DNA of 64,000 nt from Sycon ciliatum (taxonomy: Eukaryota; Porifera; Calcarea; Leucosolenida; Sycettidae). Position numbers and translations under genes: made by a program. The stretch is taken from positions 17,948,889 to 18,012,888 of the forward strand of contig NC_088653.1 in NCBI RefSeq assembly GCF_964019385.1, given 5' to 3'. Positions 1 through 64,000 of this stretch are shown piece by piece (the stretch's first letter is position 1; every line of letters starts with the position of its first letter). The notes under the pieces are model-generated. The model saw only the letters and a list, made by a program, of their open reading frames with translations, did not search any database and had not been told where the DNA came from.

Positions 1-1360
1 GTTATTATTCCACGGATCTAAGAAGGAAGGAACGTTCCAGAATGCTGCACTGGCAACAGGCGGCCTGCATGTGCGCGGCCCCTGCAGTCGGTCCAGCTGC
101 CGGCCTTGCAGTGCTGAAAAGAATGTGCAGTACAGCATGTCACATAGTGGCGCAGCCTGGACAAATAGGCGCTGGGAAGTCCTAGTTATGTGCTCACCTA
201 CACCACGATGCACCAATCTTCTGAGCTACTTTGGCAACAACTTTGTCCACTTGAGACTCCCATGGGCTGAGCCAGTTGTTGAGGGCTGCATCAAGGTGGA
301 CGGCAATGACCGCTGATGGCAAGGCAATCCATGACACACAGTCACTAGGGCATCGTCAACATGGCGCTGAGGCTGGATCGATAAAATCAACCTTTAGGCT
401 GCCGCTGGGTTGACAACGAGGCCGCTGTCTCGAAGCTAGTCAGTCAGCCTGGTCACCGCCATTGACGAACCAGCCGCCACCGCCAGCAGTGGCGGTAGGT
501 TGTGACAAGTGTGGTGCAATATTGTCAGCAAATTCAGTACTCAGGATAAGATGAGTGACAAAGGGAACGTTGTGTTTGATAATATTGAAGTGAACAGGGA
601 TGATCACAAACCCTGCGCGTACTCTACCGTGAGTTACAAGAAAATTCCCGACTGGACGACGAGCAAACACCAACCTGCTACATCCAACCAGGCAGATACT
701 ATTACGATAGCTGCCAAACCAGGTCAATGCCGACCTACTGCATAATGTCAATGTCAAACAGATCCTGCAGGAGAAGACTGGGGTGTTGGCGTCCAGTCAC
801 TGAGCGTACAGACACCAGTCACATTTCCTGCGTCTTTTGCAGCATACAGGATAGACTCATCACTGTAAAGTCCACTACTTCGTGATTTTTATTTGTAGAA
901 TACATGACAGGCGTATTCAGTGTGCCTCGCAGGACTGCGAGATGCTGCAGAAGACCAGGTTCGACCTTTCTGGACCGCCATTCACCGACGGTGGGCTACA
1001 CGATGCTGGAGGAACTAGATTCCAGTGAAAACCCAAGATTCCTTTGCTCCTGGACGCTCCGACGTGTTGTGATATCTGCCAGGTGCGCAGTAACTAGTAT
1101 TTTCATCGCTATAGCGAGGACGACGCCGATCGGCAAACTCTCGCTCACAGCCATCACCAGCCTCTCAAAACCATCACTTGGCATCCCCCAGAGGTATAGG
1201 AGAAAGCCAAAACAACAAACAAAAGCTAAGGACGATGGAAAGAGAGCATGTCAAAAAGAAGACGAACAGTATGAAGTTCAAATGGGTTTGAACACTCGTA
1301 CCACCAACTATACCACTTTCAATAAATCGTGACGCCATTTTGTTTTAACATGAATATCGC
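1..1360 (+). repeat. Dispersed unknown element, copy A (cut by window start)
   Basis: This segment is nearly identical to 60,211-61,577 (same orientation), and its right half matches 58,034-58,800 in inverted orientation. The shared right end lies just after a run coding the words CGCCATTTTG and a polyadenylation-like AATAAA near 1,320. Small open frames exist on both strands (for example plus 904-1,332), but I recognise no transposase, polymerase or host domain. The left end is outside the window, so terminal repeats and target duplications cannot be judged. It could be an unclassified DNA transposon, a retroposed transcript ending at AATAAA, or a duplicated gene fragment. Confidence 0.7.
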
Positions 1361-2194
1361 GGGTTTCAGGACGCAAATATAATCGTGCTTCGATCGCACA
1401 AATCTAGATTTGTTCAATATTTTTGGAACTTCTGCAAAGCTCTGCTGCTAGTGAAATTCGAGTGGTTCAGGGAAGGAAATGGTTATTGTTTGGAGTGACA
1501 AGGGTTGTCAGTTCAAATTTCTTGTCAGACTCAGTAGAGGTGACCACGCTGCAGTGTTTGGCGTGCTGGCGTCTAGAGCGGTACCTGGTGTTGGAGCTTG
1601 AGGAGGCGCTTTCCGTCGTGGGGTAGGAAATTGGTAGTGTTGCAATGTGGTGAAGTGAAAATATTCAAATTTGTTTATTCCCAGAGAACGTGGAACACTT
1701 TTTACGAGTCCTGTCCTGGGTGGTAGTGGAGATAGTCCACTGTCCTGCAGTGCATGGTTCAGAAAAATAGACTTCATAAATGGTTCCCACTATGGCCCTT
1801 GAAATTTGGCTATTTTAGCGATGCAATTAGCGATATTTGGAGATGATGGCCATTGCTTTCCTGGATGTAGCCATGGCTCTATGTGGCGGTGATGTGAAGA
1901 CTACTCAGGTGACGTAATGTCGGCAAGGTGGTGGTTTGTTCTCAGCTCAATCGTGTACGCTGTACCAGCCCTCGTTTTTGGACCCAATATTCTCTCGTAT
2001 TTAGGGCCCATTTCGAGGTGTTCCCCAGTTCCAAGCCAAGCAACGGTGTCCGTCAGTTATGGAACGAGTCCTTTTGCATGGTGGTTGTAGACCACAAAGG
2101 AGATTTACTTGCGAAATTTGAGCGACATCGGAGAGATAGCCCAGCCCAGCTTTTCTGGTTTTCTCAGACATGCTCTCTTAATAATACAGTTGAT
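1361..2194. other. No gene recognised
   Basis: Unique sequence with only short open frames that show no domain, no convincing splice-site pairs and no repeat shared with the rest of the window. Confidence 0.5.
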
Positions 2195-2456
2195 TGTTCC
2201 AACGTTAAAAGTCTCTGTAAGTTTGTATCCTTGGCGATGGTTTGGCCTGGAGAGCAGCATATAAAAGGTGCTTTTCAGGCACAATCTTCTTCATCCTACT
2301 CAAGCTCAACTGATGAGGGGTGAACTCCCCGAAACGCTGTGTATTGAGCAGGGAGTGGTGCTTTCTTGCAGGTTTGCTGAGTGAAAGGTGCGACGTGCTC
2401 CTTGTGCGCTAAGGATGGCAGTCGTGAGCCAGTCAAGTGTCAAGTTCGGCAAGAAG
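2195..2456 (+). repeat. Diverged solitary copy of the 478-bp retrozyme family
   Basis: Sequence from about 2,211 to 2,450 aligns with the plus-strand units of the 35.2-37.4 kb array, in the same order: the GTCTCTGTAAGTTTGTATCC segment, the CTGGAGAGCA segment, a TATA-like box (CATATAAAAG), the GGCACAATCTTC segment, the hammerhead, then the TTTCTTGCAGGTTTGC segment. Many point differences show that it is much older than the array. It lacks the remaining part of the 478-bp unit and is not tandem. Confidence 0.8.
2304..2349 (+). ncRNA. Type I hammerhead ribozyme (old 478-family copy)
   Basis: All parts of a hammerhead are present. Stem I pairs GCTCAA (2,304-2,309) with TTGAGC (2,344-2,349). The CTGATGA core box is 2,310-2,316, stem II is GGGG/CCCC with loop TGAACT, and GAA is at 2,331-2,333. 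A short stem III (A-C-G against U-G-U, one wobble pair) closes around CTG. The predicted cleavage is after A2343. Compared with the array copies the loop and stem III carry substitutions while core and stems are kept. Confidence 0.85.
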
Positions 2457-2512
2457 CATGTGTTCCTAGTTGGAACAACCAACTTCATAAGTTAAGTTAG
2501 TATGTATAATAA

Positions 2513-2862
2513 TGAAGTTGAACACACCACTGCAGCTGTACTTATGGTTGATAAAATAATATGGTGGTAAATACACACCTGGCAATATGGCGGTAAATAC
2601 ACGCCTGCCCACACACGCTCTCTAGGCTGCTATGTCTTCTCCAGCCTGCTATGTTGGATACCACCAACCATGCATCGACTAGGCGCCAGGCGCGAACTGA
2701 TGGTGGTGGTGGTGAGAAGGAGAGCTCTGTGCCAGAACTTTGCAGCCTAGATAGTGTGTGTGGGCAGGCGTGTATTTACCGCCGTATTGCCAGGTGTGTC
2801 TTTACCACCATATTATTTTATCAACCATAAGTACAGCTGCAGTGGTGTCTTCAACTTGATTC
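2513..2862. mobile_element. Foldback MITE with about 115-bp terminal inverted repeats
   Basis: The arms 2,513-2,628 and 2,745-2,862 are reverse complements with a few mismatches. Each arm includes CACCACTGCAGCTGTACTTA near the outer end and the GCCTGCCCACACAC segment near the inner end. The central part carries a GGTGGTGGTGGTGAGAAG tract. No open frame of note lies inside, so this is a non-autonomous hairpin-type element. Confidence 0.75.
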
Positions 2863-2908
2863 TCCCGAGTCAAGCTTCGTATGAAGACATCCTGATTCCA
2901 AGAAGAAG

Positions 2909-2956
2909 ATTGCCTGATGAGTCCAGCAGGGACGAAACGTAGGTCTACGTCGCAAT
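2909..2956 (+). ncRNA. Type I hammerhead ribozyme
   Basis: Stem I pairs ATTGC (2,909-2,913) with GCAAT (2,952-2,956). CTGATGA is 2,914-2,920. Stem II pairs GTCC with GGAC around loop AGCAG. GAAA is 2,934-2,937. Stem III pairs ACGTA with TACGT around tetraloop GGTC. The predicted cleavage follows C2951. All conserved core positions are intact. Sequence outside the core is unrelated to the 478-bp family, so this is a second lineage, of the kind reported in Penelope-like terminal repeats and in retrozymes. Confidence 0.9.
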
Positions 2957-2984
2957 AGAGCTATATCGTTGCTGTGTCGTCTTC

Positions 2985-3205
2985 TATGTGCCATGCGCTA
3001 CTTGATGTACCAGCCTGCTATGTCGGATACCGCCAACCATGCATCGACTAGGCGCCAAGCGCGAACTGATGGTGGTGGTGGTGAGAAGCAGAGCTCTGTG
3101 CCAGAACTTTGCAGCCTAGAGAGCGTGTGTGGGCAGGCGTGTATTTACCGCCATATTGCAAGGTGTGTCTTTACCACCATAATTATTATTTTATCAACCA
3201 TGTAT
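2985..3205 (+). repeat. Second, one-armed copy of the 2.5-kb foldback MITE
   Basis: Repeats the central and right-arm part of 2,640-2,830, including the GCATCGACTAGGCGCCA segment and the GTGTGTGGGCAGGCGTG arm, in the same orientation. The left arm is missing. The hammerhead at 2,909-2,956 lies between this copy and the complete one. Confidence 0.7.
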
Positions 3206-3235
3206 AGTAAAGTTATAATATTGGAGAGATCTGAG

Positions 3236-3605
3236 TTAGCATTACTTGAATGTTCAGAAACTCACTAACTATAGCCTTCGCTTCCGCAGGCCATCAAAGT
3301 ATAGTGATTCTTTATACTTTTTCACCTTTGTGGCGAATGCAGACCTCACAAGTGAGTCAAGGGAGAGGAGGTGAGTCTCTCAATCAATCGGGCGTGTAAC
3401 GGCCCACAACCCTGTAAACTGCATCCTTGTTATCCTCACTCCGAGCTGTGAGTAACCAGTTGACCGTGGGCGTCCGCGTAGTCCACCACGCGTAAAAAGT
3501 TTTTTTCACGCTCCCTGCTACCAGCGCTGGTCTCGAACTCGGGAACTCATGATTCGCGGGCAGTCCTGCAAAACAATCGGCCATATGCGTTGGCCCAAGT
3601 AAGTA
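3236..3605 (-). repeat. tRNA-derived SINE, minus-strand copy
   Basis: Reverse complement of the element at 9,192-9,565. On the minus strand it starts near CCAACGCATATGGCCG and carries a B-box-like GAGTTCGAGACC, followed by a non-tRNA body. Terminal sequence near 3,240 is the 3' end. Identity with the 9.2 kb copy is moderate, with small indels. Confidence 0.8.
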
Positions 3606-4158
3606 TGTAAGTACGTATGAGCAAGAATAACTGAAGACTAGCGTGCACCTCCGCAGCTGGCTTTTACTTGTATATGGGATGATCCGCGGCGGAATCGTTT
3701 GCTGATATGTCATATCTCAGAACGCGTCTTGTATCTGGTAAACAAAACACGAAGATCCATGTGCTGGAAGACCCCCTTCATCTGGAACTCTTTTTTATGG
3801 CCAGTCCCAAGGAACATTTTCTCCTTTTCTCTCGTTTCCGCGGCTTTTGACTTGATGTGTATGATTCATGACCCTCAGAAAAGGTAGTATACGGAACAGC
3901 TTGAAAATGCATAATTCCTCTAGAAAAACTTTGTGGATCAGTGTCATTATTTTATTAATTGTATTGATTTATTTGAATTCGGTATCTCAACAGCACAATG
4001 TACAACTTGGGAATATCCAATTTACAGAATATGATGTTCTTGTATTACGTGATCCGTTGAATAAGCTACGAAACACTTGTTCATTTATTTGTATTTATTT
4101 GAATTCGCAACTTCAAACGGGCAAGAACCCAATAACATGAAAGCGAATGTGATGATGG
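3606..4158. other. No gene; contains a retroelement-tail-like segment
   Basis: No coding domain is visible. Around 3,980-4,020 the words GGTATCTCAACAG and GTACAACTTGGGAA recur as the reverse complement of 54,640-54,670, which precedes an A-rich repeat there. That pattern suggests the 3' tail of a LINE or SINE family on the minus strand. Confidence 0.4.
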
Positions 4159-6360
4159 CTACGGCCATGGGGAGAATAAGGATAAAAATTTAGGGGATGA
4201 TCTTCGTCCGGAACTGCAGGGCGTGATGAATGACACGGACGTTAAGTGAATTCCATAGCACTGCACCCCTGCAAGCAAAACTTTCTTCTCTTGCCATGGC
4301 TGGCTAACGCCCCCTCCTTTGCATTGGCTTCTGCCATTGGACGGTGAAATAAATAAAAACGCCCCTGACCTGCTGCAGAACGGGAAACTGGCACAGACAG
4401 ACCCATGGCCGATTGGGGCGAGTATGGCCAGGTGCAGCGGGAGTGAGCAGGGCTTGCAGTTCTGGATTTGCCAGGGCTTATCGACAGCGCCACACAAGGT
4501 ATACGAGCTTCTGGGTGAAAACTTCTGCCCAACGGAACACTTCCACGCACTCCAGCAGAGCGCGGGCGGAGCACAAGGGGGGGGGGGAGGTTGGCCGAAT
4601 ACCGCCCGAACCCCATTATTCTGGAGGACTTGAAGACGATCAAGGTACTTTTGTGGCAGGGAGCTCGAATACGCGTTGGAGGCAGACATCAGGTCAGACA
4701 TGATCTGCGACCAGCGACATGAAGTGCGTCATGCGGGACTGGTGGTTCAGGCAGCGACGCATTCTCCAGAGCGCCCCGATCTTCTGGGAAACGCGTGCGG
4801 AGCATTTGGCAATGTGAGCGTTCCAGGAAATGCAGGAGTCAATAGTTACGCCAAGATAGCGACCAGTGAGCGCACTAGGCAATGGAGTGCCATTGCAGAC
4901 GGCCTGTAAGTCTGCAGTGATCTGACGACCGGCAGGAATCGGCACGACCTGGCTCTTTCCAGCATTTAGGATCAGGCCTCGATCTTTCATCCAGTCAGTA
5001 AGGGTTGAAACCGAGGCAGATAAGTCATTTGATACGTACCGTGCTGACCTCCGGCTGCACACGAGCGCAATATCGTCCGCGAATTGACTCGATTCGGATT
5101 GGCCAACTACGGTGGGGACCTCCCGGGTATAAAGGCTAGCTGAATAGAATGGGACCCAGGACCGAACCCTGGGGGACACCACTTGTGCACGCTGATGTAG
5201 AGCTAGTCTGTTCACCCACACAGACGCTTTGGGTACGAACCGAGAGGTAGCTGGCAAGCCAGCGCAGGGCAATACCAGACACACCAACGGAATGGAGATC
5301 AGCAAGAGTGTTGTATTTTTGGACGTTATCGAACGCTTTGGACATGTCTAACAGACAAACACCTGTGAATAGTCCCTGATCTTTGGCTGTTAAAATACGA
5401 TCGGACATTAGGACTAGTGCGTCTTCGGTGGAGTGCCCACGCCTGAAAGCAAACTGGGCAGTCGGTAACGACGCTGTGAGGTCGAGGAAGGCGATAATCT
5501 CCTTCTGAACAAACCTTTTTTACCAACTTGGAGAGTATGGGTAAAAGGGACACAGGGCGAAAGTTGGTTGGCACGGATGGATCACGAGCTTTGTACAGCG
5601 AAACGACGTTAGCTAACTTGAACCCCAAGGGGACATGGCCGCGCGAGAGCGAAACATTGAATAAGATGGTGACAGACGGTGCCAAGAAGTCAGAGCAGAA
5701 CTTGAGGATTGTCCCTGGCACGCCATTGCTCCCTGTTGCCTTAGTGGGATTAACTTGCCGGAATAGCCGTTCAACAGCATTGATTCTGACATAGGAGAAT
5801 TGGGGAAGTGAAGTGCGCGGTTGAGGCCCAAGGGGAACAGACAGTGTTTGCGGTCGACAGTTGTCAGTAACCACGCGGTGGAAAGCTGAGGCGACATCTT
5901 CGGCGGTAAAAGTTGGTTCTACATGGAGACGGTCTCTAAAAGTAACGGTGTTTATGGTGCGCCAAATCTTCTTGGTGTTTCCAGCGTTGGCTGCACATTG
6001 CGCCTGGAAGTAGGTGTTGCGCCTCTGGCGGTATGCATTTCTAGCTTCCACACGGGTTTGCTTGAAGCCAGTGTGGAGTGCAGCATTTGCCTTGTCTCTC
6101 CGCCACCTCCTGTGGAGCCGATTTTTGCATTGGCCCGGATGATCAGCTGGAAGAGGTGCCGATCCGACCAGGGTGGGAACTGCTTCCGCTGGGCAGTGGA
6201 ACGCTGGAGAGGAGCATGTTTGTCGAGGACGGCCATGATTTTAGAGTGCCTGACTGTCCACATATCGTCAACTTTAGTGTTCGTGGGCCAGGTAGCAGGC
6301 ATGTGCATCCTCCGTAGGTTACGGAACGGTTTCCTTGAATTACATGCTCGCTGGGACACT
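4159..6360 (-). pseudogene. 5'-truncated, frameshifted LINE (APE-type non-LTR retrotransposon)
   Basis: Read on the minus strand, broken frames together give the second half of a Jockey/CR1-like ORF2. In order they are: the post-endonuclease linker (LDKHAPLQRS... near 6,230), the RT fingers with FRPVSLLPILSKLV (near 5,540), motif A LLDMSKAFDNV (near 5,340), motif B SGVPQGSVLGPILFS (near 5,150), motif C FADDIALV (near 5,060), the thumb with YLGVTIDSCISWNAHI (near 4,830) and a C-terminal tail. At least three frame changes (about 5,500, 5,150 and 4,690) disrupt it. The endonuclease is absent, so the copy is truncated just after it, as is usual for target-primed insertions. It is not functional. 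Confidence 0.9.
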
Positions 6361-6500
6361 GGAACGTGCAGGGAGTCTCACACGCTAAGCGATCATCAGA
6401 AAAAAGTAATGAGTGAATCTAAAATTGAGCCTCCCAAGTTGGGTGGTCTGTTGCTTTGCGTCATCGGGTTGTAGTGGGTCTGGTATATCCTATAGCCTTA

Positions 6501-7353
6501 TAGGCGTTTCACACTCACGTCTTTATTCGCGTCTTCGTCTTCGTTGCCTAGGCGATCCCGGGGAATCCCCAAAACGTGAGCTTCAAAACGCAGACGCGGC
6601 CCTATGGGCAGAGTCTTCGGCCACGTCTTCGTCTTTTTTGTCGTCTTGAACTCTTGTCTGGCCTATCCGCATGCGCATAGATCTTGGCGGGGAAATTTAA
6701 AGTGAGCATGCAGCCTGCTAGCTGCATCTGTCAAAAGAATTTTCGTCTTCCGTTCCGTTCTCTTCGAATTTGACATTGAGGTTCCGTTCTTTTCTTTTCA
6801 TACAGGTGCCTTTGTTCGTACCTTCACCTTCACCATGACGAAAACGTTTGATAATGAGGCCGAGGCTTGCCTGTTGCGGATTTGGTGCCTGCGCTTCTTT
6901 CTAGATGACCGAATTCCAGACAGAGGACATATTAGCATGTCAATAGGGACATGGTCAAGCTGTTCATATGCAATCGCTCGATCGGTAAGCAATTGCCCAA
7001 GGCCGCGCCACAAAAGCAAAAGGAAGAGCCGAAGCACGCGTGCTTCCATCGCAGGGCGTAATATTCTTCACCTACAAAAGGGAAATAATGATGACCACAA
7101 AACTAAAACTGAGAACTGTTTGGTCTTCCTCGAGGCTGGCTGTTACATGGTGTGGAAACTACAGAACTGCCCAAGATTTTATTATTTTGAATCTACTCGC
7201 ATGCCGTTATTTTTTTGGCCATGGACTGCTAAAAATGTTCCTGATTGTTGGCAAAACGATGTGTTCGATGTATGTGTGTGAATCGACTTGTGCAGCAAGT
7301 CGACGTTTTGGCTGAAAACGACGTCACAGAAAGACGCGAGTGTGAAACGGCTA
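6501..7353. mobile_element. Harbinger-like DNA transposon remnant with TTA target duplication
   Basis: The left end TAGGCGTTTCACACTC and right end GAGTGTGAAACGGCTA are inverted repeats of about 22 bp. TTA flanks both sides (6,498-6,500 and 7,354-7,356). A 3-bp TTA or TAA target is typical of PIF/Harbinger. Short frames on either strand (for example minus 7,049-6,798, basic and Arg-rich) are the only coding potential. I see no DDE transposase, so it is non-autonomous or decayed. Confidence 0.6.
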
Positions 7354-7439
7354 TTACTAGGTTCGTCATCATCCAGTGACTTTTGGGCATTCCTTTTTGC
7401 TCTGGGACGTACCTCGTGCTCTTTTTCGTCGCGGCTTCC

Positions 7440-7600
7440 TTCCCCTCTTGACCTTTCCCGACCTGAGCCTTCCAAGCTGGAAGGTGGTTGTTGGTTTGCA
7501 CCTCGGAGAAGTGTAGGAGCTAGGTTTCAGGTCGTTGAATGTCTCAGTGCTCTTTGTCAGTTTTATGCCATTTTATCGCACTCGCTAACTGTATAAAATC
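7440..7600 (+). repeat. Repeat shared with 14,570-14,700
   Basis: The words CCTTCCAAG, TGGAAGG, GTTGGTTTGC and GCTAGGT...CAGGTCG...TGAATGTCTCAGT recur in the same order at 14,577-14,690, and a shorter part recurs near 6,426. Class unknown. Confidence 0.55.
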
Positions 7601-7830
7601 TGGTTGCGCGGGTAGACAGTTTATAGTCATAACTTGTAACATTATTTTTGTCCTTTCTTCTTATCCGTAAGAAAATTTAAATGAACTCGGATGGAGAGCC
7701 AAGGATTATTTTTATAAAGTGAAAAGGACTTAAAGGACTGATGATGCCCAATGGGCGAAATATTGGCAAACTTGGTTATTTATTTGGTGCAGCTGAGAGC
7801 CTGTTGCCGGAATGGCGGTGTTTTCAAGTG

Positions 7831-8095
7831 CAAGGACTTAGGAACTACAAGTAACACTATAATGTCCACTAACATCACCAGTTACTAAACAATCAGCTCA
7901 TGCGATAACATTGCACGACACTGACCGACGGTTCTGACGTTCTACAACAAACGAAAAAAGAGTGCTAAAGCTGTTAGCCAGTTAGTTGTAGAGCGTCAGT
8001 ACCGTCGGTCAGTGTCGTGCAATGTTTTAGCATGAGCTGATTGTTTAGTAACTGGTGGTGTTAGTGCACATTATAGTATTACGTCTAGTTCCTTG
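7831..8095. mobile_element. Foldback MITE (CAAGGAACTAC family)
   Basis: An almost complete palindrome. The left arm from CAAGGACTTAGGAACTAC runs through ACTAAACAATCAGCTCATG to CGTTCTAC, and the right arm from GTAGAGCGTCAG returns through the complementary words to GTTCCTTG. Single-arm relatives start at 54,893 and 56,373. It sits just downstream of the EGF exon of the minus-strand gene, within its intron. Confidence 0.75.
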
Positions 8096-8144
8096 CTCCT
8101 TTTTTACTTTTTAAAGAAAGTTTACATTCATTTCTTTCACTCAC

Positions 8145-8285
8145 CTGTTTGGCACTGCTGTCCGGTAAGGCCAGCTTCACAGTAGCATGTGGGTCTTCTC
8201 TGTGTAGAGTTGTGAAGACACGTACCGCTTACCCCACAAGGTAATGCGTCTGGTGCTAAGTCTGCAGGGCACGTTGCGTTGCGAG
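8145..8285 (-). CDS. EGF-like domain exon of a secreted or receptor protein (exon 3 of the minus-strand model)
   Basis: This 141-bp exon lies between a strong acceptor (pyrimidine tract ending CCCTCAG on the minus strand) and a consensus donor (CAG then GTGAGT). Its frame encodes one EGF-like domain. The six cysteines occur as C-x10-C-x5-C-x10-C-x-C-x8-C, ending in a GLTGQQC turn. The exon is phase 1 at both ends, the classic arrangement for shuffled extracellular EGF exons. It matches the phase of the upstream exon at 8,839-8,627. No calcium-binding consensus precedes the first cysteine. The family suggests an extracellular binding or spacing module. The exon is real with high likelihood; the identity of the whole gene is unknown because no exon downstream of it was found. 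Confidence 0.85.
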
Positions 8286-8626
8286 CTGAGGGTAAGAGTA
8301 GGAGAAAACGCACATGGAGCAAATATAAACAAGTGGACTAATAATTATTTGAGAATAAATTTGCAAGAGTTATGAAGTTAGTTTGCGCCAAGGTAACAGG
8401 ATGATAGGCAGTCATGCAGCACAGCACCAAATAAATCAATACCAAGCACCATTCGCCACAGTTCCATGCCCTTTGGGGCCAGGAAATTTTGTCAATTTGT
8501 ACACCATGATTCGCAGTAAAACCCATTGTGACTAGACTAAGAAGTGTGATAAATACGCCTGTCTGGTGCCCATTGAGGAATTCAAAGCATTTTATAGGGA
8601 ATCACACAGAACCAAGAAATACATAC

Positions 8627-8839
8627 CCACGCAGGTTTTCAAACTATTCACCAGCCTCAAGTTGAAACCGAGCAGCAACTCCAGCACAATATCTCCGAGT
8701 GTTGATATTTTCAACTCGTCCAACTGGAACCTGGTGACAAGGGAAGCGGTGGAATAGGCCTGTGCCTCCGTTGGACTAGCACCTGCCAATATCAGCCATT
8801 GCTCTAGGCAGTTATATGGTGGGGGCGAGGTGGGATCAA
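8627..8839 (-). CDS. SAM-like helical domain exon (exon 2 of the minus-strand model)
   Basis: A 213-bp open exon (71 codons) is bounded on the minus strand by a pyrimidine-rich acceptor ending TCTTCAG and a donor reading GTGG then GTATGT. Both borders are phase 1, so it fits between the signal-peptide exon and the EGF exon. The product is mostly helical. A CLEQWLILAG helix is followed by SPTEAQAYSTASLV, a QLDELKISTL segment, and LGFNLRLVNSLKTC at the end. The spacing of W, Y, D-L and LGF resembles a sterile alpha motif (SAM), although SAM domains are usually cytoplasmic. The two terminal cysteines could form a disulfide, which would suit an extracellular fold instead. The exon is well supported; the domain name is tentative. 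Confidence 0.6.
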
Positions 8840-9191
8840 CTGAAGACACATTAGACACAAGACCAGAGAGGAAAGCAATATTGCATTAGAGGTGATTTGT
8901 TTGACGCCCGCAATCACAGTGGGGTCAATGTTATCTTGTGTGGTGGAGCGTTTCATTTGTCAAACTCAATCATGATTCAATGTATTGGATAAATTTGCTC
9001 ATGTTTCATTCGTCTCACCTAGATGGAGAACAGGCGTTCTCGAATCTAGGTACTGGTGCTGTTTTGCTTGGTGTACGTGGATCATAAGATTATTTCCTAT
9101 CGCCAATTTACAAGTGCAGGCCGGATCGGGTTGTGTCCACGATTTTCAATCTGTTTGCGTAGGGAGACAGTTGTATTTCCTGAAGGCATGA

Positions 9192-9565
9192 ACCAACGCA
9201 TATGGCCGATTGGTTTGCAGGCCTGCCTGCGAATCATGAGGTCCCGAGTTCGAGACACGCGCTGGCAGCAGGGAGCGTGTAAAAAGACTTTTTACGCGTG
9301 TTGAACTGCGCCGACACCCACGGTCAACTGGGTACTCACAGCTCGGAGTGAGGATAACACGGATGCAGTTTAGGGTTATGGGCCGTTACACGCAGGATTG
9401 GTTGAGAGACTCACCTGCTCTCCCCTGACTCACTTGTGGAGGTCTGCATTCGCCACTAAGGTGTAAAGGCATAGTGGTGGCCTGCGGAAGCGAAGGCTAT
9501 ATCTTGTGTGTTTCTGAACATTCAAGTGATGCTATCGCGGATCCCGCGAATATTATTATTATTAT
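9192..9565 (+). repeat. tRNA-derived SINE, plus-strand copy
   Basis: The A-box-like TGGCCGATTGG (9,203-9,213) and B-box-like GAGTTCGAGAC (9,246-9,256) are spaced as in a tRNA promoter. They are followed by a long unrelated body ending near an (ATT)n tract at 9,555. It is homologous to 3,236-3,605 on the other strand. It lies in the intron between exons 1 and 2 of the minus-strand gene. Confidence 0.8.
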
Positions 9566-10053
9566 GAACGATAGTCGCCTTCACAAAGAATGAAAACAGT
9601 TTCTGCCAGACTACTGTAGTTATTTTTTCCTAAATGCAAGGTTTAAAATCCATCAAATCCTCGAATAGTTGTTCACCCCGATCACTAAGATGGAGCACAC
9701 ACTGCAGGAGTACAAACCTCGGGCTCTTCTTCAACACCAACATCTTGAGAAAATCTTGTTGGTAGAGGGTCTACCGGAAAGCAAACACAACTCCTCCTGT
9801 GCTGTACTGATTCACTCTTTTTTCCGTTTTCTCCAGGACGGCGCCGCGGACCTACGACGTGCTAATGGTCTACAGGGAACAGCGTGACGTAAGCACGATT
9901 TGATCATAGTGCTATGGTGCATTCGTGATGAGCATTTCTATAATCAACAAACGGTGAGACTTAGATCTATGTGCCGTATTCCTAAAACTTGAACAACATC
10001 TATTCTACTGTCACTCATCACGACGAGACAATACATGGTATTATAAGACATAC
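9566..10053. other. Intronic sequence, no other feature
   Basis: Between the SINE and exon 1 of the minus-strand gene. No domain, repeat or ribozyme was recognised. Confidence 0.5.
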
Positions 10054-10186
10054 CTTGATTCTCACTGCCATTGACTGCAGTGGTGGGAGCAACGTCCTGA
10101 GCAGCTGCACCGTTCACAATGAATTCATGCCATTGCAGGATACCCAGAAGGCACAGTGTAATCGGGATATTCCCGAGTCTAACCAT
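10054..10186 (-). CDS. First coding exon with signal peptide (exon 1 of the minus-strand model)
   Basis: The frame starts at ATG on the minus strand at 10,186 and runs 44 codons to a donor reading CAAG then GTATGT, leaving phase 1. The start MVRLGNIPITLCLLGILQW has a hydrophobic core, and NGAAAQD gives a small-residue cleavage region, so a signal peptide is likely. The following DVAPTTAVNGSENQ is a hydrophilic linker with an N-glycosylation-like NGS. Phase 1 here agrees with the phase-1 start of the next exon at 8,839, and the EGF exon follows in the same phase. Together the three exons make a believable secreted or type I membrane protein. Confidence 0.7.
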
Positions 10187-10344
10187 TGTGGAATTGTCCT
10201 TAATGATCGCTCGATTTCACACACAATTGCAATCAGATCACAGGGATAAAATCCAAGTTTGTTACAGAGGCTTGAAAGGCGACTGGAGGAAAATATTCGT
10301 CAACAGTTCCTTATCATTCGTGATGCTGCAGCGGCGACTGTTCA

Positions 10345-10864
10345 AGTCAGCATGCAGACATCGCTGCGGCACATAACCCCAAGTATAGCAAAATGTATGG
10401 TGACCTTGTGGGCACTAGTGCTGCTGAACGTGCATAGAGACACAGCGCTACCTCGAAACAATCCTGAACACCGTCCTTAGGGATATCAACTGATTTCCAG
10501 AACATTCTCGCACCCATTGATACAGTATGGCAGAGGCAGTAAGAGCAGCAAACATCCAAACGTCACTCCGTTCTGCCATGCAGCTCCCCTGTTCATGCAC
10601 AAACATGGTAGTGACCTCGGATGTGTTTACGATAGCAAATATTTGTGCTGACGTGATGTATCCTTGTTCACTGAGCCGAGAGTGCCAGTAACCTGGCATA
10701 TGCTTATGATAGCAACTTTCGTGTGTTGACGTAATATCCACAGGGCCAAGAATGTCAACAACGATCAACTGAATGTGCACATAGACAATAACATTCATTG
10801 ATGATAGGCAGCTGATTTGGATCCGTATGCAAGGTTGTGTTGCACGTTTTTTGGGATGTGTCAC
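10345..10864 (-). pseudogene. Possible decayed protein-kinase C-lobe fragment
   Basis: One long minus-strand frame contains AERSDVWMFAAL followed by ILYQWVREC. This resembles the SDVW-x-F helix (subdomain IX) of protein kinases, with a W/E-rich stretch after it. No convincing catalytic loop or DFG is visible upstream, and neighbouring frames have stops, so at best this is a relic. It lies directly upstream of the signal-peptide exon on the same strand, where the end of a preceding receptor-kinase gene could be. A chance match is quite possible. Confidence 0.2.
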
Positions 10865-11270
10865 ATCCTAGACTACAGATGTCAGGCTTACTCAAAACAG
10901 GGAGTGTGGAAGGGATTTTACATCTTCCGACGTCAGCAACTGGATTTCAGTATGTAGCTTAAACACGCCTAAAACCAGTATGTTATAATCTTAGTGTGCA
11001 CAATTTATCCCCGTGTTGGCGCTTTGAACGTTTGTACGAGTGCGGAATCATGCGTCTTCTTTTCAGTCTCCGTATAAATCGTGCTTTCGTTTTCAAAATA
11101 GTTCTCGGCACTCAGTTTTCTCTCTCTGATGAGATATTGGTGATGGGAACGGCGGTATGTGGAGGAAATTGTATTTACCCATATCTACGACTTGTAATCA
11201 TGTTTCTTTTGTCACTCACAGGCCTGCACCATTATACATGCCTGTGCACACACATCACATACCCCACCGC

Positions 11271-11278
<8 letters not shown>
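10865..11278. other. No gene recognised
   Basis: Unique AT-rich sequence. Only short frames without domains. Confidence 0.5.

Positions 11279-11333
<55 letters not shown>
11275..11333. repeat. (TC)n/(AC)n microsatellite
   Basis: About 10 bp of TC followed by about 48 bp of AC. The frames crossing it are artefacts. Confidence 0.95.
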
Positions 11334-11334
<1 letters not shown>

Positions 11335-11450
11335 ATGTACCATGTATACGCCCGTCGCAAGAGAAGCACGCAAATCTGCAAATGCACTGGATGTGCACCC
11401 ACAGATTTTCTCTTATAGCAACGATAGCGAACAAGATCTGAATGAGACAG
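11335..11450 (+). repeat. Dispersed repeat next to (AC)n, shared with 59,825-59,945
   Basis: The words AGAAAAGCACGCAAATCT (with small changes), AATGCACTGGATGTG and ACAGATTTTCTCTTA recur in order at 59,858-59,920. At both sites a CA-rich tract precedes them. This may be a short SINE or MITE with a CA-rich head. Confidence 0.65.
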
Positions 11451-11675
11451 CACGCTGCTTTGAAAGAAGCAGACACTAGATGCACTGGTACCTTGAAGTG
11501 AAATTGGAGTTACTTTACCAACCCGCCTCGGCTACTGAGTACTGGGAACCCAGAGCCAACAGACATACCAACAACCTCAGCCATGAAAGCTATTATAATA
11601 ACGACGCAATGGATTGACGGAGCCGAAACTAGTCAAACTTCCAAAGCTTTGGCAAGAAGGTAGCCTTCGAACAGG

Positions 11676-11780
11676 TTGGACACACACGCACACACGCACA
11701 CACTCACTCACACACGCGCACACTCACTCACACCTGCACACACACACACACCGCCATCTCTCTCTTTCTCTCTCTCCCCC

Positions 11781-11834
<54 letters not shown>

Positions 11835-11880
11835 GCACGCACACACACACACTCACTCACATACTGTTAAACACAGACCC
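11676..11880. repeat. Compound (CA)n/(CT)n microsatellite
   Basis: Alternating CA-rich and CT-rich blocks with CACG and CACTCA variants over about 200 bp. Confidence 0.95.
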
Positions 11881-12275
11881 ACTCACACAAACATACGCTC
11901 ATCACAGAACAAACCACTGCAGTGACAGCCACAGCCAGGCTTGTGGCACTCTTGTCTCCAGATTGTAGACAAAAACTCCAGCAAAAACAACACATCATAG
12001 GGTGACAGCGTTGTGCAAGGAGGATCATACAGAAAAGTACTACAATCCACAGATCACCCGCACATATCACTCCTTGCAAAATTTATAACCTATGCTGTAC
12101 CCTGACCTATACTGTAGCAGCAATATTGAGAAATTTATCAGACAGAGTAACCCAGCACTGTTACTATCATGACTCCGGTGAGAAATCATACAAAGCTCCT
12201 CATTGGGAGGGAGGGTTGGAAACCAGCTGGCAATGCAAGGAAACCAAAGGATGCGGAACTGCGGCGCACCAGTAC

Positions 12276-12320
12276 GCCCAATACACAGTGTTTCTGATAA
12301 TTCGAAAACATCAGTTGAGC
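12276..12320 (-). pseudogene. Decayed hammerhead ribozyme
   Basis: On the minus strand stem I GCTCAA, then CTGATG followed by T instead of A, a degenerate stem II, GAAA, CACTGTGT and then ATTGGGC. The A9 core position and stem II pairing are lost and stem I has one mismatch, so self-cleavage is not expected. Confidence 0.7.
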
Positions 12321-12365
12321 TTTAGTACGCGGAGGAAGATTGTGCCTGCAGAGCACCACTTTTAC

Positions 12366-12651
12366 AGTCCATTCATTGGAAAATGGTACGCAAACATTTT
12401 GGTGTCTCCCGCGCATAGTTGTAGATATCGTGAAAACAACAGTACATCCTGCATTGTGTGAACTGTGCAATTACTCCTTGCCAAATTTGAGGCCAGGTTA
12501 TACAAAATCAGGACAGGTATGCCGTGGCAAAATGTACGGAAAAGCAGATCCCAAACCCAGATTTTTGAGATTAAAAGTGCGTTTTTATCCTCAATTCGGC
12601 GCAAATCGGACTTTCAAAAGCCTGCTGGACTGTTTCCGATGAATGGACGGT
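12366..12651. mobile_element. Short MITE inside the retrozyme relic
   Basis: Ends read GTCCATTCATTGGAAA on the left and TTTCCGATGAATGGAC on the right, an imperfect 16-bp inverted repeat. They interrupt the retrozyme sequence between the words CACTT and TAGTGC. No coding sequence. The target duplication is not clear. Confidence 0.5.
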
Positions 12652-12960
12652 AGTGCACTCCAGATACAAGGAAATAACCAGTCCCAATTCATCAGCCCGC
12701 TACTCCGGCTCCCCGCTGTATTGTCATATCTGTCCCCTTGGTTCTGTCATCATTCATCACCCCTACAAGTTCATGTACGTTCTCTGCTGCACTATGCACT
12801 TAAGTATAGAACATAAAGAAGGATACAAACTTGCAGTGACTCTCCGCTTCCTTTTCGGCAAACAACTCGTGAACACCAGATAGCAGCTAGTGTGATGCCT
12901 GTCGTGAGTCAGCCAAATGTCAAATCAAGTAGGCGGAAAGGGACAGGGTCAAGCGTGGGG

Positions 12961-13469
12961 AGCTTTAATGATCACACTAAATTTTCCTAAAATCCGAACC
13001 TCAAGGGATGTTTGGTTTGCTGCCCTCGTTCATTCCACTATGTTACACTAATACAGAATGATGAGACTAGGGCCCACAACCATACACACAGTACTCCGAC
13101 GGAAAAATGTACTGGCCTTGTTGTACCGTGCGAGAGACACTCACAATTACACTTAAGACTTCCGCGGTATTTTTGTGGCCACTAAATCTGGTAGAGTTAT
13201 ATACTGCTCAATTAATCTAAACAACTTAGGCGGAGAATTGGCTATTCCATACGTATCATCATATATATCATCAAAAGCTTGGGAGGCTTACGTGTCGTAG
13301 TGGGCCAAATATCATGCTGGGTAGCTAACTAGAACAGTGATTGAAAACAGAGGACTTGTAGATGTACTGGGTGTAAGGAATTATCGTTAGGTTATAATTG
13401 TTATTATTTTGCACTACGAGCGTGATTGTGGGCTCAAAAAATTATATATACTTCAGTAATTATAATTAT
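12961..13469. other. No gene recognised
   Basis: AT-rich unique sequence with short frames only. Confidence 0.5.
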
Positions 13470-13644
13470 ATTTCGCTCCTGCTCTTGTAGCAGTTGAGCA
13501 CTCTTGCGTGGGGTAGTGCCTTTGCTGTTTGCATTATGCAGAGCTCACTGACTAGTCAGTTTGAGCACTCTGGCAAGGTACGTTCGGGCCTGATTGGAAA
13601 TTTGTATTTCCATTGCTATCAGGTTCGGCCTCATTTTCTCTGTG

Positions 13645-13690
13645 CTGCGCTGATGAGTTCAAAAAGAACGAAACAGCATGCTGTCCGCAG
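13645..13690 (+). ncRNA. Type I hammerhead ribozyme, retrozyme unit 1
   Basis: Stem I pairs CTGCG (13,645-13,649) with CGCAG (13,686-13,690). CTGATGA follows at 13,650. Stem II pairs GTTC with GAAC around AAAAA. GAAA is 13,670-13,673. Stem III pairs ACAGC with GCTGT around AT. The predicted cleavage follows C13685. Every conserved core base is intact. Confidence 0.93.
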
Positions 13691-13872
13691 ATTGAGTATT
13701 TCGCTCCTGCTCTTGTAGCAGTTGAGCACTCTTGCGTGGGGTAGTGCCTTTGCTGTTTGCATTATGCAGAGCTCACTGACTAGTCAGTTTGAGCACTCTG
13801 GCAAGGTACGTTCGGGCCTGATTGGAAATTTTTATTTCCATTGCTATCAGGTTCGGCCTCATTTTCTCTGTG

Positions 13873-13918
13873 CTGCGCTGATGAGTTCAAAAAGAACGAA
13901 ACAGCATGCTGTCCGCAG
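13873..13918 (+). ncRNA. Type I hammerhead ribozyme, retrozyme unit 2
   Basis: Identical to the motif in unit 1, shifted by 228 bp, with predicted cleavage after position 13,913. Cleavage at both sites of a dimeric transcript would release a 228-nt linear RNA able to circularise. Confidence 0.93.
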
Positions 13919-13988
13919 ATTGATTATAATTATATATATATGCGCCTCCTTTGCACCATGGCTGGTAGCTCGGCCTATTTAGCTCGTA

Positions 13989-14036
13989 GCTGTACTGATG
14001 AGGCCTTTATGGCCGAAACAGCTTGCTGTCTACAGC
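13989..14036 (+). ncRNA. Type I hammerhead ribozyme of a distinct family
   Basis: Stem I pairs GCTGTA (13,989-13,994) with TACAGC (14,031-14,036). CTGATGA follows at 13,995. Stem II pairs GGCC with GGCC around TTTAT. GAAA is 14,015-14,018. Stem III pairs ACAGC with GCTGT around TT. The predicted cleavage follows C14030. The sequence upstream (GGCTGGTAGCTCGGCC) is unlike the 228-bp unit, and a TA/TG microsatellite follows directly. Confidence 0.92.
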
Positions 14037-14040
14037 ATTG

Positions 14041-14115
14041 GGTATATATATATATATATATACTCAATCTGCTATATCTGTGTGTGTGTGTGTGTGTCCG
14101 TGTGTGCGCGCGCGC

Positions 14116-14146
<31 letters not shown>

Positions 14147-14162
14147 CGTGCGTGTGAGGGAG
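14041..14162. repeat. (TA)n, (TG)n, (CG)n microsatellite
   Basis: TA run at 14,043-14,062 followed by TG and CGCG blocks up to about 14,155. The frames across it are artefacts. Confidence 0.95.
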
Positions 14163-15109
14163 GGAGGTTCACTGCACGTCAAAGCAACGAACAGAAATTC
14201 TCAACACGAAATTGACAGGCTAACTGCCCTGTCGTAGTTAATAACCAAGTAATTGACAGGGAGGTTTTGGCACGTGTCAGACAAACGCACACGCGTGAGT
14301 GCAGTTTAGTCCTACCTGGTGAACAAGCTACTACTCGTCTGGCTCATTCAGTACAGGCAGTGGAGGCAATCCATAGGCTCTGAAACTGTGAAACAGTGTT
14401 GGTTTAGTGACACCTATCTGTCACGCAGCAGCGTAGTAGCCCCATGGTCTGCGCGAGAAACGGCGGCTGTTCAATACGGTGCATTTCCAGTGTCCCCTGT
14501 AATGAGAGATGAATGCGTAGAATATAATAGGATCTCCAGTGCTATCTCCGGTGCTAACTCGGTGCTACGCAACCTTGAACCTTCCAAGTTGGAAGGCTGT
14601 TGGTTTGCGCACTGGAGATGTGTTAGAGCTAGGTCTCAGGTCGCTGAATGTCTCAGTAGCCTGTCAGTTTTGTGCCCTGTTATCGACGGTTCTGATTCTT
14701 TATCATCTTGTTACATTCGTGGGTAGTTGCTGCATAACTCGTTCTCATGGGTTTCTTCTCTTGGTTTTGCATCTCATGTGATGAATGTTATAGCATAGCT
14801 TTGTGCAAGAGTGTCTGCGGGCTAAACCTAGTCAACACTGGATCGTGTCGAGTACTCCAGTAAATGTACTCTTGCGTCGGCTAGGGAGATGGTTAGTGAC
14901 TGTATTCAATAAGATATCGTTGGTGGTATGCGCATTCGTTCTTCTCTTTACCAAAGACCACTTCAATGGCAAACGTGAACTGCAGATGAGGGAGCACGGA
15001 GACCATGAATAGTGGGGTTGAGACTTCGTGAGCTCGGCTCGTCCGTTGTCTCGATTTCATGGCCGCCCTCGAAAGAGTGCTCAATGCACCGGGGTGCAGA
15101 GCTTCATAC
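14163..15109. other. No gene; holds the repeat shared with 7.4 kb at 14,570-14,700
   Basis: The only recognisable element is the CCTTCCAAG/TTGGAAGG repeat at 14,577-14,690. No coding domain or RNA was seen. Confidence 0.5.
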
Positions 15110-15907
15110 AAAAAGAATAGAATGGGATACGGAGCTTGGGTTGGCTGTGACTCAGAGTTTCTGGTGTACTAAAGGCGCACAACAATTCGGTCTTGCGGAA
15201 GAAGCAGAAAGATGATCAACAGAGAACAGAGAAAAGATGAAACTGCAGGGATAAAGTTAACTGCCCCATGCATGGAAACTGCCAGATCAAGTCAATCGTA
15301 TACAAGGCCAGCGTGACAGAAACCGGAAAAGACGAGCGAAAAGAGTACATCGGCCTAACGGAAATGACGTTCAAGAAGGGATACGACGGACACATGACGT
15401 CAATGAGGCATGAGCGAAAGGAGAAGAGTACCGAGTTGTCCAAGCACATCTGGGACATGAAGCGCAAGAATGCTGGGGACAGCATCAGTTGGTCAGTTGT
15501 CGCTCAAGCACCTGCATGCTCCAATGCCACCAAGCGCTGCCCTCTCTGTCTGCGTGAGAAGCTGGAGATCATGCATGCTGACAGAAGGGTGAACATCAAC
15601 AAGCGATCGGAGCTAGTGGCCAAGTGCAGACATGGGAACAAATTCTACCTATCTAACTTCACACCTCCAGTTACATTAGCCAGGATTACACCTGATATCT
15701 GGCGCTGATCTTGCACGTACATGCATAGAACCACCGCTTGACCTTATTTGCGCTTAAATTCTCTGATACCACTAGCACCTTACCACACTATATCAAGAAC
15801 ATTCATTGAGTTTTTGTAATCATTGCTGTCTGATGATCGCCACAGTACAGGCGTGACTCTGAGTCACCGCCAACCCAAGCTCCGTATCCCATTCTATTCT
15901 TTTTGGG
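15110..15907 (+). mobile_element. Penelope-like element fragment with inverted flanking repeats
   Basis: A fragment with the GIY-YIG region of a Penelope-like retroelement (15,241-15,708) is flanked by an inverted repeat of about 50 bp. At 15,110-15,165 the words AATAGAATGGGATACGGAGC and TTGGGTTGGC occur, and their reverse complement is at 15,851-15,907. Penelope-like elements commonly carry terminal repeats in inverted arrangement and 5' truncations. The core RT is absent. Confidence 0.65.
15241..15708 (+). pseudogene. GIY-YIG endonuclease domain of a Penelope-like element, 5'-truncated
   Basis: The frame opens just after a stop and starts with the linker NCRDKVNCPMHGNC. IVYKASV and EYIGLT follow as the GIY-YIG strands. 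Next come a helix with the RHERKEKSTELSKHIW segment, the zinc-like CPLCLREK motif, and RSELVAKCRHGNKFYL near the end. This order matches the C-terminal endonuclease of Penelope-like retroelements, which nicks the target for reverse transcription. The reverse transcriptase that should precede it is missing, so the piece cannot move by itself. The frame itself is undamaged over about 155 codons, so the insertion is not very old. Confidence 0.75.
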
Positions 15908-16931
15908 TTTTTTTGACAGAAGGAGACATATGTAAAGGGGGAGTGAAAGATAGAGAGTCATAGAGGAAGAGACAGAGAGAGATTTTTAGTAGTCTCTCCC
16001 TCCCCGTGCAGTTCAGTTATCCTCACGTACTATCACAGATACATCGTATTCCCTCCCCCCCCCCCCCCCACTGTTTACTCGCAATTATTAGTAGGCTAAA
16101 TTTGTATTTTGTTCATCGAATCTCTCTCTTTCTCTGTTTCCCCCGTCCCCGGTGCACATCCTCTCTCTTTTGCCTTTGTCATGTCCCTCGGTTGATTTTC
16201 CTCGTTAGTGGATGCTGCATAATGTAGTCTTCTGCCACTTTTCTCTTATACATGTATATTATCCGTGTTTGGTCTGTTCTGTTCCTTTATTTTGTCCTTC
16301 ATCGTTATTTTCCTGTTTTTTTGTTTTGTTCTTTTGTGTTTTTGTTTTTGTTTTGGTCTCCCCTCGCTCATTTTGTACGGACACGTGGCACAGTTTGGCA
16401 CAAGCGAGGTGGGCAAACCCGCCCACTACGCGGATGTGCTTATAATAATGATAATCTCTTACCATTTGCTTCCATAGCCTTTATTTTGTTCTTCCATAGC
16501 CACTTCTAGGCTAAGCCTTCGCCATCATTTTCTTGAGTCGTCATCCCGTTTGAATGTGCGAAGTATAATAAAAATCAACCAACCAACCTTAGTAGTATGA
16601 GCATTCGCACGATCAGTGCATATCTAGAAAGTGTGCCAAATCAAGCAATTGTTTTTCACTATCGTCCCTGGCCAACACTAATATTCGTTTCAAGGTACAT
16701 GTACAACATTCCAACCAGTACAAAATCTGTAACGAGAGAGCTTGGAAGCTCAGGGTCCTACGCTATGCTTTTTTGCCTAGCTCATCATGCATGTTATTAG
16801 AACTGATGGAAATGTTTTTTTCCATAGATTGGCTACATCATTGTATTGCAAAAACGTTTCAATCAGTTTGAATATGAGTTAGGCAAAAGTATTTGCAGAT
16901 TTATTGCGGATATTTATTTTTATCTCACTTT
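15908..16931. other. No gene; homopolymer C tract and a LINE-like tail
   Basis: A C run lies at about 16,054-16,070 and T-rich sequence at 16,300-16,360. Around 16,565-16,586 an AATAATAAAAATC followed by (AACC)3 looks like the tail of a non-LTR element on the plus strand. At 16,735-16,785 the words GAGCTTGGAAGCTCAGGG and CTATGCTTTTTTGCC recur at 53,540-53,580. No coding domain was recognised. Confidence 0.45.
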
Positions 16932-17960
16932 TAGGCCTTGACGGATTATGCTAGCATAATTTTTCGCATAATTCCTACCAAAATCGAATAGTCGCATAAT
17001 TCGAGGCAAATTGCATACGAATCGCATAAATTGGAATAATCCGCCTGTTCGCATCAACTTCCATACAGTTGTACATGTTCTACAAGTACAAGTACAAGTT
17101 GTTCACCAGGAAGTCGTAGGTTTACGACTCCCTTAACAACATGTCCAGTCCACTACAACCAGTGACGGTCGTAGCTAGGTCGGACGGTGCGTTGACCCCG
17201 TTGAAGTTTTGCTACTACAGTACAGCGTCCTCTACAAAAACATTCCCATGTTATTTTGCACAGAACCATCATTTACATTAGCAGCATATGTGAGCATAAT
17301 GCGGCATAATTATTGATTGATTTTTATTTCACGGATCCTCCAGAGGCAAATAGATGCCTATCGAAGGGAGTCTCCTATATAAGTATGGAAAATGAGAAAG
17401 TATGTTCGTAAGGGAGAAGAGGTAGAAGATACATTAGAATATAGAGTACAGAAGAAGTAAATTCAGTACTTCGGGTAGTACATTGCATGCTAATCATAAT
17501 GAGAATTAGAAAAGCAGCATTGCGGACTACTATAACTGACATATACACAAACTATTGAAACTATCATAGATGTGGTTAGCCTAGACACAAAAGTCAGGAA
17601 TACCTTTCAAAGAAAACATAGATTGCGAATGATACCGACGAACAGCAATACTAAATTTCGCTGTTGTAGAGAGTGAACGAATATCTTCAGGAAGTTTATT
17701 CCAGGCAACACTCAAAGAAAAAAGGGTTGATTTACGAAAGAAGGTGCCAGCTTTAGGAAGAATTATGGATGAAGGGTGACGACTGCTTTGGGAAGAGGGT
17801 AGTTGGAAGTGAGACAACAAGGAGGGGTATTGGGAGAATACATGGTGGAAGTAGACATTATGTATAACGTTTAGCATAAACATAGCATAATTCTGCAATT
17901 TTTTCAGCAATGCGAAAAGCATAATTTCACGAAAATATTAGCATAATCCGTCAAGGCCTA
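16932..17960. mobile_element. hAT-type MITE, copy A, split by a LINE
   Basis: The ends TAGGCCTTGACGGATTATGC and its inverted counterpart are flanked by an 8-bp duplication CTCACTTT (16,924-16,931 and 17,961-17,968). An 8-bp duplication with TIRs starting TAGG fits the hAT superfamily. The body matches the intact 479-bp copy at 27,006-27,484 except for about 550 bp of LINE sequence inserted near 17,312-17,865. Confidence 0.85.
17312..17865 (-). pseudogene. LINE 3' fragment inserted in the hAT MITE
   Basis: The minus-strand frame contains AGTFFRKSTLFSLSVAWNKL followed by PEDIRSLSTTAKFSIAVRRY, the typical C-terminal tail of Jockey/CR1-type ORF2 proteins (a WN-x-LP-x-x-IR motif). An ATTGATTG-like tail at 17,313 marks the 3' end. 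The rest of the element is missing, as expected of a heavily 5'-truncated insertion. Confidence 0.8.
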
Positions 17961-18359
17961 CTCACTTTATCCAATTTTGGTTTGCTCCTTCCTTTCCTTT
18001 TTATCTCCTTATAATTGGATTTTTAATCGGATTTTCTGGCCTTTTTGTAGTAATACATTGGCCTGTTGAGCCAATGAAGTAAAATTATATTCCGTGCAAT
18101 ACGATACAATACAATAATAAAAAATGTCCTTACCTTGATAGTGTACTTGTGCTTAACTGTTGCTGACGGCCGAATGCATGGTTGCCCGTGGAGCACATTA
18201 CATAACTTTACAGTCTCCTATAATACGCATCCTGACCAGGTACCTCTCGTATGTCAATCATGGTCTTTGACCAACCCACAGGCCCTGAGCGAAAGAAATA
18301 AACTTTCTCTTCCCATTCGAGGGTAACACAACACCGCCTACCACATTGATGACCTAGGC
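17961..18359. other. No gene recognised
   Basis: Target duplication of the hAT MITE at 17,961-17,968, then unique sequence. Confidence 0.5.
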
Positions 18360-18800
18360 AAAAAACCATAGGGATGTTATAAAATTTTCACATTCCAAGC
18401 CGTACCGCTTATCGAGACAGATCAAATGCGGTAGAACCCTGGATATGAAATGGCAGCCATACTTCACAGCATACCGGTGCATGCAGATTTCTCTCAGGAT
18501 GCGACGCTTGGCACGCGGCGCGCTATCTGGACACTCGTAAACAGCCAGTTTGACAGTTCAACTTTGACTGAGGCCTTGTTCGACAGACTTGACGACAAGG
18601 ATCGCTGTCTTAGCTCGCTTGACCAGTAATGGCAGTATCGTGTCTACACTACGCAACTCTTGAATGCTCCATGCACTGCACTATCGGCCTGCATGCATTC
18701 TCCCGATACACTTTTGCATACATACTCATTCTGTTGATGGTACGGTACTCTTGATGGTACGGGACAGGTACGGGATAGCGCCAGGCATGCCGTTGGCACA
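18360..18800. repeat. Dispersed repeat interrupted by the RLE retroelement (left half)
   Basis: Shares CATAGGGATGTTATAAAATT, the GGTACGGGACAGGTACGGG segment and ATAGCGCCAGGC with 53,570-54,115. The right part of the same repeat, AAATTAAAGCTGTGTGGACC and CTGGCTAGCGCCAG, resumes at 22,491. At 54,162 both parts are joined, so that copy shows the empty site. Confidence 0.7.
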
Positions 18801-18912
18801 AACAAACAAATAAACAGCAAATCATTGGAATTGGGAATAGGATTGGTCTTTCGAGCTCTGTAGTTTTCTGTGGATTTTCAGGCCTCAGCGCGTCTCTCCT
18901 GCAAGCCCACTG

Positions 18913-19240
18913 ATGCAGAGTGCCACTTGTTGCCGGTGCAACGGCAATGGCACCTGCGTTCGGTGTGAATGCAAGAAGGAGGGCCGCGAGTGTCAGAATT
19001 GTCTCCCGGGAAAAAAAGCAGATGCCGAAACAACAGCCCCTCGACATCCCAACCGTCACCCGTACCCGTAGCAGTGACAGATACAAGCACATGTACCGAC
19101 AACCAACCGTCATCCTCAGTAGCCACCCCGGAAGAGCTGGTAGCTGCTGCACTCACTGAGAAGCCCTGCTCACGGAATGCCGAAACCCGACATCCACAGG
19201 ACCACCAACGGCACCATGCTCACAACCTGGTCAGGTAGCT
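18913..19240 (+). pseudogene. Cys-rich N-terminal domain of the RLE retroelement, frameshifted
   Basis: A frame starting at ATG 18,913 gives a compact cysteine cluster: CCRC, then CVRCEC, then CQNC, ending in LPGKK. This pattern (several CxC pairs ending in CxxCLP) is common at the N-terminus of retroelement proteins in marine invertebrates and probably binds zinc and nucleic acid. After a run of seven A at 19,011 the sensible continuation (SRCRNNSPSTSQPSP, then TPEELVAAALTE) lies in another frame until 19,240. The main ORF is in the third frame. At least two indels therefore separate this domain from the polymerase, so the copy is broken here unless frameshifting or an assembly error is involved. 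Confidence 0.65.
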
Positions 19241-19282
19241 GCCACCACCGCCAGTGACGTCAATAGGGTTGACCTGCATGCC

Positions 19283-22200
19283 ATGCCTGTGTCGAGCTCT
19301 CAACAACTAGCATGGGACATACTGGACCAGCAGCATGCAGCAAGCACCAGTGCCACAGATCGAGTTGACAGTAATGACGACACCCTAGGGCATGATGCAG
19401 AGTTGCTGGCCAACCTAGCACAAAGCCAATCTGTTACTGAGGAGCCCCAAGCACCGGATCCAGCCCAGCTCCCCCCATATCTGGAAGCAAATTGCAACAT
19501 CACAGTTGGGACCCACGATTCAAACTCGTCTGCACAAATTGTAGATGCTGCATATGAAGAAGTGGTGCATTTTAGGCCTAACCTACTTTTCCTCCCTTCC
19601 GGGTCAGTCGGATCAAAGTTTGTGAAGCTCCTTGCAACACTCTACAAACAGTTTGGTGACAAATGTGCAGGTGAAGGCAAGTCTCTGAAAGCAGCTGCAG
19701 TGGCCACTCAGCTGCTCCTGCAATGTCCGCACCGCTCTGCAACCAGACAGGAGCACATCACCTGTCTACAGCGCCGCATGCTACTCTGGGAGGAAGGCAA
19801 CATCAACGAACTGATGATAGAAGCCCGGACTATCCAATCTCTAGTGCAATCTTCCACAGCCTTCCAAGGCAAGGCTCAGCCGCAGGACCAAGCTCGTACC
19901 TTTGCCAACCTCATCACCACAGGCAAAACCAGTGCTGCAATCCGCACGTTGTCTGAAGACCAGAAGGGCGGAGTACACTCCGTGGGCACCACCATCAATG
20001 GCCAGACAGTTCTGGACATTCTCAAGAGCAAACACCCTCCCGCGGCACCAGCAAATGCGACGGCGATGATTACAGGAGATGTCCCTCCGTCACCGCATCC
20101 AGTTCTCTACTCCAGCATCACCCGGGAGGCCATACGCGAGGCAGCCCTCCACACACAAGGTGCTGCAGGACCCTCTGGACTAGACGCTGCGTCGTGGCGC
20201 AGAATGTGCACAGCTTTTCACGGAGCATCTGATGACCTCTGCGATTCACTGGCCAGCTGTGCCCGCCGCATCGCCTCGTCCTATGTTGACCCCACAGCAT
20301 TGGAAGCTTTCTTGGCCAGCCGCCTCATACCACTAGATAAACAACCGGGTGTCAGACCGATTGGGATCGGAGAAGTGGCCCGTCGCATCATCGGGAAAGC
20401 CATCCTGCGATGCGCCTCATCTTCAATACAGAAGTCAGCTGGCTGCCTACAGCTATGTGCGGGTCAAGAGTGTGGCATAGAAGCAGCAATACATGCTATG
20501 CAAACAGCATTTCAGGAAAACGAGGCGGAAGGCGTTCTGTTTGCAGATGCGTCAAACGCATTTAACTCCCTTAACCGTGCTGTCTCACTGCACAATATCC
20601 AGCACACCTGCCCCACCATTGCTCCGGCACTGATCAACAGCTACCGCAGCCCGACTCGGCTGTTTGTGGATGGTGAATGTCTCCTGTCTTGTGAAGGCAC
20701 CACGCAGGGAGATCCACTAGCCATGGCTATGTATGCCCTGGCAACCGTTCCTCTCATCCAGGAAGTGTCTCAGAGCGGAGCACTCCAGTCGTGGTATGCA
20801 GACGACTCCACTGCCGCTTCCACCATTCGAAAGCTGCATCACTGGTGGTCACTGCTTAAGCAACGAGGCCCAGCATATGGGTACTTCCCCAATGATGCCA
20901 AGTCGGTTCTTGTTGTGAAGCCGGAGCATCTTCAGGAAGCAGAATCCCTGTTTGCTGACACGGCAGTCCAGATTCGCACGGATGGCTGGCGGCATCTCGG
21001 TGCAGTACTTGGGTCTCCCGAATTCTGCAAGCAATATGTCACAGAGAAGGTAGAGACATGGGCGCTAGAGGTTGGACGACTGGCTGACTTCGCCACCACT
21101 CAGCCACAAGCGGCATACGCTGCTTTTATTCATGGCCTCCGCCACAAGTGGTCGTTTGTGGCCCGGACGGTCCCAGGCATCAGCGGACTGCTAGACCCGC
21201 TGGAGCACTCCATCCGACAGCGGTTCATCCCTGCTCTAACCAGTCGCCCCGCACCTGGTGACGAAGAGCGCGCCATACTGTCCCTCCCGTGTCGAGAAGG
21301 TGGTCTTGGTCTCATTGACCCGAGGTCTTTGACGGACCAATACAATATGTCTGTCGCTGTCACCAACATCCTCGTGAGCCGGATACTGGACCAAGACACC
21401 AACATGGACGAAGTGCCCACCACCATCCATGCTGCCAAGCTAACTGCAGCAGCAGCAACCAGGAGAGCCTCTCGAGACCAAGCCAGTCAGCTCCTGGCCA
21501 CATGTGATGTGCCCACCCAGCGAACCCTGGGGATGGCGGCCGAGAAAGGAGCGTCCAACTGGCTCACTTGCCGGCCCCTGAAGCAGTTCGGGTTTGTCCT
21601 CCACAAAGGCGCCTTCAGAGACGCACTCTGTCTGCGGTTCGGCTGGGTCCCTCACCGCCTGCCATCCACTTGTGTGTGTGGCAAGGCATTTAACACCAGC
21701 CATGCTCTTTCGTGCCCAACTGGTGGATACCCGGCTCTCCGTCATAACACGATCCGCGACCTGACAGCCGACCTACTGCGTGAAGTGGCAACGGATGTGA
21801 AGATAGAACCTCCTCTGCAGCCCCTGGAAGGTGAAAGGCTCCGGTATCGCTCTGCCATCTTGGAAGATGGCGCTCGTCTTGATGTGGCGGCATCTGGTGT
21901 CTGGGGAAGTCGTTTTGAGCGCACGTTCTGTGATGTTCGGGTTTTTAACCCTCATGCGCGCTCGAACACTTCCTCAACTCCCGCGTCCACCTATGCCAAG
22001 CACGTACAGCAGAAGAGAAGGGCCTACGAAGAACGCGTCAGGGAGGTGGAGCATGCTTCCTTTCTCCCACTGGTATTCAGTGCATCTGGTGGGTGCGGCA
22101 AGGTAGCCCACGCTTTCCTGAAGCGTCTTGTCCATATGGTTTCGGAGAAGCGGCATGAACCCTACTCCTCCGTCATGTCCTGGATCCGCTCTCTTGTCTC

Positions 22201-22324
22201 CTTTGCTTTGGTTCGATCCTGCAACATGAGCCTCCGTGGTCACCGTGCTTCTCCCTACCGCAGTCGTTTGGATGCTGCCACTCCTGTTGTGCTGGCAGTC
22301 AACGACTGTCAGTTGCGTGACTGA
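19283..22324 (+). CDS. Reverse transcriptase with C-terminal restriction-like endonuclease (RLE-type non-LTR retrotransposon)
   Basis: A 1013-aa uninterrupted frame. RT motifs occur in order: PIGIGEVARRIIGK (about residues 357-370), motif A LFADASNAFNSLNR (about 419), motif B TTQGDPLAMAMY (about 472) and motif C WYADDSTAA (about 504). A thumb region follows. Near residue 795 a CxC...HALSC zinc knuckle precedes RHN (about 819) and a catalytic core with RLDVAA (about 864) and CDVRVFN (about 882), the layout of the PD-(D/E)XK endonuclease in R2/CRE-type elements. It would nick target DNA and prime reverse transcription there. The first ATG is used for convenience; the open frame continues upstream to 19,160 and the Cys-rich start lies in other frames. 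The 3' end carries AATAAA repeats at 22,430-22,485. It inserted in a CAAA-rich stretch of a dispersed repeat. No separate ORF1 was seen. Confidence 0.9.
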   Translation: MPVSSSQQLAWDILDQQHAASTSATDRVDSNDDTLGHDAELLANLAQSQSVTEEPQAPDPAQLPPYLEANCNITVGTHDSNSSAQIVDAAYEEVVHFRPNLLFLPSGSVGSKFVKLLATLYKQFGDKCAGEGKSLKAAAVATQLLLQCPHRSATRQEHITCLQRRMLLWEEGNINELMIEARTIQSLVQSSTAFQGKAQPQDQARTFANLITTGKTSAAIRTLSEDQKGGVHSVGTTINGQTVLDILKSKHPPAAPANATAMITGDVPPSPHPVLYSSITREAIREAALHTQGAAGPSGLDAASWRRMCTAFHGASDDLCDSLASCARRIASSYVDPTALEAFLASRLIPLDKQPGVRPIGIGEVARRIIGKAILRCASSSIQKSAGCLQLCAGQECGIEAAIHAMQTAFQENEAEGVLFADASNAFNSLNRAVSLHNIQHTCPTIAPALINSYRSPTRLFVDGECLLSCEGTTQGDPLAMAMYALATVPLIQEVSQSGALQSWYADDSTAASTIRKLHHWWSLLKQRGPAYGYFPNDAKSVLVVKPEHLQEAESLFADTAVQIRTDGWRHLGAVLGSPEFCKQYVTEKVETWALEVGRLADFATTQPQAAYAAFIHGLRHKWSFVARTVPGISGLLDPLEHSIRQRFIPALTSRPAPGDEERAILSLPCREGGLGLIDPRSLTDQYNMSVAVTNILVSRILDQDTNMDEVPTTIHAAKLTAAAATRRASRDQASQLLATCDVPTQRTLGMAAEKGASNWLTCRPLKQFGFVLHKGAFRDALCLRFGWVPHRLPSTCVCGKAFNTSHALSCPTGGYPALRHNTIRDLTADLLREVATDVKIEPPLQPLEGERLRYRSAILEDGARLDVAASGVWGSRFERTFCDVRVFNPHARSNTSSTPASTYAKHVQQKRRAYEERVREVEHASFLPLVFSASGGCGKVAHAFLKRLVHMVSEKRHEPYSSVMSWIRSLVSFALVRSCNMSLRGHRASPYRSRLDAATPVVLAVNDCQLRD

Positions 22325-22490
22325 GACTCTTGCGGAGTAGCCGTGTCTAGCCACGCTTTTATTATCCGATGATTTTGTTTTGTTTGCTATGATTCCGTGA
22401 TTTTCTGTTGGTTGCTTTTCTGCTGTGCGAATAAATGCAGTGTGAATGGTAAAAAAATAAATAAATAAATAAAATAAAAAAATAAACACC
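22325..22490 (+). other. 3' end and AT-rich tail of the RLE retroelement
   Basis: Short non-coding tail with AATAAA at 22,431 and an (AAAT)n-like run at 22,449-22,485. The interrupted host repeat resumes at about 22,491. Confidence 0.7.
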
Positions 22491-22739
22491 AAATTAAAGC
22501 TGTGTGGACCCTGGCTAGCGCCAGATGTTGGTCAAATTGAGTTAGATGACATACCTAAAACTCAAATTCTCACTGATTCAAATGCAGAAAACCGTGTTGA
22601 AAAATCTCGAAGTATTTAATAGTTACGGCCACAGATGTGAAGGCAACTTTACAGAGCGAAGGTCTGTACCCTGCTTTCAAGTGCCCTTTTCTCAGTTGTG
22701 CGCGTGAGGCCAATAGCACCCTTTTTCTCAGCCTGAGGC

Positions 22740-23108
22740 TCAAATAGAAGTACAGAAACTGGCACAATGAGAACATTATAATGAATTACAGCCATTTCAA
22801 AATGACAGTTTGCCACATGTCGCAAATATGGACAATACAAAAGTCTCACAATACGTCGTGTGACACGTTTCCACACTTCACACACTGGTCGGAGTAGTGC
22901 CTGTGAAATCAGCAGCTACCCGTCCTCCCAGTACATGCGGTAATAGGGTTAGCTAGTAATAAAAGGGGATAATGATAATTATCAGTACAATCCTCCATCA
23001 CTGAGCAGATAACCACTCACTCGCCAACGAATGTCGCAGTATTTTCGGGAATTTCCAAGATTAGAGTTTGCCACAATGACAAACCCTTCTGGACGAGTTA
23101 CACTCGTA
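22740..23108 (+). repeat. R1 family, partial copy 0
   Basis: Matches 24,815-25,190 and 29,650-29,890 (words GACAGTTTG, CATGTCGCAAATATGGA, CAGCAGCTACCCGTCCTCCC). It is cut on the right by the LINE fragment starting at about 23,110. R1 is a name used only in this window. Confidence 0.75.
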
Positions 23109-23109
23109 C

Positions 23110-24015
23110 AAACAGCTAGACATCAACTCTGGGTGTGAAACCCTTTGGATCAGTGTTGCTGCACCGTCAGGCATGAAATTTGCCATCTGTGCTGCCTACA
23201 GACCTGGGACGAGTGCAGACAGCGACTGCAGTATCTTCACCCAGCTGGAATCTGACGTCGACAAAGCCCGGCAGTCCTGCTCACAATAATTATTGTGGCA
23301 GGGGACTTCAATGCCCACAACCGGGAAAGGTTTGGAAACCCACGCACTTCAGCTGCAGGAGAAGCTGCAGAAGACATGTGCTGTGTACATGGTATCCGAC
23401 AACACGTCACCTCATCCACTCGTGGAGAAAACATCCTTGACCTTGTCATGTCGGATGTGCCTGGAACTGTGTCTACCACCACCCAACCACCTCTTGGCAG
23501 ATCAGACCATGCTGTTGTCATAGCCGACTTCCAGCTTACTGCATCTGTAGACCAACCCACCACTCGTACAGTATGGCGATACCAGCGGGATGACTGGCCC
23601 CGCCTCTCTGCCTTCCTCCGGACTACTGACTGGGACACAATAATCGGCGACGACCCAAACATATCATGTGAGCTTCTGACCATGCGAATCACTGAGGGAA
23701 TGCTGCGCTTTATACCTTCCAAGGTCTTCAAGACCAGACCGCGGGACCCAATCTGGTGGACGCCAGAATGCTCTGCAGCAGTTGACAGAACGCGCAATGC
23801 CTGGCGGAAATTCCGCAATGACCCCAAAAATGGAGCGCTCAAGTGTACATACAAGCTTGCATGCCTTGACTCAACAAGATGTCTAGCAAGAGCCAAAGCC
23901 AGACATCTCGACCATGTCAAGTAACGGCGCCAGCAGGACAGAGAGTGGTGGAGCGTGATTAAACGAGTTGGAGGGCATGGCCGGGACAGCTCCATCCCAG
24001 TCCTGGTTGACCCCG
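23110..24015 (+). pseudogene. LINE endonuclease (APE) fragment, frameshifted and truncated
   Basis: Two frames together encode the apurinic-type endonuclease of a non-LTR retrotransposon. The first has WISVAAPSGMKFAICAAYRP (near 23,150). After a frame change near 23,285 the second has VAGDFNAHN (near 23,297), the LDLVMSDVPG segment (near 23,440) and GRSDHAVVIADF (near 23,500). DPIWWTPECSAAVDRTRNAW and a WWSVIKRVGG linker follow. The catalytic GDFN and SDH motifs remain. The 5' start, the whole RT and the 3' end are missing; the match stops near 24,015 where a foldback repeat begins. Not functional. Confidence 0.85.
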
Positions 24016-24520
24016 ATGAAACATGGTTGAACAAGTGGTCACGTGCTCCTGGATGCCCAAATCACCTGGTCACCACGCCAGCAGGCGACAACTTTCACAC
24101 CAAGGTTCAACTCGAGTGACAGGACTGCACCCAAAAAAGGTCAAACAGGCTAGTAAGTTGTACCCTGCAGGCACGGTGACCAGCTGACCATGTTCGATTG
24201 GGAATAAAGGAGGAACGCTGCATCGCAGCCTTTTCGGACCAAAACCAATCGACTCAGCGTCCAAAAGACTACAACATATGGGCCAATCGCGGTCATCCGT
24301 GCTTTTATAAGAACGAAATGGCGCTTTTAGTGACATTTTGCATACAAATCCCCATCTAGTAGGGCGCAGTCACCCAGTTTCGGTGGAAGTGCGCGAGTTC
24401 GATTGGGATTCAAGTAGGAAGGAAGCGTCTCAGCTTTCTCGGACCAAGACCATTCGACTCAGCACCCCGAAGACTACAACTGGTGAAATTTTAATTTTTG
24501 CCTTAACTTCCCCTTTAAAC
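24016..24520 (+). mobile_element. One arm of the large foldback element (full copy at 39.5-40.3 kb)
   Basis: Nearly identical to 39,960-40,345, ending CCTTAACTTCCCCTTTAA at 24,520. Only one arm plus the central region is present, so the copy is incomplete. TTAA follows CCCCT at its right end. Confidence 0.75.
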
Positions 24521-24624
24521 AAATAAACAAAATAAACAAACTGACTCTTTGCACACACAGTCTATACTCATCCAGACCACAGTCCCTACTGTGCATTTGC
24601 ATCGGAATTGGATTACCCAGGAGC

Positions 24625-26431
24625 AGGCAACCAAGTGACTTGCGTACAAAACACTCACCTCACAACCGTTGCATATTCAACTCAAACACACACAACACAT
24701 CGCGGAGCCTGAACAGTACGGATGGGTATCAGTGGCCACTTGTTTCAAGAACAGTGAAAACTATATATAGGGTGCAATGCGGTGAATACCGTGACGTGAA
24801 CTGCGAAGTTGCCAAGTTAGATAAACGTACAGCAACTTGTCCAATGAGAAAATTATAACAAATTACTGCCATTTCAAAGGGACAGTTTGTCACATGTCGC
24901 AAATATGGACAATGAAAAGTCTCACGATTCGCCATGTGACACGTTTCCACACTTCACACACTGGTCGTAGTAGTGCCTGTGAAATCAGCAGCTACCCGTC
25001 CTCCCAGTACATGCGGAAATAGAGTTAGCTAGTAATAAAAGGGATAATGATAATTATCAGTAAAATCCTCCATCACTGAGCAGATAACCACTCACTCGCC
25101 ATATGGCGAATGTCCCAGTATTATAGGGAATTTCCAAGATTAGAGTTTGCCAAAATGACAAACCCTTGTGGAAGAGTTACACTCTAGTGTACAGACAGTC
25201 CACCCCAGTGAACAGTGAAGACTACCAGTACATACAAAGACTTTAGTTTAGGTAGCCATATCTAGAGTCCAACATCATCCACACCAAACTAACCGGCCAA
25301 GCGTTACTCCATACAGCATTCACGACTGGCCAGCATGCTTTCCAGTTGGGCGGCTTCTTTATCAAAGGCGTACGGCCGGTCGGGCAAGTGCTTCCTACAG
25401 TTATCACCTTATCTCTCCATACGGCTACCTTTCTCTCCATGCATTGCTCGTATGGTATAGGGTAGCGTGATGCCTTACTCGTCAATATTCTCTCTTTGAA
25501 GCCACTGGTACTCTCCGCAACGACGAGAATGCTTGTCGCAGACGTCCACGCCCCGCCGAATGCTATCATTGCCAGCGTAACATGTTGTGCCGGGCCAGCT
25601 TCCTATCGAAACTTGAGTGACGAAAACGGACGAGGTGATGGGAGACAGAGGGAGCGAGTGAAATTGGACGTTAAAGAAATTATATGTTTAAAATTCATCT
25701 TGATGTTCCATCCTTCACTGGTGAGTAGCGTAGCCAGCTGCAGTCCTGGTCGGCACGAAGTGGTGACGGTAGTTCAGGATGGTCTTCTTCCATCAGTCAG
25801 CTGCCAGCCATCTCGCTGCAGTGGTGATACTACTAGCTCCAGATGTGGAGCCTTCCAATCGTCTTCTCTTCAACAGCAGGTGTGCAAGATAGGAATGAGC
25901 TTAGACTGTTTTGATTTTATTTTGGGATGGGGCTACAACTTGGAGAGAGGTGTAACCCCGGTCATGAAGTGTGACTTGTTTCACGCTCTGATTGTTAGTC
26001 GCAGGCGGTTAGCTACGTTGACGGCTGCTGGCAAGAAAAGATAGCACTTCACAGCTGCGGCATCAACTCAGATTGGGAGTAGAAGCTGGAATGTCACGCC
26101 CACTGATCTAGGGATTCGGCTGTTTGCGCTTCGTAATTTTCGAATATGAGATCTCACAGCCAATTTGGCTCCTCATGTTGCAACGTCAGATGTCAATGCC
26201 AGAGAGCTAGAGCCTTAGAGGGCCAACTCATGGTAAGGAAATGCGATGGAACGCACGTTTTTTTTCTCCCGTTCGAAATTGAAAATAACGTAAAGCGTAA
26301 ACTCTATATAAGGTGCGGGTAACACGTAGAGACGCGCTCTTAGATATTCATTGTAGATCTGCTACTTGTGATTCTACAGCAAAGAACCTGCCTATATTCA
26401 CACCTTCGTGAAAACTAGAAGGTATGATTTA
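24625..26431 (+). repeat. R1 family, copy 1 (left part)
   Basis: Matches 29,450-31,151 over about 1.7 kb at roughly 85-90% by eye. Shared words include ACTTGCGTACAAAACAC, GAACAGTACGGATGGGTATC, CGTCCACGC, GGAATGAGCTTAGACTG and TAGATCTGCT. A minus-strand frame at 25,569-25,243 is partly kept between copies, but I recognise no domain. The copy is interrupted at 26,432 by an LTR element and resumes at 28,914. Confidence 0.75.
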
Positions 26432-26752
26432 TGTTGAGTTCGAAACAGGACGACTGACAACGTATCCAGACATTACAACGGGAACAGGTAGGTTGGGGGA
26501 ACGACATTTATTATACTAGTAGACGACGAGAGAAGAGACCAAGACGAACGAAACGACTACATGGTGATTATTGACGAGTGAGAAAAGAGAGAGAGAGATC
26601 AAGTCTAAACGGCAAGATAAAGGGCCTGGGTAGCTATGGCAAATATGGGCGCGCAAGTAGCTACCCAGGCCAACGGAGCAAAAGGAGACAAAAGGTGCGT
26701 ACGCAAGTGCATGCAGGCCAGCTAGAAAATGTACGGGAGGTGGTACCTAACA
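26432..26752 (-). repeat. LTR (3' LTR in element orientation)
   Basis: 321 bp, TG...CA ends. It contains the hairpin-like GGTAGCTA/TAGCTACC region around the words GGGCGCGCAAGTAGCTACCC. It has about 60 bp near its right end that the other LTR lacks. Confidence 0.8.
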
Positions 26753-27005
26753 TACCACCCCTCCATGAAAAAATCCCGCGTCCTCGCGGAGAGAAAAAAA
26801 AAGAGAGAAAAAGATTTTTTTTTAAACGACTGAAGGAGAAAAAACACACACACACACACACAACGCACGGGCCTCACAAAAGTGTGTACTAAAAAAAAAA
26901 ATGCACTACAGATCATTACAACCGTCAACGTTCCTGTACTACTCATACTATAGTGTGTACAAGGCCAATAGACACCCTTAGCAAAAAACGTTATGTTGTA
27001 ACGGT

Positions 27006-27484
27006 TAGGCCTTGACGGATTATGCTAGCATAATTTTTCGCATAATTCCTACCAAAATCGAATAATCGCATAAGTCGAGGCAAATTGCATACGAATCGCA
27101 TAAAATTGGAATAATCCGCCTGTTCGCATCAAATTCCATACAGTTGTCATGTTCTACAAGACAGTAGATGTACCAGGAAGTCGTAGGTTTACGACTCCCT
27201 TGATAACATGTCCAGTCCACTACAATCAGCGACGGTCGTAGCTAGGTCGGACGGTGCGTTGACCCCGTTGAACTTCTGCTACTACAGTACAACGCCCTCT
27301 ACACAAAAATTCCCTGCTATTTTGCACAGAACCATCATAATACATAATACATTAGCAGCATATGTGAGCATAATGCGGCATAATATGATAACTTTTAGCA
27401 TAAAAATAGCATAATTCTGCAATTTTTTCAGCAATGCGAAAAGCATAATTTCACGAAAATATTAGCATAATCCGTCAAGGCCTA
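27006..27484. mobile_element. hAT-type MITE, intact copy B
   Basis: 479 bp with ends TAGGCCTTGACGG and CCGTCAAGGCCTA, flanked by the perfect 8-bp duplication GTAACGGT (26,998-27,005 and 27,485-27,492). The interior is rich in GCATAAT words in both directions and has no transposase. It is the uninterrupted counterpart of copy A at 16,932. Confidence 0.9.
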
Positions 27485-27578
27485 GTAACGGTATTATCGT
27501 AAGGGGGAAAATACCGTGATTTGGGTTCGACCTTTAGCAAGATGCACGCTATTTTTAGTACGCTGTTGCCACGAGAAT

Positions 27579-27940
27579 AGAGAGGTTAAGTTACACGTTT
27601 TTTGCCCTTTTTCAAAACGCGGTGCAAATCTCACGTTACGTGTAATCTTTAGAGGTTAAGTTACACGTGAGACGTGACGTGAAATTTTGCCTGGCAGGAT
27701 TCGGGTTTAGTTCGCACAAATATCAAATCTTCCGACAAACTTGATAAATCTCGATAAAATTCCGGAAACTCACACAAATTCGGTCGGGATAACCAAGCGA
27801 AACTTCCAAAAACTCACGTCATGAACTTACGTGCGGGACAGTCAACTCACGTAAAACACGTCAAATTTTACGTGAGTTTTTTCACTTTTTGACGTAAAAG
27901 TTCACGGACGTAAGACTTTTACGTGAAACTTAACCTCTCT
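27579..27940. mobile_element. Small MITE with AGAGAGGTTAAGTT ends
   Basis: Left end AGAGAGGTTAAGTTACACGT, right end ACGTGAAACTTAACCTCTCT, nearly perfect inverted repeats. The flanks read AAT on both sides, or TA if the outermost A is excluded. The interior repeats ACGTGA words. Non-coding. Confidence 0.65.
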
Positions 27941-28467
27941 AATAGCTTTGATTTCGCGCGGTACAACCATTGTTGTCACCATATACGCGATACAAGGTGA
28001 AATGCGTACGGACTATGCAGTATTTGGCCAAAACACGTACCGTTGGTCACAACGATAAATCAGCCCCCATAACGTTTATACGCTGCAGCTTCAACGCTAT
28101 TTGGGTGATCAAGGTACGAGTACCGTAAAAAATAGCGTTACCGTTGTTTGCTAAGGGTGTCTAATAACAACGGGCCCAAACGCCCCTTCAAAACATGGCA
28201 CAAAAAACAACTATTGGAGTTCGACGAGGGACTTCAATTGTATTCTGATGACTAGTATTTTGCACGGCTAATAGAGCCTAGTTACACTTTAATATACGAC
28301 ATAAATAAGAGAGCGTGGCTCACCATGATCGGACCCCTAATATTAATGAAGGACACCCGCGCGCACACACACTAACAAAAAATTCACGAAAATAAATTTG
28401 ACGAAGAAGGAACGCATACAAAAAAAAGAAAGAGAGAAAGGTAGCTGACCTGCATGGCTTGAACGAC

Positions 28468-28595
28468 ACGAGGTTGATATAGACGAGACGAGGTTGGCGT
28501 AGGAGAGACGAGGTTGATAGAGACGAGACGAGGTTGGCGTAGGAGAGACGAGACTGACATGGACGAGACGAGGTTGACATAGACGAGACGAATGG
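28468..28595. repeat. Minisatellite of GACGAGACGAGGTTG units
   Basis: Units of about 22 and 45 bp (AGACGAGACGAGGTTGATA, GGCGTAGGAGAGACG) repeat about five times within the LTR element. They account for the repetitive Ser/Val-rich minus-strand frame. Confidence 0.85.
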
Positions 28596-28660
28596 TGGTT
28601 GAGGACGGCTGGGCATGGGATGATCTCAGGGTCGTGGGTCGATCAATAATCGGGCGCCAA

Positions 28661-28913
28661 TGTTGAATTCGAAACAGGACGACTGACGACATATCCAGAC
28701 ATTACAACGGGAACAGGTGAGTGGGAACGACATTTATTATACTAGTAGACGACGAGACAAGAGACCAAGACGAACGAAACGACTACATTGAAGAGTGAGA
28801 AAAGAGAGAGTGAGATCAAGTCTAAACGGCAAGATAAAGGGCCTGGGTAGCTATGGCAAATATGGGCGCGCAAGTAGCTACCCAGGCCAACGGAGCAAAA
28901 GGAGTACCTAACA
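28661..28913 (-). repeat. LTR (5' LTR in element orientation)
   Basis: 253 bp, same ends as the partner, with an internal deletion of about 60 bp next to GAGTACCTAACA. Confidence 0.8.
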
Positions 28914-29230
28914 TTTACATACATGTACATGGACATGTACACTGAAGTAGGGTAATTCTATGGTGCATTTCCACGAAAGGTTTGCAGGTACTTGAAGTAT
29001 GTGTGCAGTGAATGGGGTTTTCCGTCTTTCACCACATTGTGGTGGGTGTGATCTACTCACCTCTGGAGCTGCATCTGCGCCTTGACCCCAGGTGGCGTTC
29101 CTGCGGATGCGGAAAACGGGGCCAACAGCCGAGCCTCACACGAACCGTTTTCCTTTTTTGTACTTACTTATAGTGCTTGCCATGACTGCTTATTATGTTT
29201 CTCTTTATTGGGAAACTATTGAAAGAAAAT
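28914..29230 (+). repeat. R1 family, copy 1 (right part)
   Basis: Continues R1 after the LTR element: AGTAGGGTAATTCTATGGTG and GGAGCTGCATCTGCGCC recur at 48,938-49,060, where R1 is uninterrupted at this point. Partial versions also occur at 37,730-38,030. Confidence 0.65.
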
Positions 29231-29449
29231 ATGTACTACTGTTCTGTAGTGTACTGCACTCGGGCTGAAACGCTTGGTTCTCTTTACGAAGCACTTGTTG
29301 GTTTTTGTTATTTCAAGTTACCGACCTCTGATATCAGTTGCCTCCTTTATCACCTCTCCGACGAAATCTACATCTCACCAGTAAACCTTGATTCCAAGAG
29401 CCTATCAAGTCCCCAGCTCTTAATCTGTGGCTTATTCGGCGTTGGAGTG

Positions 29450-31154
29450 TCCAGGGGACAAGGAGACTTGCGTACAAAACACCCACATCCGTGCATCATC
29501 AACTCAAACGCACAAACACATCGTCAAACCTGAACAGTACGGATGGGTATCAGTGGCCGCTTGTTTCAAGGACAACAACAGTGAAATAGACCAATGGTGC
29601 AATGCGGTGAATAACGTGATGTGAACTACACAGTTGCCAATTTAAATAGAAGTACAGCAACTGGTATAATGAGCAAAATATAACGAATAACTGCCATTTC
29701 AAAGAGACAGTTTGTCATATGTCGCAAATATGGATAATAAAACAGTCTCACAATGCGCCATGTGACACTTTTCCACAATTATTTCCACGTACTGGTCGGA
29801 ATAGTGCCTGTGGAATCAGCAGCTATCCGTCCTCCCAGTACATGCGTAAACAGCGTTAGCTAGTGATAAAACCTTTGTGGAAGAGTTACACTCTAGTGTA
29901 GAGGCAGTCTACCCAGTGAACAGTGAAGACTGCCAGTACATACAAAGACTTTAGTTTAGGTAGCTATGTCTAGAGTGCAACATAATCCACACCAAACTGA
30001 CCGGCCAAGTGTTACTCCATACAGCATTCACGGCAGTTCAGCATGCTTGCCAGTTGAGCGACTGCTTTTTCAAAGGCGTACAGCCGGTCGGGCAAGTGCT
30101 TCATACAGCTACCACCTTTTCTCTACATACGGCTACCTTTCTCTCCGTACAGTGCTCGTATGCTATAGGGTAGCGCAATGCCTTATTCGTCAATATTCTC
30201 TCTTCAAAATCACCAGTCATCTCCGCAACGACGAGAATGCTTGTCGCAGACGTCCACGCGTCGCCGAATACTATCTTTTCCAGCGTAACATCTTGTGCCC
30301 GGCCAACTTCTTCTATCGAAACTTGGGTGACAAAAACGAGTGAAACGAGCTGAGACAAAGTGAGCGAGTGAAATTGGACGTCAAAAAAATTTAAAAAAAG
30401 GGTGAGAATTCCCTCAGCACTTCCTTCTCTCACTGATTAGTAGAGTAGCGAGCTGCAGTCCTGGTTAGAAGGAAGTGGTGGCTGTAGATCGTGATGGTCT
30501 TCTTCCATCACTCAACTGCCGTCCATCTCGCTGCAGTGGCGTTTCTACTAGCTCCAGACGGGGGGGGGAGCTTCTCAAGCGTCTTCTCTTCAACAGCAGG
30601 CGTGCATGAAAGGAATGAGCTTAGACTGGTTTGATTTTATTATGGGATGTGGCTACAACTTGGACAGAGGTGTGACCCCAGTCATGAAGTATAACTTGTT
30701 TCACCCTCTGATTGTTAGTCGCAGCCGCCGGGTGAGCCTGTTGACGGCTGCTGGCAGAGAAGATGGCACTTCGCAGCCGCGAAATCAGCTCAGATTGGGA
30801 GTTAGAGCTGGGAGGCCACGCCCACTGAGCTAGGGATTCGGGTGGTTACGCTTAGCGTTTTCCAATTTCGAATGTGAGATCTCACGGCCAAGTTCGCGCT
30901 CCTCGCGTGACAACGTGAGATTTCAACGCGACAGAGCTAGTGTGGGATAGGCAACTCACGGCGAGAAAGGGCGATGCAACACACGTTTTTTTCTCACGTT
31001 CGTAATTGAAAATAACGATAAGCGTAAACTCTATACTAGATGCCGGTAACACGTAGAGATGGGCTATTAGATATACATTGTAGATCTGCTGCTTGTGATT
31101 TTACAGCACAGAACCCGCCTATATTCACACCAATACACCATCGTCAAACTATAA
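29450..31154 (+). repeat. R1 family, copy 2
   Basis: Direct-orientation relative of copy 1. It contains a G run at 30,561 and the GGTGTGACCCCAGTCATGAAG block, and ends at the target of a Harbinger-like element (TAA at 31,152-31,154). No recognised product. Confidence 0.75.
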
Positions 31155-32937
31155 GGTCCGTTGCACACTACGTACAAAAACTCATATAAGCTGCGCATAC
31201 TTGTATGTTCCCATGGAAATCAAAGGAATGTGGCGGGAAAATCAAGAAATTGCTTTTTCCTTTTCAGCAAGTCGCGTACCCCTGTAGAAAGCAGCTTATA
31301 TCCTGCTTTTTGCTTGTTTGGCAGCTTTCCTTCTCCGGGTGAGTAAACTTGTCCTGAATCTTCTAAAGCAATGACTTGGAGCGGGGAGCTGGCATCTGCA
31401 ATACAATCGCTTTGCTGGTCTTGAAAGCTTTTGAACAAGGACACAGTGGCGATGGCCACCTTCCGCCTTCCAGTGCTGCCAACCTTCCGTATTTTCCGTA
31501 TTTGTACGGAAAATCACTCCTTCGTCCGCAGTGAGGAATTTGAGCAAAAATGGTACGGAAAATTGAATAGGATCGATCAGCTACAGGTATGTACATGTAC
31601 AGTAAGTATCGTTTATAAAGTGACCGGATATAATGATATACCGGTTATAGTGATAGAACACGTCAAAATCAAAATCAAATCTGAAAAAATACAGCTAAAA
31701 TATCACTATATTATACACTATTATCGGCTATACCGATATATCGCTTATTGTGATGGCCTTCAGGAAGCAAACCATATCAAATGTACAGGAAAATATCGCA
31801 TATAATGATCAAGAGTGATCTTTCTGCATGCTCTTGTCCGTTTCTGGCTGTGTTGCCTCTCACGATGATGTTGCCAACTCACGTACACAGCCACTCATGT
31901 CTATTTCTGGCTCTACGCACTCGTTGGACACCGAGTAGATCTACGATCTACGTGAGCACGGATCCAGCTCAGGCTTTTTTTGGAGAACACGCTGAAGAAG
32001 CAGCCATGCCACATGATGTACTAGTATCGAAGTTCTAGTACATGTACAGTCTGTACTCGTACTGCACTGCCATGCACTGCTCTGTGTCATGCACTGGTAC
32101 ACAGTCCGCGGAGCATGCATGCACTTTCAGCATGCTTTTTCCAGCGTGTACGCATCATTTCATGTGCAGTCATGTGCCATGTGTCGGTCAAACATGCAAA
32201 TCGGCTATAGTGATGCACCGGATATAGTGATACATTTTCGAAAATCAAAGGGGCACGTTATATCCGATATTTACTGTATGTAGAAGCATGGCAAGCGCCA
32301 ACTGAGCGATGAATATCCCTGTGCCAAAGCGAGTCTGCCATGCTTCGACTAGATGTAGCACAAAATAACACGTCTTGGTACAAGTCACACATGTTTTGCA
32401 CTAGCAAATTTTGCCACCGACAAGAATGCGAGTGTCAAAAAAGCACAATACAAGCCAGGGAGTAGTACAATACTCCCTGATAGAAGCAATGCACAAGGCA
32501 TTTCATTGGTAGTACGGAAAAACGCTGCAAATACGGAAAATCAGAAGTCGCAGTACGCAAAACAGACCCAAGTGGTTGGCAGCACTGGCCTTCTACCGTC
32601 ATCCCAGATATTCATTGCTTCAGGTGTGTGCACGACTTCTTTCTCGATCTCGATCTCCTCGACAAAATCAAGGTTTGAACTGAAGAAAAAAGCAGTAAGT
32701 AAACCACTGATTCCATCGCATGCGCCGGGTGCGCCAGTCCGCCAAAGACTAAGTACAAAGGTCGAAGGTCATGAATAGCACAAAAGGACAGCAAAAATTG
32801 CCTTGCATCCTCGTTGTCATGACGATTCACGTAAACAACAAGTGAGATATATATGTGCAGTGTGCACTGAACAAAACTCATGAGCAACTTATACTGGACC
32901 GCGCTCGTAGACTCTTATACGTAGTGTGCAACGGACC
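31155..32937. mobile_element. Harbinger-like DNA transposon, non-autonomous, TAA duplication
   Basis: Perfect 20-bp inverted ends GGTCCGTTGCACACTACGTA (31,155-31,174 and 32,918-32,937) are flanked by TAA (31,152-31,154 and 32,938-32,940). TWA targets and GG-starting TIRs fit PIF/Harbinger. The 1.78 kb interior has only short frames and no recognisable transposase or Myb-like protein, so it is a deletion derivative or a filled MITE. It splits R1 copy 2, which continues with GGTATGATTTAC. Confidence 0.8.
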
Positions 32938-32976
32938 TAAGGTATGATTTACATACTTGTACATGTACTGAAACAC

Positions 32977-33095
32977 TCAGAGTACACTCAAAGTACACTC
33001 AAAGTACACTCAAAGTACACTCAAAGTACACTCAAAGTACACTCAAAGTACACTCAAAGTACACTCAAAGTACACTCATGTACACTCATGTACAT
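32977..33095. repeat. 11-bp tandem repeat (CAAAGTACACT)n
   Basis: About nine units of CAAAGTACACT, then TCATGTACACTCATGTAC. It follows R1 copy 2. Confidence 0.95.
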
Positions 33096-33363
33096 GTACT
33101 TCGAAGTATTTTAATTTTGTATTATCGGTTTGTTTTGTTTGCTATGATTTCTTGGTTTGGTTTTTCAACCGGCTTTTCCCAATATTTAAATTATAATTTG
33201 GTGCACTTTTAGTACTACCTGGTTTATGATTTCCTTTTTTCTTAAATAACCTACCAACCTACGTGGAGATAATAATTTTAATATAGCTATGAATAGGATG
33301 AAGGCCGCAGACATCACGCAACTACGTTACTTGTTTGACATGTATTACTGTGTATTTTATAAC
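33096..33363. other. No gene recognised
   Basis: AT-rich sequence between the microsatellite and the inverted structure. Confidence 0.5.
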
Positions 33364-34055
33364 AAAAATATTATTGAAAACCCAGAATCGATTTTCTCGT
33401 TCCTATCATCAGTGGGAAAAAACGGAACTGAGGATACAACCAAAGAAACTGAAGTTAAGTACTGTAAATAGAAAGGTGTTAGAAATAACATCAAGATACA
33501 AGTGCAATAAAACCACTAGAGGAAACGCAAAAAAGGTAACAAGATTACATAACCAAAGGCGAGAAGGCACTGAACGAAGTGTCAACCTACGAATAAAACT
33601 TCAGTGCAACAATGTGCTCTTTCTGCTTACGCAAAACTGGCTGATGAATACGTATACAAACTGCCTCTAGGACTTTCAACTGTTGGACATAATGCGCACG
33701 ACACAGTACTGAAAAATGAGAGTCATCATACACACCAAGACAGTCAGGACGAGATAACAAGTGTAAATACACAGCTGACTTCTTACGATCACCACATTCA
33801 TCCGCCTCATCTCGCTCCTTCCCACCCGACTCCTCCTCGTCCATCTCATCGTCATCTTCCTCGTTCTGCACTTGTATCTTGATGTTATTTCTAACACCTT
33901 TCTATTTGTAAGAAATGGTTTGCTCCCCACACCGGAGCTCGCGCTATTCCGCCGACTTTACTTGACACTTGACTGACTCACGACTGCCATCCAGAGCACA
34001 CGAGAAGTCCATCGAACCTTCGACTCGGCAAACCTGCAAGAAAGCACCACTCCCT

Positions 34056-34101
34056 GCTCAATACACAGTGTTTCGGGGAATTCACCCCTCATCAGTTGAG
34101 C
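34056..34101 (-). ncRNA. Type I hammerhead ribozyme, minus array unit 1
   Basis: Read on the minus strand: stem I GCTCAA/TTGAGC, core CTGATGA, stem II GGGG/CCCC with loop TGAATT, GAAA, stem III ACA/TGT with loop CTG, predicted cleavage after the A of GTA. All conserved positions are kept. Confidence 0.92.
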
Positions 34102-34533
34102 TTGAGTAGGCTGAGGAAGATTGTGCCTGAAGAGCACCACTTATATAGTGCTCTCCAGGCACAAACATCACCAGGGATACAAACTTACAGAGACGCTCCG
34201 TTTCAAGCCCGACAAACACCTCGTGAACACCAGATAGCAGCGTGAGTCAGTGTCGCTCCTGGACGGTGAGACAGACGTCGAGGACCCTCGGTCATTCGCA
34301 ACGCTGTCACCTCCAAACCAACTAGTCGCAAGCCCGCGCTGGGCACAACAGTACGAAGTAGTGGTTGCGACTTCGGCGATGATTTGTAAGAAATGGTTTG
34401 CTCCCCACACCGGAGCTCGCGCTATTCCGCCGACTTTACTTGACACTTGACTGACTCACGACTGCCATCCAGAGCACACGAGAAGTCCATCGAACCTTCG
34501 ACTCGGCAAACCTGCAAGAAAGCACCACTCCCT

Positions 34534-34579
34534 GCTCAATACACAGTGTTTCGGGGAATTCACCCCTCATCAGTTGAGC
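34534..34579 (-). ncRNA. Type I hammerhead ribozyme, minus array unit 2
   Basis: Same 46-bp motif as the unit at 34,056, displaced by 478 bp. Confidence 0.92.
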
Positions 34580-35011
34580 TTGAGTAGGCTGAGGAAGATT
34601 GTGCCTGAAGAGCACCACTTATATAGTGCTCTCCAGGCACAAACATCACCAGGGATACAAACTTACAGAGACGCTCCGTTTCAAGCCCGACAAACACCTC
34701 GTGAACACCAGATAGCAGCGTGAGTCAGTGTCGCTCCTGGACGGTGAGACAGACGTCGAGGACCCTCGGTCATTCGCAACGCTGTCACCTCCAAACCAAC
34801 TAGTCGCAAGCCCGCGCTGGGCACAACAGTACGAAGTAGTGGTTGCGACTTCGGCGATGATTTGTAAGAAATGGTTTGCTCCCCACACCGGAGCTCGCGC
34901 TATTCCGCCGACTTTACTTGACACTTGACTGACTCACGACTGCCATCCAGAGCACACGAGAAGTCCATCGAACCTTCGACTCGGCAAACCTGCAAGAAAA
35001 CACCACTCCCT

Positions 35012-35057
35012 GCTCAATACACAGTGTTTCGGGGAATTCACCCCTCATCAGTTGAGC
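35012..35057 (-). ncRNA. Type I hammerhead ribozyme, minus array unit 3
   Basis: Same motif, intact, in the unit next to the inversion centre. The unit carries substitutions outside the ribozyme only. Confidence 0.92.
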
Positions 35058-35226
35058 TTGAGTAGGCTGAGGAAGATTGTGCCTGAAGAGCACCACTTAT
35101 ATAGTGCTCTCCAGGCACAAACATCACCACGGATACAAACTTACAGAGACGCTCCGTTTCAAGCCCGACAAACACCTCGTGAACACCAGATAGCAGCGTG
35201 AGTCAGTGTCGCTCCTGGACGGTGAC

Positions 35227-35234
35227 TATATAAG
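35227..35234 (+). promoter_or_regulatory. TATA-like box of the retrozyme unit
   Basis: TATATAAG recurs in every array unit about 45 bp before the hammerhead, and as CATATAAAAG in the old copy at 2,259-2,268. A start site about 30 bp downstream would place the 5' end just ahead of the ribozyme. This is inference from position and conservation only. Confidence 0.4.
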
Positions 35235-35272
35235 TGGTGCTCTTCAGGCACAATCTTCCTCAGCCTACTCAA

Positions 35273-35318
35273 GCTCAACTGATGAGGGGTGAATTCCCCG
35301 AAACACTGTGTATTGAGC
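35273..35318 (+). ncRNA. Type I hammerhead ribozyme, plus array unit 1
   Basis: Stem I GCTCAA (35,273-35,278) pairs with TTGAGC (35,313-35,318). CTGATGA is 35,279-35,285. Stem II is GGGG/CCCC and GAAA is 35,300-35,303. Predicted cleavage follows A35312. The TATATAAG box at 35,227-35,234 lies about 45 bp upstream. Confidence 0.93.
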
Positions 35319-35750
35319 AGGGAGTGGTGCTTTCTTGCAGGTTTGCCGAGTCGAAGGTTCGATGGACTTCTCGTGTGCTCTGGATGGCAGTCGTGAGTCA
35401 GTCAAGTGTCAAGTAAAGTCGGCGGAATAGCGCGAGCTCCGATGTGGGGAGCAAACCATTTCTTACAAATCATCGCCGAAGTCGCAACCACTACTTCGTA
35501 CTGTTGTGCCCAGCGCGGGCTTGCGACTAGTTGGTTTGGAGGTGACAGCGTTGCGAATGACCGAGGGTCCTCGACGTCTGTCTCACCGTCCAGGAGCGAC
35601 ACTGACTCACGCTGCTATCTGGTGTTCACGAGGTGTTTGTCGGGCTTGAAACGGAGCGTCTCTGTAAGTTTGTATCCCTGGTGATGTTTGTGCCTGGAGA
35701 GCACTATATAAGTGGTGCTCTTCAGGCACAATCTTCCTCAGCCTACTCAA

Positions 35751-35796
35751 GCTCAACTGATGAGGGGTGAATTCCCCGAAACACTGTGTATTGAGC
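35751..35796 (+). ncRNA. Type I hammerhead ribozyme, plus array unit 2
   Basis: Identical to unit 1, offset 478 bp. Confidence 0.93.
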
Positions 35797-36228
35797 AGGG
35801 AGTGGTGCTTTCTTGCAGGTTTGCCGAGTCGAAGGTTCGATGGACTTCTCGTGTGCTCTGGATGGCAGTCGTGAGTCAGTCAAGTGTCAAGTAAAGTCGG
35901 CGGAATAGCGCGAGCTCCGGTGTGGGGAGCAAACCATTTCTTACAAATCATCGCCGAAGTCGCAACCACTACTTCGTACTGTTGTGCCCAGCGCGGGCTT
36001 GCGACTAGTTGGTTTGGAGGTGACAGCGTTGCGAATGACCGAGGGTCCTCGACGTCTGTCTCACCGTCCAGGAGCGACACTGACTCACGCTGCTATCTGG
36101 TGTTCACGAGGTGTTTGTCGGGCTTGAAACGGAGCGTCTCTGTAAGTTTGTATCCCTGGTGATGTTTGTGCCTGGAGAGCACTATATAAGTGGTGCTCTT
36201 CAGGCACAATCTTCCTCAGCCTACTCAA

Positions 36229-36274
36229 GCTCAACTGATGAGGGGTGAATTCCCCGAAACACTGTGTATTGAGC
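36229..36274 (+). ncRNA. Type I hammerhead ribozyme, plus array unit 3
   Basis: Identical to unit 1, offset 956 bp. Confidence 0.93.
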
Positions 36275-36706
36275 AGGGAGTGGTGCTTTCTTGCAGGTTT
36301 GCCGAGTCGAAGGTTCGATGGACTTCTCGTGTGCTCTGGATGGCAGTCGTGAGTCAGTCAAGTGTCAAGTAAAGTCGGCGGAATAGCGCGAGCTCCGGTG
36401 TGGGGAGCAAACCATTTCTTACAAATCATCGCCGAAGTCGCAACCACTACTTCGTACTGTTGTGCCCAGCGCGGGCTTGCGACTAGTTGGTTTGGAGGTG
36501 ACAGCGTTGCGAATGACCGAGGGTCCTCGACGTCTGTCTCACCGTCCAGGAGCGACACTGACTCACGCTGCTATCTGGTGTTCACGAGGTGTTTGTCGGG
36601 CTTGAAACGGAGCGTCTCTGTAAGTTTGTATCCCTGGTGATGTTTGTGCCTGGAGAGCACTATATAAGTGGTGCTCTTCAGGCACAATCTTCCTCAGCCT
36701 ACTCAA

Positions 36707-36752
36707 GCTCAACTGATGAGGGGTGAATTCCCCGAAACACTGTGTATTGAGC
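36707..36752 (+). ncRNA. Type I hammerhead ribozyme, plus array unit 4
   Basis: Identical to unit 1, offset 1434 bp. Confidence 0.93.
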
Positions 36753-37184
36753 AGGGAGTGGTGCTTTCTTGCAGGTTTGCCGAGTCGAAGGTTCGATGGA
36801 CTTCTCGTGTGCTCTGGATGGCAGTCGTGAGTCAGTCAAGTGTCAAGTAAAGTCGGCGGAATAGCGCGAGCTCCGGTGTGGGGAGCAAACCATTTCTTAC
36901 AAATCATCGCCGAAGTCGCAACCACTACTTCGTACTGTTGTGCCCAGCGCGGGCTTGCGACTAGTTGGTTTGGAGGTGACAGCGTTGCGAATGACCGAGG
37001 GTCCTCGACGTCTGTCTCACCGTCCAGGAGCGACACTGACTCACGCTGCTATCTGGTGTTCACGAGGTGTTTGTCGGGCTTGAAACGGAGCGTCTCTGTA
37101 AGTTTGTATCCCTGGTGATGTTTGTGCCTGGAGAGCACTATATAAGTGGTGCTCTTCAGGCACAATCTTCCTCAGCCTACTCAA

Positions 37185-37230
37185 GCTCAACTGATGAGGG
37201 GTGAATTCCCCGAAACACTGTGTATTGAGC
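37185..37230 (+). ncRNA. Type I hammerhead ribozyme, plus array unit 5
   Basis: Identical to unit 1, offset 1912 bp. The array ends about 180 bp later, inside the unit. Confidence 0.93.
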
Positions 37231-37669
37231 AGGGAGTGGTGCTTTCTTGCAGGTTTGCCGAGTCGAAGGTTCGATGGACTTCTCGTGTGCTCTGGATGGC
37301 AGTCGTGAGTCAGTCAAGTGTCAAGTAAAGTCGGCGGAATAGCGCGAGCTCCGGTGTGGGGAGCAAACCATTTCTTACAAATCATCGCCGAAGTCGCAAC
37401 CACTACTTCGTACCTTTCTATTTACAGTACTTAACTTCAGTTTCTTTGGTTGTATCCTTAGTTCCGTATTTTTCCCACTGATGATAGGAACGAGAAAATC
37501 GATTCTGGGTTTTCAATAATATTTTTTTCTTAATTTTGTATTTAGCGCTTTCGGGTGTTATCATTTTTATTTTCTTATTTCAGCACAGAGTTATTATTTC
37601 AGTCACTGGTTCTGGGTTTGGACAAAAAAAGAGTTCTATAAAAATAGTAAAAATAAATGCATGGTTCGC

Positions 37670-38030
37670 GTCAGACTCGGCGAGAGGCCGAGTTTTCCAC
37701 ATCCGTAGGAACACCACCACCCTTCAAGGATCAAGGCGCAGATGCAGCTCCTGAAGCGGTGGGAGCTGAGTAGATCAGCTCACAAGCAAATGGTCAAAGA
37801 CCGATAATCCCAATCACTGCATCCATGTTTTCATCATGCCAGGCCACAAGAAAAAAAGTACCGTAATTCTTTAAAAAGTATTGTAATTCTATGGTGCATT
37901 CTATGGTGCATTTCTACGAATAGTTTGCATGTATGGATGCAGTTTTCGGTCTTTGACCACTTTGTCGTGGGTCTGATCTACTCACCTCTGGAGCTGCATC
38001 TGCGCCTTGATCCTAGAGCACTTTCCTTTG
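37670..38030. repeat. Inverted pair of R1-end fragments
   Basis: Segment 37,730-37,830 (GGCGCAGATGCAGCTCC, TGGTCAAAGACCG) is the reverse complement of 37,927-38,030, and both match the right end of R1 near 49,000-49,070. Confidence 0.6.
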
Positions 38031-38457
38031 TTTATAATTTTTTGGAATGTTGAGTACAGAAGAGAACAACAAGGACAATCAAGGCTTGTTTGCTGCGACT
38101 TGAAGTGTCATGACCTCGCAATCCTCAGGTAACATACGGTACACTGGGTACACTTTCCGGTTGGAATTTTGAGTATAATATTTCAGTTTATTTTCTTCTT
38201 TGCGGTGCTTTTTCTTCTTATTTACTTGTGTTCTTGTAACTGCTTGAGTTATTTCATTCCATCGCTATATGCTCCATGTGCATTGTATCACAATTGAATA
38301 CATTATTTGCCCGTAAAAGTGGCCCTCGCTTGTAGCCCGCGATGCTCTAACCACTGAGCTATGGTGTAGTCGTCATCCCAGCAGGGACCGTTCAACATTT
38401 TCTTCAGACTTCGTAACTCACACTTCCTGTGAATCCACACAGGCGGTTGGGACGCAG

Positions 38458-38460
<3 letters not shown>
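38031..38460. other. No gene recognised
   Basis: Unique AT-rich sequence before the TC microsatellite. Confidence 0.5.
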
Positions 38461-38555
<95 letters not shown>

Positions 38556-38562
38556 GTATCTC

Positions 38563-38597
<35 letters not shown>

Positions 38598-38610
38598 CTC
38601 GCTCTCTCGC

Positions 38611-38668
<58 letters not shown>

Positions 38669-38674
38669 CTTCTT

Positions 38675-38741
<67 letters not shown>
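38461..38741. repeat. Long (TC)n microsatellite
   Basis: About 280 bp of TC with scattered TCGC and TTTC variants. The low-complexity Arg/Glu and Leu/Ser frames across it are artefacts. Confidence 0.98.
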
Positions 38742-38744
<3 letters not shown>

Positions 38745-39486
38745 CAACCGACACACTTCACGTACAAACTAGCACACGGGGAGCCCCAGTCATAAAATAT
38801 TCACTGTTTTGAGGGAAAGACGCAAACGGGAAAAGTCTGAAGAAAAAATGACTGTCACCACCACACTGACTGTCACCATCAGGACTAGCATGATGGTTTT
38901 TTAGTATAATGTTTCGAACATCCGTGATCAATAGGGTGATAGACACACACCTGGAAATGATCTATAAAAGCATGTGCCTTCCGCAAAGGTTGAAAAGTGT
39001 GTAAGCGTTATCCTAGGATTGCATGTGTCCGATGTCATATCCAGTAAAGCATTCTGTCGACCGACCAATTGTGCCCACGAGTAGTAATCATTTACTGTAG
39101 AGTGAGAAACTTTCGCTAGAGATGATTAAATTTCGCTATGTTCGCAACCATCACCCATACGCGAATTCAAATCGCCGCAAACTGTTCTGTACATTTATTG
39201 TGGACAGTAACAGGTCCAACTGAAGAGATAAATCGCCAAAGTTTGTCATCGTGAACCAGCTCAATTCACGATAACGCAAACTTTGCGCGCCGAACGTTTA
39301 TCCCTTTACACTACACCTACATGTAGGTCGGTGATAGCTTTGTACCAAACTGTGAGATTGAGTCACGTGACGAAGTGAGTGCTGCATCACAGTAACTAAA
39401 ATGTATGGACGAATACTGCTATAGCGTCCTGCCCTCTCTGGCTGCAGGGCTAGAGGCCTCTCAGTCTTGCAGTAGCGGCGGCGTAA
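38742..39486. other. No gene recognised
   Basis: Unique sequence. Short inverted words (TTTCGC, GCGAAA) near 39,110-39,250 without clear structure. Confidence 0.45.
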
Positions 39487-40346
39487 ATTTAAAGGGGAAG
39501 TTAAGGCAAAAATTAAAATTTCACCAGTTGTAGTCTTCGGGGTGCTGAGTCGAATAGTCGTGGTCCGAGGAAGCTGAGACGCTCCCTTCCTACTTGAATC
39601 CCAATCGAACTCGCGCACTTCCACCGAAACTGGGTGACTGCGCCCTACTAGATGGGGATTTGTATGCAAAATGTCATTAAAAGCGCCATATCGTTCTTAT
39701 AAAAGCACGGATGACCGCGATTGGCCCATATGTTGTAGTCTTTTGGACGCTCAGTCGATTAGTTTTGGTCCGAAAAGGCTGCGATGCAGCGTTCCTCCTT
39801 TATTCCCACTCGAACATGGTTGAAGAAGCGGTCACGTGCTCCTGCGTACACCAGTCACCTGGTCACCGTGCCTGCAGGGTACAACTTACTAGCCTGTTTG
39901 ACCTTTTTTGGGTGCAGTCCTGTCACTCGAGTTGAACCTTGGTGTGAAAGTTGTCGCCTGCTGGCGTGGTGACCAGGTGATTTGGGCACCCAGGAGCACG
40001 TGACCGCTTCTTAAACCATGTTCGGTTGGGAATAAGGGAGGAACGCTGCATCGCAGCCTTTTCGGACCAAAACCAGTCGACTGAGCGTCCAAAAGACTAC
40101 AACATATGGGCCAATCGCGGTCATCCGTGCTTTTATAAGAACGAAATGGCGCTTTTAATGACATTTTGCATACAAATCCCCATCTAGTAGGGCGCAGTCA
40201 CCCAGTTTCGGTGGAAGTGCGCGAGTTCGATTGGGATTCAAGTAGGAAGGGAGCGTCTCAGCTTCCTCGGACCACGACCATTCGACTCAGCACCCCGAAG
40301 ACTACAACTGGTGAAATTTTAATTTTTGCCTTAACTTCCCCTTTTT
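39487..40346. mobile_element. Large foldback element, about 375-bp arms
   Basis: The left arm 39,487-39,860 and right arm 39,970-40,346 are reverse complements with few mismatches, starting AAAGGGGAAGTTAAGGC and ending GCCTTAACTTCCCCTTT. The loop of about 110 bp contains GGTACAACTTACTAGCC. A related single arm is at 24,016-24,520. TTAA abuts the left end and also the 24.5 kb copy, which would fit TTAA-targeting (piggyBac-like) mobilisation, but the right end here reads TTTT. Confidence 0.8.
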
Positions 40347-41120
40347 AGTAGTAGTAGTAGTAGTAGAATTTATTATTTTACTAGGGAACTCCCAACAGGC
40401 GTTGCCTTTTTACTGGGAACCCTAGGAATGACTTGGTGCTTGTGACAAATGCAGAAAGGGCCTTAGCTTGACGACATCCAGGTGAAAGCATGTTCCATCT
40501 GTCTGCTGCCAAAAATGAAATAGCATTCAGGCCGTAACGCTCTGGGTAGGTTCAGAGCGGCTGAAGCTTGACCGCGGGTAGCAGCATTTGTGCGGCATGA
40601 TGCAGAGCGGGGGTAAATATCGTGCTTAAAAGAGGACTGGTGCAACGAGATAGACACCTAAAAACAAACACAAACAGCTTCAAGTTTACACGGCGAGAGA
40701 AAGTATACAGGTTATATTTGGTGAGAATGAAATCGATAGAAGTATACTGATCATGGCCAAACACTCGCCTTAGGCACCTATTGCTGGTTGACTCAAGTTT
40801 GTCTCTGAGTTTAGCAGACAAGCAGTGGCATAGTCCAAGGTACTCTGGACAATTGTCAGGTAAAACATGCGGCGGCCGGTCATGGAGACATCGCGGCGCC
40901 CGTGGCGGAATGAGGCAACCTTGCACTGTGCCTTTGCGCACACACGCTCAACCTGCTGCTCGAAGCTGAGCGACGAGTCCAATACGAGGCCAAGGTACAG
41001 AACATGGCTGGACTCGGGGATTACGGTGCCTTTGCAGGTGATGCTGGGGATCACGCCCCCCCCCCCCCCTTTAATTAGGAAAGTGAGATTGAACACAACG
41101 ATCACAATAACACAATGATC
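40347..41120 (-). pseudogene. LINE 3' end with (TAG)n tail
   Basis: On the minus strand, frames give the RT C-terminal part. YLGLVLDSSLSFEQQVERVC (near 41,000) is followed by RMFYLTIVQSTLDYATACLL, then a frame change to NRCLRRVFGHDQYTSI and a short C-terminal tail. This is the thumb and connector region of a Jockey/CR1-like ORF2. A C run at 41,056-41,068 interrupts it, and a (TAG)6 tract at 40,347-40,366 forms the 3' tail. It is 5'-truncated and dead. Confidence 0.85.
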
Positions 41121-42184
41121 AGTTTCGCGCCGCACCTCCGAGACAGCTGCTTACTCCTTTATAATTATTACGTTACTAGCTCATCACTAGCAGAGTCTCA
41201 GTCGCATCCCGCTTCACGTTTGATGCTTGTGAACGTCGTACAGGATCAGACACGCGTCGCAATCAGGATGGCACAACAGCTGCCAAGATGACACAACATC
41301 CCATGCAGAGGATCTAGAGTCTCGTTTTCTGAAGAGCATGACGGTGGTCCGGGTGGTTATGCACGCTCGCAAATGCCAATCTGCCCATCCGCTTGGTCTC
41401 CTCGCTTCCTCTTGGCCTGAAATAGAAGAGGCGCGCACAACATGAATGGTTGGGCTGTGAAAAAAGGAAAACGCAGTGGTGATGAACGATGAATCAACAG
41501 ATTCTTTGATCTGCATCTCTGGCAAATTGTTCAGCACTATAATTATGCTGCCAGTACCCTGAGCTGACTGTATGCCTTAACCCTGAGACAATTTGAATCA
41601 TACATGTATATAATTGTGATACATGTACATGTAGCATGATCGCATCAATTGGATTATCCTTCCTCGAGAGCCCGGACTCACGCCGTCAAGTCGCGCTATG
41701 ACTATGAGTATTGATCAGAAGTCGGAAACGCTTCCTCCCTCCCCCCCCCCCCCCACCGCATTTTCACTCACGTCTGTCTTGGTTTGCGGCTGGCAGGTCG
41801 CGCCAACCTAGTGATTCTTGGCGCAACACGACCTCACGGGCTAGGACTGGTGGAAACCGAGTGCTTGATACCGCACTGCCTGAAGAACTCAAGTCGACCA
41901 GTTAAGGCTTCTTGTCGCCCCTGTTTGTCAGCGAAGGTACTCTGAGAAACGCTGCTAGACACACTGCGTTCAGCTAGGCTGATGCACGCGCCCGATCCCA
42001 AACACGCTGTTTGTCGTTGTCTGTAGAAAGCAGGGGCTGACCTGGGGTAGCTCTCCAGATTGTTGTCTCGCTTGTCTAAGCGAAAACGGGGAAGTATTAG
42101 TTTAGCTCTAGCTCCATCATCGTCGACGGGTACTGCACCTTACACTGGCCAGGCTGGCGAGATAATCTGTGCGGACCCTGCAAG
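41121..42184. other. Upstream region of the receptor gene; no feature certain
   Basis: Contains a C run at 41,740-41,755 and several TACATGTA words. Promoter and 5' UTR of the plus-strand gene probably lie in its right part, but no TATA or initiator stands out. Confidence 0.35.
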
Positions 42185-42266
42185 ATGCTTCGCCACACAG
42201 CTATCCGCTCAATGGCGATTGTGATGATCCTCTGCTGGATGATGTCGTCATGCCTAGCATCGACAC
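42185..42266 (+). CDS. Signal-peptide exon of a FN3-containing receptor (exon 1)
   Basis: ATG at 42,185 opens 27 codons: MLRHTAIRS, a hydrophobic core MAIVMILCWMM, then SSCLAST, followed by the donor CAC then GTAAGT, leaving phase 1. Charge, hydrophobic core and small residues at the end make a typical signal peptide. Phase 1 matches the candidate exon at 49,849. Splicing would cross an intron of about 7.6 kb filled by an R1 copy, a MITE and a DIRS element. The link to the later exons is inferred from phase and strand; the exon itself has good support. Confidence 0.6.
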
Positions 42267-42796
42267 GTAAGTACAATTAGAATCAACTGAGTGGGTTGTA
42301 CTATGTTTTTTGCTGAGCTAGTCTGTTCCTAAAAACAGGAGTTTGTGTACAGACTATGCCTGTCTATGTGAATTCGTGTCATCGAAGTACCACGTTACTG
42401 TAAAAGGAAAATACAAGCATGGAGTGTTGTGTAGATCAGAAAGGGGAGTTTGGATTCAAGCTCAGTGTAAGCCCGTGTGCAATGATCCTCGCGATTACCG
42501 GTAACTGTTAAACACCCTCGATCATGCCTGAGAATAATAAAAATCGTTAACGCTATTTTGTTAAGTTGAAAGTAATTTGAAATCAAATAGTGACAAGGTC
42601 TGGAGAGTGTGTTGGTTGCTATTCCAAAGGTTGACTGTACGTGTTCCATGCTTCAAGTACGGATTTGTTGATCCAAATCCCAACCAGACGTGGAACGCTC
42701 TTGAAGTGATGCCTGTGGGCTAGCCAACACCGCCAAAGCACAGTATTCGCAGGTGGAGCTATAGCTAGCAAGGTGCAACAGTAGGCGTGCATGAAA
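42267..42796. other. Intron 1, no other feature
   Basis: Unique sequence, with R1-like words only near 42,770 (GGCGTGCATGAAA). Confidence 0.5.
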
Positions 42797-43172
42797 CTGT
42801 CCCCGGGGAAAATTGCAATTCCGCGGCCGCGTTTTTTTCCGCGTTTTTTGCGATTTTTTAAAAGACCGCGTTTTCCGCGATTTTCCCGCGTTTTTTGAAC
42901 TTTTTTGTTACTCTACACGTACACACAGTGCACTGTTCGGTCAGCAACTTCTCATCGTGGCGGCTTTTTACTCAAATATGACGAGTGCTTACACCAGAGA
43001 CTTGTAACTGATTGATTTCACTACAAACTCACTGAAAATTGCCGCACATCAATATTATTCACCGCATATTTACCGCATATTTACCGCAAATTCACCGCAA
43101 ATTATGCCATATTATGCCGCGTTTATCCCAGCGTTTTTTGCGATTTTTTTCCGCAATTTTCCCCGGGGACAG
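42797..43172. mobile_element. 376-bp MITE with ATGAAA duplication
   Basis: Ends CTGTCCCCGGGGAAAATTGC and GCAATTTTCCCCGGGGACAG are perfect 20-bp inverted repeats. ATGAAA flanks both sides (42,791-42,796 and 43,173-43,178). R1 copy 2 shows the empty site as GCGTGCATGAAAGGAATGAG. The interior is rich in GCGTTTTTTGCGATTTT words. A 6-bp duplication is unusual, so the superfamily is unassigned. Confidence 0.85.
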
Positions 43173-43412
43173 ATGAAAGGAATGAGCTTACTCTGGTTTG
43201 ATCTTTGTTGTGGTACGCGACCTGCAATTACTTGGACAGAGGTGTGACCCCGGTCATGAAGTATAACTTATTTCACTCTCTGATTGTTAATCGCAGCCTG
43301 GTGACCATGTTGACGGCTGCTGGCAAGAAAACTAGCACTTCGCAGCCGCGGCATGGTCTCAGATTGGGAGTTAGAGCTGGGAGCCACGTCCACTGAGCTA
43401 GCGATTCTTTCG
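43173..43412 (+). repeat. R1 family, copy 3 (left part)
   Basis: Matches 30,612-30,830, from GGAATGAGCTTA to CCACTGAGCTAG. It ends where the DIRS element begins and resumes at 48,624. Confidence 0.8.
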
Positions 43413-43431
43413 ATTGCATGTCGGAGTTTCC

Positions 43432-43568
43432 GGTGAGATATAACTATGTCTAGCCCTCGCGATTTACGCGATTTCATGCTCGAACACAGCATTTTTTTAA
43501 AGTTCAATATTCTAATGAAGCTGTACTTGATGCAGCTCATCCAAGGCCCTTCAGGCCTTTTTTCATGC
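43432..43568 (+). repeat. DIRS left inverted terminal repeat
   Basis: Contains GTGAGATATAACTATGTC, CCTCGCGATTTACGCG and AAGGCCCTTCAGGCC. It is the reverse complement of 48,430-48,560 with one or two differences. Confidence 0.9.
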
Positions 43569-43599
43569 TCGAACAAGAAGTGCCTTGGATATTTTCCTC

Positions 43600-44200
43600 T
43601 CACCGTCTTAGACTCTCAGCGATGGAGAAGCTGTTAGAGTCTTTGCGTGACGATGATCAGGCGGCTCGCCGCCTTGCCCACGTGCCGGCCGATGCGGTCG
43701 AAACCCCCTGAGCCGTGGATGCGGGCGTGTGATGACACCCCAAGATGGGCCGGGTGCTTTTAGTGTTTTGCGTCCACGCGAGTCACGCCGTGACTTTGGG
43801 TCGTGTGATGTTTCTGGCGAAGCCAGGACACGAGTGGCTGGTGGCTCCAGCCCGGCACCTTGTCGGCACCATAGTGCGTCCTTAAATGTGACGAGCACTA
43901 CCGGCCTAAACGGCCTGAACGGTCTCACGACCTGCTTGGCCTAAGTGCCTACGAGTCCGGCGGACACTGTTGCCAGTGCCTCCGAGTGTGAGTCTGACTG
44001 TTCTCAGTCAAAGACCGGCATACTCCGACTCAGATGAGGGTGAGCACTACTCTAGTCTCTAGACTAGTCTAGTTCTAGTCAGAGCTCAGATGCTAGTGCC
44101 GACTCGGAGTCCTCACATCAGGACAGTGTTACTTGCCACCACCTCGGGCGTAGCACGCGGGCCAAACGGTCCCAATCACATCCACCTCACATGTCTGCTG
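43600..44200 (+). pseudogene. Possible gag-region remnant of the DIRS element
   Basis: GC-rich stretch with broken plus-strand frames, one of which is rich in Ser and acidic residues near 44,090-44,140 (DASADSESSHQD). It lies where a DIRS gag-like ORF would be. No domain is recognised, so the call rests on position. Confidence 0.3.
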
Positions 44201-44254
44201 TATTGCTGCTCCATATACATTGTTGCCGCAGCGGCATCTTGATGTGATGGTCTG

Positions 44255-44995
44255 ATGTTGTAACAGTGTACCCATTTGCTAGGCCAGCTTGGTGCGTTCC
44301 CGTGGAATTTGCCGGGGCACCATATTTGTAACGGCGATTCCGTTTGCTGTTGCCGTGGCCGTATTTGTCACATGATTGGTGCATTCCCGTTGAAGTTGCC
44401 CAGCCGGGCACCACGTTTGTCAGTTGTGCCTGTTTGAAGTTGCCAGGCCAGCTTGTATTGGTGCGTTCCCGTTGAGTTTGCCGGGGCACCATGTTTGAAA
44501 CGGCGTTCCCGTCTGCTGTTGCCGGGGCCGTGTTTGTATTGGTGCATTCCCGTTGAAGTTGCCCAGCGGAGCACCACATTTGTCAGTTGTGCCGCTTTAC
44601 AGTTGCCAGGCCAGCTTGCATTGGTGTGTTCCCGTTGAGTTTTCCGGTCACCATGTTTATAACGGCTTTCCCGTTCGCTGTTGCCGGGGCCGTGTTTGCA
44701 TTGGTGCACTCACGCTGAAGTTGCCGAGCGGGGCACCACGTTTGTCAGTTGTGCCTGTTTGAAGCTACCAGGCCAGCTTGTATTAGTGCGCTCCCGTTGA
44801 GTTTACCGGGGCACCATATTTGTAACGGTGTTCCCGTTTGCTGATGCCGGGGCTGTGTTTGTATTGGTGCATTCCCGTTGACGTTGCCCAGCGGAGCACC
44901 ATGTTTGTCAATTGCGCCTGTTTGAAGTTGCCAGGCCAATCCTGTAACGCGCACCCGTTTGCTGTTGCCGGGTGACATGTTTGTCAATTGTGCTT
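44255..44995. repeat. About 160-bp tandem repeat inside the DIRS element
   Basis: The word CCAGGCCAGCTTG or variants recurs at about 44,280, 44,449, 44,605, 44,769 and 44,932. Each period has three related sub-blocks with TTCCCGTTG and CACCATGTTTGT. The minus-strand frames read a matching repeated peptide (TGTHQYKLAWQLQ, HGPGNS), which follows from the repeat. Confidence 0.85.
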
Positions 44996-45379
44996 GTAGC
45001 ATACTGCCGTGATGTGCAATTAATAACAGGCCGCCGGAGCTGGTCAGGTTATTACCGGACCAACTTTTCAGCCACGAACACGTGTTTCCTGCTGTGGAGG
45101 GCAGGTGTACCCGTCATACCCTACACAAAGTATAACGGCCATAATACTACCGGACCACTCACACGCTGCATCCGGCGCCGGTCCTGAGTAAGGCGATAAT
45201 AATTACGAGCCATGCATTGGTTTGTTTTGCCAATGGCTTTTTGTGGTACACGGCAATTTGCTATCATTCGTGGCATTTCACAGAGTGACGAATGTGTGAA
45301 GACAAAACAAAAAGAAAAGAAATAATTTTAATAATGGCAAACCCCGGCCCCCACAATTATCAACCTCCGAGCGCTGAAC

Positions 45380-46500
45380 AGCTATCTGTAGTATCACCAC
45401 TTCGCGCTGGAGTCATTGAAGACAGTGCCGGATCACCTGCAGCTAGGGGATGTGATGATCGGGATAGACTTAAGAGATGTTTATTTCTCCAGTCCAGCGG
45501 CTCGATCGTCAGTTTCTCCAGTTTTCAGTGGCATCAACAGATTTCCCAGTTTAACTGTCTACCCTTTGGCTTGCGCAGTGGTCCCAGAGGCCAGAGTATT
45601 CACCAAGACTGACTCTGCACCCTGTGGTGAAGATGGTACGTTCGCTCGGCCTACACCTGGTTATTTACCTCGCCGACGTATTTATCATGGCACAGACAAC
45701 GTCCGACCTGTTTCGCCCTGTTGCTACCATTCTTCATCTGCTGATTGGTCTTGGGTTCGACATCAACTGGACGCAGTCGTATCTGATTCCCACCAGGCAG
45801 ATACAATACCTGGGTATTCAGGTCAACTCCGTCACCATGGAGTTCTCATTGTCAGACTCGAAAGCATCCACGCTTCAACAACAATGTGCGCGTCTGCTGG
45901 CTGCTCACACCGTATGTCTTCGGGGTATTGAGTCAATTGTGGGCATGATGGTGTCCACCATGGTTCCTGCATCACTTAACTATCGTCGCTTGCAGTGTTT
46001 GAAAACCACGTTCCTACGGCAGGGTCCCTTTTACACTTACAGATTACTCTCAGTCATGAGTGCCATGCCGAGATTCATTAGTGGATAATGCCAATGTCAC
46101 CACAGGCGGCTGATGGACATCTGCCGAGAAACAGCTTCACATGAATGTCCCCAGCTTCACATGAATGTCCTGGAACCGCTCACAGCCCAGTATGCTGTCC
46201 AGTCGCTAGCGCCTTCTCTATACCAGGGCAGTATTCTCCTGCAGCTCGACTAACGTGTGGCTGTTTCCTGTTTGCCTCGCACTGGCAGCCGTTCATCACC
46301 GACATTAGACAGGATAGCTGCCACGCTGTGGGAGTGGTGTCAGTCTGCTCAGAGATATCACTTTGATTCCCAATATCTACCTGATGCAGTGAATACAGTT
46401 GCCGATTATCACTCTCGCCATCACACCGATACCAGCGACTGGATGCTCGACCGGTCAGTTTTCCAGGATCACCAGATCATGTGACCGAGTACCTGCGACC
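45380..46500 (+). pseudogene. DIRS reverse transcriptase and RNase H remnant
   Basis: Frames broken at about 45,530 and 45,620 give an RT palm with GDVMIGIDLRDVYFSS (near 45,450, motif A) and NCLPFGLRSGPR (near 45,555, motif B). Then comes LVIYLADVFIMAQ (near 45,660, motif C region, where the usual YxDD reads YLAD). LLIGLGFDINWTQSYLIPTR and IQYLGIQVNSVTMEFSLSDS follow. Further on, IYLPDAVNTVADYHSRHH and DWMLDRSVF (near 46,375-46,460) match the end of the DIRS RNase H. The changed YADV-type catalytic site and the frameshifts make it inactive. Confidence 0.85.
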
Positions 46501-46522
46501 TGTTTGCATCTCGCACTAACTT

Positions 46523-47801
46523 TTGACTGCACACGTACGTCAGTTGGCGCCCATATGCACACAGCCCGCATGCCTTCCGTCTCGACTGGTCCTGCCTGCA
46601 AGTCTATGCCTTCCCTCCAATCTATCTGATTGGCAAATGCCCGGCCAGGGTTGTTCTACAGGAGATCCAATCCATAGTCATGGTCACTCCGCTTTGGCCC
46701 GGCCAGGCTTGGGTTCCAGCTCTCTTGGCACTAGTGGTGGACATTCCGCGTGTGCTGTCAACCTCTCCGGTCTTGTTCGCTGGTCCAGATCACAAAGTTC
46801 ACCCGTCAGTACAGTCAGCTCACTTCACCCTGGTCGCATGGAAACTCTCCAGGCTAGCAACAGCCGCAGCGGAGTTTCGGACGACCCTGCCAACCTACTC
46901 TTGGCGTCCTGGCGTTCCCTCACCGACTGTGTGTATCAGTCGGCATGGAACACATGGTGTGATTGGTGTGCCACACGGCAAATTGCTTCCCTGGGTGTTC
47001 TCTCAGAGGTCCTCGATTTTCTGACCTCTTCATTCCGTCTGGCTCGACTGTATCATACGCTAGGGTTGTACCGGTCAGCCATGTCAATGACGCTTCCTCC
47101 CATCGATGGCGTTGTGGTTGGCCCGCATCCTCTGGTGTCTCATATGCTACCTGGTGCATACCAGTTCCGTCCTTCTCAGCCGTGCTATGGCAGCATGTGG
47201 AATGTACAGGCAGTCCTGGATTGGTTCCGGAACATGTCCTTCACGCATGAGTCTCTCAAAGAACTGACTCTCAGGTTGACTATGCTGCTGGCTCTGACGG
47301 GTGCCCGGCGTTGCTCTGAGCTGCAGAAGCTCGATGTTCGTTTTATGGACATTATTGTCAACGCTGCTTCATTTGGGATCCCCACTTTTACCCAGAATCA
47401 GCGCGTCGGTGATCCAGCCAAGCAGTTTGTCTTCCCTGCTTGCCCTCAGCACCCTCCGTTGTGTGTGGATGCTCTAAGGCAGTATTCTGCTCGCACACAG
47501 AGAGAGAGAGTTTCCCGCCCGCTGCCGCCGCGTCTGCCAACCCTCTGCTGCTGTCGCTCCGACGTCCTCACAAGCTGGTCTCACCGAGCACCGTTGCCGC
47601 TGAGGTGGCTCCTCACTTCCATGTCGGATGCTGGTGTGGACACCATCGTTTTTCACGGCGCATTCCACACGTAGTGCGGCCACCTCCGCTGCCTGTCGGA
47701 AGGGAGCCTCTGTACCCGACATCCTCTGGGCCACCGCCTGGGCGCAATCCTCTATATTCCAGAGGTTGTATTCTCGTGATGTTTCACCCTCCTCCTTCTG
47801 A
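46523..47801 (+). pseudogene. DIRS tyrosine recombinase, frameshifted near the active site
   Basis: The 383-aa frame (46,523-47,674) carries, after a short linker, the recombinase N-terminal helices (YQSAWNTWCDWC, then YHTLGLYRSAMSMTLPPI) and the catalytic domain with LLALTGARRCSELQKLD, which contains the first active-site arginine. The frame breaks at about 47,665. The next frame (to 47,801) reads SAATSAACRKGASVPDILWA and QRLYSRDV, the last box with the nucleophile tyrosine. At the break the HxxR box is damaged by what looks like loss of two bases in the histidine codon. The enzyme would integrate circular cDNA; this copy cannot make it in one frame. Confidence 0.85.
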
Positions 47802-48274
47802 TGGCACCACCTTCGGTGCGACTGTCCTTGGCTGACAGTCTGTTATTCCGCCGCTCATGATTGCGGCCGATAGGGTCCACGGCTTCAGTCCGCCGTGTTC
47901 TTTTCTCCTACACATTTGGGTTTTTCTCAGACCTTTTCCTTTCCAAAGGTCCTGTATATACCTGGTGCACCAGTTTTTCCCAGGTGTTCCCACTCTGGAG
48001 TTTGCATTGTCCGTTAATTCTGCATAGTTGACAATGCTAAGTTGTATTCCATTTTGGTATGATCTACTTCACTCGCCGTTCCGTGCGTAAGTTTTATGAT
48101 AATTCCATCTGTACTCAGTGATGGTCATTCGGTGGTCTGTGCCTGGCATAGTGTGGGCTGATTATGCTTGTTTATCATGCCACGCACCTTTTACTAGAAC
48201 TTTCACTGAGTCCTTGTGTGGACAGTGTGATAGTTTCTTGTTTCCGCTCAGGGTGCGGAACCGACTTTAAACAA

Positions 48275-48392
48275 GACATAGCTATATCTCACCGGAAACT
48301 CCGACATGCAATTTCCCATTTCACAAGCAATGGAAAATTGTGTAGTGAAGTGGGAATTGTATAAGGAGTTGGAGGTGAGATATAACTATGTC
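48275..48392. other. DIRS internal complementary region
   Basis: The left part (to about 48,310) is the reverse complement of the outer left end (TTGCATGTCGGAGTTTCC), and the right part (to 48,392) is the reverse complement of the outer right end 48,540-48,623. The two ends are joined through a single ATT. This is the template thought to allow circular DNA formation in DIRS elements. Confidence 0.9.
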
Positions 48393-48429
48393 CCACCCAC
48401 CCACCCTGTTTGGGTTTGTTCTCCATGAA

Positions 48430-48560
48430 AATAGGCCTGAAGGGCCTTGGATGAGCTGCATCAAGTACAGCTTCATTAGAATATTTAACTTTAAAAAAAT
48501 GCTGTGTTCGAGCATGAAATCGCGTAAATCGCGAGGGCTAGACATAGTTATATCTCACCT
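48430..48560 (-). repeat. DIRS right inverted terminal repeat
   Basis: Complement of the left terminal repeat, extended outward by 63 bp (48,561-48,623), which include CTTCACTACACAATTTTCC. Confidence 0.9.
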
Positions 48561-48623
48561 CCAACTCCTTATACAATTCCCACTTCACTACACAATTTTC
48601 CATTGCTTGTGAAATGGGAAATT

Positions 48624-49230
48624 TCGAACGTGAAATCTCACGGCCAAATGGTCCTCGCGTTGCAGCGTGATACTTCAACACGACAGAGCTAGAGCACCAA
48701 CTCACAGCGATAAAAGCCGTATCAGCGCACTTTTTTCTCACGTTCGAAATGGAAAAAAAAACGTGAAGTGTAAACTCCCCATTACTTGTAACTTAGGGGC
48801 GAGCAACACATGGCCATGGGTTCGTAGATTTAGATCTGCTCCTTATGATTTTTACAGCAACGAACCCGCCTTCATTCACGTCATCTAGAAGGTATGATTT
48901 ACACACAGTCATGTACTTGTACTCCGCGATCCGAAGTAGGGTAATTCTATGGTGCATTTCTACGACTAGTTTGCACGTATGGATGCAGTGAAAGGGATTG
49001 TCGGTCTGCAACCAATTTTTGGTGGGTCTGAGCTCCTCACTTCTGGAGCTGCTTCTGCGCCTTGATCGTAGAGGGTGGTGGCGTTCCTGCGGATGCGGAA
49101 AACTCGGCCTCCAGCGGAGTGTCACGCGAACCGCGATATTTTTGCACGTACATGTACTACTAGTAGTAGTATTGCATGACATGACTGCTGCCTTTGTCTT
49201 TGTAGGAAACTATTGAACGGAAACGAGACA
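48624..49230 (+). repeat. R1 family, copy 3 (right part)
   Basis: Continues R1 from GAACGTGAAATCTCACGGCC, and matches 30,870-31,140 and then 28,930-29,220. It shows R1 uninterrupted at the sites where the LTR element (near 48,898) and Harbinger-like element sit in the other copies. Confidence 0.75.
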
Positions 49231-49254
49231 GTCGTATCGACTTCGAGTTTGATT

Positions 49255-49345
49255 TTAAAGTTGTTTGCTCACCATTTCGAAGCTCGCGACTTTACTTGTC
49301 TGACTCACGACTGACATTCAGAGCACTAGAGAAGTCCGCCGAACC
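49255..49345 (-). repeat. Fragment of the 478-bp retrozyme family
   Basis: Plus-strand words TTTGCTCACCATTTCG, GACTTTACTTG, CTGACTCACGACTG and CGAACCTTCGACTCGG follow the order of the minus array. No hammerhead is included. Confidence 0.7.
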
Positions 49346-49848
49346 TTCGACTCGGTCACGGACACTTGAATGGTCTCTTCAGGGCAATGTTCTGCTTATG
49401 GTTGTGGGAAAGTTTTGAAGCAGTTTATGAAACTGAAGAAAGTTGAGATTTCTTCCAAAACAACAAAAGTTGCGAAAAAACGTGGCAAGCATCTTTGGGA
49501 AAGGGCTTGGCACACGGGGGTACTCATGGATGCGGCTAGTGGAGTTACTCGGCTCTTGCGCCAGTGGTTGCGAGATTTATCAGCTCACCCCCACCATATC
49601 ATGCCCACTGTTCGGCGCTGCATCGGCCGCTAGGCTAGGGTTAGCAACCGTCGTTAGCAACCGTCGTTAGTTCCCTTCGCGAATTCGGCAAGGGACACGA
49701 TATTTTACTCTCTTCTTTTGACCAACGCTTCCTGGTACTGCTCTGAAGAGTGGCCCACGGGGGAAACCATATGTGACAGTATGTGTGCGTGTGCCAGTGA
49801 GCTGATGTGCTTATTATCATTATTATTCTGTTCGCTCTGTGCTAAAAG
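49346..49848. other. Intron 1 of the receptor gene, no other feature
   Basis: Unique sequence. GTTAGCAACCGTC is repeated twice at 49,639-49,668. Confidence 0.5.
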
Positions 49849-50027
49849 CGAAGTCATCAGCTGTGCTTGAGGCAACGCCCGCATGTGCCGGTGAAATTCG
49901 TCTCCTTCTGAAGAGAAGCGCTCTAACTCTGGTCGCACCAGCAGCAGCGGTGAGCGAGGAGTTCGTCTCGCATGATGGTGACCCAGCATCACATGTGAAG
50001 GAGCAAGCAGGACAAAATGCCGTGAAG
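49849..50027 (+). CDS. Candidate exon 2 of the receptor gene
   Basis: The acceptor TGTGCTAAAAG at 49,848 and donor AAG then GTGAGC at 50,028 bound 179 bp that are open in the phase-1-in, phase-0-out frame required by neighbouring exons. The product reads KSSAVLEATPACAG, then KRSALTLVAPAAAVSEEF and HVKEQAGQNAVK, plausibly a linker and first strands of an extracellular domain leading into the FN3 exon at 51,305. The acceptor has a weak pyrimidine tract. No domain stands alone, so support comes from phase fit and open frame. Confidence 0.45.
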
Positions 50028-51154
50028 GTGAGCTACAGGGAGGGCCAGGTTCAGAATCTTAGGATCTGCGTGTTTCAAATCATAGTGCCGTAGACTCTCC
50101 TGATGTAGTTTTATTTGAAGTCCTGCGCATTCACACACCGACTACAAATACAATACAGCATGGAAGCGAATGTGAAAATGCTGTATTTTGTGCCACCTCG
50201 TCAGCAGGTTTGTGTGGCAACAGTTCCTCAGTTTCCCTGATTGTATCCACACAGTGTCTTCTTCAATATGTGGAGGCTCCATCTCTAACAGGCATCAGTT
50301 AGCAAATACCTCTCACACATAAGTAAAGGGGGGGGGGGCGGGCTCAAAAAGAAAGCCATTTTCAATTCAATTGGAACCTCCTAGAGCACACTTTTCGTAC
50401 TGCTGTCAACTGCATACTCACAGGAGAAGCTGATCTTAAAATCAAAGCAGAGGTCTCTCCGGTACATATTTGCACCCAGCCCAAAGTTCAAACGAGTTAT
50501 CCCCAGCGCAACCGATAAGTTGATTGTTGTGCGCTAGAGATCAATGTGGCTAATGAGTATTCTGTTGAGGGGGGGGGGGGCTATGAATGATACCATCCAG
50601 ATATCATCCTCCTTTAGCACTGTCAAGCACATGCAAATTACATAAGGCAATTTGCAAGTGATTCTGGGGGGGGGGGGGGGGATACGTTGTAATGAACTAT
50701 ATTTTTTACTCTTCAGGTTATCGGTCCCGATCAATGGACATTACGCTTGAAAATCTCAACATTACTTTCCATCATTTGATGACAATCATTTTAAAAGTAA
50801 CCTGAAGGCTTGTGTATTGCGCAATAGTTTTCTCCATTTGTTGTGCTTTGATCAATGGACAGCAGTCTTGAAAATCCTCAAGACTGTTGCCCATCAAATG
50901 ATGGATTTTCCCCTGACCTGGAAAGTGGATCCGAGAATGTCGGAACATTTTGCTGTGGACATGGAAGTCCGTTGAGAAGTCTAGCGGCCACGGGTCGCTG
51001 GTCTTGCCGCCGTTTGAGCAATGCTGCTCCATTTTCACAACGTAATTGTGAGCTACAGTGCGTGTAGGCGCTAAGGCAGTATGGGCGCCGGCGGATTTCA
51101 ATGTCCACAGCAGCAGTTTTGTGTTGTATGCCATTATGCTAGCGATTGTTTGTG
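50028..51154. other. Intron with G runs and a short direct repeat
   Basis: G runs at 50,328, 50,570 and 50,667. GATCAATGGACA...CTTGAAAATC occurs at 50,730 and 50,851. No gene was recognised. Confidence 0.45.
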
Positions 51155-51245
51155 CCTTGCCGTTCCAGGAGCAACGGAACGTCTCGGTGGTGTTGGTTAT
51201 CATTGTCAATTCTACGCCCGTTTTCTCTCAAGTTCGAAATTGAAA
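51155..51245 (+). pseudogene. Duplicated 5' part of FN3 exon (pseudo-exon)
   Basis: The words TTGCCGTTCCAGGAGCA and GTGTTGGTTATC at 51,158-51,210 repeat the acceptor and first codons of the exon at 51,305, about 136 bp upstream. The frame reads EQRNVSVVLVI, then diverges and stops after QVRN at 51,243. Use of this acceptor would truncate the protein. Confidence 0.65.
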
Positions 51246-51304
51246 GAACATGAAGTGCACACTCTCTATTATTTCTTGTCATTGCTATGATCTTGCCGTT
51301 CCAG

Positions 51305-51447
51305 GAGCAGAGGAACATCTCAGCGGTACTGGTTATCGGTGTCTCCTACGAGCCAATAGAGGACACCCAGCAGGATGACGTGGCTTACAGCAAGGAGTTC
51401 TCCGGTCCGACATCTTCCATAGCCGATAGCTTCTCACTGCTTTTACG
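51305..51447 (+). CDS. Fibronectin type III domain, first half (exon 3)
   Basis: A 143-bp exon between the acceptor GCCGTTCCAG and a donor reading ACG then GTAAAC. It is open in one frame, starting EQRNISAVLVIGVSY and ending DSFSLLLR with the last codon split (phase 2). Hydrophobic strands alternate with turns (EPIEDTQQDD, KEFSGPTSS), as in the middle strands of an FN3 fold. The next exon completes the split codon and supplies the LPPGKQY loop and last strands, which makes the two together a recognisable FN3 domain. FN3 domains act as extracellular adhesion or spacer modules. Confidence 0.7.
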
Positions 51448-51534
51448 GTAAACTACATGTATCGTCATACTTCAGTTCCGTATTTTCCAGAGTACATGTA
51501 CATGTACAAGGCGCACTCAGATTTTTTGTAGAAA

Positions 51535-51625
51535 GGGTCTGCTCCGATCGTCGGAGCTCGCGCTTTCTGCCGACACTTGATTGACTAACAACTGCATCTG
51601 GAGCACACGAGAAGCCAGTTCGTAC
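51535..51625 (-). repeat. Fragment of the 478-bp retrozyme family
   Basis: Plus-strand words GGTCTGCTCC, GGAGCTCGCGC, GCCGACACTTGA and GGAGCACACGAGAAG follow the minus-array order. No hammerhead. Confidence 0.6.
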
Positions 51626-51977
51626 TCAATTTTTTTGCCACAAAATACTCACATCTACCCTTTGTTTGGTGAATTATGAGTGTTCTAAGTGCGACTTGTA
51701 CTCGGGAAATTACGGCACGTATTCACATAACGTTTGGTGGGGAGTTGCATGGAAAATGTATATTCAAATGGAAACGCTTGACAGACTTCAGCCGTTTTAA
51801 AGTCATAATATTATGATGCCTAGTGGGGATGGAACCCAGTGCTACGATTTCCGATACTATTGCTTGAGCAATCTGTTGTTTCTGTGTTTGTAGTCTTGTA
51901 GTGTCTTATGATAAGATAGAATCCCAGAGGCCCGGCATATCGGGGGCTACTGGTGCGATGGCCGTACCTGGTTTATG

Positions 51978-52085
51978 GTGTGTGTGTGTGTGTGTGTGTA
52001 TGTGCGAGCGCATGTGTGTGTGTGTGTGTGTGTGTGTATCAGTGTGTGTGTGTGCGTGAATGTGTGTATGTATGCGGACGTGTGT
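51978..52085. repeat. (GT)n microsatellite
   Basis: Interrupted GT/GC/AT tract of about 110 bp, 45 bp before the acceptor of exon 4. Confidence 0.95.
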
Positions 52086-52129
52086 GTACATGTATGCATG
52101 TATTTTATCTTTGCATGTCTCATTCTAAG

Positions 52130-52257
52130 GCATCTCCCTCCTGGCAAGCAGTACCGCCTTCGCATCAGAGTTGGTCACCGTTCTCCCAGCTCCACTGTCT
52201 GGGATAGCTATGGCTCTGCGGTGGAATCATTCACCGGCACCGTGTATGCTGAACCGG
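52130..52257 (+). CDS. Fibronectin type III domain, second half (exon 4)
   Basis: A 128-bp exon with acceptor TCATTCTAAG and donor CCGG then GTGAGA. It begins in phase 2, exactly as left by exon 3, and ends in phase 1. It encodes [15 protein letters not shown], then [20 protein letters not shown]. The L-PG-x-Y-x-x-x-V signature before strand F and the S-x-x-x-x-F-T end of strand G are classic for FN3. A CA microsatellite begins 4 bp after the donor, and the GT tract lies just upstream, so the exon sits between two long dinucleotide runs. Confidence 0.8.
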
Positions 52258-52261
52258 GTGA

Positions 52262-52276
52262 GACAGACACACACAC

Positions 52277-52344
<68 letters not shown>
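52262..52344. repeat. (CA)n microsatellite next to the exon 4 donor
   Basis: About 40 CA units with one CG variant, starting directly after GTGAGACAG. Confidence 0.97.
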
Positions 52345-52347
<3 letters not shown>

Positions 52348-53532
52348 TACTTGTACTTGTTGCTCACTGCCAAAACTGGTCACGTGGGTCTCCCCGGGAG
52401 AGGGGAGAGAGACTCAAAAGGAATCTTGGAAAGATGACTCAATTGGCTATTGAACCGCCCAACGGCCGACACCCCCTGAAATCCCCAAAACTCTGGGTGG
52501 ACTTGAAAATGATCCCACTTATGGGCTCACCACACCTCAGTAAGTGGGTGAGGACAAGGTGCAGAAAATAGATTGACGGCATCAGGGTATCCGCATACAC
52601 ACACACACACATACATACACATACATGTACACATGGCCCGAATCATGTACTGCATAAATGGCCCAGAATCTGCGGAAACCAGGCTTAGGGTGAAAATCAT
52701 TTTTTTGAGAAAATGATGTTTTGTAAAAAGGTTGTGTCGCGTGGACGATCGAGTGCAGTGAAGTGGAACCAAAGAGAATCTCTCTTGTTTGAACAAGTAG
52801 CAGTCATCATGGTCATGGCAGGAAGGGTTTCAGCAGTCAGGGAAGTCAAAGGGCTTCCGGTAGAATATTCCCTGCTACTCCTTTAGTCACAACGAAGAGT
52901 TTTTGAGCTGATCGAACGGATTCCATCTCCTACACTCAGGGATGGCGAAATTTCTGCGCTAGCTGCTGCTTGCGGAAAACGGTGAAGAAATCGTCTCCAG
53001 TTAGAGTCGTGATGGCGATAGCGAGGAGAACCTGGACGACATCGATCCAGCCAATCGAAGTACGGAGATACTAGCTGTTTCTGGGCCTCACGCAAAGGGA
53101 ACACGCGCAGCAGAGCTCATATGTTTGCAGCAAGTTCACGAGGAAAAAGGCTTGAAGCGCAGTGTGAAAACTGTTTTGAATTGAAGTCCTTGGCGATGAA
53201 GTGCTACTGAATGCCAGGCGAATGAGCGAGCAGATCGAGAGGCCCCCACTCGAGACTTTCCTCGCTGGACAGCTAGCTGCAAGGGATTGTACGGCGTGCT
53301 GATAGTTCACTTGCTGGTCAGCACCAAGCCGATACTGCAGCACGCTAGCACACTATGCGCTTACTATGAACAGTGGAACAGTTTGAAAGGCTGTGTTCTT
53401 GCTTGTTTCTGAACAGTTTTACTAGATTCACCCTTCAAAAGGTGCCATCTCAACTGGAGTCGGGTTTCCTTGTGGTGTGTGGCGCCAGAGAGAGATTCAG
53501 CCCCAGAATATACTGAGTGAGGAGCAAACAAA
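52345..53532. other. Intron, no other feature
   Basis: No domain or RNA recognised. A short ACACACATACATACAC tract lies near 52,600. Confidence 0.5.
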
Positions 53533-54200
53533 ACGAGAGAGCTTGGAAGCTCAGGGCCCTACTACGCTATGCTTTTTTGCCTTGATTACCTAGACAAAAA
53601 AAAGCATAGGGATGTTATAAATTCTTTAAAAAATCCTTTTTTTTTTAAGACATAACCTGGGATTCGAACCCGCACTATCGCGCGCCCTGCATGCATCCCC
53701 CGATACACTTCGCATACATACTAATTCTTCCAAGTTGCTTCACGTTATGATCTTGCATTTGAAAGCCCTATTTGAATTATGCATTGTGGCCAGCCGTCTT
53801 TGATGGTGCGGTACGGGACAGGTACGATCGAGGGTAATACGACACCATCTACCGCCTTGATGACGGCAAAAAAAGCATAGGGATGTTATAAAATTTTCAA
53901 TTCTCCTTTTTTTTTTAAGGCATATCCTGGGATTCGAACCCGCACTATCGCCCTACATGCATTCCCCCATACACTTCGCATTCATACCCATTCTTCCAAG
54001 TTGCTTCACGTTATGATCTTGCGTTTGAAAGCCCTATTTGAATATTGCGGCCAGCTGTATGTGGCCAGCTGTGTTTGCTGGTACGGTACGGTACGGGACA
54101 GATACGGGATAGCGCCAGGCGTGACACAAACACACAAACAAACAAACACACAAACACACAAATACCAAATTAAAGCTGTGTGGACCCTGGCTAGCGCCAG
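53533..54200 (-). repeat. Tandem SINE-like repeat with B box, empty site of the RLE element
   Basis: Two copies about 278 bp apart (B-box complement GGGATTCGAACCCGCAC at 53,651 and 53,929). Each is preceded by CATAGGGATGTTATAAA and an oligo-T, and followed by TTGCTTCACGTTATGATCTTG. GGTTCGAATCCC on the minus strand fits a tRNA-type B box. The right end (ATAGCGCCAGGCGTG, a CAAA-rich stretch, then AAATTAAAGCTGTGTGGACC) is the uninterrupted form of the 18.8/22.5 kb site. Confidence 0.65.
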
Positions 54201-54892
54201 ACGTTACTGAGGTAACGTCTTCTGCATAGCTACGGGAATAATATTAATTCATGCAGAACTGTGCATGGCCACTACAGCCTGCAGCACCAAGGGGCCACAA
54301 CAAGCCTACCCCCACATGCCTACCTTGTCATGTCACCTTAGCAAAAATCATCCATGTCTCTTCCTTCAGTCTGGTGGATCTCTCTTCATTTCTTTCCTGT
54401 GATAACAATTTTGTTTTGTTTTTTTTGGATTTTTTAACACAATACCCTGGTGTGTTTGAGATACTTTTAATACCACTATGAGTCGACCCACACCTGTAAT
54501 ATTTTGTTTCCTGACCTCCCATGCCCAGTAGAAGCTGAAAATGGGAAAAGTCATTTTGTGAAATTTCACCCTAAGCCTGGTTTTCGCAGATTCTGGGCCA
54601 AATAATGTTTGTGTTTATGTATGTATGTCCTTCGGATCTTCCCAAGTTGTACATTGTACTGTTGAGATACCAAAATCAAATAAATCAATACCAATACCAA
54701 TACCAATGCATGTACATATACAGTACTTTCCAGAGTGTCCGCAGCACTGGAGTATAATCTGTACAAGGATATTTTGTCATGAAATACAGAAATCTACCCG
54801 TTATGTAACTGCCAATTTGACCATCGTAGCAAAAGCCAGGTCAGAGAGTAGAAATAAACTGGGTATTCTACTACTTATAAACAGTAAAAAGT
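54201..54892. other. Intron; retroelement-tail-like segment at 54,628-54,710
   Basis: TCTTCCCAAGTTGTACATTG followed by an (AATACC)n-like A-rich run suggests a non-LTR tail on the plus strand, related to the minus-strand segment near 4,000. No gene. Confidence 0.4.
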
Positions 54893-54990
54893 AACAAGGA
54901 ACTACAAGTTACACTATAATGTCCACTGACACGACCAGCTACTAAACAATCAGCTCGTGGGATAACATTGCACAACACTATCCGGATTCA
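54893..54990 (+). repeat. Single arm of the CAAGGAACTAC MITE
   Basis: Matches the left arm at 7,831 from CAAGGAACTACAAGTTACAC to AACATTGCACAACACT. Confidence 0.7.
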
Positions 54991-55771
54991 TTATTTTACT
55001 ACTCTCTGGTATAAGCCAAACAGATTTTTTTTTCGCGCAAATTACTGGTGTTTTAAAGGTATGTCACATACACTTGTACTTAAACTTGTTCATTGCTGTG
55101 CATGCAAGCACACATTCACATGCGTGTGTACTGTGTGTACAGAAAATTTCGTCGGTCAATAAGTTCGCCCAACTCCAAAGAAGGGGAGTTCGTCCGGTTG
55201 TAAATTTCGTCCATGGATCCTAAGAGTGTATTGAAAAGCTGGACAAATCGATACTCGTCCGGCATTTAACTTAGTCCAAAAGCTCCTTGGACAAAAAGAC
55301 GAAATTAAATTCCAGACGAATATTTCTGCTTGTACAGTATGCACACAGAACAGCACATCACAGTGCCAGCACACACATATCACGGTGCCTGTACAAACAG
55401 GCATATGCGTCCACGTACGTGTGTCGCCTTCACAGCACATCACAGTGCACGCACACACGCATCGCACAGTGCACGCACACACACACACACACACACAGGC
55501 ATGTGCATCCAAAGGGTACCCTGTATAAAGACTCACAGTCTGTGGGGATTGCCCTAGTAAAATAATAAATACTACTACATATCGCTTTTACACCACATCA
55601 CAGTGCACGCACACACAGACACGTGTGTCCACATACTGAGTTGCCTTCCGACCCGTGGTATCCACTCCCCTTAAGGCACATTTTTTCCTAGTTCACATGC
55701 TGCAGCTACGATGTACATTTTCGCATCCATCTGCACTTCTTCACCATACATGTACCTGTCAAATGCTTCAG
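54991..55771. other. Intron with CA-rich and GCACACACA-type low-complexity sequence
   Basis: Blocks of CACAGTGCACGCACACAC at 55,358-55,620. No gene was recognised. Confidence 0.5.
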
Positions 55772-55973
55772 GACCTGCTGGTGTTGGCCAGGCTGGTCAC
55801 GCGTATTGCCAGTCTCGACGACGGCCCGACGGAATATCCCGGCCGAAGAAAGTCTCCCGCGTACACCGCTCCACGTTCGCATCGTCAAGCCGTCGCCGCC
55901 GATGTTATCTTGATTACTACTACAGCGGCTACTACTACACATACTATTACTGCTCCTCAGGCTCTGGTTCACT
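55772..55973 (+). CDS. Candidate exon 5 of the receptor gene (membrane-proximal)
   Basis: The acceptor AAATGCTTCAG and donor CACT then GTAAGG bound 202 bp. The phases required by exon 4 (phase 1 in) and the membrane exon (phase 2 out) are both met by one open frame, which reads PAGVGQAGHAYCQSRRRPDG, a basic stretch, then a tyrosine-rich run near the end (LDYYYSGYYYTYYYC). Another open frame reads a threonine-rich run that looks more like a normal stalk, but its phases do not fit. The odd composition keeps confidence low, and an intermediate exon may have been missed. Confidence 0.35.
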
Positions 55974-56017
55974 GTAAGGATGTTGAAACATCACGTGTAT
56001 TATTGCTGATGCATGTA

Positions 56018-56273
56018 CAGTCCATTTCAAAACTATAGACGTGAAAAGGGTTTTTGAAATATTTCAAATTTGGCTTGAACTTTTTGAGAATTGTTTTCGG
56101 AATATTGCTCAGGTCCGCTCCACAATTACTCTCATTATAGTTTCTAAACGATTGGATAACAGACGCCCAATTTGGAAAAATTTATGCACAAAGTGATCAC
56201 AGATTTTATGTGGTATAGATGCTGGCATAACGGTTTTTGCCTAGGTACGCGTCTATAGTTTTGAAATGGACTG
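56018..56273. mobile_element. 256-bp mariner-like MITE with TA duplication
   Basis: The perfect 24-bp inverted ends begin CAGTCCATTTCAAAACTATA and are flanked by TA on both sides. Non-coding interior. The identical ends suggest a recent insertion. Confidence 0.85.
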
Positions 56274-56372
56274 TAGTTCTTGCGCAGACGTAATTTTTTT
56301 TTTTTCAGACGTAATTTAATATCTCAACACAACTTAAATGACGTATAGAAAAGAAAAATGGACCAAGGAACT

Positions 56373-56424
56373 ACAAATTACGCTATAGTGTCCATTAACA
56401 CCACCTGTTATTAAACAATCTATA
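56373..56424 (+). repeat. Fragment of the CAAGGAACTAC MITE
   Basis: CAAGGAACTACAAATTACGC through ATTAAACAATCT, interrupted at about 56,425 by another MITE. Confidence 0.6.
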
Positions 56425-56497
56425 TAGGGCCACCTAGAATTAATTCGTTGTTTCGGGTCACTTCACTCATCTGTAACAGGATCGGTCGGTCGGGTTT

Positions 56498-56530
<33 letters not shown>

Positions 56531-57042
56531 TACATGTATATATTTATTTTTTATTTTTTATATATTTATTTTTGGTTACTGCCATGTAAATGCGCATATC
56601 GAATAGCGTTTGTCCATCAAACCAGTCGATCAAATCATGACTGTAGTCTAGACGATCCGGCGCAGTCATTGTCCAATCACAGACCCAGGTCCCCTCCAGG
56701 ACCAGACCTTGGCCTCGCTGGCAAACGAGTCTGAGGACCAGCTCTCACCTTGAAAACGTCTGTCGAAGAGCGACGCGGTGGCGGAGCTGATGCGGTTTCA
56801 GGACCGATTGCGGATCGGAAGACAACATCGTCACCAAGCGCTTCATCCTATTATTTTATTCGGCTGCTTCTGAGGTCGATGTCTGGACTGCTAGCTATTA
56901 GGCGCGTGTACGTGTGTACATGTCAGTACATAGTCTAGTCATGTACATTTGCATGCACTATAAAAAAAAACATTGTGCGGTCGGGTGAAAAAAGACGGTC
57001 GGTCGGGTGACCCGAAACAACGAATTAATTCTGGGTGGCCTA
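56425..57042. mobile_element. MITE with about 36-bp inverted ends (GAATTAATTCGTTGTTTCGG)
   Basis: The left end GGGCCACCTAGAATTAATTC and the right end GAATTAATTCTGGGTGGCC, each with CGTTGTTTCGGGTCAC further in, form inverted repeats. The interior has T-rich runs (56,490-56,570) and GGTCGGTCGGGT at both inner borders. The target duplication is unclear. Confidence 0.75.
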
Positions 57043-57289
57043 GGGTAGTTATATTTTTGATTTTGTCCCCATATTCCAAGAATAATTCCAACAATCAACC
57101 TTGGAAGAGAAAGGGATAGAAACGTTCCGTTCTGAATATTATGTTTTTTCCCCAGGACTGGCGTGGATTGCATTGATCAGTAAATTGCTCTCTAAATCAG
57201 ATAAGCTAATCTGTCCTTATAGACATGCAATCCTTCTCATGTTTCGCACAGTTAACTGCTTATAATATCCTTTTTGACTTTCTGCTCAT

Positions 57290-57535
57290 GTATGTGTGTA
57301 TGTGTGTATGTATGTATGTACCGGTGTGTATGTGTGTTGTGTGTATGGGTGCACGCGCATGTGTGCTTTTGTTTGTATGTGTATGTGCATGCACGTGTGT
57401 GTTTATGTGTATATGTGAGTGTGCACATGTGCACACGCGTACGCGCCTGTGTGTGTGTGTGCGTGCGTGTGTGTGTGTGTGTATGTGTGTGCGTGTGCGT
57501 GTGTGTGTGCGTGTGTGTGTGTATGTACGCGTCTA
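57290..57535. repeat. (GT)n-rich microsatellite
   Basis: About 245 bp of interrupted GT, GTAT and GTGC units just before the membrane exon. Confidence 0.95.
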
Positions 57536-57553
57536 TATCCCATGTGCGAACAG

Positions 57554-57676
57554 GAGTGTTGGAGGTTTGGTTGGTATAATTCTGGGCATTCTCGCGTTCA
57601 TCGTTTTCTTTATTGTCCTGTTTATTTGGAGCCGCCGTGGATGCTGCGGACACCCTCCTCTCAGTGCACGTTTCAG
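57554..57676 (+). CDS. Transmembrane exon of the receptor gene (exon 6)
   Basis: The acceptor GTGCGAACAG and donor TTTCAG then GTATGT bound 123 bp that begin and end in phase 2. The frame reads SVGGLVGIILGILAFIVFF, then IVLFIWSRRGCCGHPPL: about 23 hydrophobic residues with a GxxxG-like start, followed at once by basic residues and two cysteines. This is a textbook single-pass helix with cytoplasmic stop-transfer side. With the upstream signal peptide and FN3 domain it gives a type I receptor. The cytoplasmic part is not found with certainty. Confidence 0.75.
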
Positions 57677-58033
57677 GTATGTACACAGCATGACTACTGT
57701 ATGCGATATTCATTTCCTCCTAGGGTGTTCTGCTGCTGTTGAATTCTTTATGATGGGTTTGACTGACTCCTATGTTACGCCATCTTACGATTACCGTAAT
57801 TACCTGAATAATAGTTGCACTTTTATACACTGAACTTACGGGCCAACGAAACGGGTGCAACTCACAATCAAGCATAACTATTCTACTACTGAAGTGAATT
57901 ATTTAAAATCTTGTAGGACGCGTCACGCAGCTTCATAAGTAGAAATTTGGTTTGTGAGCAACACTGGCTCACACTCAATCACTGCTTTTCACCAGAAACA
58001 TATTTTAATTCAACGTTTCGAAGTGAATGGACC
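57677..58033. other. No gene recognised
   Basis: Unique AT-rich sequence between the membrane exon and the dispersed element. Confidence 0.5.
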
Positions 58034-58800
58034 GTATGCGTGTTAAAACAAAATGGCGTCACGATTTATTGAAAGTGGTATAGTTGGTGGTACGAGTGTT
58101 CAAAACCATTTGAACTTCATACTGTTCGTCTTCTTTTTGACATGCTCTCTTTCCATCGTCCTTAGCTTTTGTTTGTTGAGAGCTGTTTTGGCTTTCTCCT
58201 ATACCTATGGGGGATGCCAAGTGATGGTTTTGAGAGACTGGTGATGGCTGTGAGCGAGAGTTTGCCGATCGGCGTCGTCCTCGCTATAGCGATGAAAATA
58301 CTAGTTACTGCGCACCTGGCAGATATCACAACACGTCGGAGCGTCCAGGAGCAAAGGAATCTTGGGTTTTCACTGGAATCTAGTTCCTCCAGCATCGTGT
58401 AGCCCACCGTCGGTGAATGGCGGTTCAGAAAGGTTGAACCTGGTCTTCTGCAGCATCTCGCAGTCCTGCGAGGCACACTGAATACACCTGTCATGTATTC
58501 TACAAATAAAAATCACGAAGTAGTGGACTTTATAGTGATGAGTCTATCCTGTATGCTGCAAAAGACGCAGGAAATGTGACTGGTGTCCGTACACTGGACG
58601 CCAATATCATCCCAGTCTTCTCCTGCAGGATCTGTTTGACATTGACATACCGGTATGCAGTGGGTCGACATTGGCCTGGTCTGGCAGCTATCTGCCTGGG
58701 TGGATGTAGCAGGTTTGCATTGGCGCGTCGTCCAGTCCGACATTTTCTTGTAACTGTGGAGTACCGGCAGGGTTTGAGAGGTTGCTCGTGCTGTGAACAC
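58034..58800 (-). repeat. Dispersed unknown element, copy C (inverted, partial)
   Basis: Reverse complement of the right half of copies A and B, from GTTAAAACAAAATGGCG at 58,034 through the CACTACTTCGTGATTTTTA-complement to a diverged part at about 58,800. Several small frames are kept in all three copies, but none is recognised. Confidence 0.8.
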
Positions 58801-59824
58801 ATCTCTACTGCCTGTCTCGTCCTGGAAGTGCCGTCTCGCCGCTTCCTTGCTCTACAGTCACGCCGTTATTTCGCTTTGTTTCGTGGTGCAGCTCAAAACC
58901 TGCCCAAACAACTGAGCTCGCAACATGGTATGGACAAATTGCGCCACTCATGCTGGTTAACTAAATCCGGGATAGTCGAGTAAGCGAGTTCACTCCCTGG
59001 GCAATGGCAAGATCTGTTCAGCGCTGGCTATTCCAACCTCCAAGTGCATAGTCACCGATCGATCCATGCGATGGTGGTTTACCTACAAAGAGCCAAGGCC
59101 TACGAGTACTACTATTGGATGCTGTTTACATGCAGTCAACAAAATCAAAGTACCTCAGTATGCCCCAGAATAGGGCATGTGCATCTATAGCATGACATAA
59201 CAGGGGTTCTGGCGGCACCTGTCAAACAAGCAGTAGCGACTAGTGCCAGCTACGTATTGGAGGCTAGCCGCTACAGTCTGTCACTGGAGATAATTATTAT
59301 GTTCACTGTTTGGACTGAGCACAATCAATGATGCCCAATCAATCTGCCCAATGTGTGTTCTGTTCCACCTAATTATAACGTCCCATCGCATCAACCCTAC
59401 TCCACGCACATGTCGTCACTCTAGCATGACTTGTGTTATTGTTTATTTTGATTCGCACGATAAATAGAGCACAATAAACGTTAACTTGACCGAAGGATAA
59501 AGGCGACTGCAGATAGAGGAACACATCGAGGTACAGGTACCGGCATCAATACAGTATCAGAGAGAAACAAACAAAAATGAGAGGTACGCAGAAAAAACTC
59601 TCGTAAGCCCAAGGGGAAGTGGTTGATGAGGGATGAATGCACTCTCCACGCTCATCTACACTGTTCGTGGAAATGCACACATACATACAATAATATACTT
59701 GAAGTACAACATAGCAATAGCATGCACAGAACCGAACAATTTCATGTTCACACATGCAAGCACAGACCTGAACATTAGTACCAAAAGCCGATACAGACAA
59801 TATCCCCATACACACAGACGCACA
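58801..59824. other. No gene recognised
   Basis: Unique sequence with short frames only. Confidence 0.45.
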
Positions 59825-59945
59825 CACACAATGTCCCATGTATGCGCCCGTGGCGAGAAAAGCACGCAAATCTACAAATGCACTGGATGTGAACCCACAG
59901 ATTTTCTCTTACAGCAACGATAGCGGATCTGATTCTGAATGAAAC
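59825..59945 (+). repeat. Dispersed repeat shared with 11,335-11,450
   Basis: CATGTATGCGCCCGT, AAGCACGCAAATCTAC and CACAGATTTTCTCTTAC in the same order as at 11.3 kb, again next to CA-rich DNA. Confidence 0.65.
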
Positions 59946-60210
59946 ACACACACACACAATCGATGATGGCAGGTCCTGAAAGGACAGGCAGTGTTCTAGT
60001 AATGGGGAACAGAACTTCGAGTGGCGAGTGAGGTATACACACACACACGTGCGTGCGCGGGCACACACTAAAGTATTCAGAAATAGAATCAACATTGTAG
60101 TATTCATTGGTTGGGGAATGGAAAGGAAAATAAAACATTGCTGTAGGTTATTGTTGTAAGGACACTGGGAGCACAACAGAAAGGTAAGCAACTTGCTTTG
60201 AAGCAAAGAA

Positions 60211-61577
60211 AGTTATTATTCCACGGATCTCAGAAGGAAAGAACGTTCCAGAATGCTGCACTGGCAACAGGCGGCCTGCATGTGCGCGGCCCCTGCAGTC
60301 GGTCCAGCTGCCGGCCTTGCAGTGCTGAAAAGAATGTGCAGTACAGCATGTCACATAGTATCGCAGCCTGGACAAATAGGCGCTGGGAAGTCCTAGTTAT
60401 GTGCTCACCTACACCACGATGCACCAATCTTCTGAGCTACTTTGGCAACAACTTTGTCCACTTGAGACTCCCATGGGCTGAGCCAGTTGTTGAGGGCTGC
60501 ACCAAGGTGGACGGCAATGACCGCTGATGGCAAGGCAATCCATGACACACAGTCACTAGGGCATCGTCAACATGGCGCTGAGGCTGGATCGATAAAATCA
60601 ACCTTTAGGCTGTCGCGGGGTTGACAACGAGGACGCTGTCTCGAAGCTAGTCAGTCAGCCTGGTCACCGCCATTGACGAACCAGTCGCCACCGCCAGCAG
60701 TGGCGGTAGGTTGTGACAAGTGTGGTGCAATATTGTCAGCAAATTCAGTACTTAGGATAAGATGAGTGACAAAGGGAACGTTGTTTTATAATATTGAAGT
60801 GAACAGGGATGATCACAAACCCTGCGCGTACTCCACCGTGAGTTACAAGAAAATTCCGGACTGGACGACGAGCAAACGCCAACCTGCTACATCCAACCAG
60901 GCAGATACTATTACGATAGCTGCCAAACCAGGTCAATGCCGACCTACTGCATAATGTCAATGTCAAACAGATCCTGCAGGAGAAGACTGGGGTGTTGGCG
61001 TTTAGTCACTGAGTGTACAGACACCAGTCACATTTGCTATGTCTTTTGCAGCATACAGGCTGAGACTCATCACTGTAGAGTCCACTACTGCATGAGTTCT
61101 ATTTGTACAATACATGGCAGGCGTACACGGTGTGACTCGCAGGACTGCGAGGTGCTGCAGAAGACCAGGTTCGACCTTTCTGGACCGCCATTCACCGACG
61201 GTGGGCTACACGATGCTGGAGGAACTAGATTCCAGTGAAAACCCAAGATTCCTTTGCTCCTGGACGCTCCGACGTGTTGTGATATCTGCCAGGTGCGCAG
61301 TAACTAGTATTTTCATCGCTACAGCGAGGACGACGCCGATCGGCAAACTCTCGCTCACAGCCATCACCAGTCTCTCAAAACCATCACTTGGCATCCCCCA
61401 TAGGTATAGGAGAAAGCCAAAACAGCTCTCAACAAACAAAAGCTAAGGACGATGGAAAGAGAGCATGTCAAAAAGAAGACGAACAGTATGAAGTTCAAAT
61501 GGTTTTGAACACTCGTACCACCAACTATACCACTTTCAATAAATCGTGACGCCATTTTGTTTTAACATGAATATCGC
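60211..61577 (+). repeat. Dispersed unknown element, copy B
   Basis: Nearly identical to 1-1,360, with small indels and substitutions. The end shared with copy A is ATGAATATCGCGG. Because the match at its left side begins where the window starts, the element extends further left; 60,180-60,210 may belong to it. Confidence 0.8.
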
Positions 61578-62003
61578 GGATTATACTGTGAAAAAAATAT
61601 TCAGACCGGATAATGGTTGTGCGACTTATATGTAGGACTCAGTATAGAGTCCATGCACTATTATGATGTCCAGCACCCTAGAGTCCATTGGTCCAAAATC
61701 CACTATACAGAGTCCAAAAGTCCACTCAGTTTTGATCCCCTATAAGGAGTACACTTTTTCTACAAGTCCCCTATTCACGGTCCAGGAGTCCAGTTTATCC
61801 AGTCACGCCGTCCTGTGTGTTGTGCCCACGAGAACAAACACCTTTTTCAGTTTTGCTTGCCTCGTGGCAGCGCATTCCTTTCTTCACTTCAGCCATGGCT
61901 GCCAGTTCTGCTGTGCTGTTGCTCACAGTAATCTGTCTCGAGGTAACCAAGGAGGATAAGGAGACGTTCAAAATCAAATCGGAAAGCGTCTTGTGGTTCT
62001 CTG
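61578..62003. other. No certain gene; inverted words shared with the window end
   Basis: TCCATTGGTCCAAAATC and GAGTCCAAA at 61,684-61,716 are the reverse complement of 63,951-63,988. A frame at 61,892 (MAASSAVLLLTVICLE) ends at a possible donor GAG then GTAACC and has a weak signal-peptide look, but nothing confirms it. Confidence 0.3.
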
Positions 62004-62300
62004 AAGACGTTTCATCAGTGCGCGGGATGAAAGTAGAAATTGCAGAACGAGAAAAGTTCAGCACAGTTCAAATCTGACGAGTCAGGTACACTGACACTCT
62101 CTTTCGTTCGACGCCACAAGGATCCCCTGTTTGGCTGGCCATTGCTGCCAGTAAGACGTTTGAACGGTTTCATCAGAGCGAGGGATGAAAGCAGAAAGCG
62201 GAGAACGAGAAAAGTTCAGCACAGTTCCAATCTGACGAGTCAGATACACTGACACTCTCTTTCGTTCGACGCCAGAAGGATACCCTGTTTGACTGGACAA
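62004..62300 (+). repeat. Tandem duplication, about 135 bp repeated once
   Basis: GTTTCATCAG, GAACGAGAAAAGTTCAGCAC, TCTGACGAGTCAG and CTCTCTTTCGTTCGACGCC occur in both 62,008-62,140 and 62,168-62,300 with few differences. Confidence 0.85.
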
Positions 62301-63150
62301 GAGCTGCCTGTACCACCGTGTCAAAAGGCTGTCCAACTACATGGCAGGACGATGACTGAGGTAAGGAAGCTTTTACTCGTTTCGATTGGTCTGCTGTTCT
62401 GTCGTTATGCTCGAATTTTTTCCATTTTCAAGGAGCGTATCGCGTTTGTTTGATGTTGCTTGAATGAATGCCCTAAAAGTAAGCAACCACTTCGTAATAG
62501 TCCTCAAGGACTGCAACGACTTTGCATCAATCGTATACGATCGTCTAGCTATCATCAATTATTATTTTATTTCATGAGAAATGTATTTTTATCCCTATGA
62601 TAATTATGTGAACTCCACGACACTCTTCCAGTACTAGGTTCTAATGTCAATGGGATCCATAAACGCAGTGCCAGTGTACTAGTAGTAGTAGGAGGAGGAG
62701 GATTTATTGTATGCCGATGACAAGAAAAAGCTTCTCAAGCTAATACATGTACTCGTATTCCATGAAGTAACCGTTTTGATGTCACAAACATGACACTGTG
62801 TCAGTGAAACTGCCTCGTGACAACAAATCATTGCATTTCCATCTTGGGGAAGACTGACTGACGGCAACGCTGTACAGATTGTTCAAATCATCTCATTTTA
62901 ATTTAGTTGCAGCGAAGTGAAACACTGTGTACACTACATGTATGGTGGTGTGTCTGTGCGTCTTGAGTGTGCACAAACGATCTTATTCCTCGTATTACTA
63001 ATAGATTATTTTCCCCACCGTCACCTGTTCACAGGTCTTTGAGTGGATGGATTTTCATTGAGCATCACATTCGTTGAGAACTTGGTAGTTGTGTGCTCCC
63101 ATGCATCATTACGGTAATAAGCGGATCCTTGTGCTATCTATTTGTTGCAG
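62301..63150. other. No gene; LINE-like (TAG)n(GAG)n tail near 62,683
   Basis: TAGTAGTAGTAGGAGGAGGAGGATTTATT at 62,680-62,708 resembles the 3' tail (minus orientation) of the LINE at 40.3 kb. Otherwise unique. Confidence 0.4.
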
Positions 63151-63220
63151 GTGTGCTGATCTTCAGAAGCTTGCGGAACTGAGTGCTGCTGAACATTTGC
63201 ATGGCCATGAGCAATGGTGA
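63151..63220 (+). CDS. Possible terminal exon of the receptor gene
   Basis: The acceptor ATTTGTTGCAG is strong. The phase-2 start left by the membrane exon continues as CADLQKLAELSAAEHLHGHE followed by QW and stop. This would give a very short cytoplasmic tail. Several intervening exons could exist, and phase agreement of one site in three is weak evidence. Confidence 0.2.
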
Positions 63221-64000
63221 AGCTTGCTATTGCAGTCTCAGCATGTGCTAGTATTATGCTGACTACTGCACTATGTTACTCTCTTACACGTGCGTGCATC
63301 CGCCCACGTACGCATTCGTTTCGTATAATTATTTGTTATCCCTCTTGACTTTACGTGTAAATGGGTGGACGTTTTCATGGCTGTTGGAGTTGCGTGTGTA
63401 TTGTGTCTCTACTCTTTTCTTGGTGTTTTCTTGGCGTTGTATAAGTTTGTGTGTGTGTATTTGTGTGTGTGCGCGCGCAAAATAATTTGAAAGCAAATAA
63501 TTAATCCTTGGCTCTCCATTATTCTCTTTCGATTCTTGGTTTTTTCTAGGTATTTTCTTGGCGTTGTGTGGGTGTGTGCGTGCACAATAATTTGGCAACA
63601 CTACATGATTGAGATATTGTAATTTGCAGCGTCTGCGAAGAGACCACTTGATTCGAGGATGGTGTTTGTAGGGTTTTTCATGTAATGAAGTGGCTGCAGT
63701 ACAGTGGCGCCTCAATTGAAATATTTTTTAATTGAAATAAAAATAAAAAGGCGCCTCAATACTATTCTTTAATCTTGAGAAGTGAATGATGTAAAGGATT
63801 AAAGGGAGAGGCCGTTTTCTGGTTAATATTCACTGCTTACAGCAGATCCCATCTATAATTTCGAACTCTGGATAGGAGATGCCTAATTGGCTGGACGTTA
63901 TACAGGGAGTATTGTCCACATAAAGTCTCTTCTTAGTTGATTTCAAAGTTTGGACTCCGTACAGTTGATTTTGGACCAATGGACACTATATATGGGGTGA
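63221..64000. other. No gene recognised; imperfect GT-rich duplication
   Basis: TTTTCTTGGCGTTGT...GTGTGTG...CAATAATTTG occurs at 63,428 and again at 63,552. The inverted partner of 61,684-61,716 is at 63,951-63,988. Confidence 0.4.

Follow-up and report, generated by a model that had tools for sequence, protein, structure and literature searches.

Head-to-head hammerhead retrozyme insertions in Sycon ciliatum, probably made by Penelope-type priming on both target strands

Introduction

The described systems closest to the locus reported here are the retrozymes and the Penelope-like elements (PLEs). In the portions of PMC7229834 drawn on here, metazoan non-LTR retrozymes are tandem repeats, from dimers to large multimers, of units of ~170-400 nt with a GC content below 50%. 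The same portions leave the mobilizing enzyme of animal retrozymes open and regard PLEs as a strong candidate, because type I hammerheads are common to both, and because of their tandem occurrence and their co-existence with retrozymes. The Penelopes of the rotifer Adineta vaga have head-to-head inverted pLTRs, target duplications of 8-10 bp and a 31-bp tail on one of the two (PMC3846280, in excerpt). A purified PLE, Poseidon from Anolis carolinensis, cuts and extends both strands in vitro and prefers 5'-ATT-3'; it initiates within an AC-rich stem-loop, at two internal sites next to each other, and in this assay initiation did not differ between the top and the bottom strand (PMC11167929, in excerpt).

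The present locus is an array of 478-bp units in a 64,000-nt stretch of Sycon ciliatum DNA (contig NC_088653.1), called the window below. Our preferred reading, to which we give a probability of about 0.78, is that a non-autonomous hammerhead retrozyme inserted here once, through Penelope-type target-primed reverse transcription that began on both sides of the target. PLEs and retrozymes of this genome have an insertion form in common, which hints at how RNA elements get copied into DNA.

Scope of the analysis

The whole window was scanned with a type I hammerhead descriptor, with 100 dinucleotide shuffles as the control; stem limits were taken from inspection of the sequence. The retrozyme family of the array (family 1) was mapped in the window's own genome. 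Its best 40 of 241 candidate places were scored and gave 42 insertions from 37 loci, three of the 40 (L010, L012 and L039) being left out as likely duplicates since their arm ends and lengths equal those of L009, L011 and L038. Also left out were L001-L008, which overlap loci already counted, and extra pieces at L028 (39 bp), L046 (527 bp, antisense) and L047 (44 and 223 bp). For family G, the best 40 of 1638 candidate places were scored, and the 20 loci fetched, together with the window, hold 22 insertions, 20 of them distinct; L064, L069 and L077 have common flanks and are one insertion wherever "distinct" applies. Antisense pieces at L063 (374 bp, truncated where the locus ends) and at L071 (101 bp) were omitted, as was a nested duplicate match at L075. 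As the best-matching places were scored, both samples favor young, long copies. For family E, 40 of 386 candidate places were scored, for PLEs 150 of 2593, and for the host repeat of the array 40 of 1900.

The array and its host repeat

The array consists of 478-bp units in two arms (Table 1). The antisense arm runs from an inner 5' end at unit position 359 to an outer 3' end at 246, and the sense arm from 1 to 277; these outer ends fall at start site P (unit 241-249) and start site D (unit 272-277), respectively. The units are nearly uniform: over ~3.5 kb there are three substitutions (35000, 35130 and 35442), none more than 225 bp from the junction.

Table 1. Features of the window (unit positions refer to the 478-bp unit; cleavage sites, after GUA at unit 88, are predicted)
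Feature	Position	Strand	Remarks
Older copy A, same retrozyme	2208..2488	+	hammerhead still fits the descriptor; 3' end near unit 240
Family G copy, head-to-head	2511..3201		arms 2511-2635 (antisense) and ~2636-2641 to 3201 (sense); hammerhead core 2914
Older copy B, same retrozyme	12266..12964		head-to-head; outer ends fit neither site; antisense pieces 12374-12266, 12901-12802, sense 12894-12964
Family E, direct dimer (contrast case)	13469..13927	+	228-bp units
Penelope-like fragment	15109..15905		GIY-YIG-type ORF (presumed) 15241-15708 between inverted arms; antisense arm longer
Long arm of older inverted-arm (foldback-like) host repeat	33364..33866	-	matches rejoined right arm, 143 nt
Inner piece of host repeat's right arm, split off by insertion	33867..33907	+	100% complementary to 33466-33506
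Target-site duplication, left copy	33896..33907	+	ACCTTTCTATTT; 12/12 identical to 37412-37423
Antisense arm of retrozyme insertion	33904..35225	-	1322 bp, 2.77 units
Type I hammerhead 1	34049..34107	-	descriptor; cleavage after 34062
Type I hammerhead 2	34527..34585	-	descriptor; cleavage after 34540
Type I hammerhead 3	35005..35063	-	descriptor; cleavage after 35018
5'-to-5' (head-to-head) junction	35225..35225		arms overlap by 1 nt
Sense arm of retrozyme insertion	35225..37413	+	2189 bp, 4.58 units
Type I hammerhead 4	35267..35325	+	descriptor; cleavage after 35312
Type I hammerhead 5	35745..35803	+	descriptor; cleavage after 35790
Type I hammerhead 6	36223..36281	+	descriptor; cleavage after 36268
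Type I hammerhead 7	36701..36759	+	descriptor; cleavage after 36746
Type I hammerhead 8	37179..37237	+	descriptor; cleavage after 37224
AC-rich hairpin, last copy	37389..37410	+	unit 253-274, between sites P and D
Target-site duplication, right copy	37412..37423	+	first two bases fit unit 276-277 too
Outer piece of host repeat's right arm	37414..37526	+	98.3% to left arm; outer end sharp
Older copy C, same retrozyme	49223..49355	-	3' end at unit 275
Older copy D, same retrozyme	51520..51625	-	3' end at unit 246

The first-pass annotation placed the array inside 114-bp inverted arms. The arms are there (33364-33477 and 37412-37526, 98.3% identical over 115 columns), but the array sits within the right one rather than between the two. 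When its flanks are joined, the restored arm matches the left arm over 143 nt, and one extra 10-bp copy remains, which is the target duplication; none of 400 random pairs reached the score of the 12/12 duplication. The inverted-arm repeat is the older of the two, and the array entered one of its arms as an insertion in its own right, with 12 bp of target duplicated.

The host repeat is abundant: one of its two query pieces has 1900 candidate places, the other 1489. Its outer end at 37526 recurs elsewhere: all 39 matches that start at query position 1, the window excluded, end at 112-114 (equivalent to 37526-37528). Fourteen of the places scored pair matches on opposite strands, the two being equally long in 5 and unequal in 9, and for this reason the outer arms may still be read as a fixed-TIR DNA transposon; they show no significant target duplication, 27 of 400 random pairs scoring as high. 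When its listed places were compared by eye with the listed retrozyme loci, none coincided except in the window. The earlier suggestion that a foldback element had captured the ribozymes does not hold, as the array splits one arm and the listed places of the host repeat elsewhere coincide with no listed retrozyme locus. A foldback or TIR DNA transposon that carries ribozymes is ruled out by the rejoined arm and the array's own target duplication.

Hammerheads and the 478-nt unit

Across the window the descriptor finds 13 matches, against none in the 100 shuffles. The cores within the array lie at 34095, 34573 and 35051 on the minus strand and at 35279, 35757, 36235, 36713 and 37191 on the plus strand; descriptor and arm alignment thus return the count and orientation given at first pass, eight hammerhead units in inverted order, three minus and five plus. 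For the main-array hammerhead, Rfam gave no match up to E = 10 over 33300-37600, and at the gathering score there is no hammerhead match anywhere in the window; sub-threshold hammerhead matches fall on the two other ribozyme families of the window. A scan of viral contigs for a 21-base hammerhead pattern gave 0 matches.

With one type I hammerhead per unit, tandem units within each arm and a target duplication of 12 bp (retrozymes have more than 4 bp), the array has the features of a retrozyme, while its 478 nt and 53% GC lie outside the typical ~170-400 nt and <50%. The predicted circular fold of the unit has -201.6 kcal/mol (z = -6.4 versus 100 shuffles). The unit is taken as non-autonomous and, for that reason, is not filed as a PLE. 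Families G (representative unit 352 nt) and E (228 nt) fall in the retrozyme size range.

Among the other copies of the window, D has a candidate target duplication of 14 bp, two of them mismatched (its score is reached by 4 of 400 random pairs), and the family E dimer an AT-rich one of 13 bp (14/400). The family G copy has a 10/11 duplication (1/400), which scored low in a later scan. For copies A, B and C and the Penelope-like fragment, no significant target duplication was found within the window.

Two-armed insertions in the genome

Is the two-armed form peculiar to this locus? Among mapped copies, 30 of 42 family 1 insertions are two-armed, all antisense-then-sense and head-to-head, as are 16 of 22 in family G, again all head-to-head; the others (12/42 and 6/22) have one arm only. 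"All head-to-head" means that no arms are joined directly tail-to-tail: sense-then-antisense neighbors at L018, L035, L047 and L071 have target sequence between them and were counted separately (the L071 piece was dropped). The search for the unit in the genome proposed at first pass does find the inverted form at other loci, and the idea of a new retrozyme structure gains from the two-armed form being the commoner one among mapped copies of two retrozyme families. Target duplications accompany 34 of 42 family 1 insertions versus 30 of 238 mismatched flank pairs, and 14 of 20 distinct family G insertions versus 3 of 192. Many family 1 targets are (ATT)n.

The outer 3' ends of both families cluster at two fixed sites ~31 (or ~38) nt apart, which account for 68 of 72 arm ends in family 1 and 36 of 38 (34 of 36 distinct) in family G. 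Where both ends can be classified, family 1 gives 25 P/D, one P/P and no D/D (n = 26), and family G one of each site in 14/14; pooled, one of each site is used in 39 of 40 (p = 3.7e-11 versus 50:50). The P/P exception, L027, was counted as two-armed and has TTA repeats between its arms; it looks like two separate insertions. One end lies off both sites in 4 of 30 two-armed family 1 insertions (L016, L017, L032 and L046) and in 2 of 16 of family G (L059 and L061). At L046 a further antisense piece reaches unit 235 past an interrupting stretch; the 527-bp piece omitted above probably continues the antisense arm outward, and with it the outer end may fit the site rule, but the locus was counted as not fitting.

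These ends bear on twin priming of the LINE (L1) type, in which one strand is nicked and copied and a second nicked strand invades the RNA internally, leaving a head-to-head inversion. Such priming yields the same final topology and similar target duplications, and the window holds a reverse transcriptase ORF (RVT_1 in 19160-22324) that need not belong to a PLE. In L1 twin priming one 3' end is fixed, and the internal priming point varies. In the present insertions, however, each of the two outer ends falls at a fixed site of its own, and the PLEs of the genome have the same kind of ends, so that we consider twin priming unlikely.

At the junction, 29 of 46 two-armed copies have an arm overlap of 1-13 nt, and arms overlap or lie ≤3 nt apart in 27 of 30 family 1 and 13 of 16 family G insertions. 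In snap-back self-priming, a route suggested for rotifer Penelopes with an antisense template (PMC3846280, in excerpt), the first cDNA would fold back and copy itself. This accounts for the head-to-head form, and in family 1 the inner breakpoints lie ≤25 nt apart in 10 of 30 (3.2 expected) and ≤50 nt apart in 15 of 30 (6.3 expected), as with palindromic junctions. Family G, however, has little excess (2 of 16 versus 2.3 expected, and 6 of 16 versus 4.6), and a folded-back cDNA would give P/P, D/D or a truncated end, where in fact the other site is used in 39 of 40; this route is very improbable.

Could such loci instead be direct arrays partly inverted after insertion, or two insertions side by side? 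Neighbors do occur: those at L018, L035 and L047 are separated by AAT or TTA repeats, that at L071 lies ~38 bp past the target duplication, and L027 has its split arms. Yet the topology is the same in 30/30 and 16/16, the ends are P/D in 39 of 40 classifiable cases, target sequence between arms is rare, as the close junctions attest, and family E of the same genome has no mixed-strand array. Together these make either origin very unlikely.

Family E provides the contrast: 0 of 37 clusters are mixed-strand, only direct arrays being found (among the 30 multi-match clusters, some depend on listed pieces 50 bp long), and the 3' end has a single fixed position in all four cases examined. At one family E locus (L081), a 51-bp antisense piece lies beyond both the array and its target duplication, at a distance of 190 bp. 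An assembly or palindromic-read artefact would have to spare family E in the same assembly and produce two-armed copies that are spread over many contigs, differ in their junctions and have unequal arms and non-coincident breakpoints, most with target duplications of their own; its probability is very low.

Arm-to-arm differences are 0.80% in family 1 and 1.75% in family G, versus 1.35% and 2.43% between insertions, and the partner arm is the closest arm, or tied for it, in 10 of 20 family 1 and 6 of 14 family G insertions. The sequences weakly suggest that both arms derive from one RNA molecule.

Penelope-like elements of the same genome

The first-pass annotation also named a Penelope-related origin, and the two-armed retrozymes do copy the anatomy of the genome's PLEs, with head-to-head arms and a tail on one. 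Among two-armed PLE copies, one arm is longer by a tail in 6 of 6 examined. Their target duplications (scores 13-20, versus ≤8 in 30 mismatched pairs) put the tail offset at 58-64 nt in four copies; a fifth, which lies in simple repeats, has an offset of 86 nt. Of eight listed pairs of PLE endonuclease ORFs ≤3 kb apart, seven are minus-then-plus, one is same-strand and none plus-then-minus. The retrozymes show head-to-head arms, a target duplication, a tail on one arm and two start sites, all traits of Penelope-like insertion; no PLE with start sites matching the retrozyme start-site sequence was identified. In the window, the ORF at 15241-15708, which we take to be of the GIY-YIG type from its motif, had no useful match in Pfam or PDB.

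Proposed mechanism

By the preferred, Penelope-type reading, the unit would be transcribed, cut by its type I hammerheads into 478-nt monomers and then circularized. A PLE reverse transcriptase/GIY-YIG endonuclease would bind the RNA at a hairpin element and make a staggered double cut, often in AT-rich DNA, with 3' overhangs of ~10-14 nt, the stagger that the target duplications show. One target strand would then prime at P and the other at D, on either side of the AC-rich hairpin, as the pattern of arm ends indicates. Each cDNA would go round the putative circle, or along a multimer, once or, given the multi-unit arms, several times, and the two cDNA ends would be joined 5'-to-5' and the gap filled, the pattern seen in two-armed copies. 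The unequal copy number of the arms would follow from the independent extension of the two cDNAs, and an RNA with one start site, as in family E, would give ordinary one-sided direct arrays.

What is the template? Most variants occur either in every unit (61 in family 1, 41 in family G) or in one unit only (237 and 116), and few in several but not all (15 and 3), which points to a single monomer; an uncleaved multimer from a homogeneous array, instead of a circle, would also fit. More tentatively, and with odds somewhat short of even, a PLE enzyme dimer may copy one RNA circle, working from the two cut strands simultaneously; how many start sites the RNA has, two in families 1 and G and one in family E, would then decide between a head-to-head pair and a direct array. 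Two polymerases would then chase each other round one circle, one subunit per start site.

Comparison with known systems

Like the metazoan retrozymes, in so far as PMC7229834 is drawn on here, the present retrozyme has short tandem units with one type I hammerhead each, an RNA predicted to be highly self-paired and target duplications of more than 4 bp; unlike in them, the unit has 478 nt and 53% GC, a head-to-head pair of arrays is the commoner form, and there are two fixed 3' ends. A common insertion fingerprint in one genome is a more direct kind of evidence for the mobilization of retrozymes by PLEs.

With the PLEs of Adineta vaga (PMC3846280, in excerpt) the two-armed retrozymes have in common inverted head-to-head copies, target duplications, a one-sided tail and in-trans use on foreign sequence. 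Those elements are coding and have pseudo-LTRs, whereas here a ribozyme unit is repeated up to ~8 times per arm. One site per strand could also explain, in simple terms, why a "tail" is confined to one terminus of a PLE.

The likeness to Poseidon extends to the use of both strands, the ATT preference, two neighboring start sites and an AC-rich stem-loop (PMC11167929, in excerpt). Unlike that assay, the two-armed retrozyme insertions use one site per strand (39/40), a rule that the excerpted paper does not predict, because its assay found no strand difference in start site. The rule gives a testable model for the use of both target strands, and two-site and one-site retrozymes side by side in one genome amount to a natural experiment.

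The array and the hammerheads of the window

The retrozyme is a known kind of element, and its two-armed form of insertion is new; the main result is a link between this form and Penelope-like elements (PLEs). In a search of mainly open-access literature, including text of PMC8490949, PMC4918200, PMC7761336 and PMC8969392, no inverted retrozyme array was found, and a rule of one end site per strand was not stated in anything found within the same scope.

The first-pass annotation had proposed a two-block inverted array with eight hammerheads, and this is borne out: the antisense and sense blocks of family 1, the main retrozyme family, meet 5'-to-5' at 35225. Only three substitutions (35000, 35130 and 35442) distinguish the units of the array, all of them lying ≤225 bp from the head-to-head junction; they might be errors of a joining or gap-filling step. 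With a type I descriptor (stem I, CUGANGA, stem II, GAA, stem III, UH), 13 motifs occur in the window, versus 0 in 100 shuffles. Rfam listed no match to family 1 up to E = 10, and gave sub-threshold hammerhead matches for family E, the third family (best E = 3.2e-5), and for family G, the second (E = 0.025). The predicted circular fold of the 478-bp unit has -201.6 kcal/mol (z = -6.4).

Retrozyme blocks and type I hammerhead motifs in the window
Feature	Position	Strand	Number	Basis
Family-1 antisense block	33904-35225	-		478-bp units
Family-1 sense block	35225-37413	+		478-bp units
Hammerheads of the 478-bp array			8	descriptor
Hammerhead of older family-1 copy	2310		1	descriptor
Hammerhead of family G	2914		1	descriptor
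Hammerheads of family E	13650, 13878		2	descriptor
Hammerhead of single related copy	13995		1	descriptor

In another older family-1 copy, ∼440 bp of unrelated sequence (12369-12809), possibly another insertion, splits the antisense arm near the unit hairpin.

The inverted repeat that flanks the array (33364-33866 and 37414-37526) belongs to an abundant family, and its arms are part of an older repeat. The target duplication ACCTTTCTATTT adjoins both array ends (0 of 400 random pairs reach its score), and when the array is excised together with one of the two duplication copies, the right arm continues into 33867-33907, matching the left arm. Two query pieces of this repeat have 1900 and 1489 candidate genome places, the best 40 of each being scored. 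For the second piece (40 places scored), 39 of 39 further matches from query position 1 stop at 112-114, and the repeat therefore has a sharp end, at 37526; three other matches cover 33-112, 108-172 and 109-153. With the first piece, 14 scored places hold a pair of matches on opposite strands, the plus match always coming first, with five pairs of equal and nine of unequal length.

Insertions across the genome

Is the inversion peculiar to this locus? In the 538-Mb assembly (window at C12:17948889-18012888), family 1 has at least 186 matches in the best 40 scored of 241 candidate places. Arms were mapped in 39 fetched loci, with the window as the fortieth; three likely duplicates were left out, giving 42 insertions at 37 loci. 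The inversion noted in the window recurs elsewhere: 30 of the 42 are two-armed, all antisense-then-sense, and 12 show one arm. Arm ends fall at two fixed sites, P (unit 237-249; 35 ends) and D (272-290; 33 ends), with four elsewhere, and the two-armed end pairs are D/P in 13, P/D in 12, P/P in one and other in four. The P/P copy, whose arms are separated by TTA repeats, looks like two insertions. At L046 (770-1540, 3210-3250), the antisense arm is seemingly split by ∼211 bp; since its outer part extends as far as unit 235 and both outer flanks carry TTTCACAATA, this locus, counted as an exception, may follow the one-of-each rule.

Target duplications of ≥10 bp occur at 34/42 insertions versus 30/238 mismatched flank pairs, the (ATT)n nature of many targets also accounting for the control matches. 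The inner breakpoints have a scattered distribution; of 60, none falls 5 nt or less from the site of hammerhead cleavage, so the cDNAs stop elsewhere than at a cleaved RNA end. The arms overlap by 1-13 nt in 20/30 two-armed copies and leave a 0-3 nt gap in 7/30.

Family G, with 208 matches in the best 40 scored of 1638 candidate places, was mapped in 20 fetched loci and the window copy: 16 of 22 insertions are two-armed, all head-to-head. Its sites are P at 175-189 and D at 215-229, and each of the 14 classifiable end pairs combines a P with a D; at L059 and L061 one end falls outside both sites. Target duplications, most of them 11-14 bp long and non-repetitive, accompany 14/20 distinct insertions versus 3/192 mismatched pairs. 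Three of the copies (L064, L069, L077) have identical flanks and target duplication, and thus represent one insertion, duplicated later along with its surroundings.

Family E (228-bp unit) provides a contrast. Its 115 matches, from the best 40 scored of 386 candidate places, form 37 clusters, 30 with at least two listed matches and none of mixed strand among the matches listed, so that the ribozyme arrays of this assembly are not all inverted. Four copies were compared, three fetched and one from the window: all share one 3' end, the 5' end varies, and the duplications are 13-15 bp long, exact in 3/4.

Penelope-like elements of the genome

An ORF at 15241-15708 resembles, by its motifs, the GIY-YIG end of PLEs; Pfam and PDB searches with it gave no identity. 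It has matches at the best 150 scored of 2593 candidate places, and among the matches listed eight ORF pairs lie within 3 kb: seven minus-then-plus, one same-strand and none plus-then-minus. One arm is longer in 6/6 two-armed copies examined (window, L054, L055, L078, L079, L080). Target duplications confirm the longer arm in five, at offsets of 64, 58, 64, 59 and 86 nt (scores 13-20 versus ≤8 for mismatched pairs), that of L055 sitting in simple repeats; the window copy shows none. All six tails have ATTGAGCACTCT, and four of them an AC-rich end. Longer arms with a tail, together with the offset duplications, indicate that PLEs here also have two ends, one per arm.

The family E retrozyme at 13469-13927 has TTGAGCACTCTTGCG, close to ATTGAGCACTCT, and from this resemblance the two could be a common binding signal. 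Elsewhere in the window are a single long stop-free frame (19160-22324; 1054 aa), in which Pfam finds a reverse transcriptase domain (RVT_1, E = 9e-9), and a tandem array at 44289-44938 (∼163 bp period, four copies, 85% matches).

Proposed mechanism and comparison with known systems

Beyond the ends, duplications and topology observed in these insertions, we infer an enzyme, an RNA circle and a cDNA joining step. In the simplest account, each cut target strand would prime from a site of its own. Arms of families 1 and G reach up to 7.9 units and, when multi-unit, are copies of one monomer type, which together point to a circular template. The template RNA would probably be a circle, as PMC7229834, in its accessible text, proposes for retrozymes, or possibly a homogeneous multimer; that both arms were copied from one and the same molecule is only tentatively suggested.

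According to the accessible part of PMC11167929, a PLE cuts and extends both strands with an ATT preference, from two adjacent internal starts within an AC-rich stem-loop, the sequence between them being the tail; the two strands were not seen to differ in start site. In the window retrozyme, an AC-rich hairpin lies between the two ends, which are 31 nt apart. Rotifer Penelopes, in the portion of PMC3846280 available, have head-to-head terminal copies and 8-10 bp duplications, with a tail of 31 bp on one copy.
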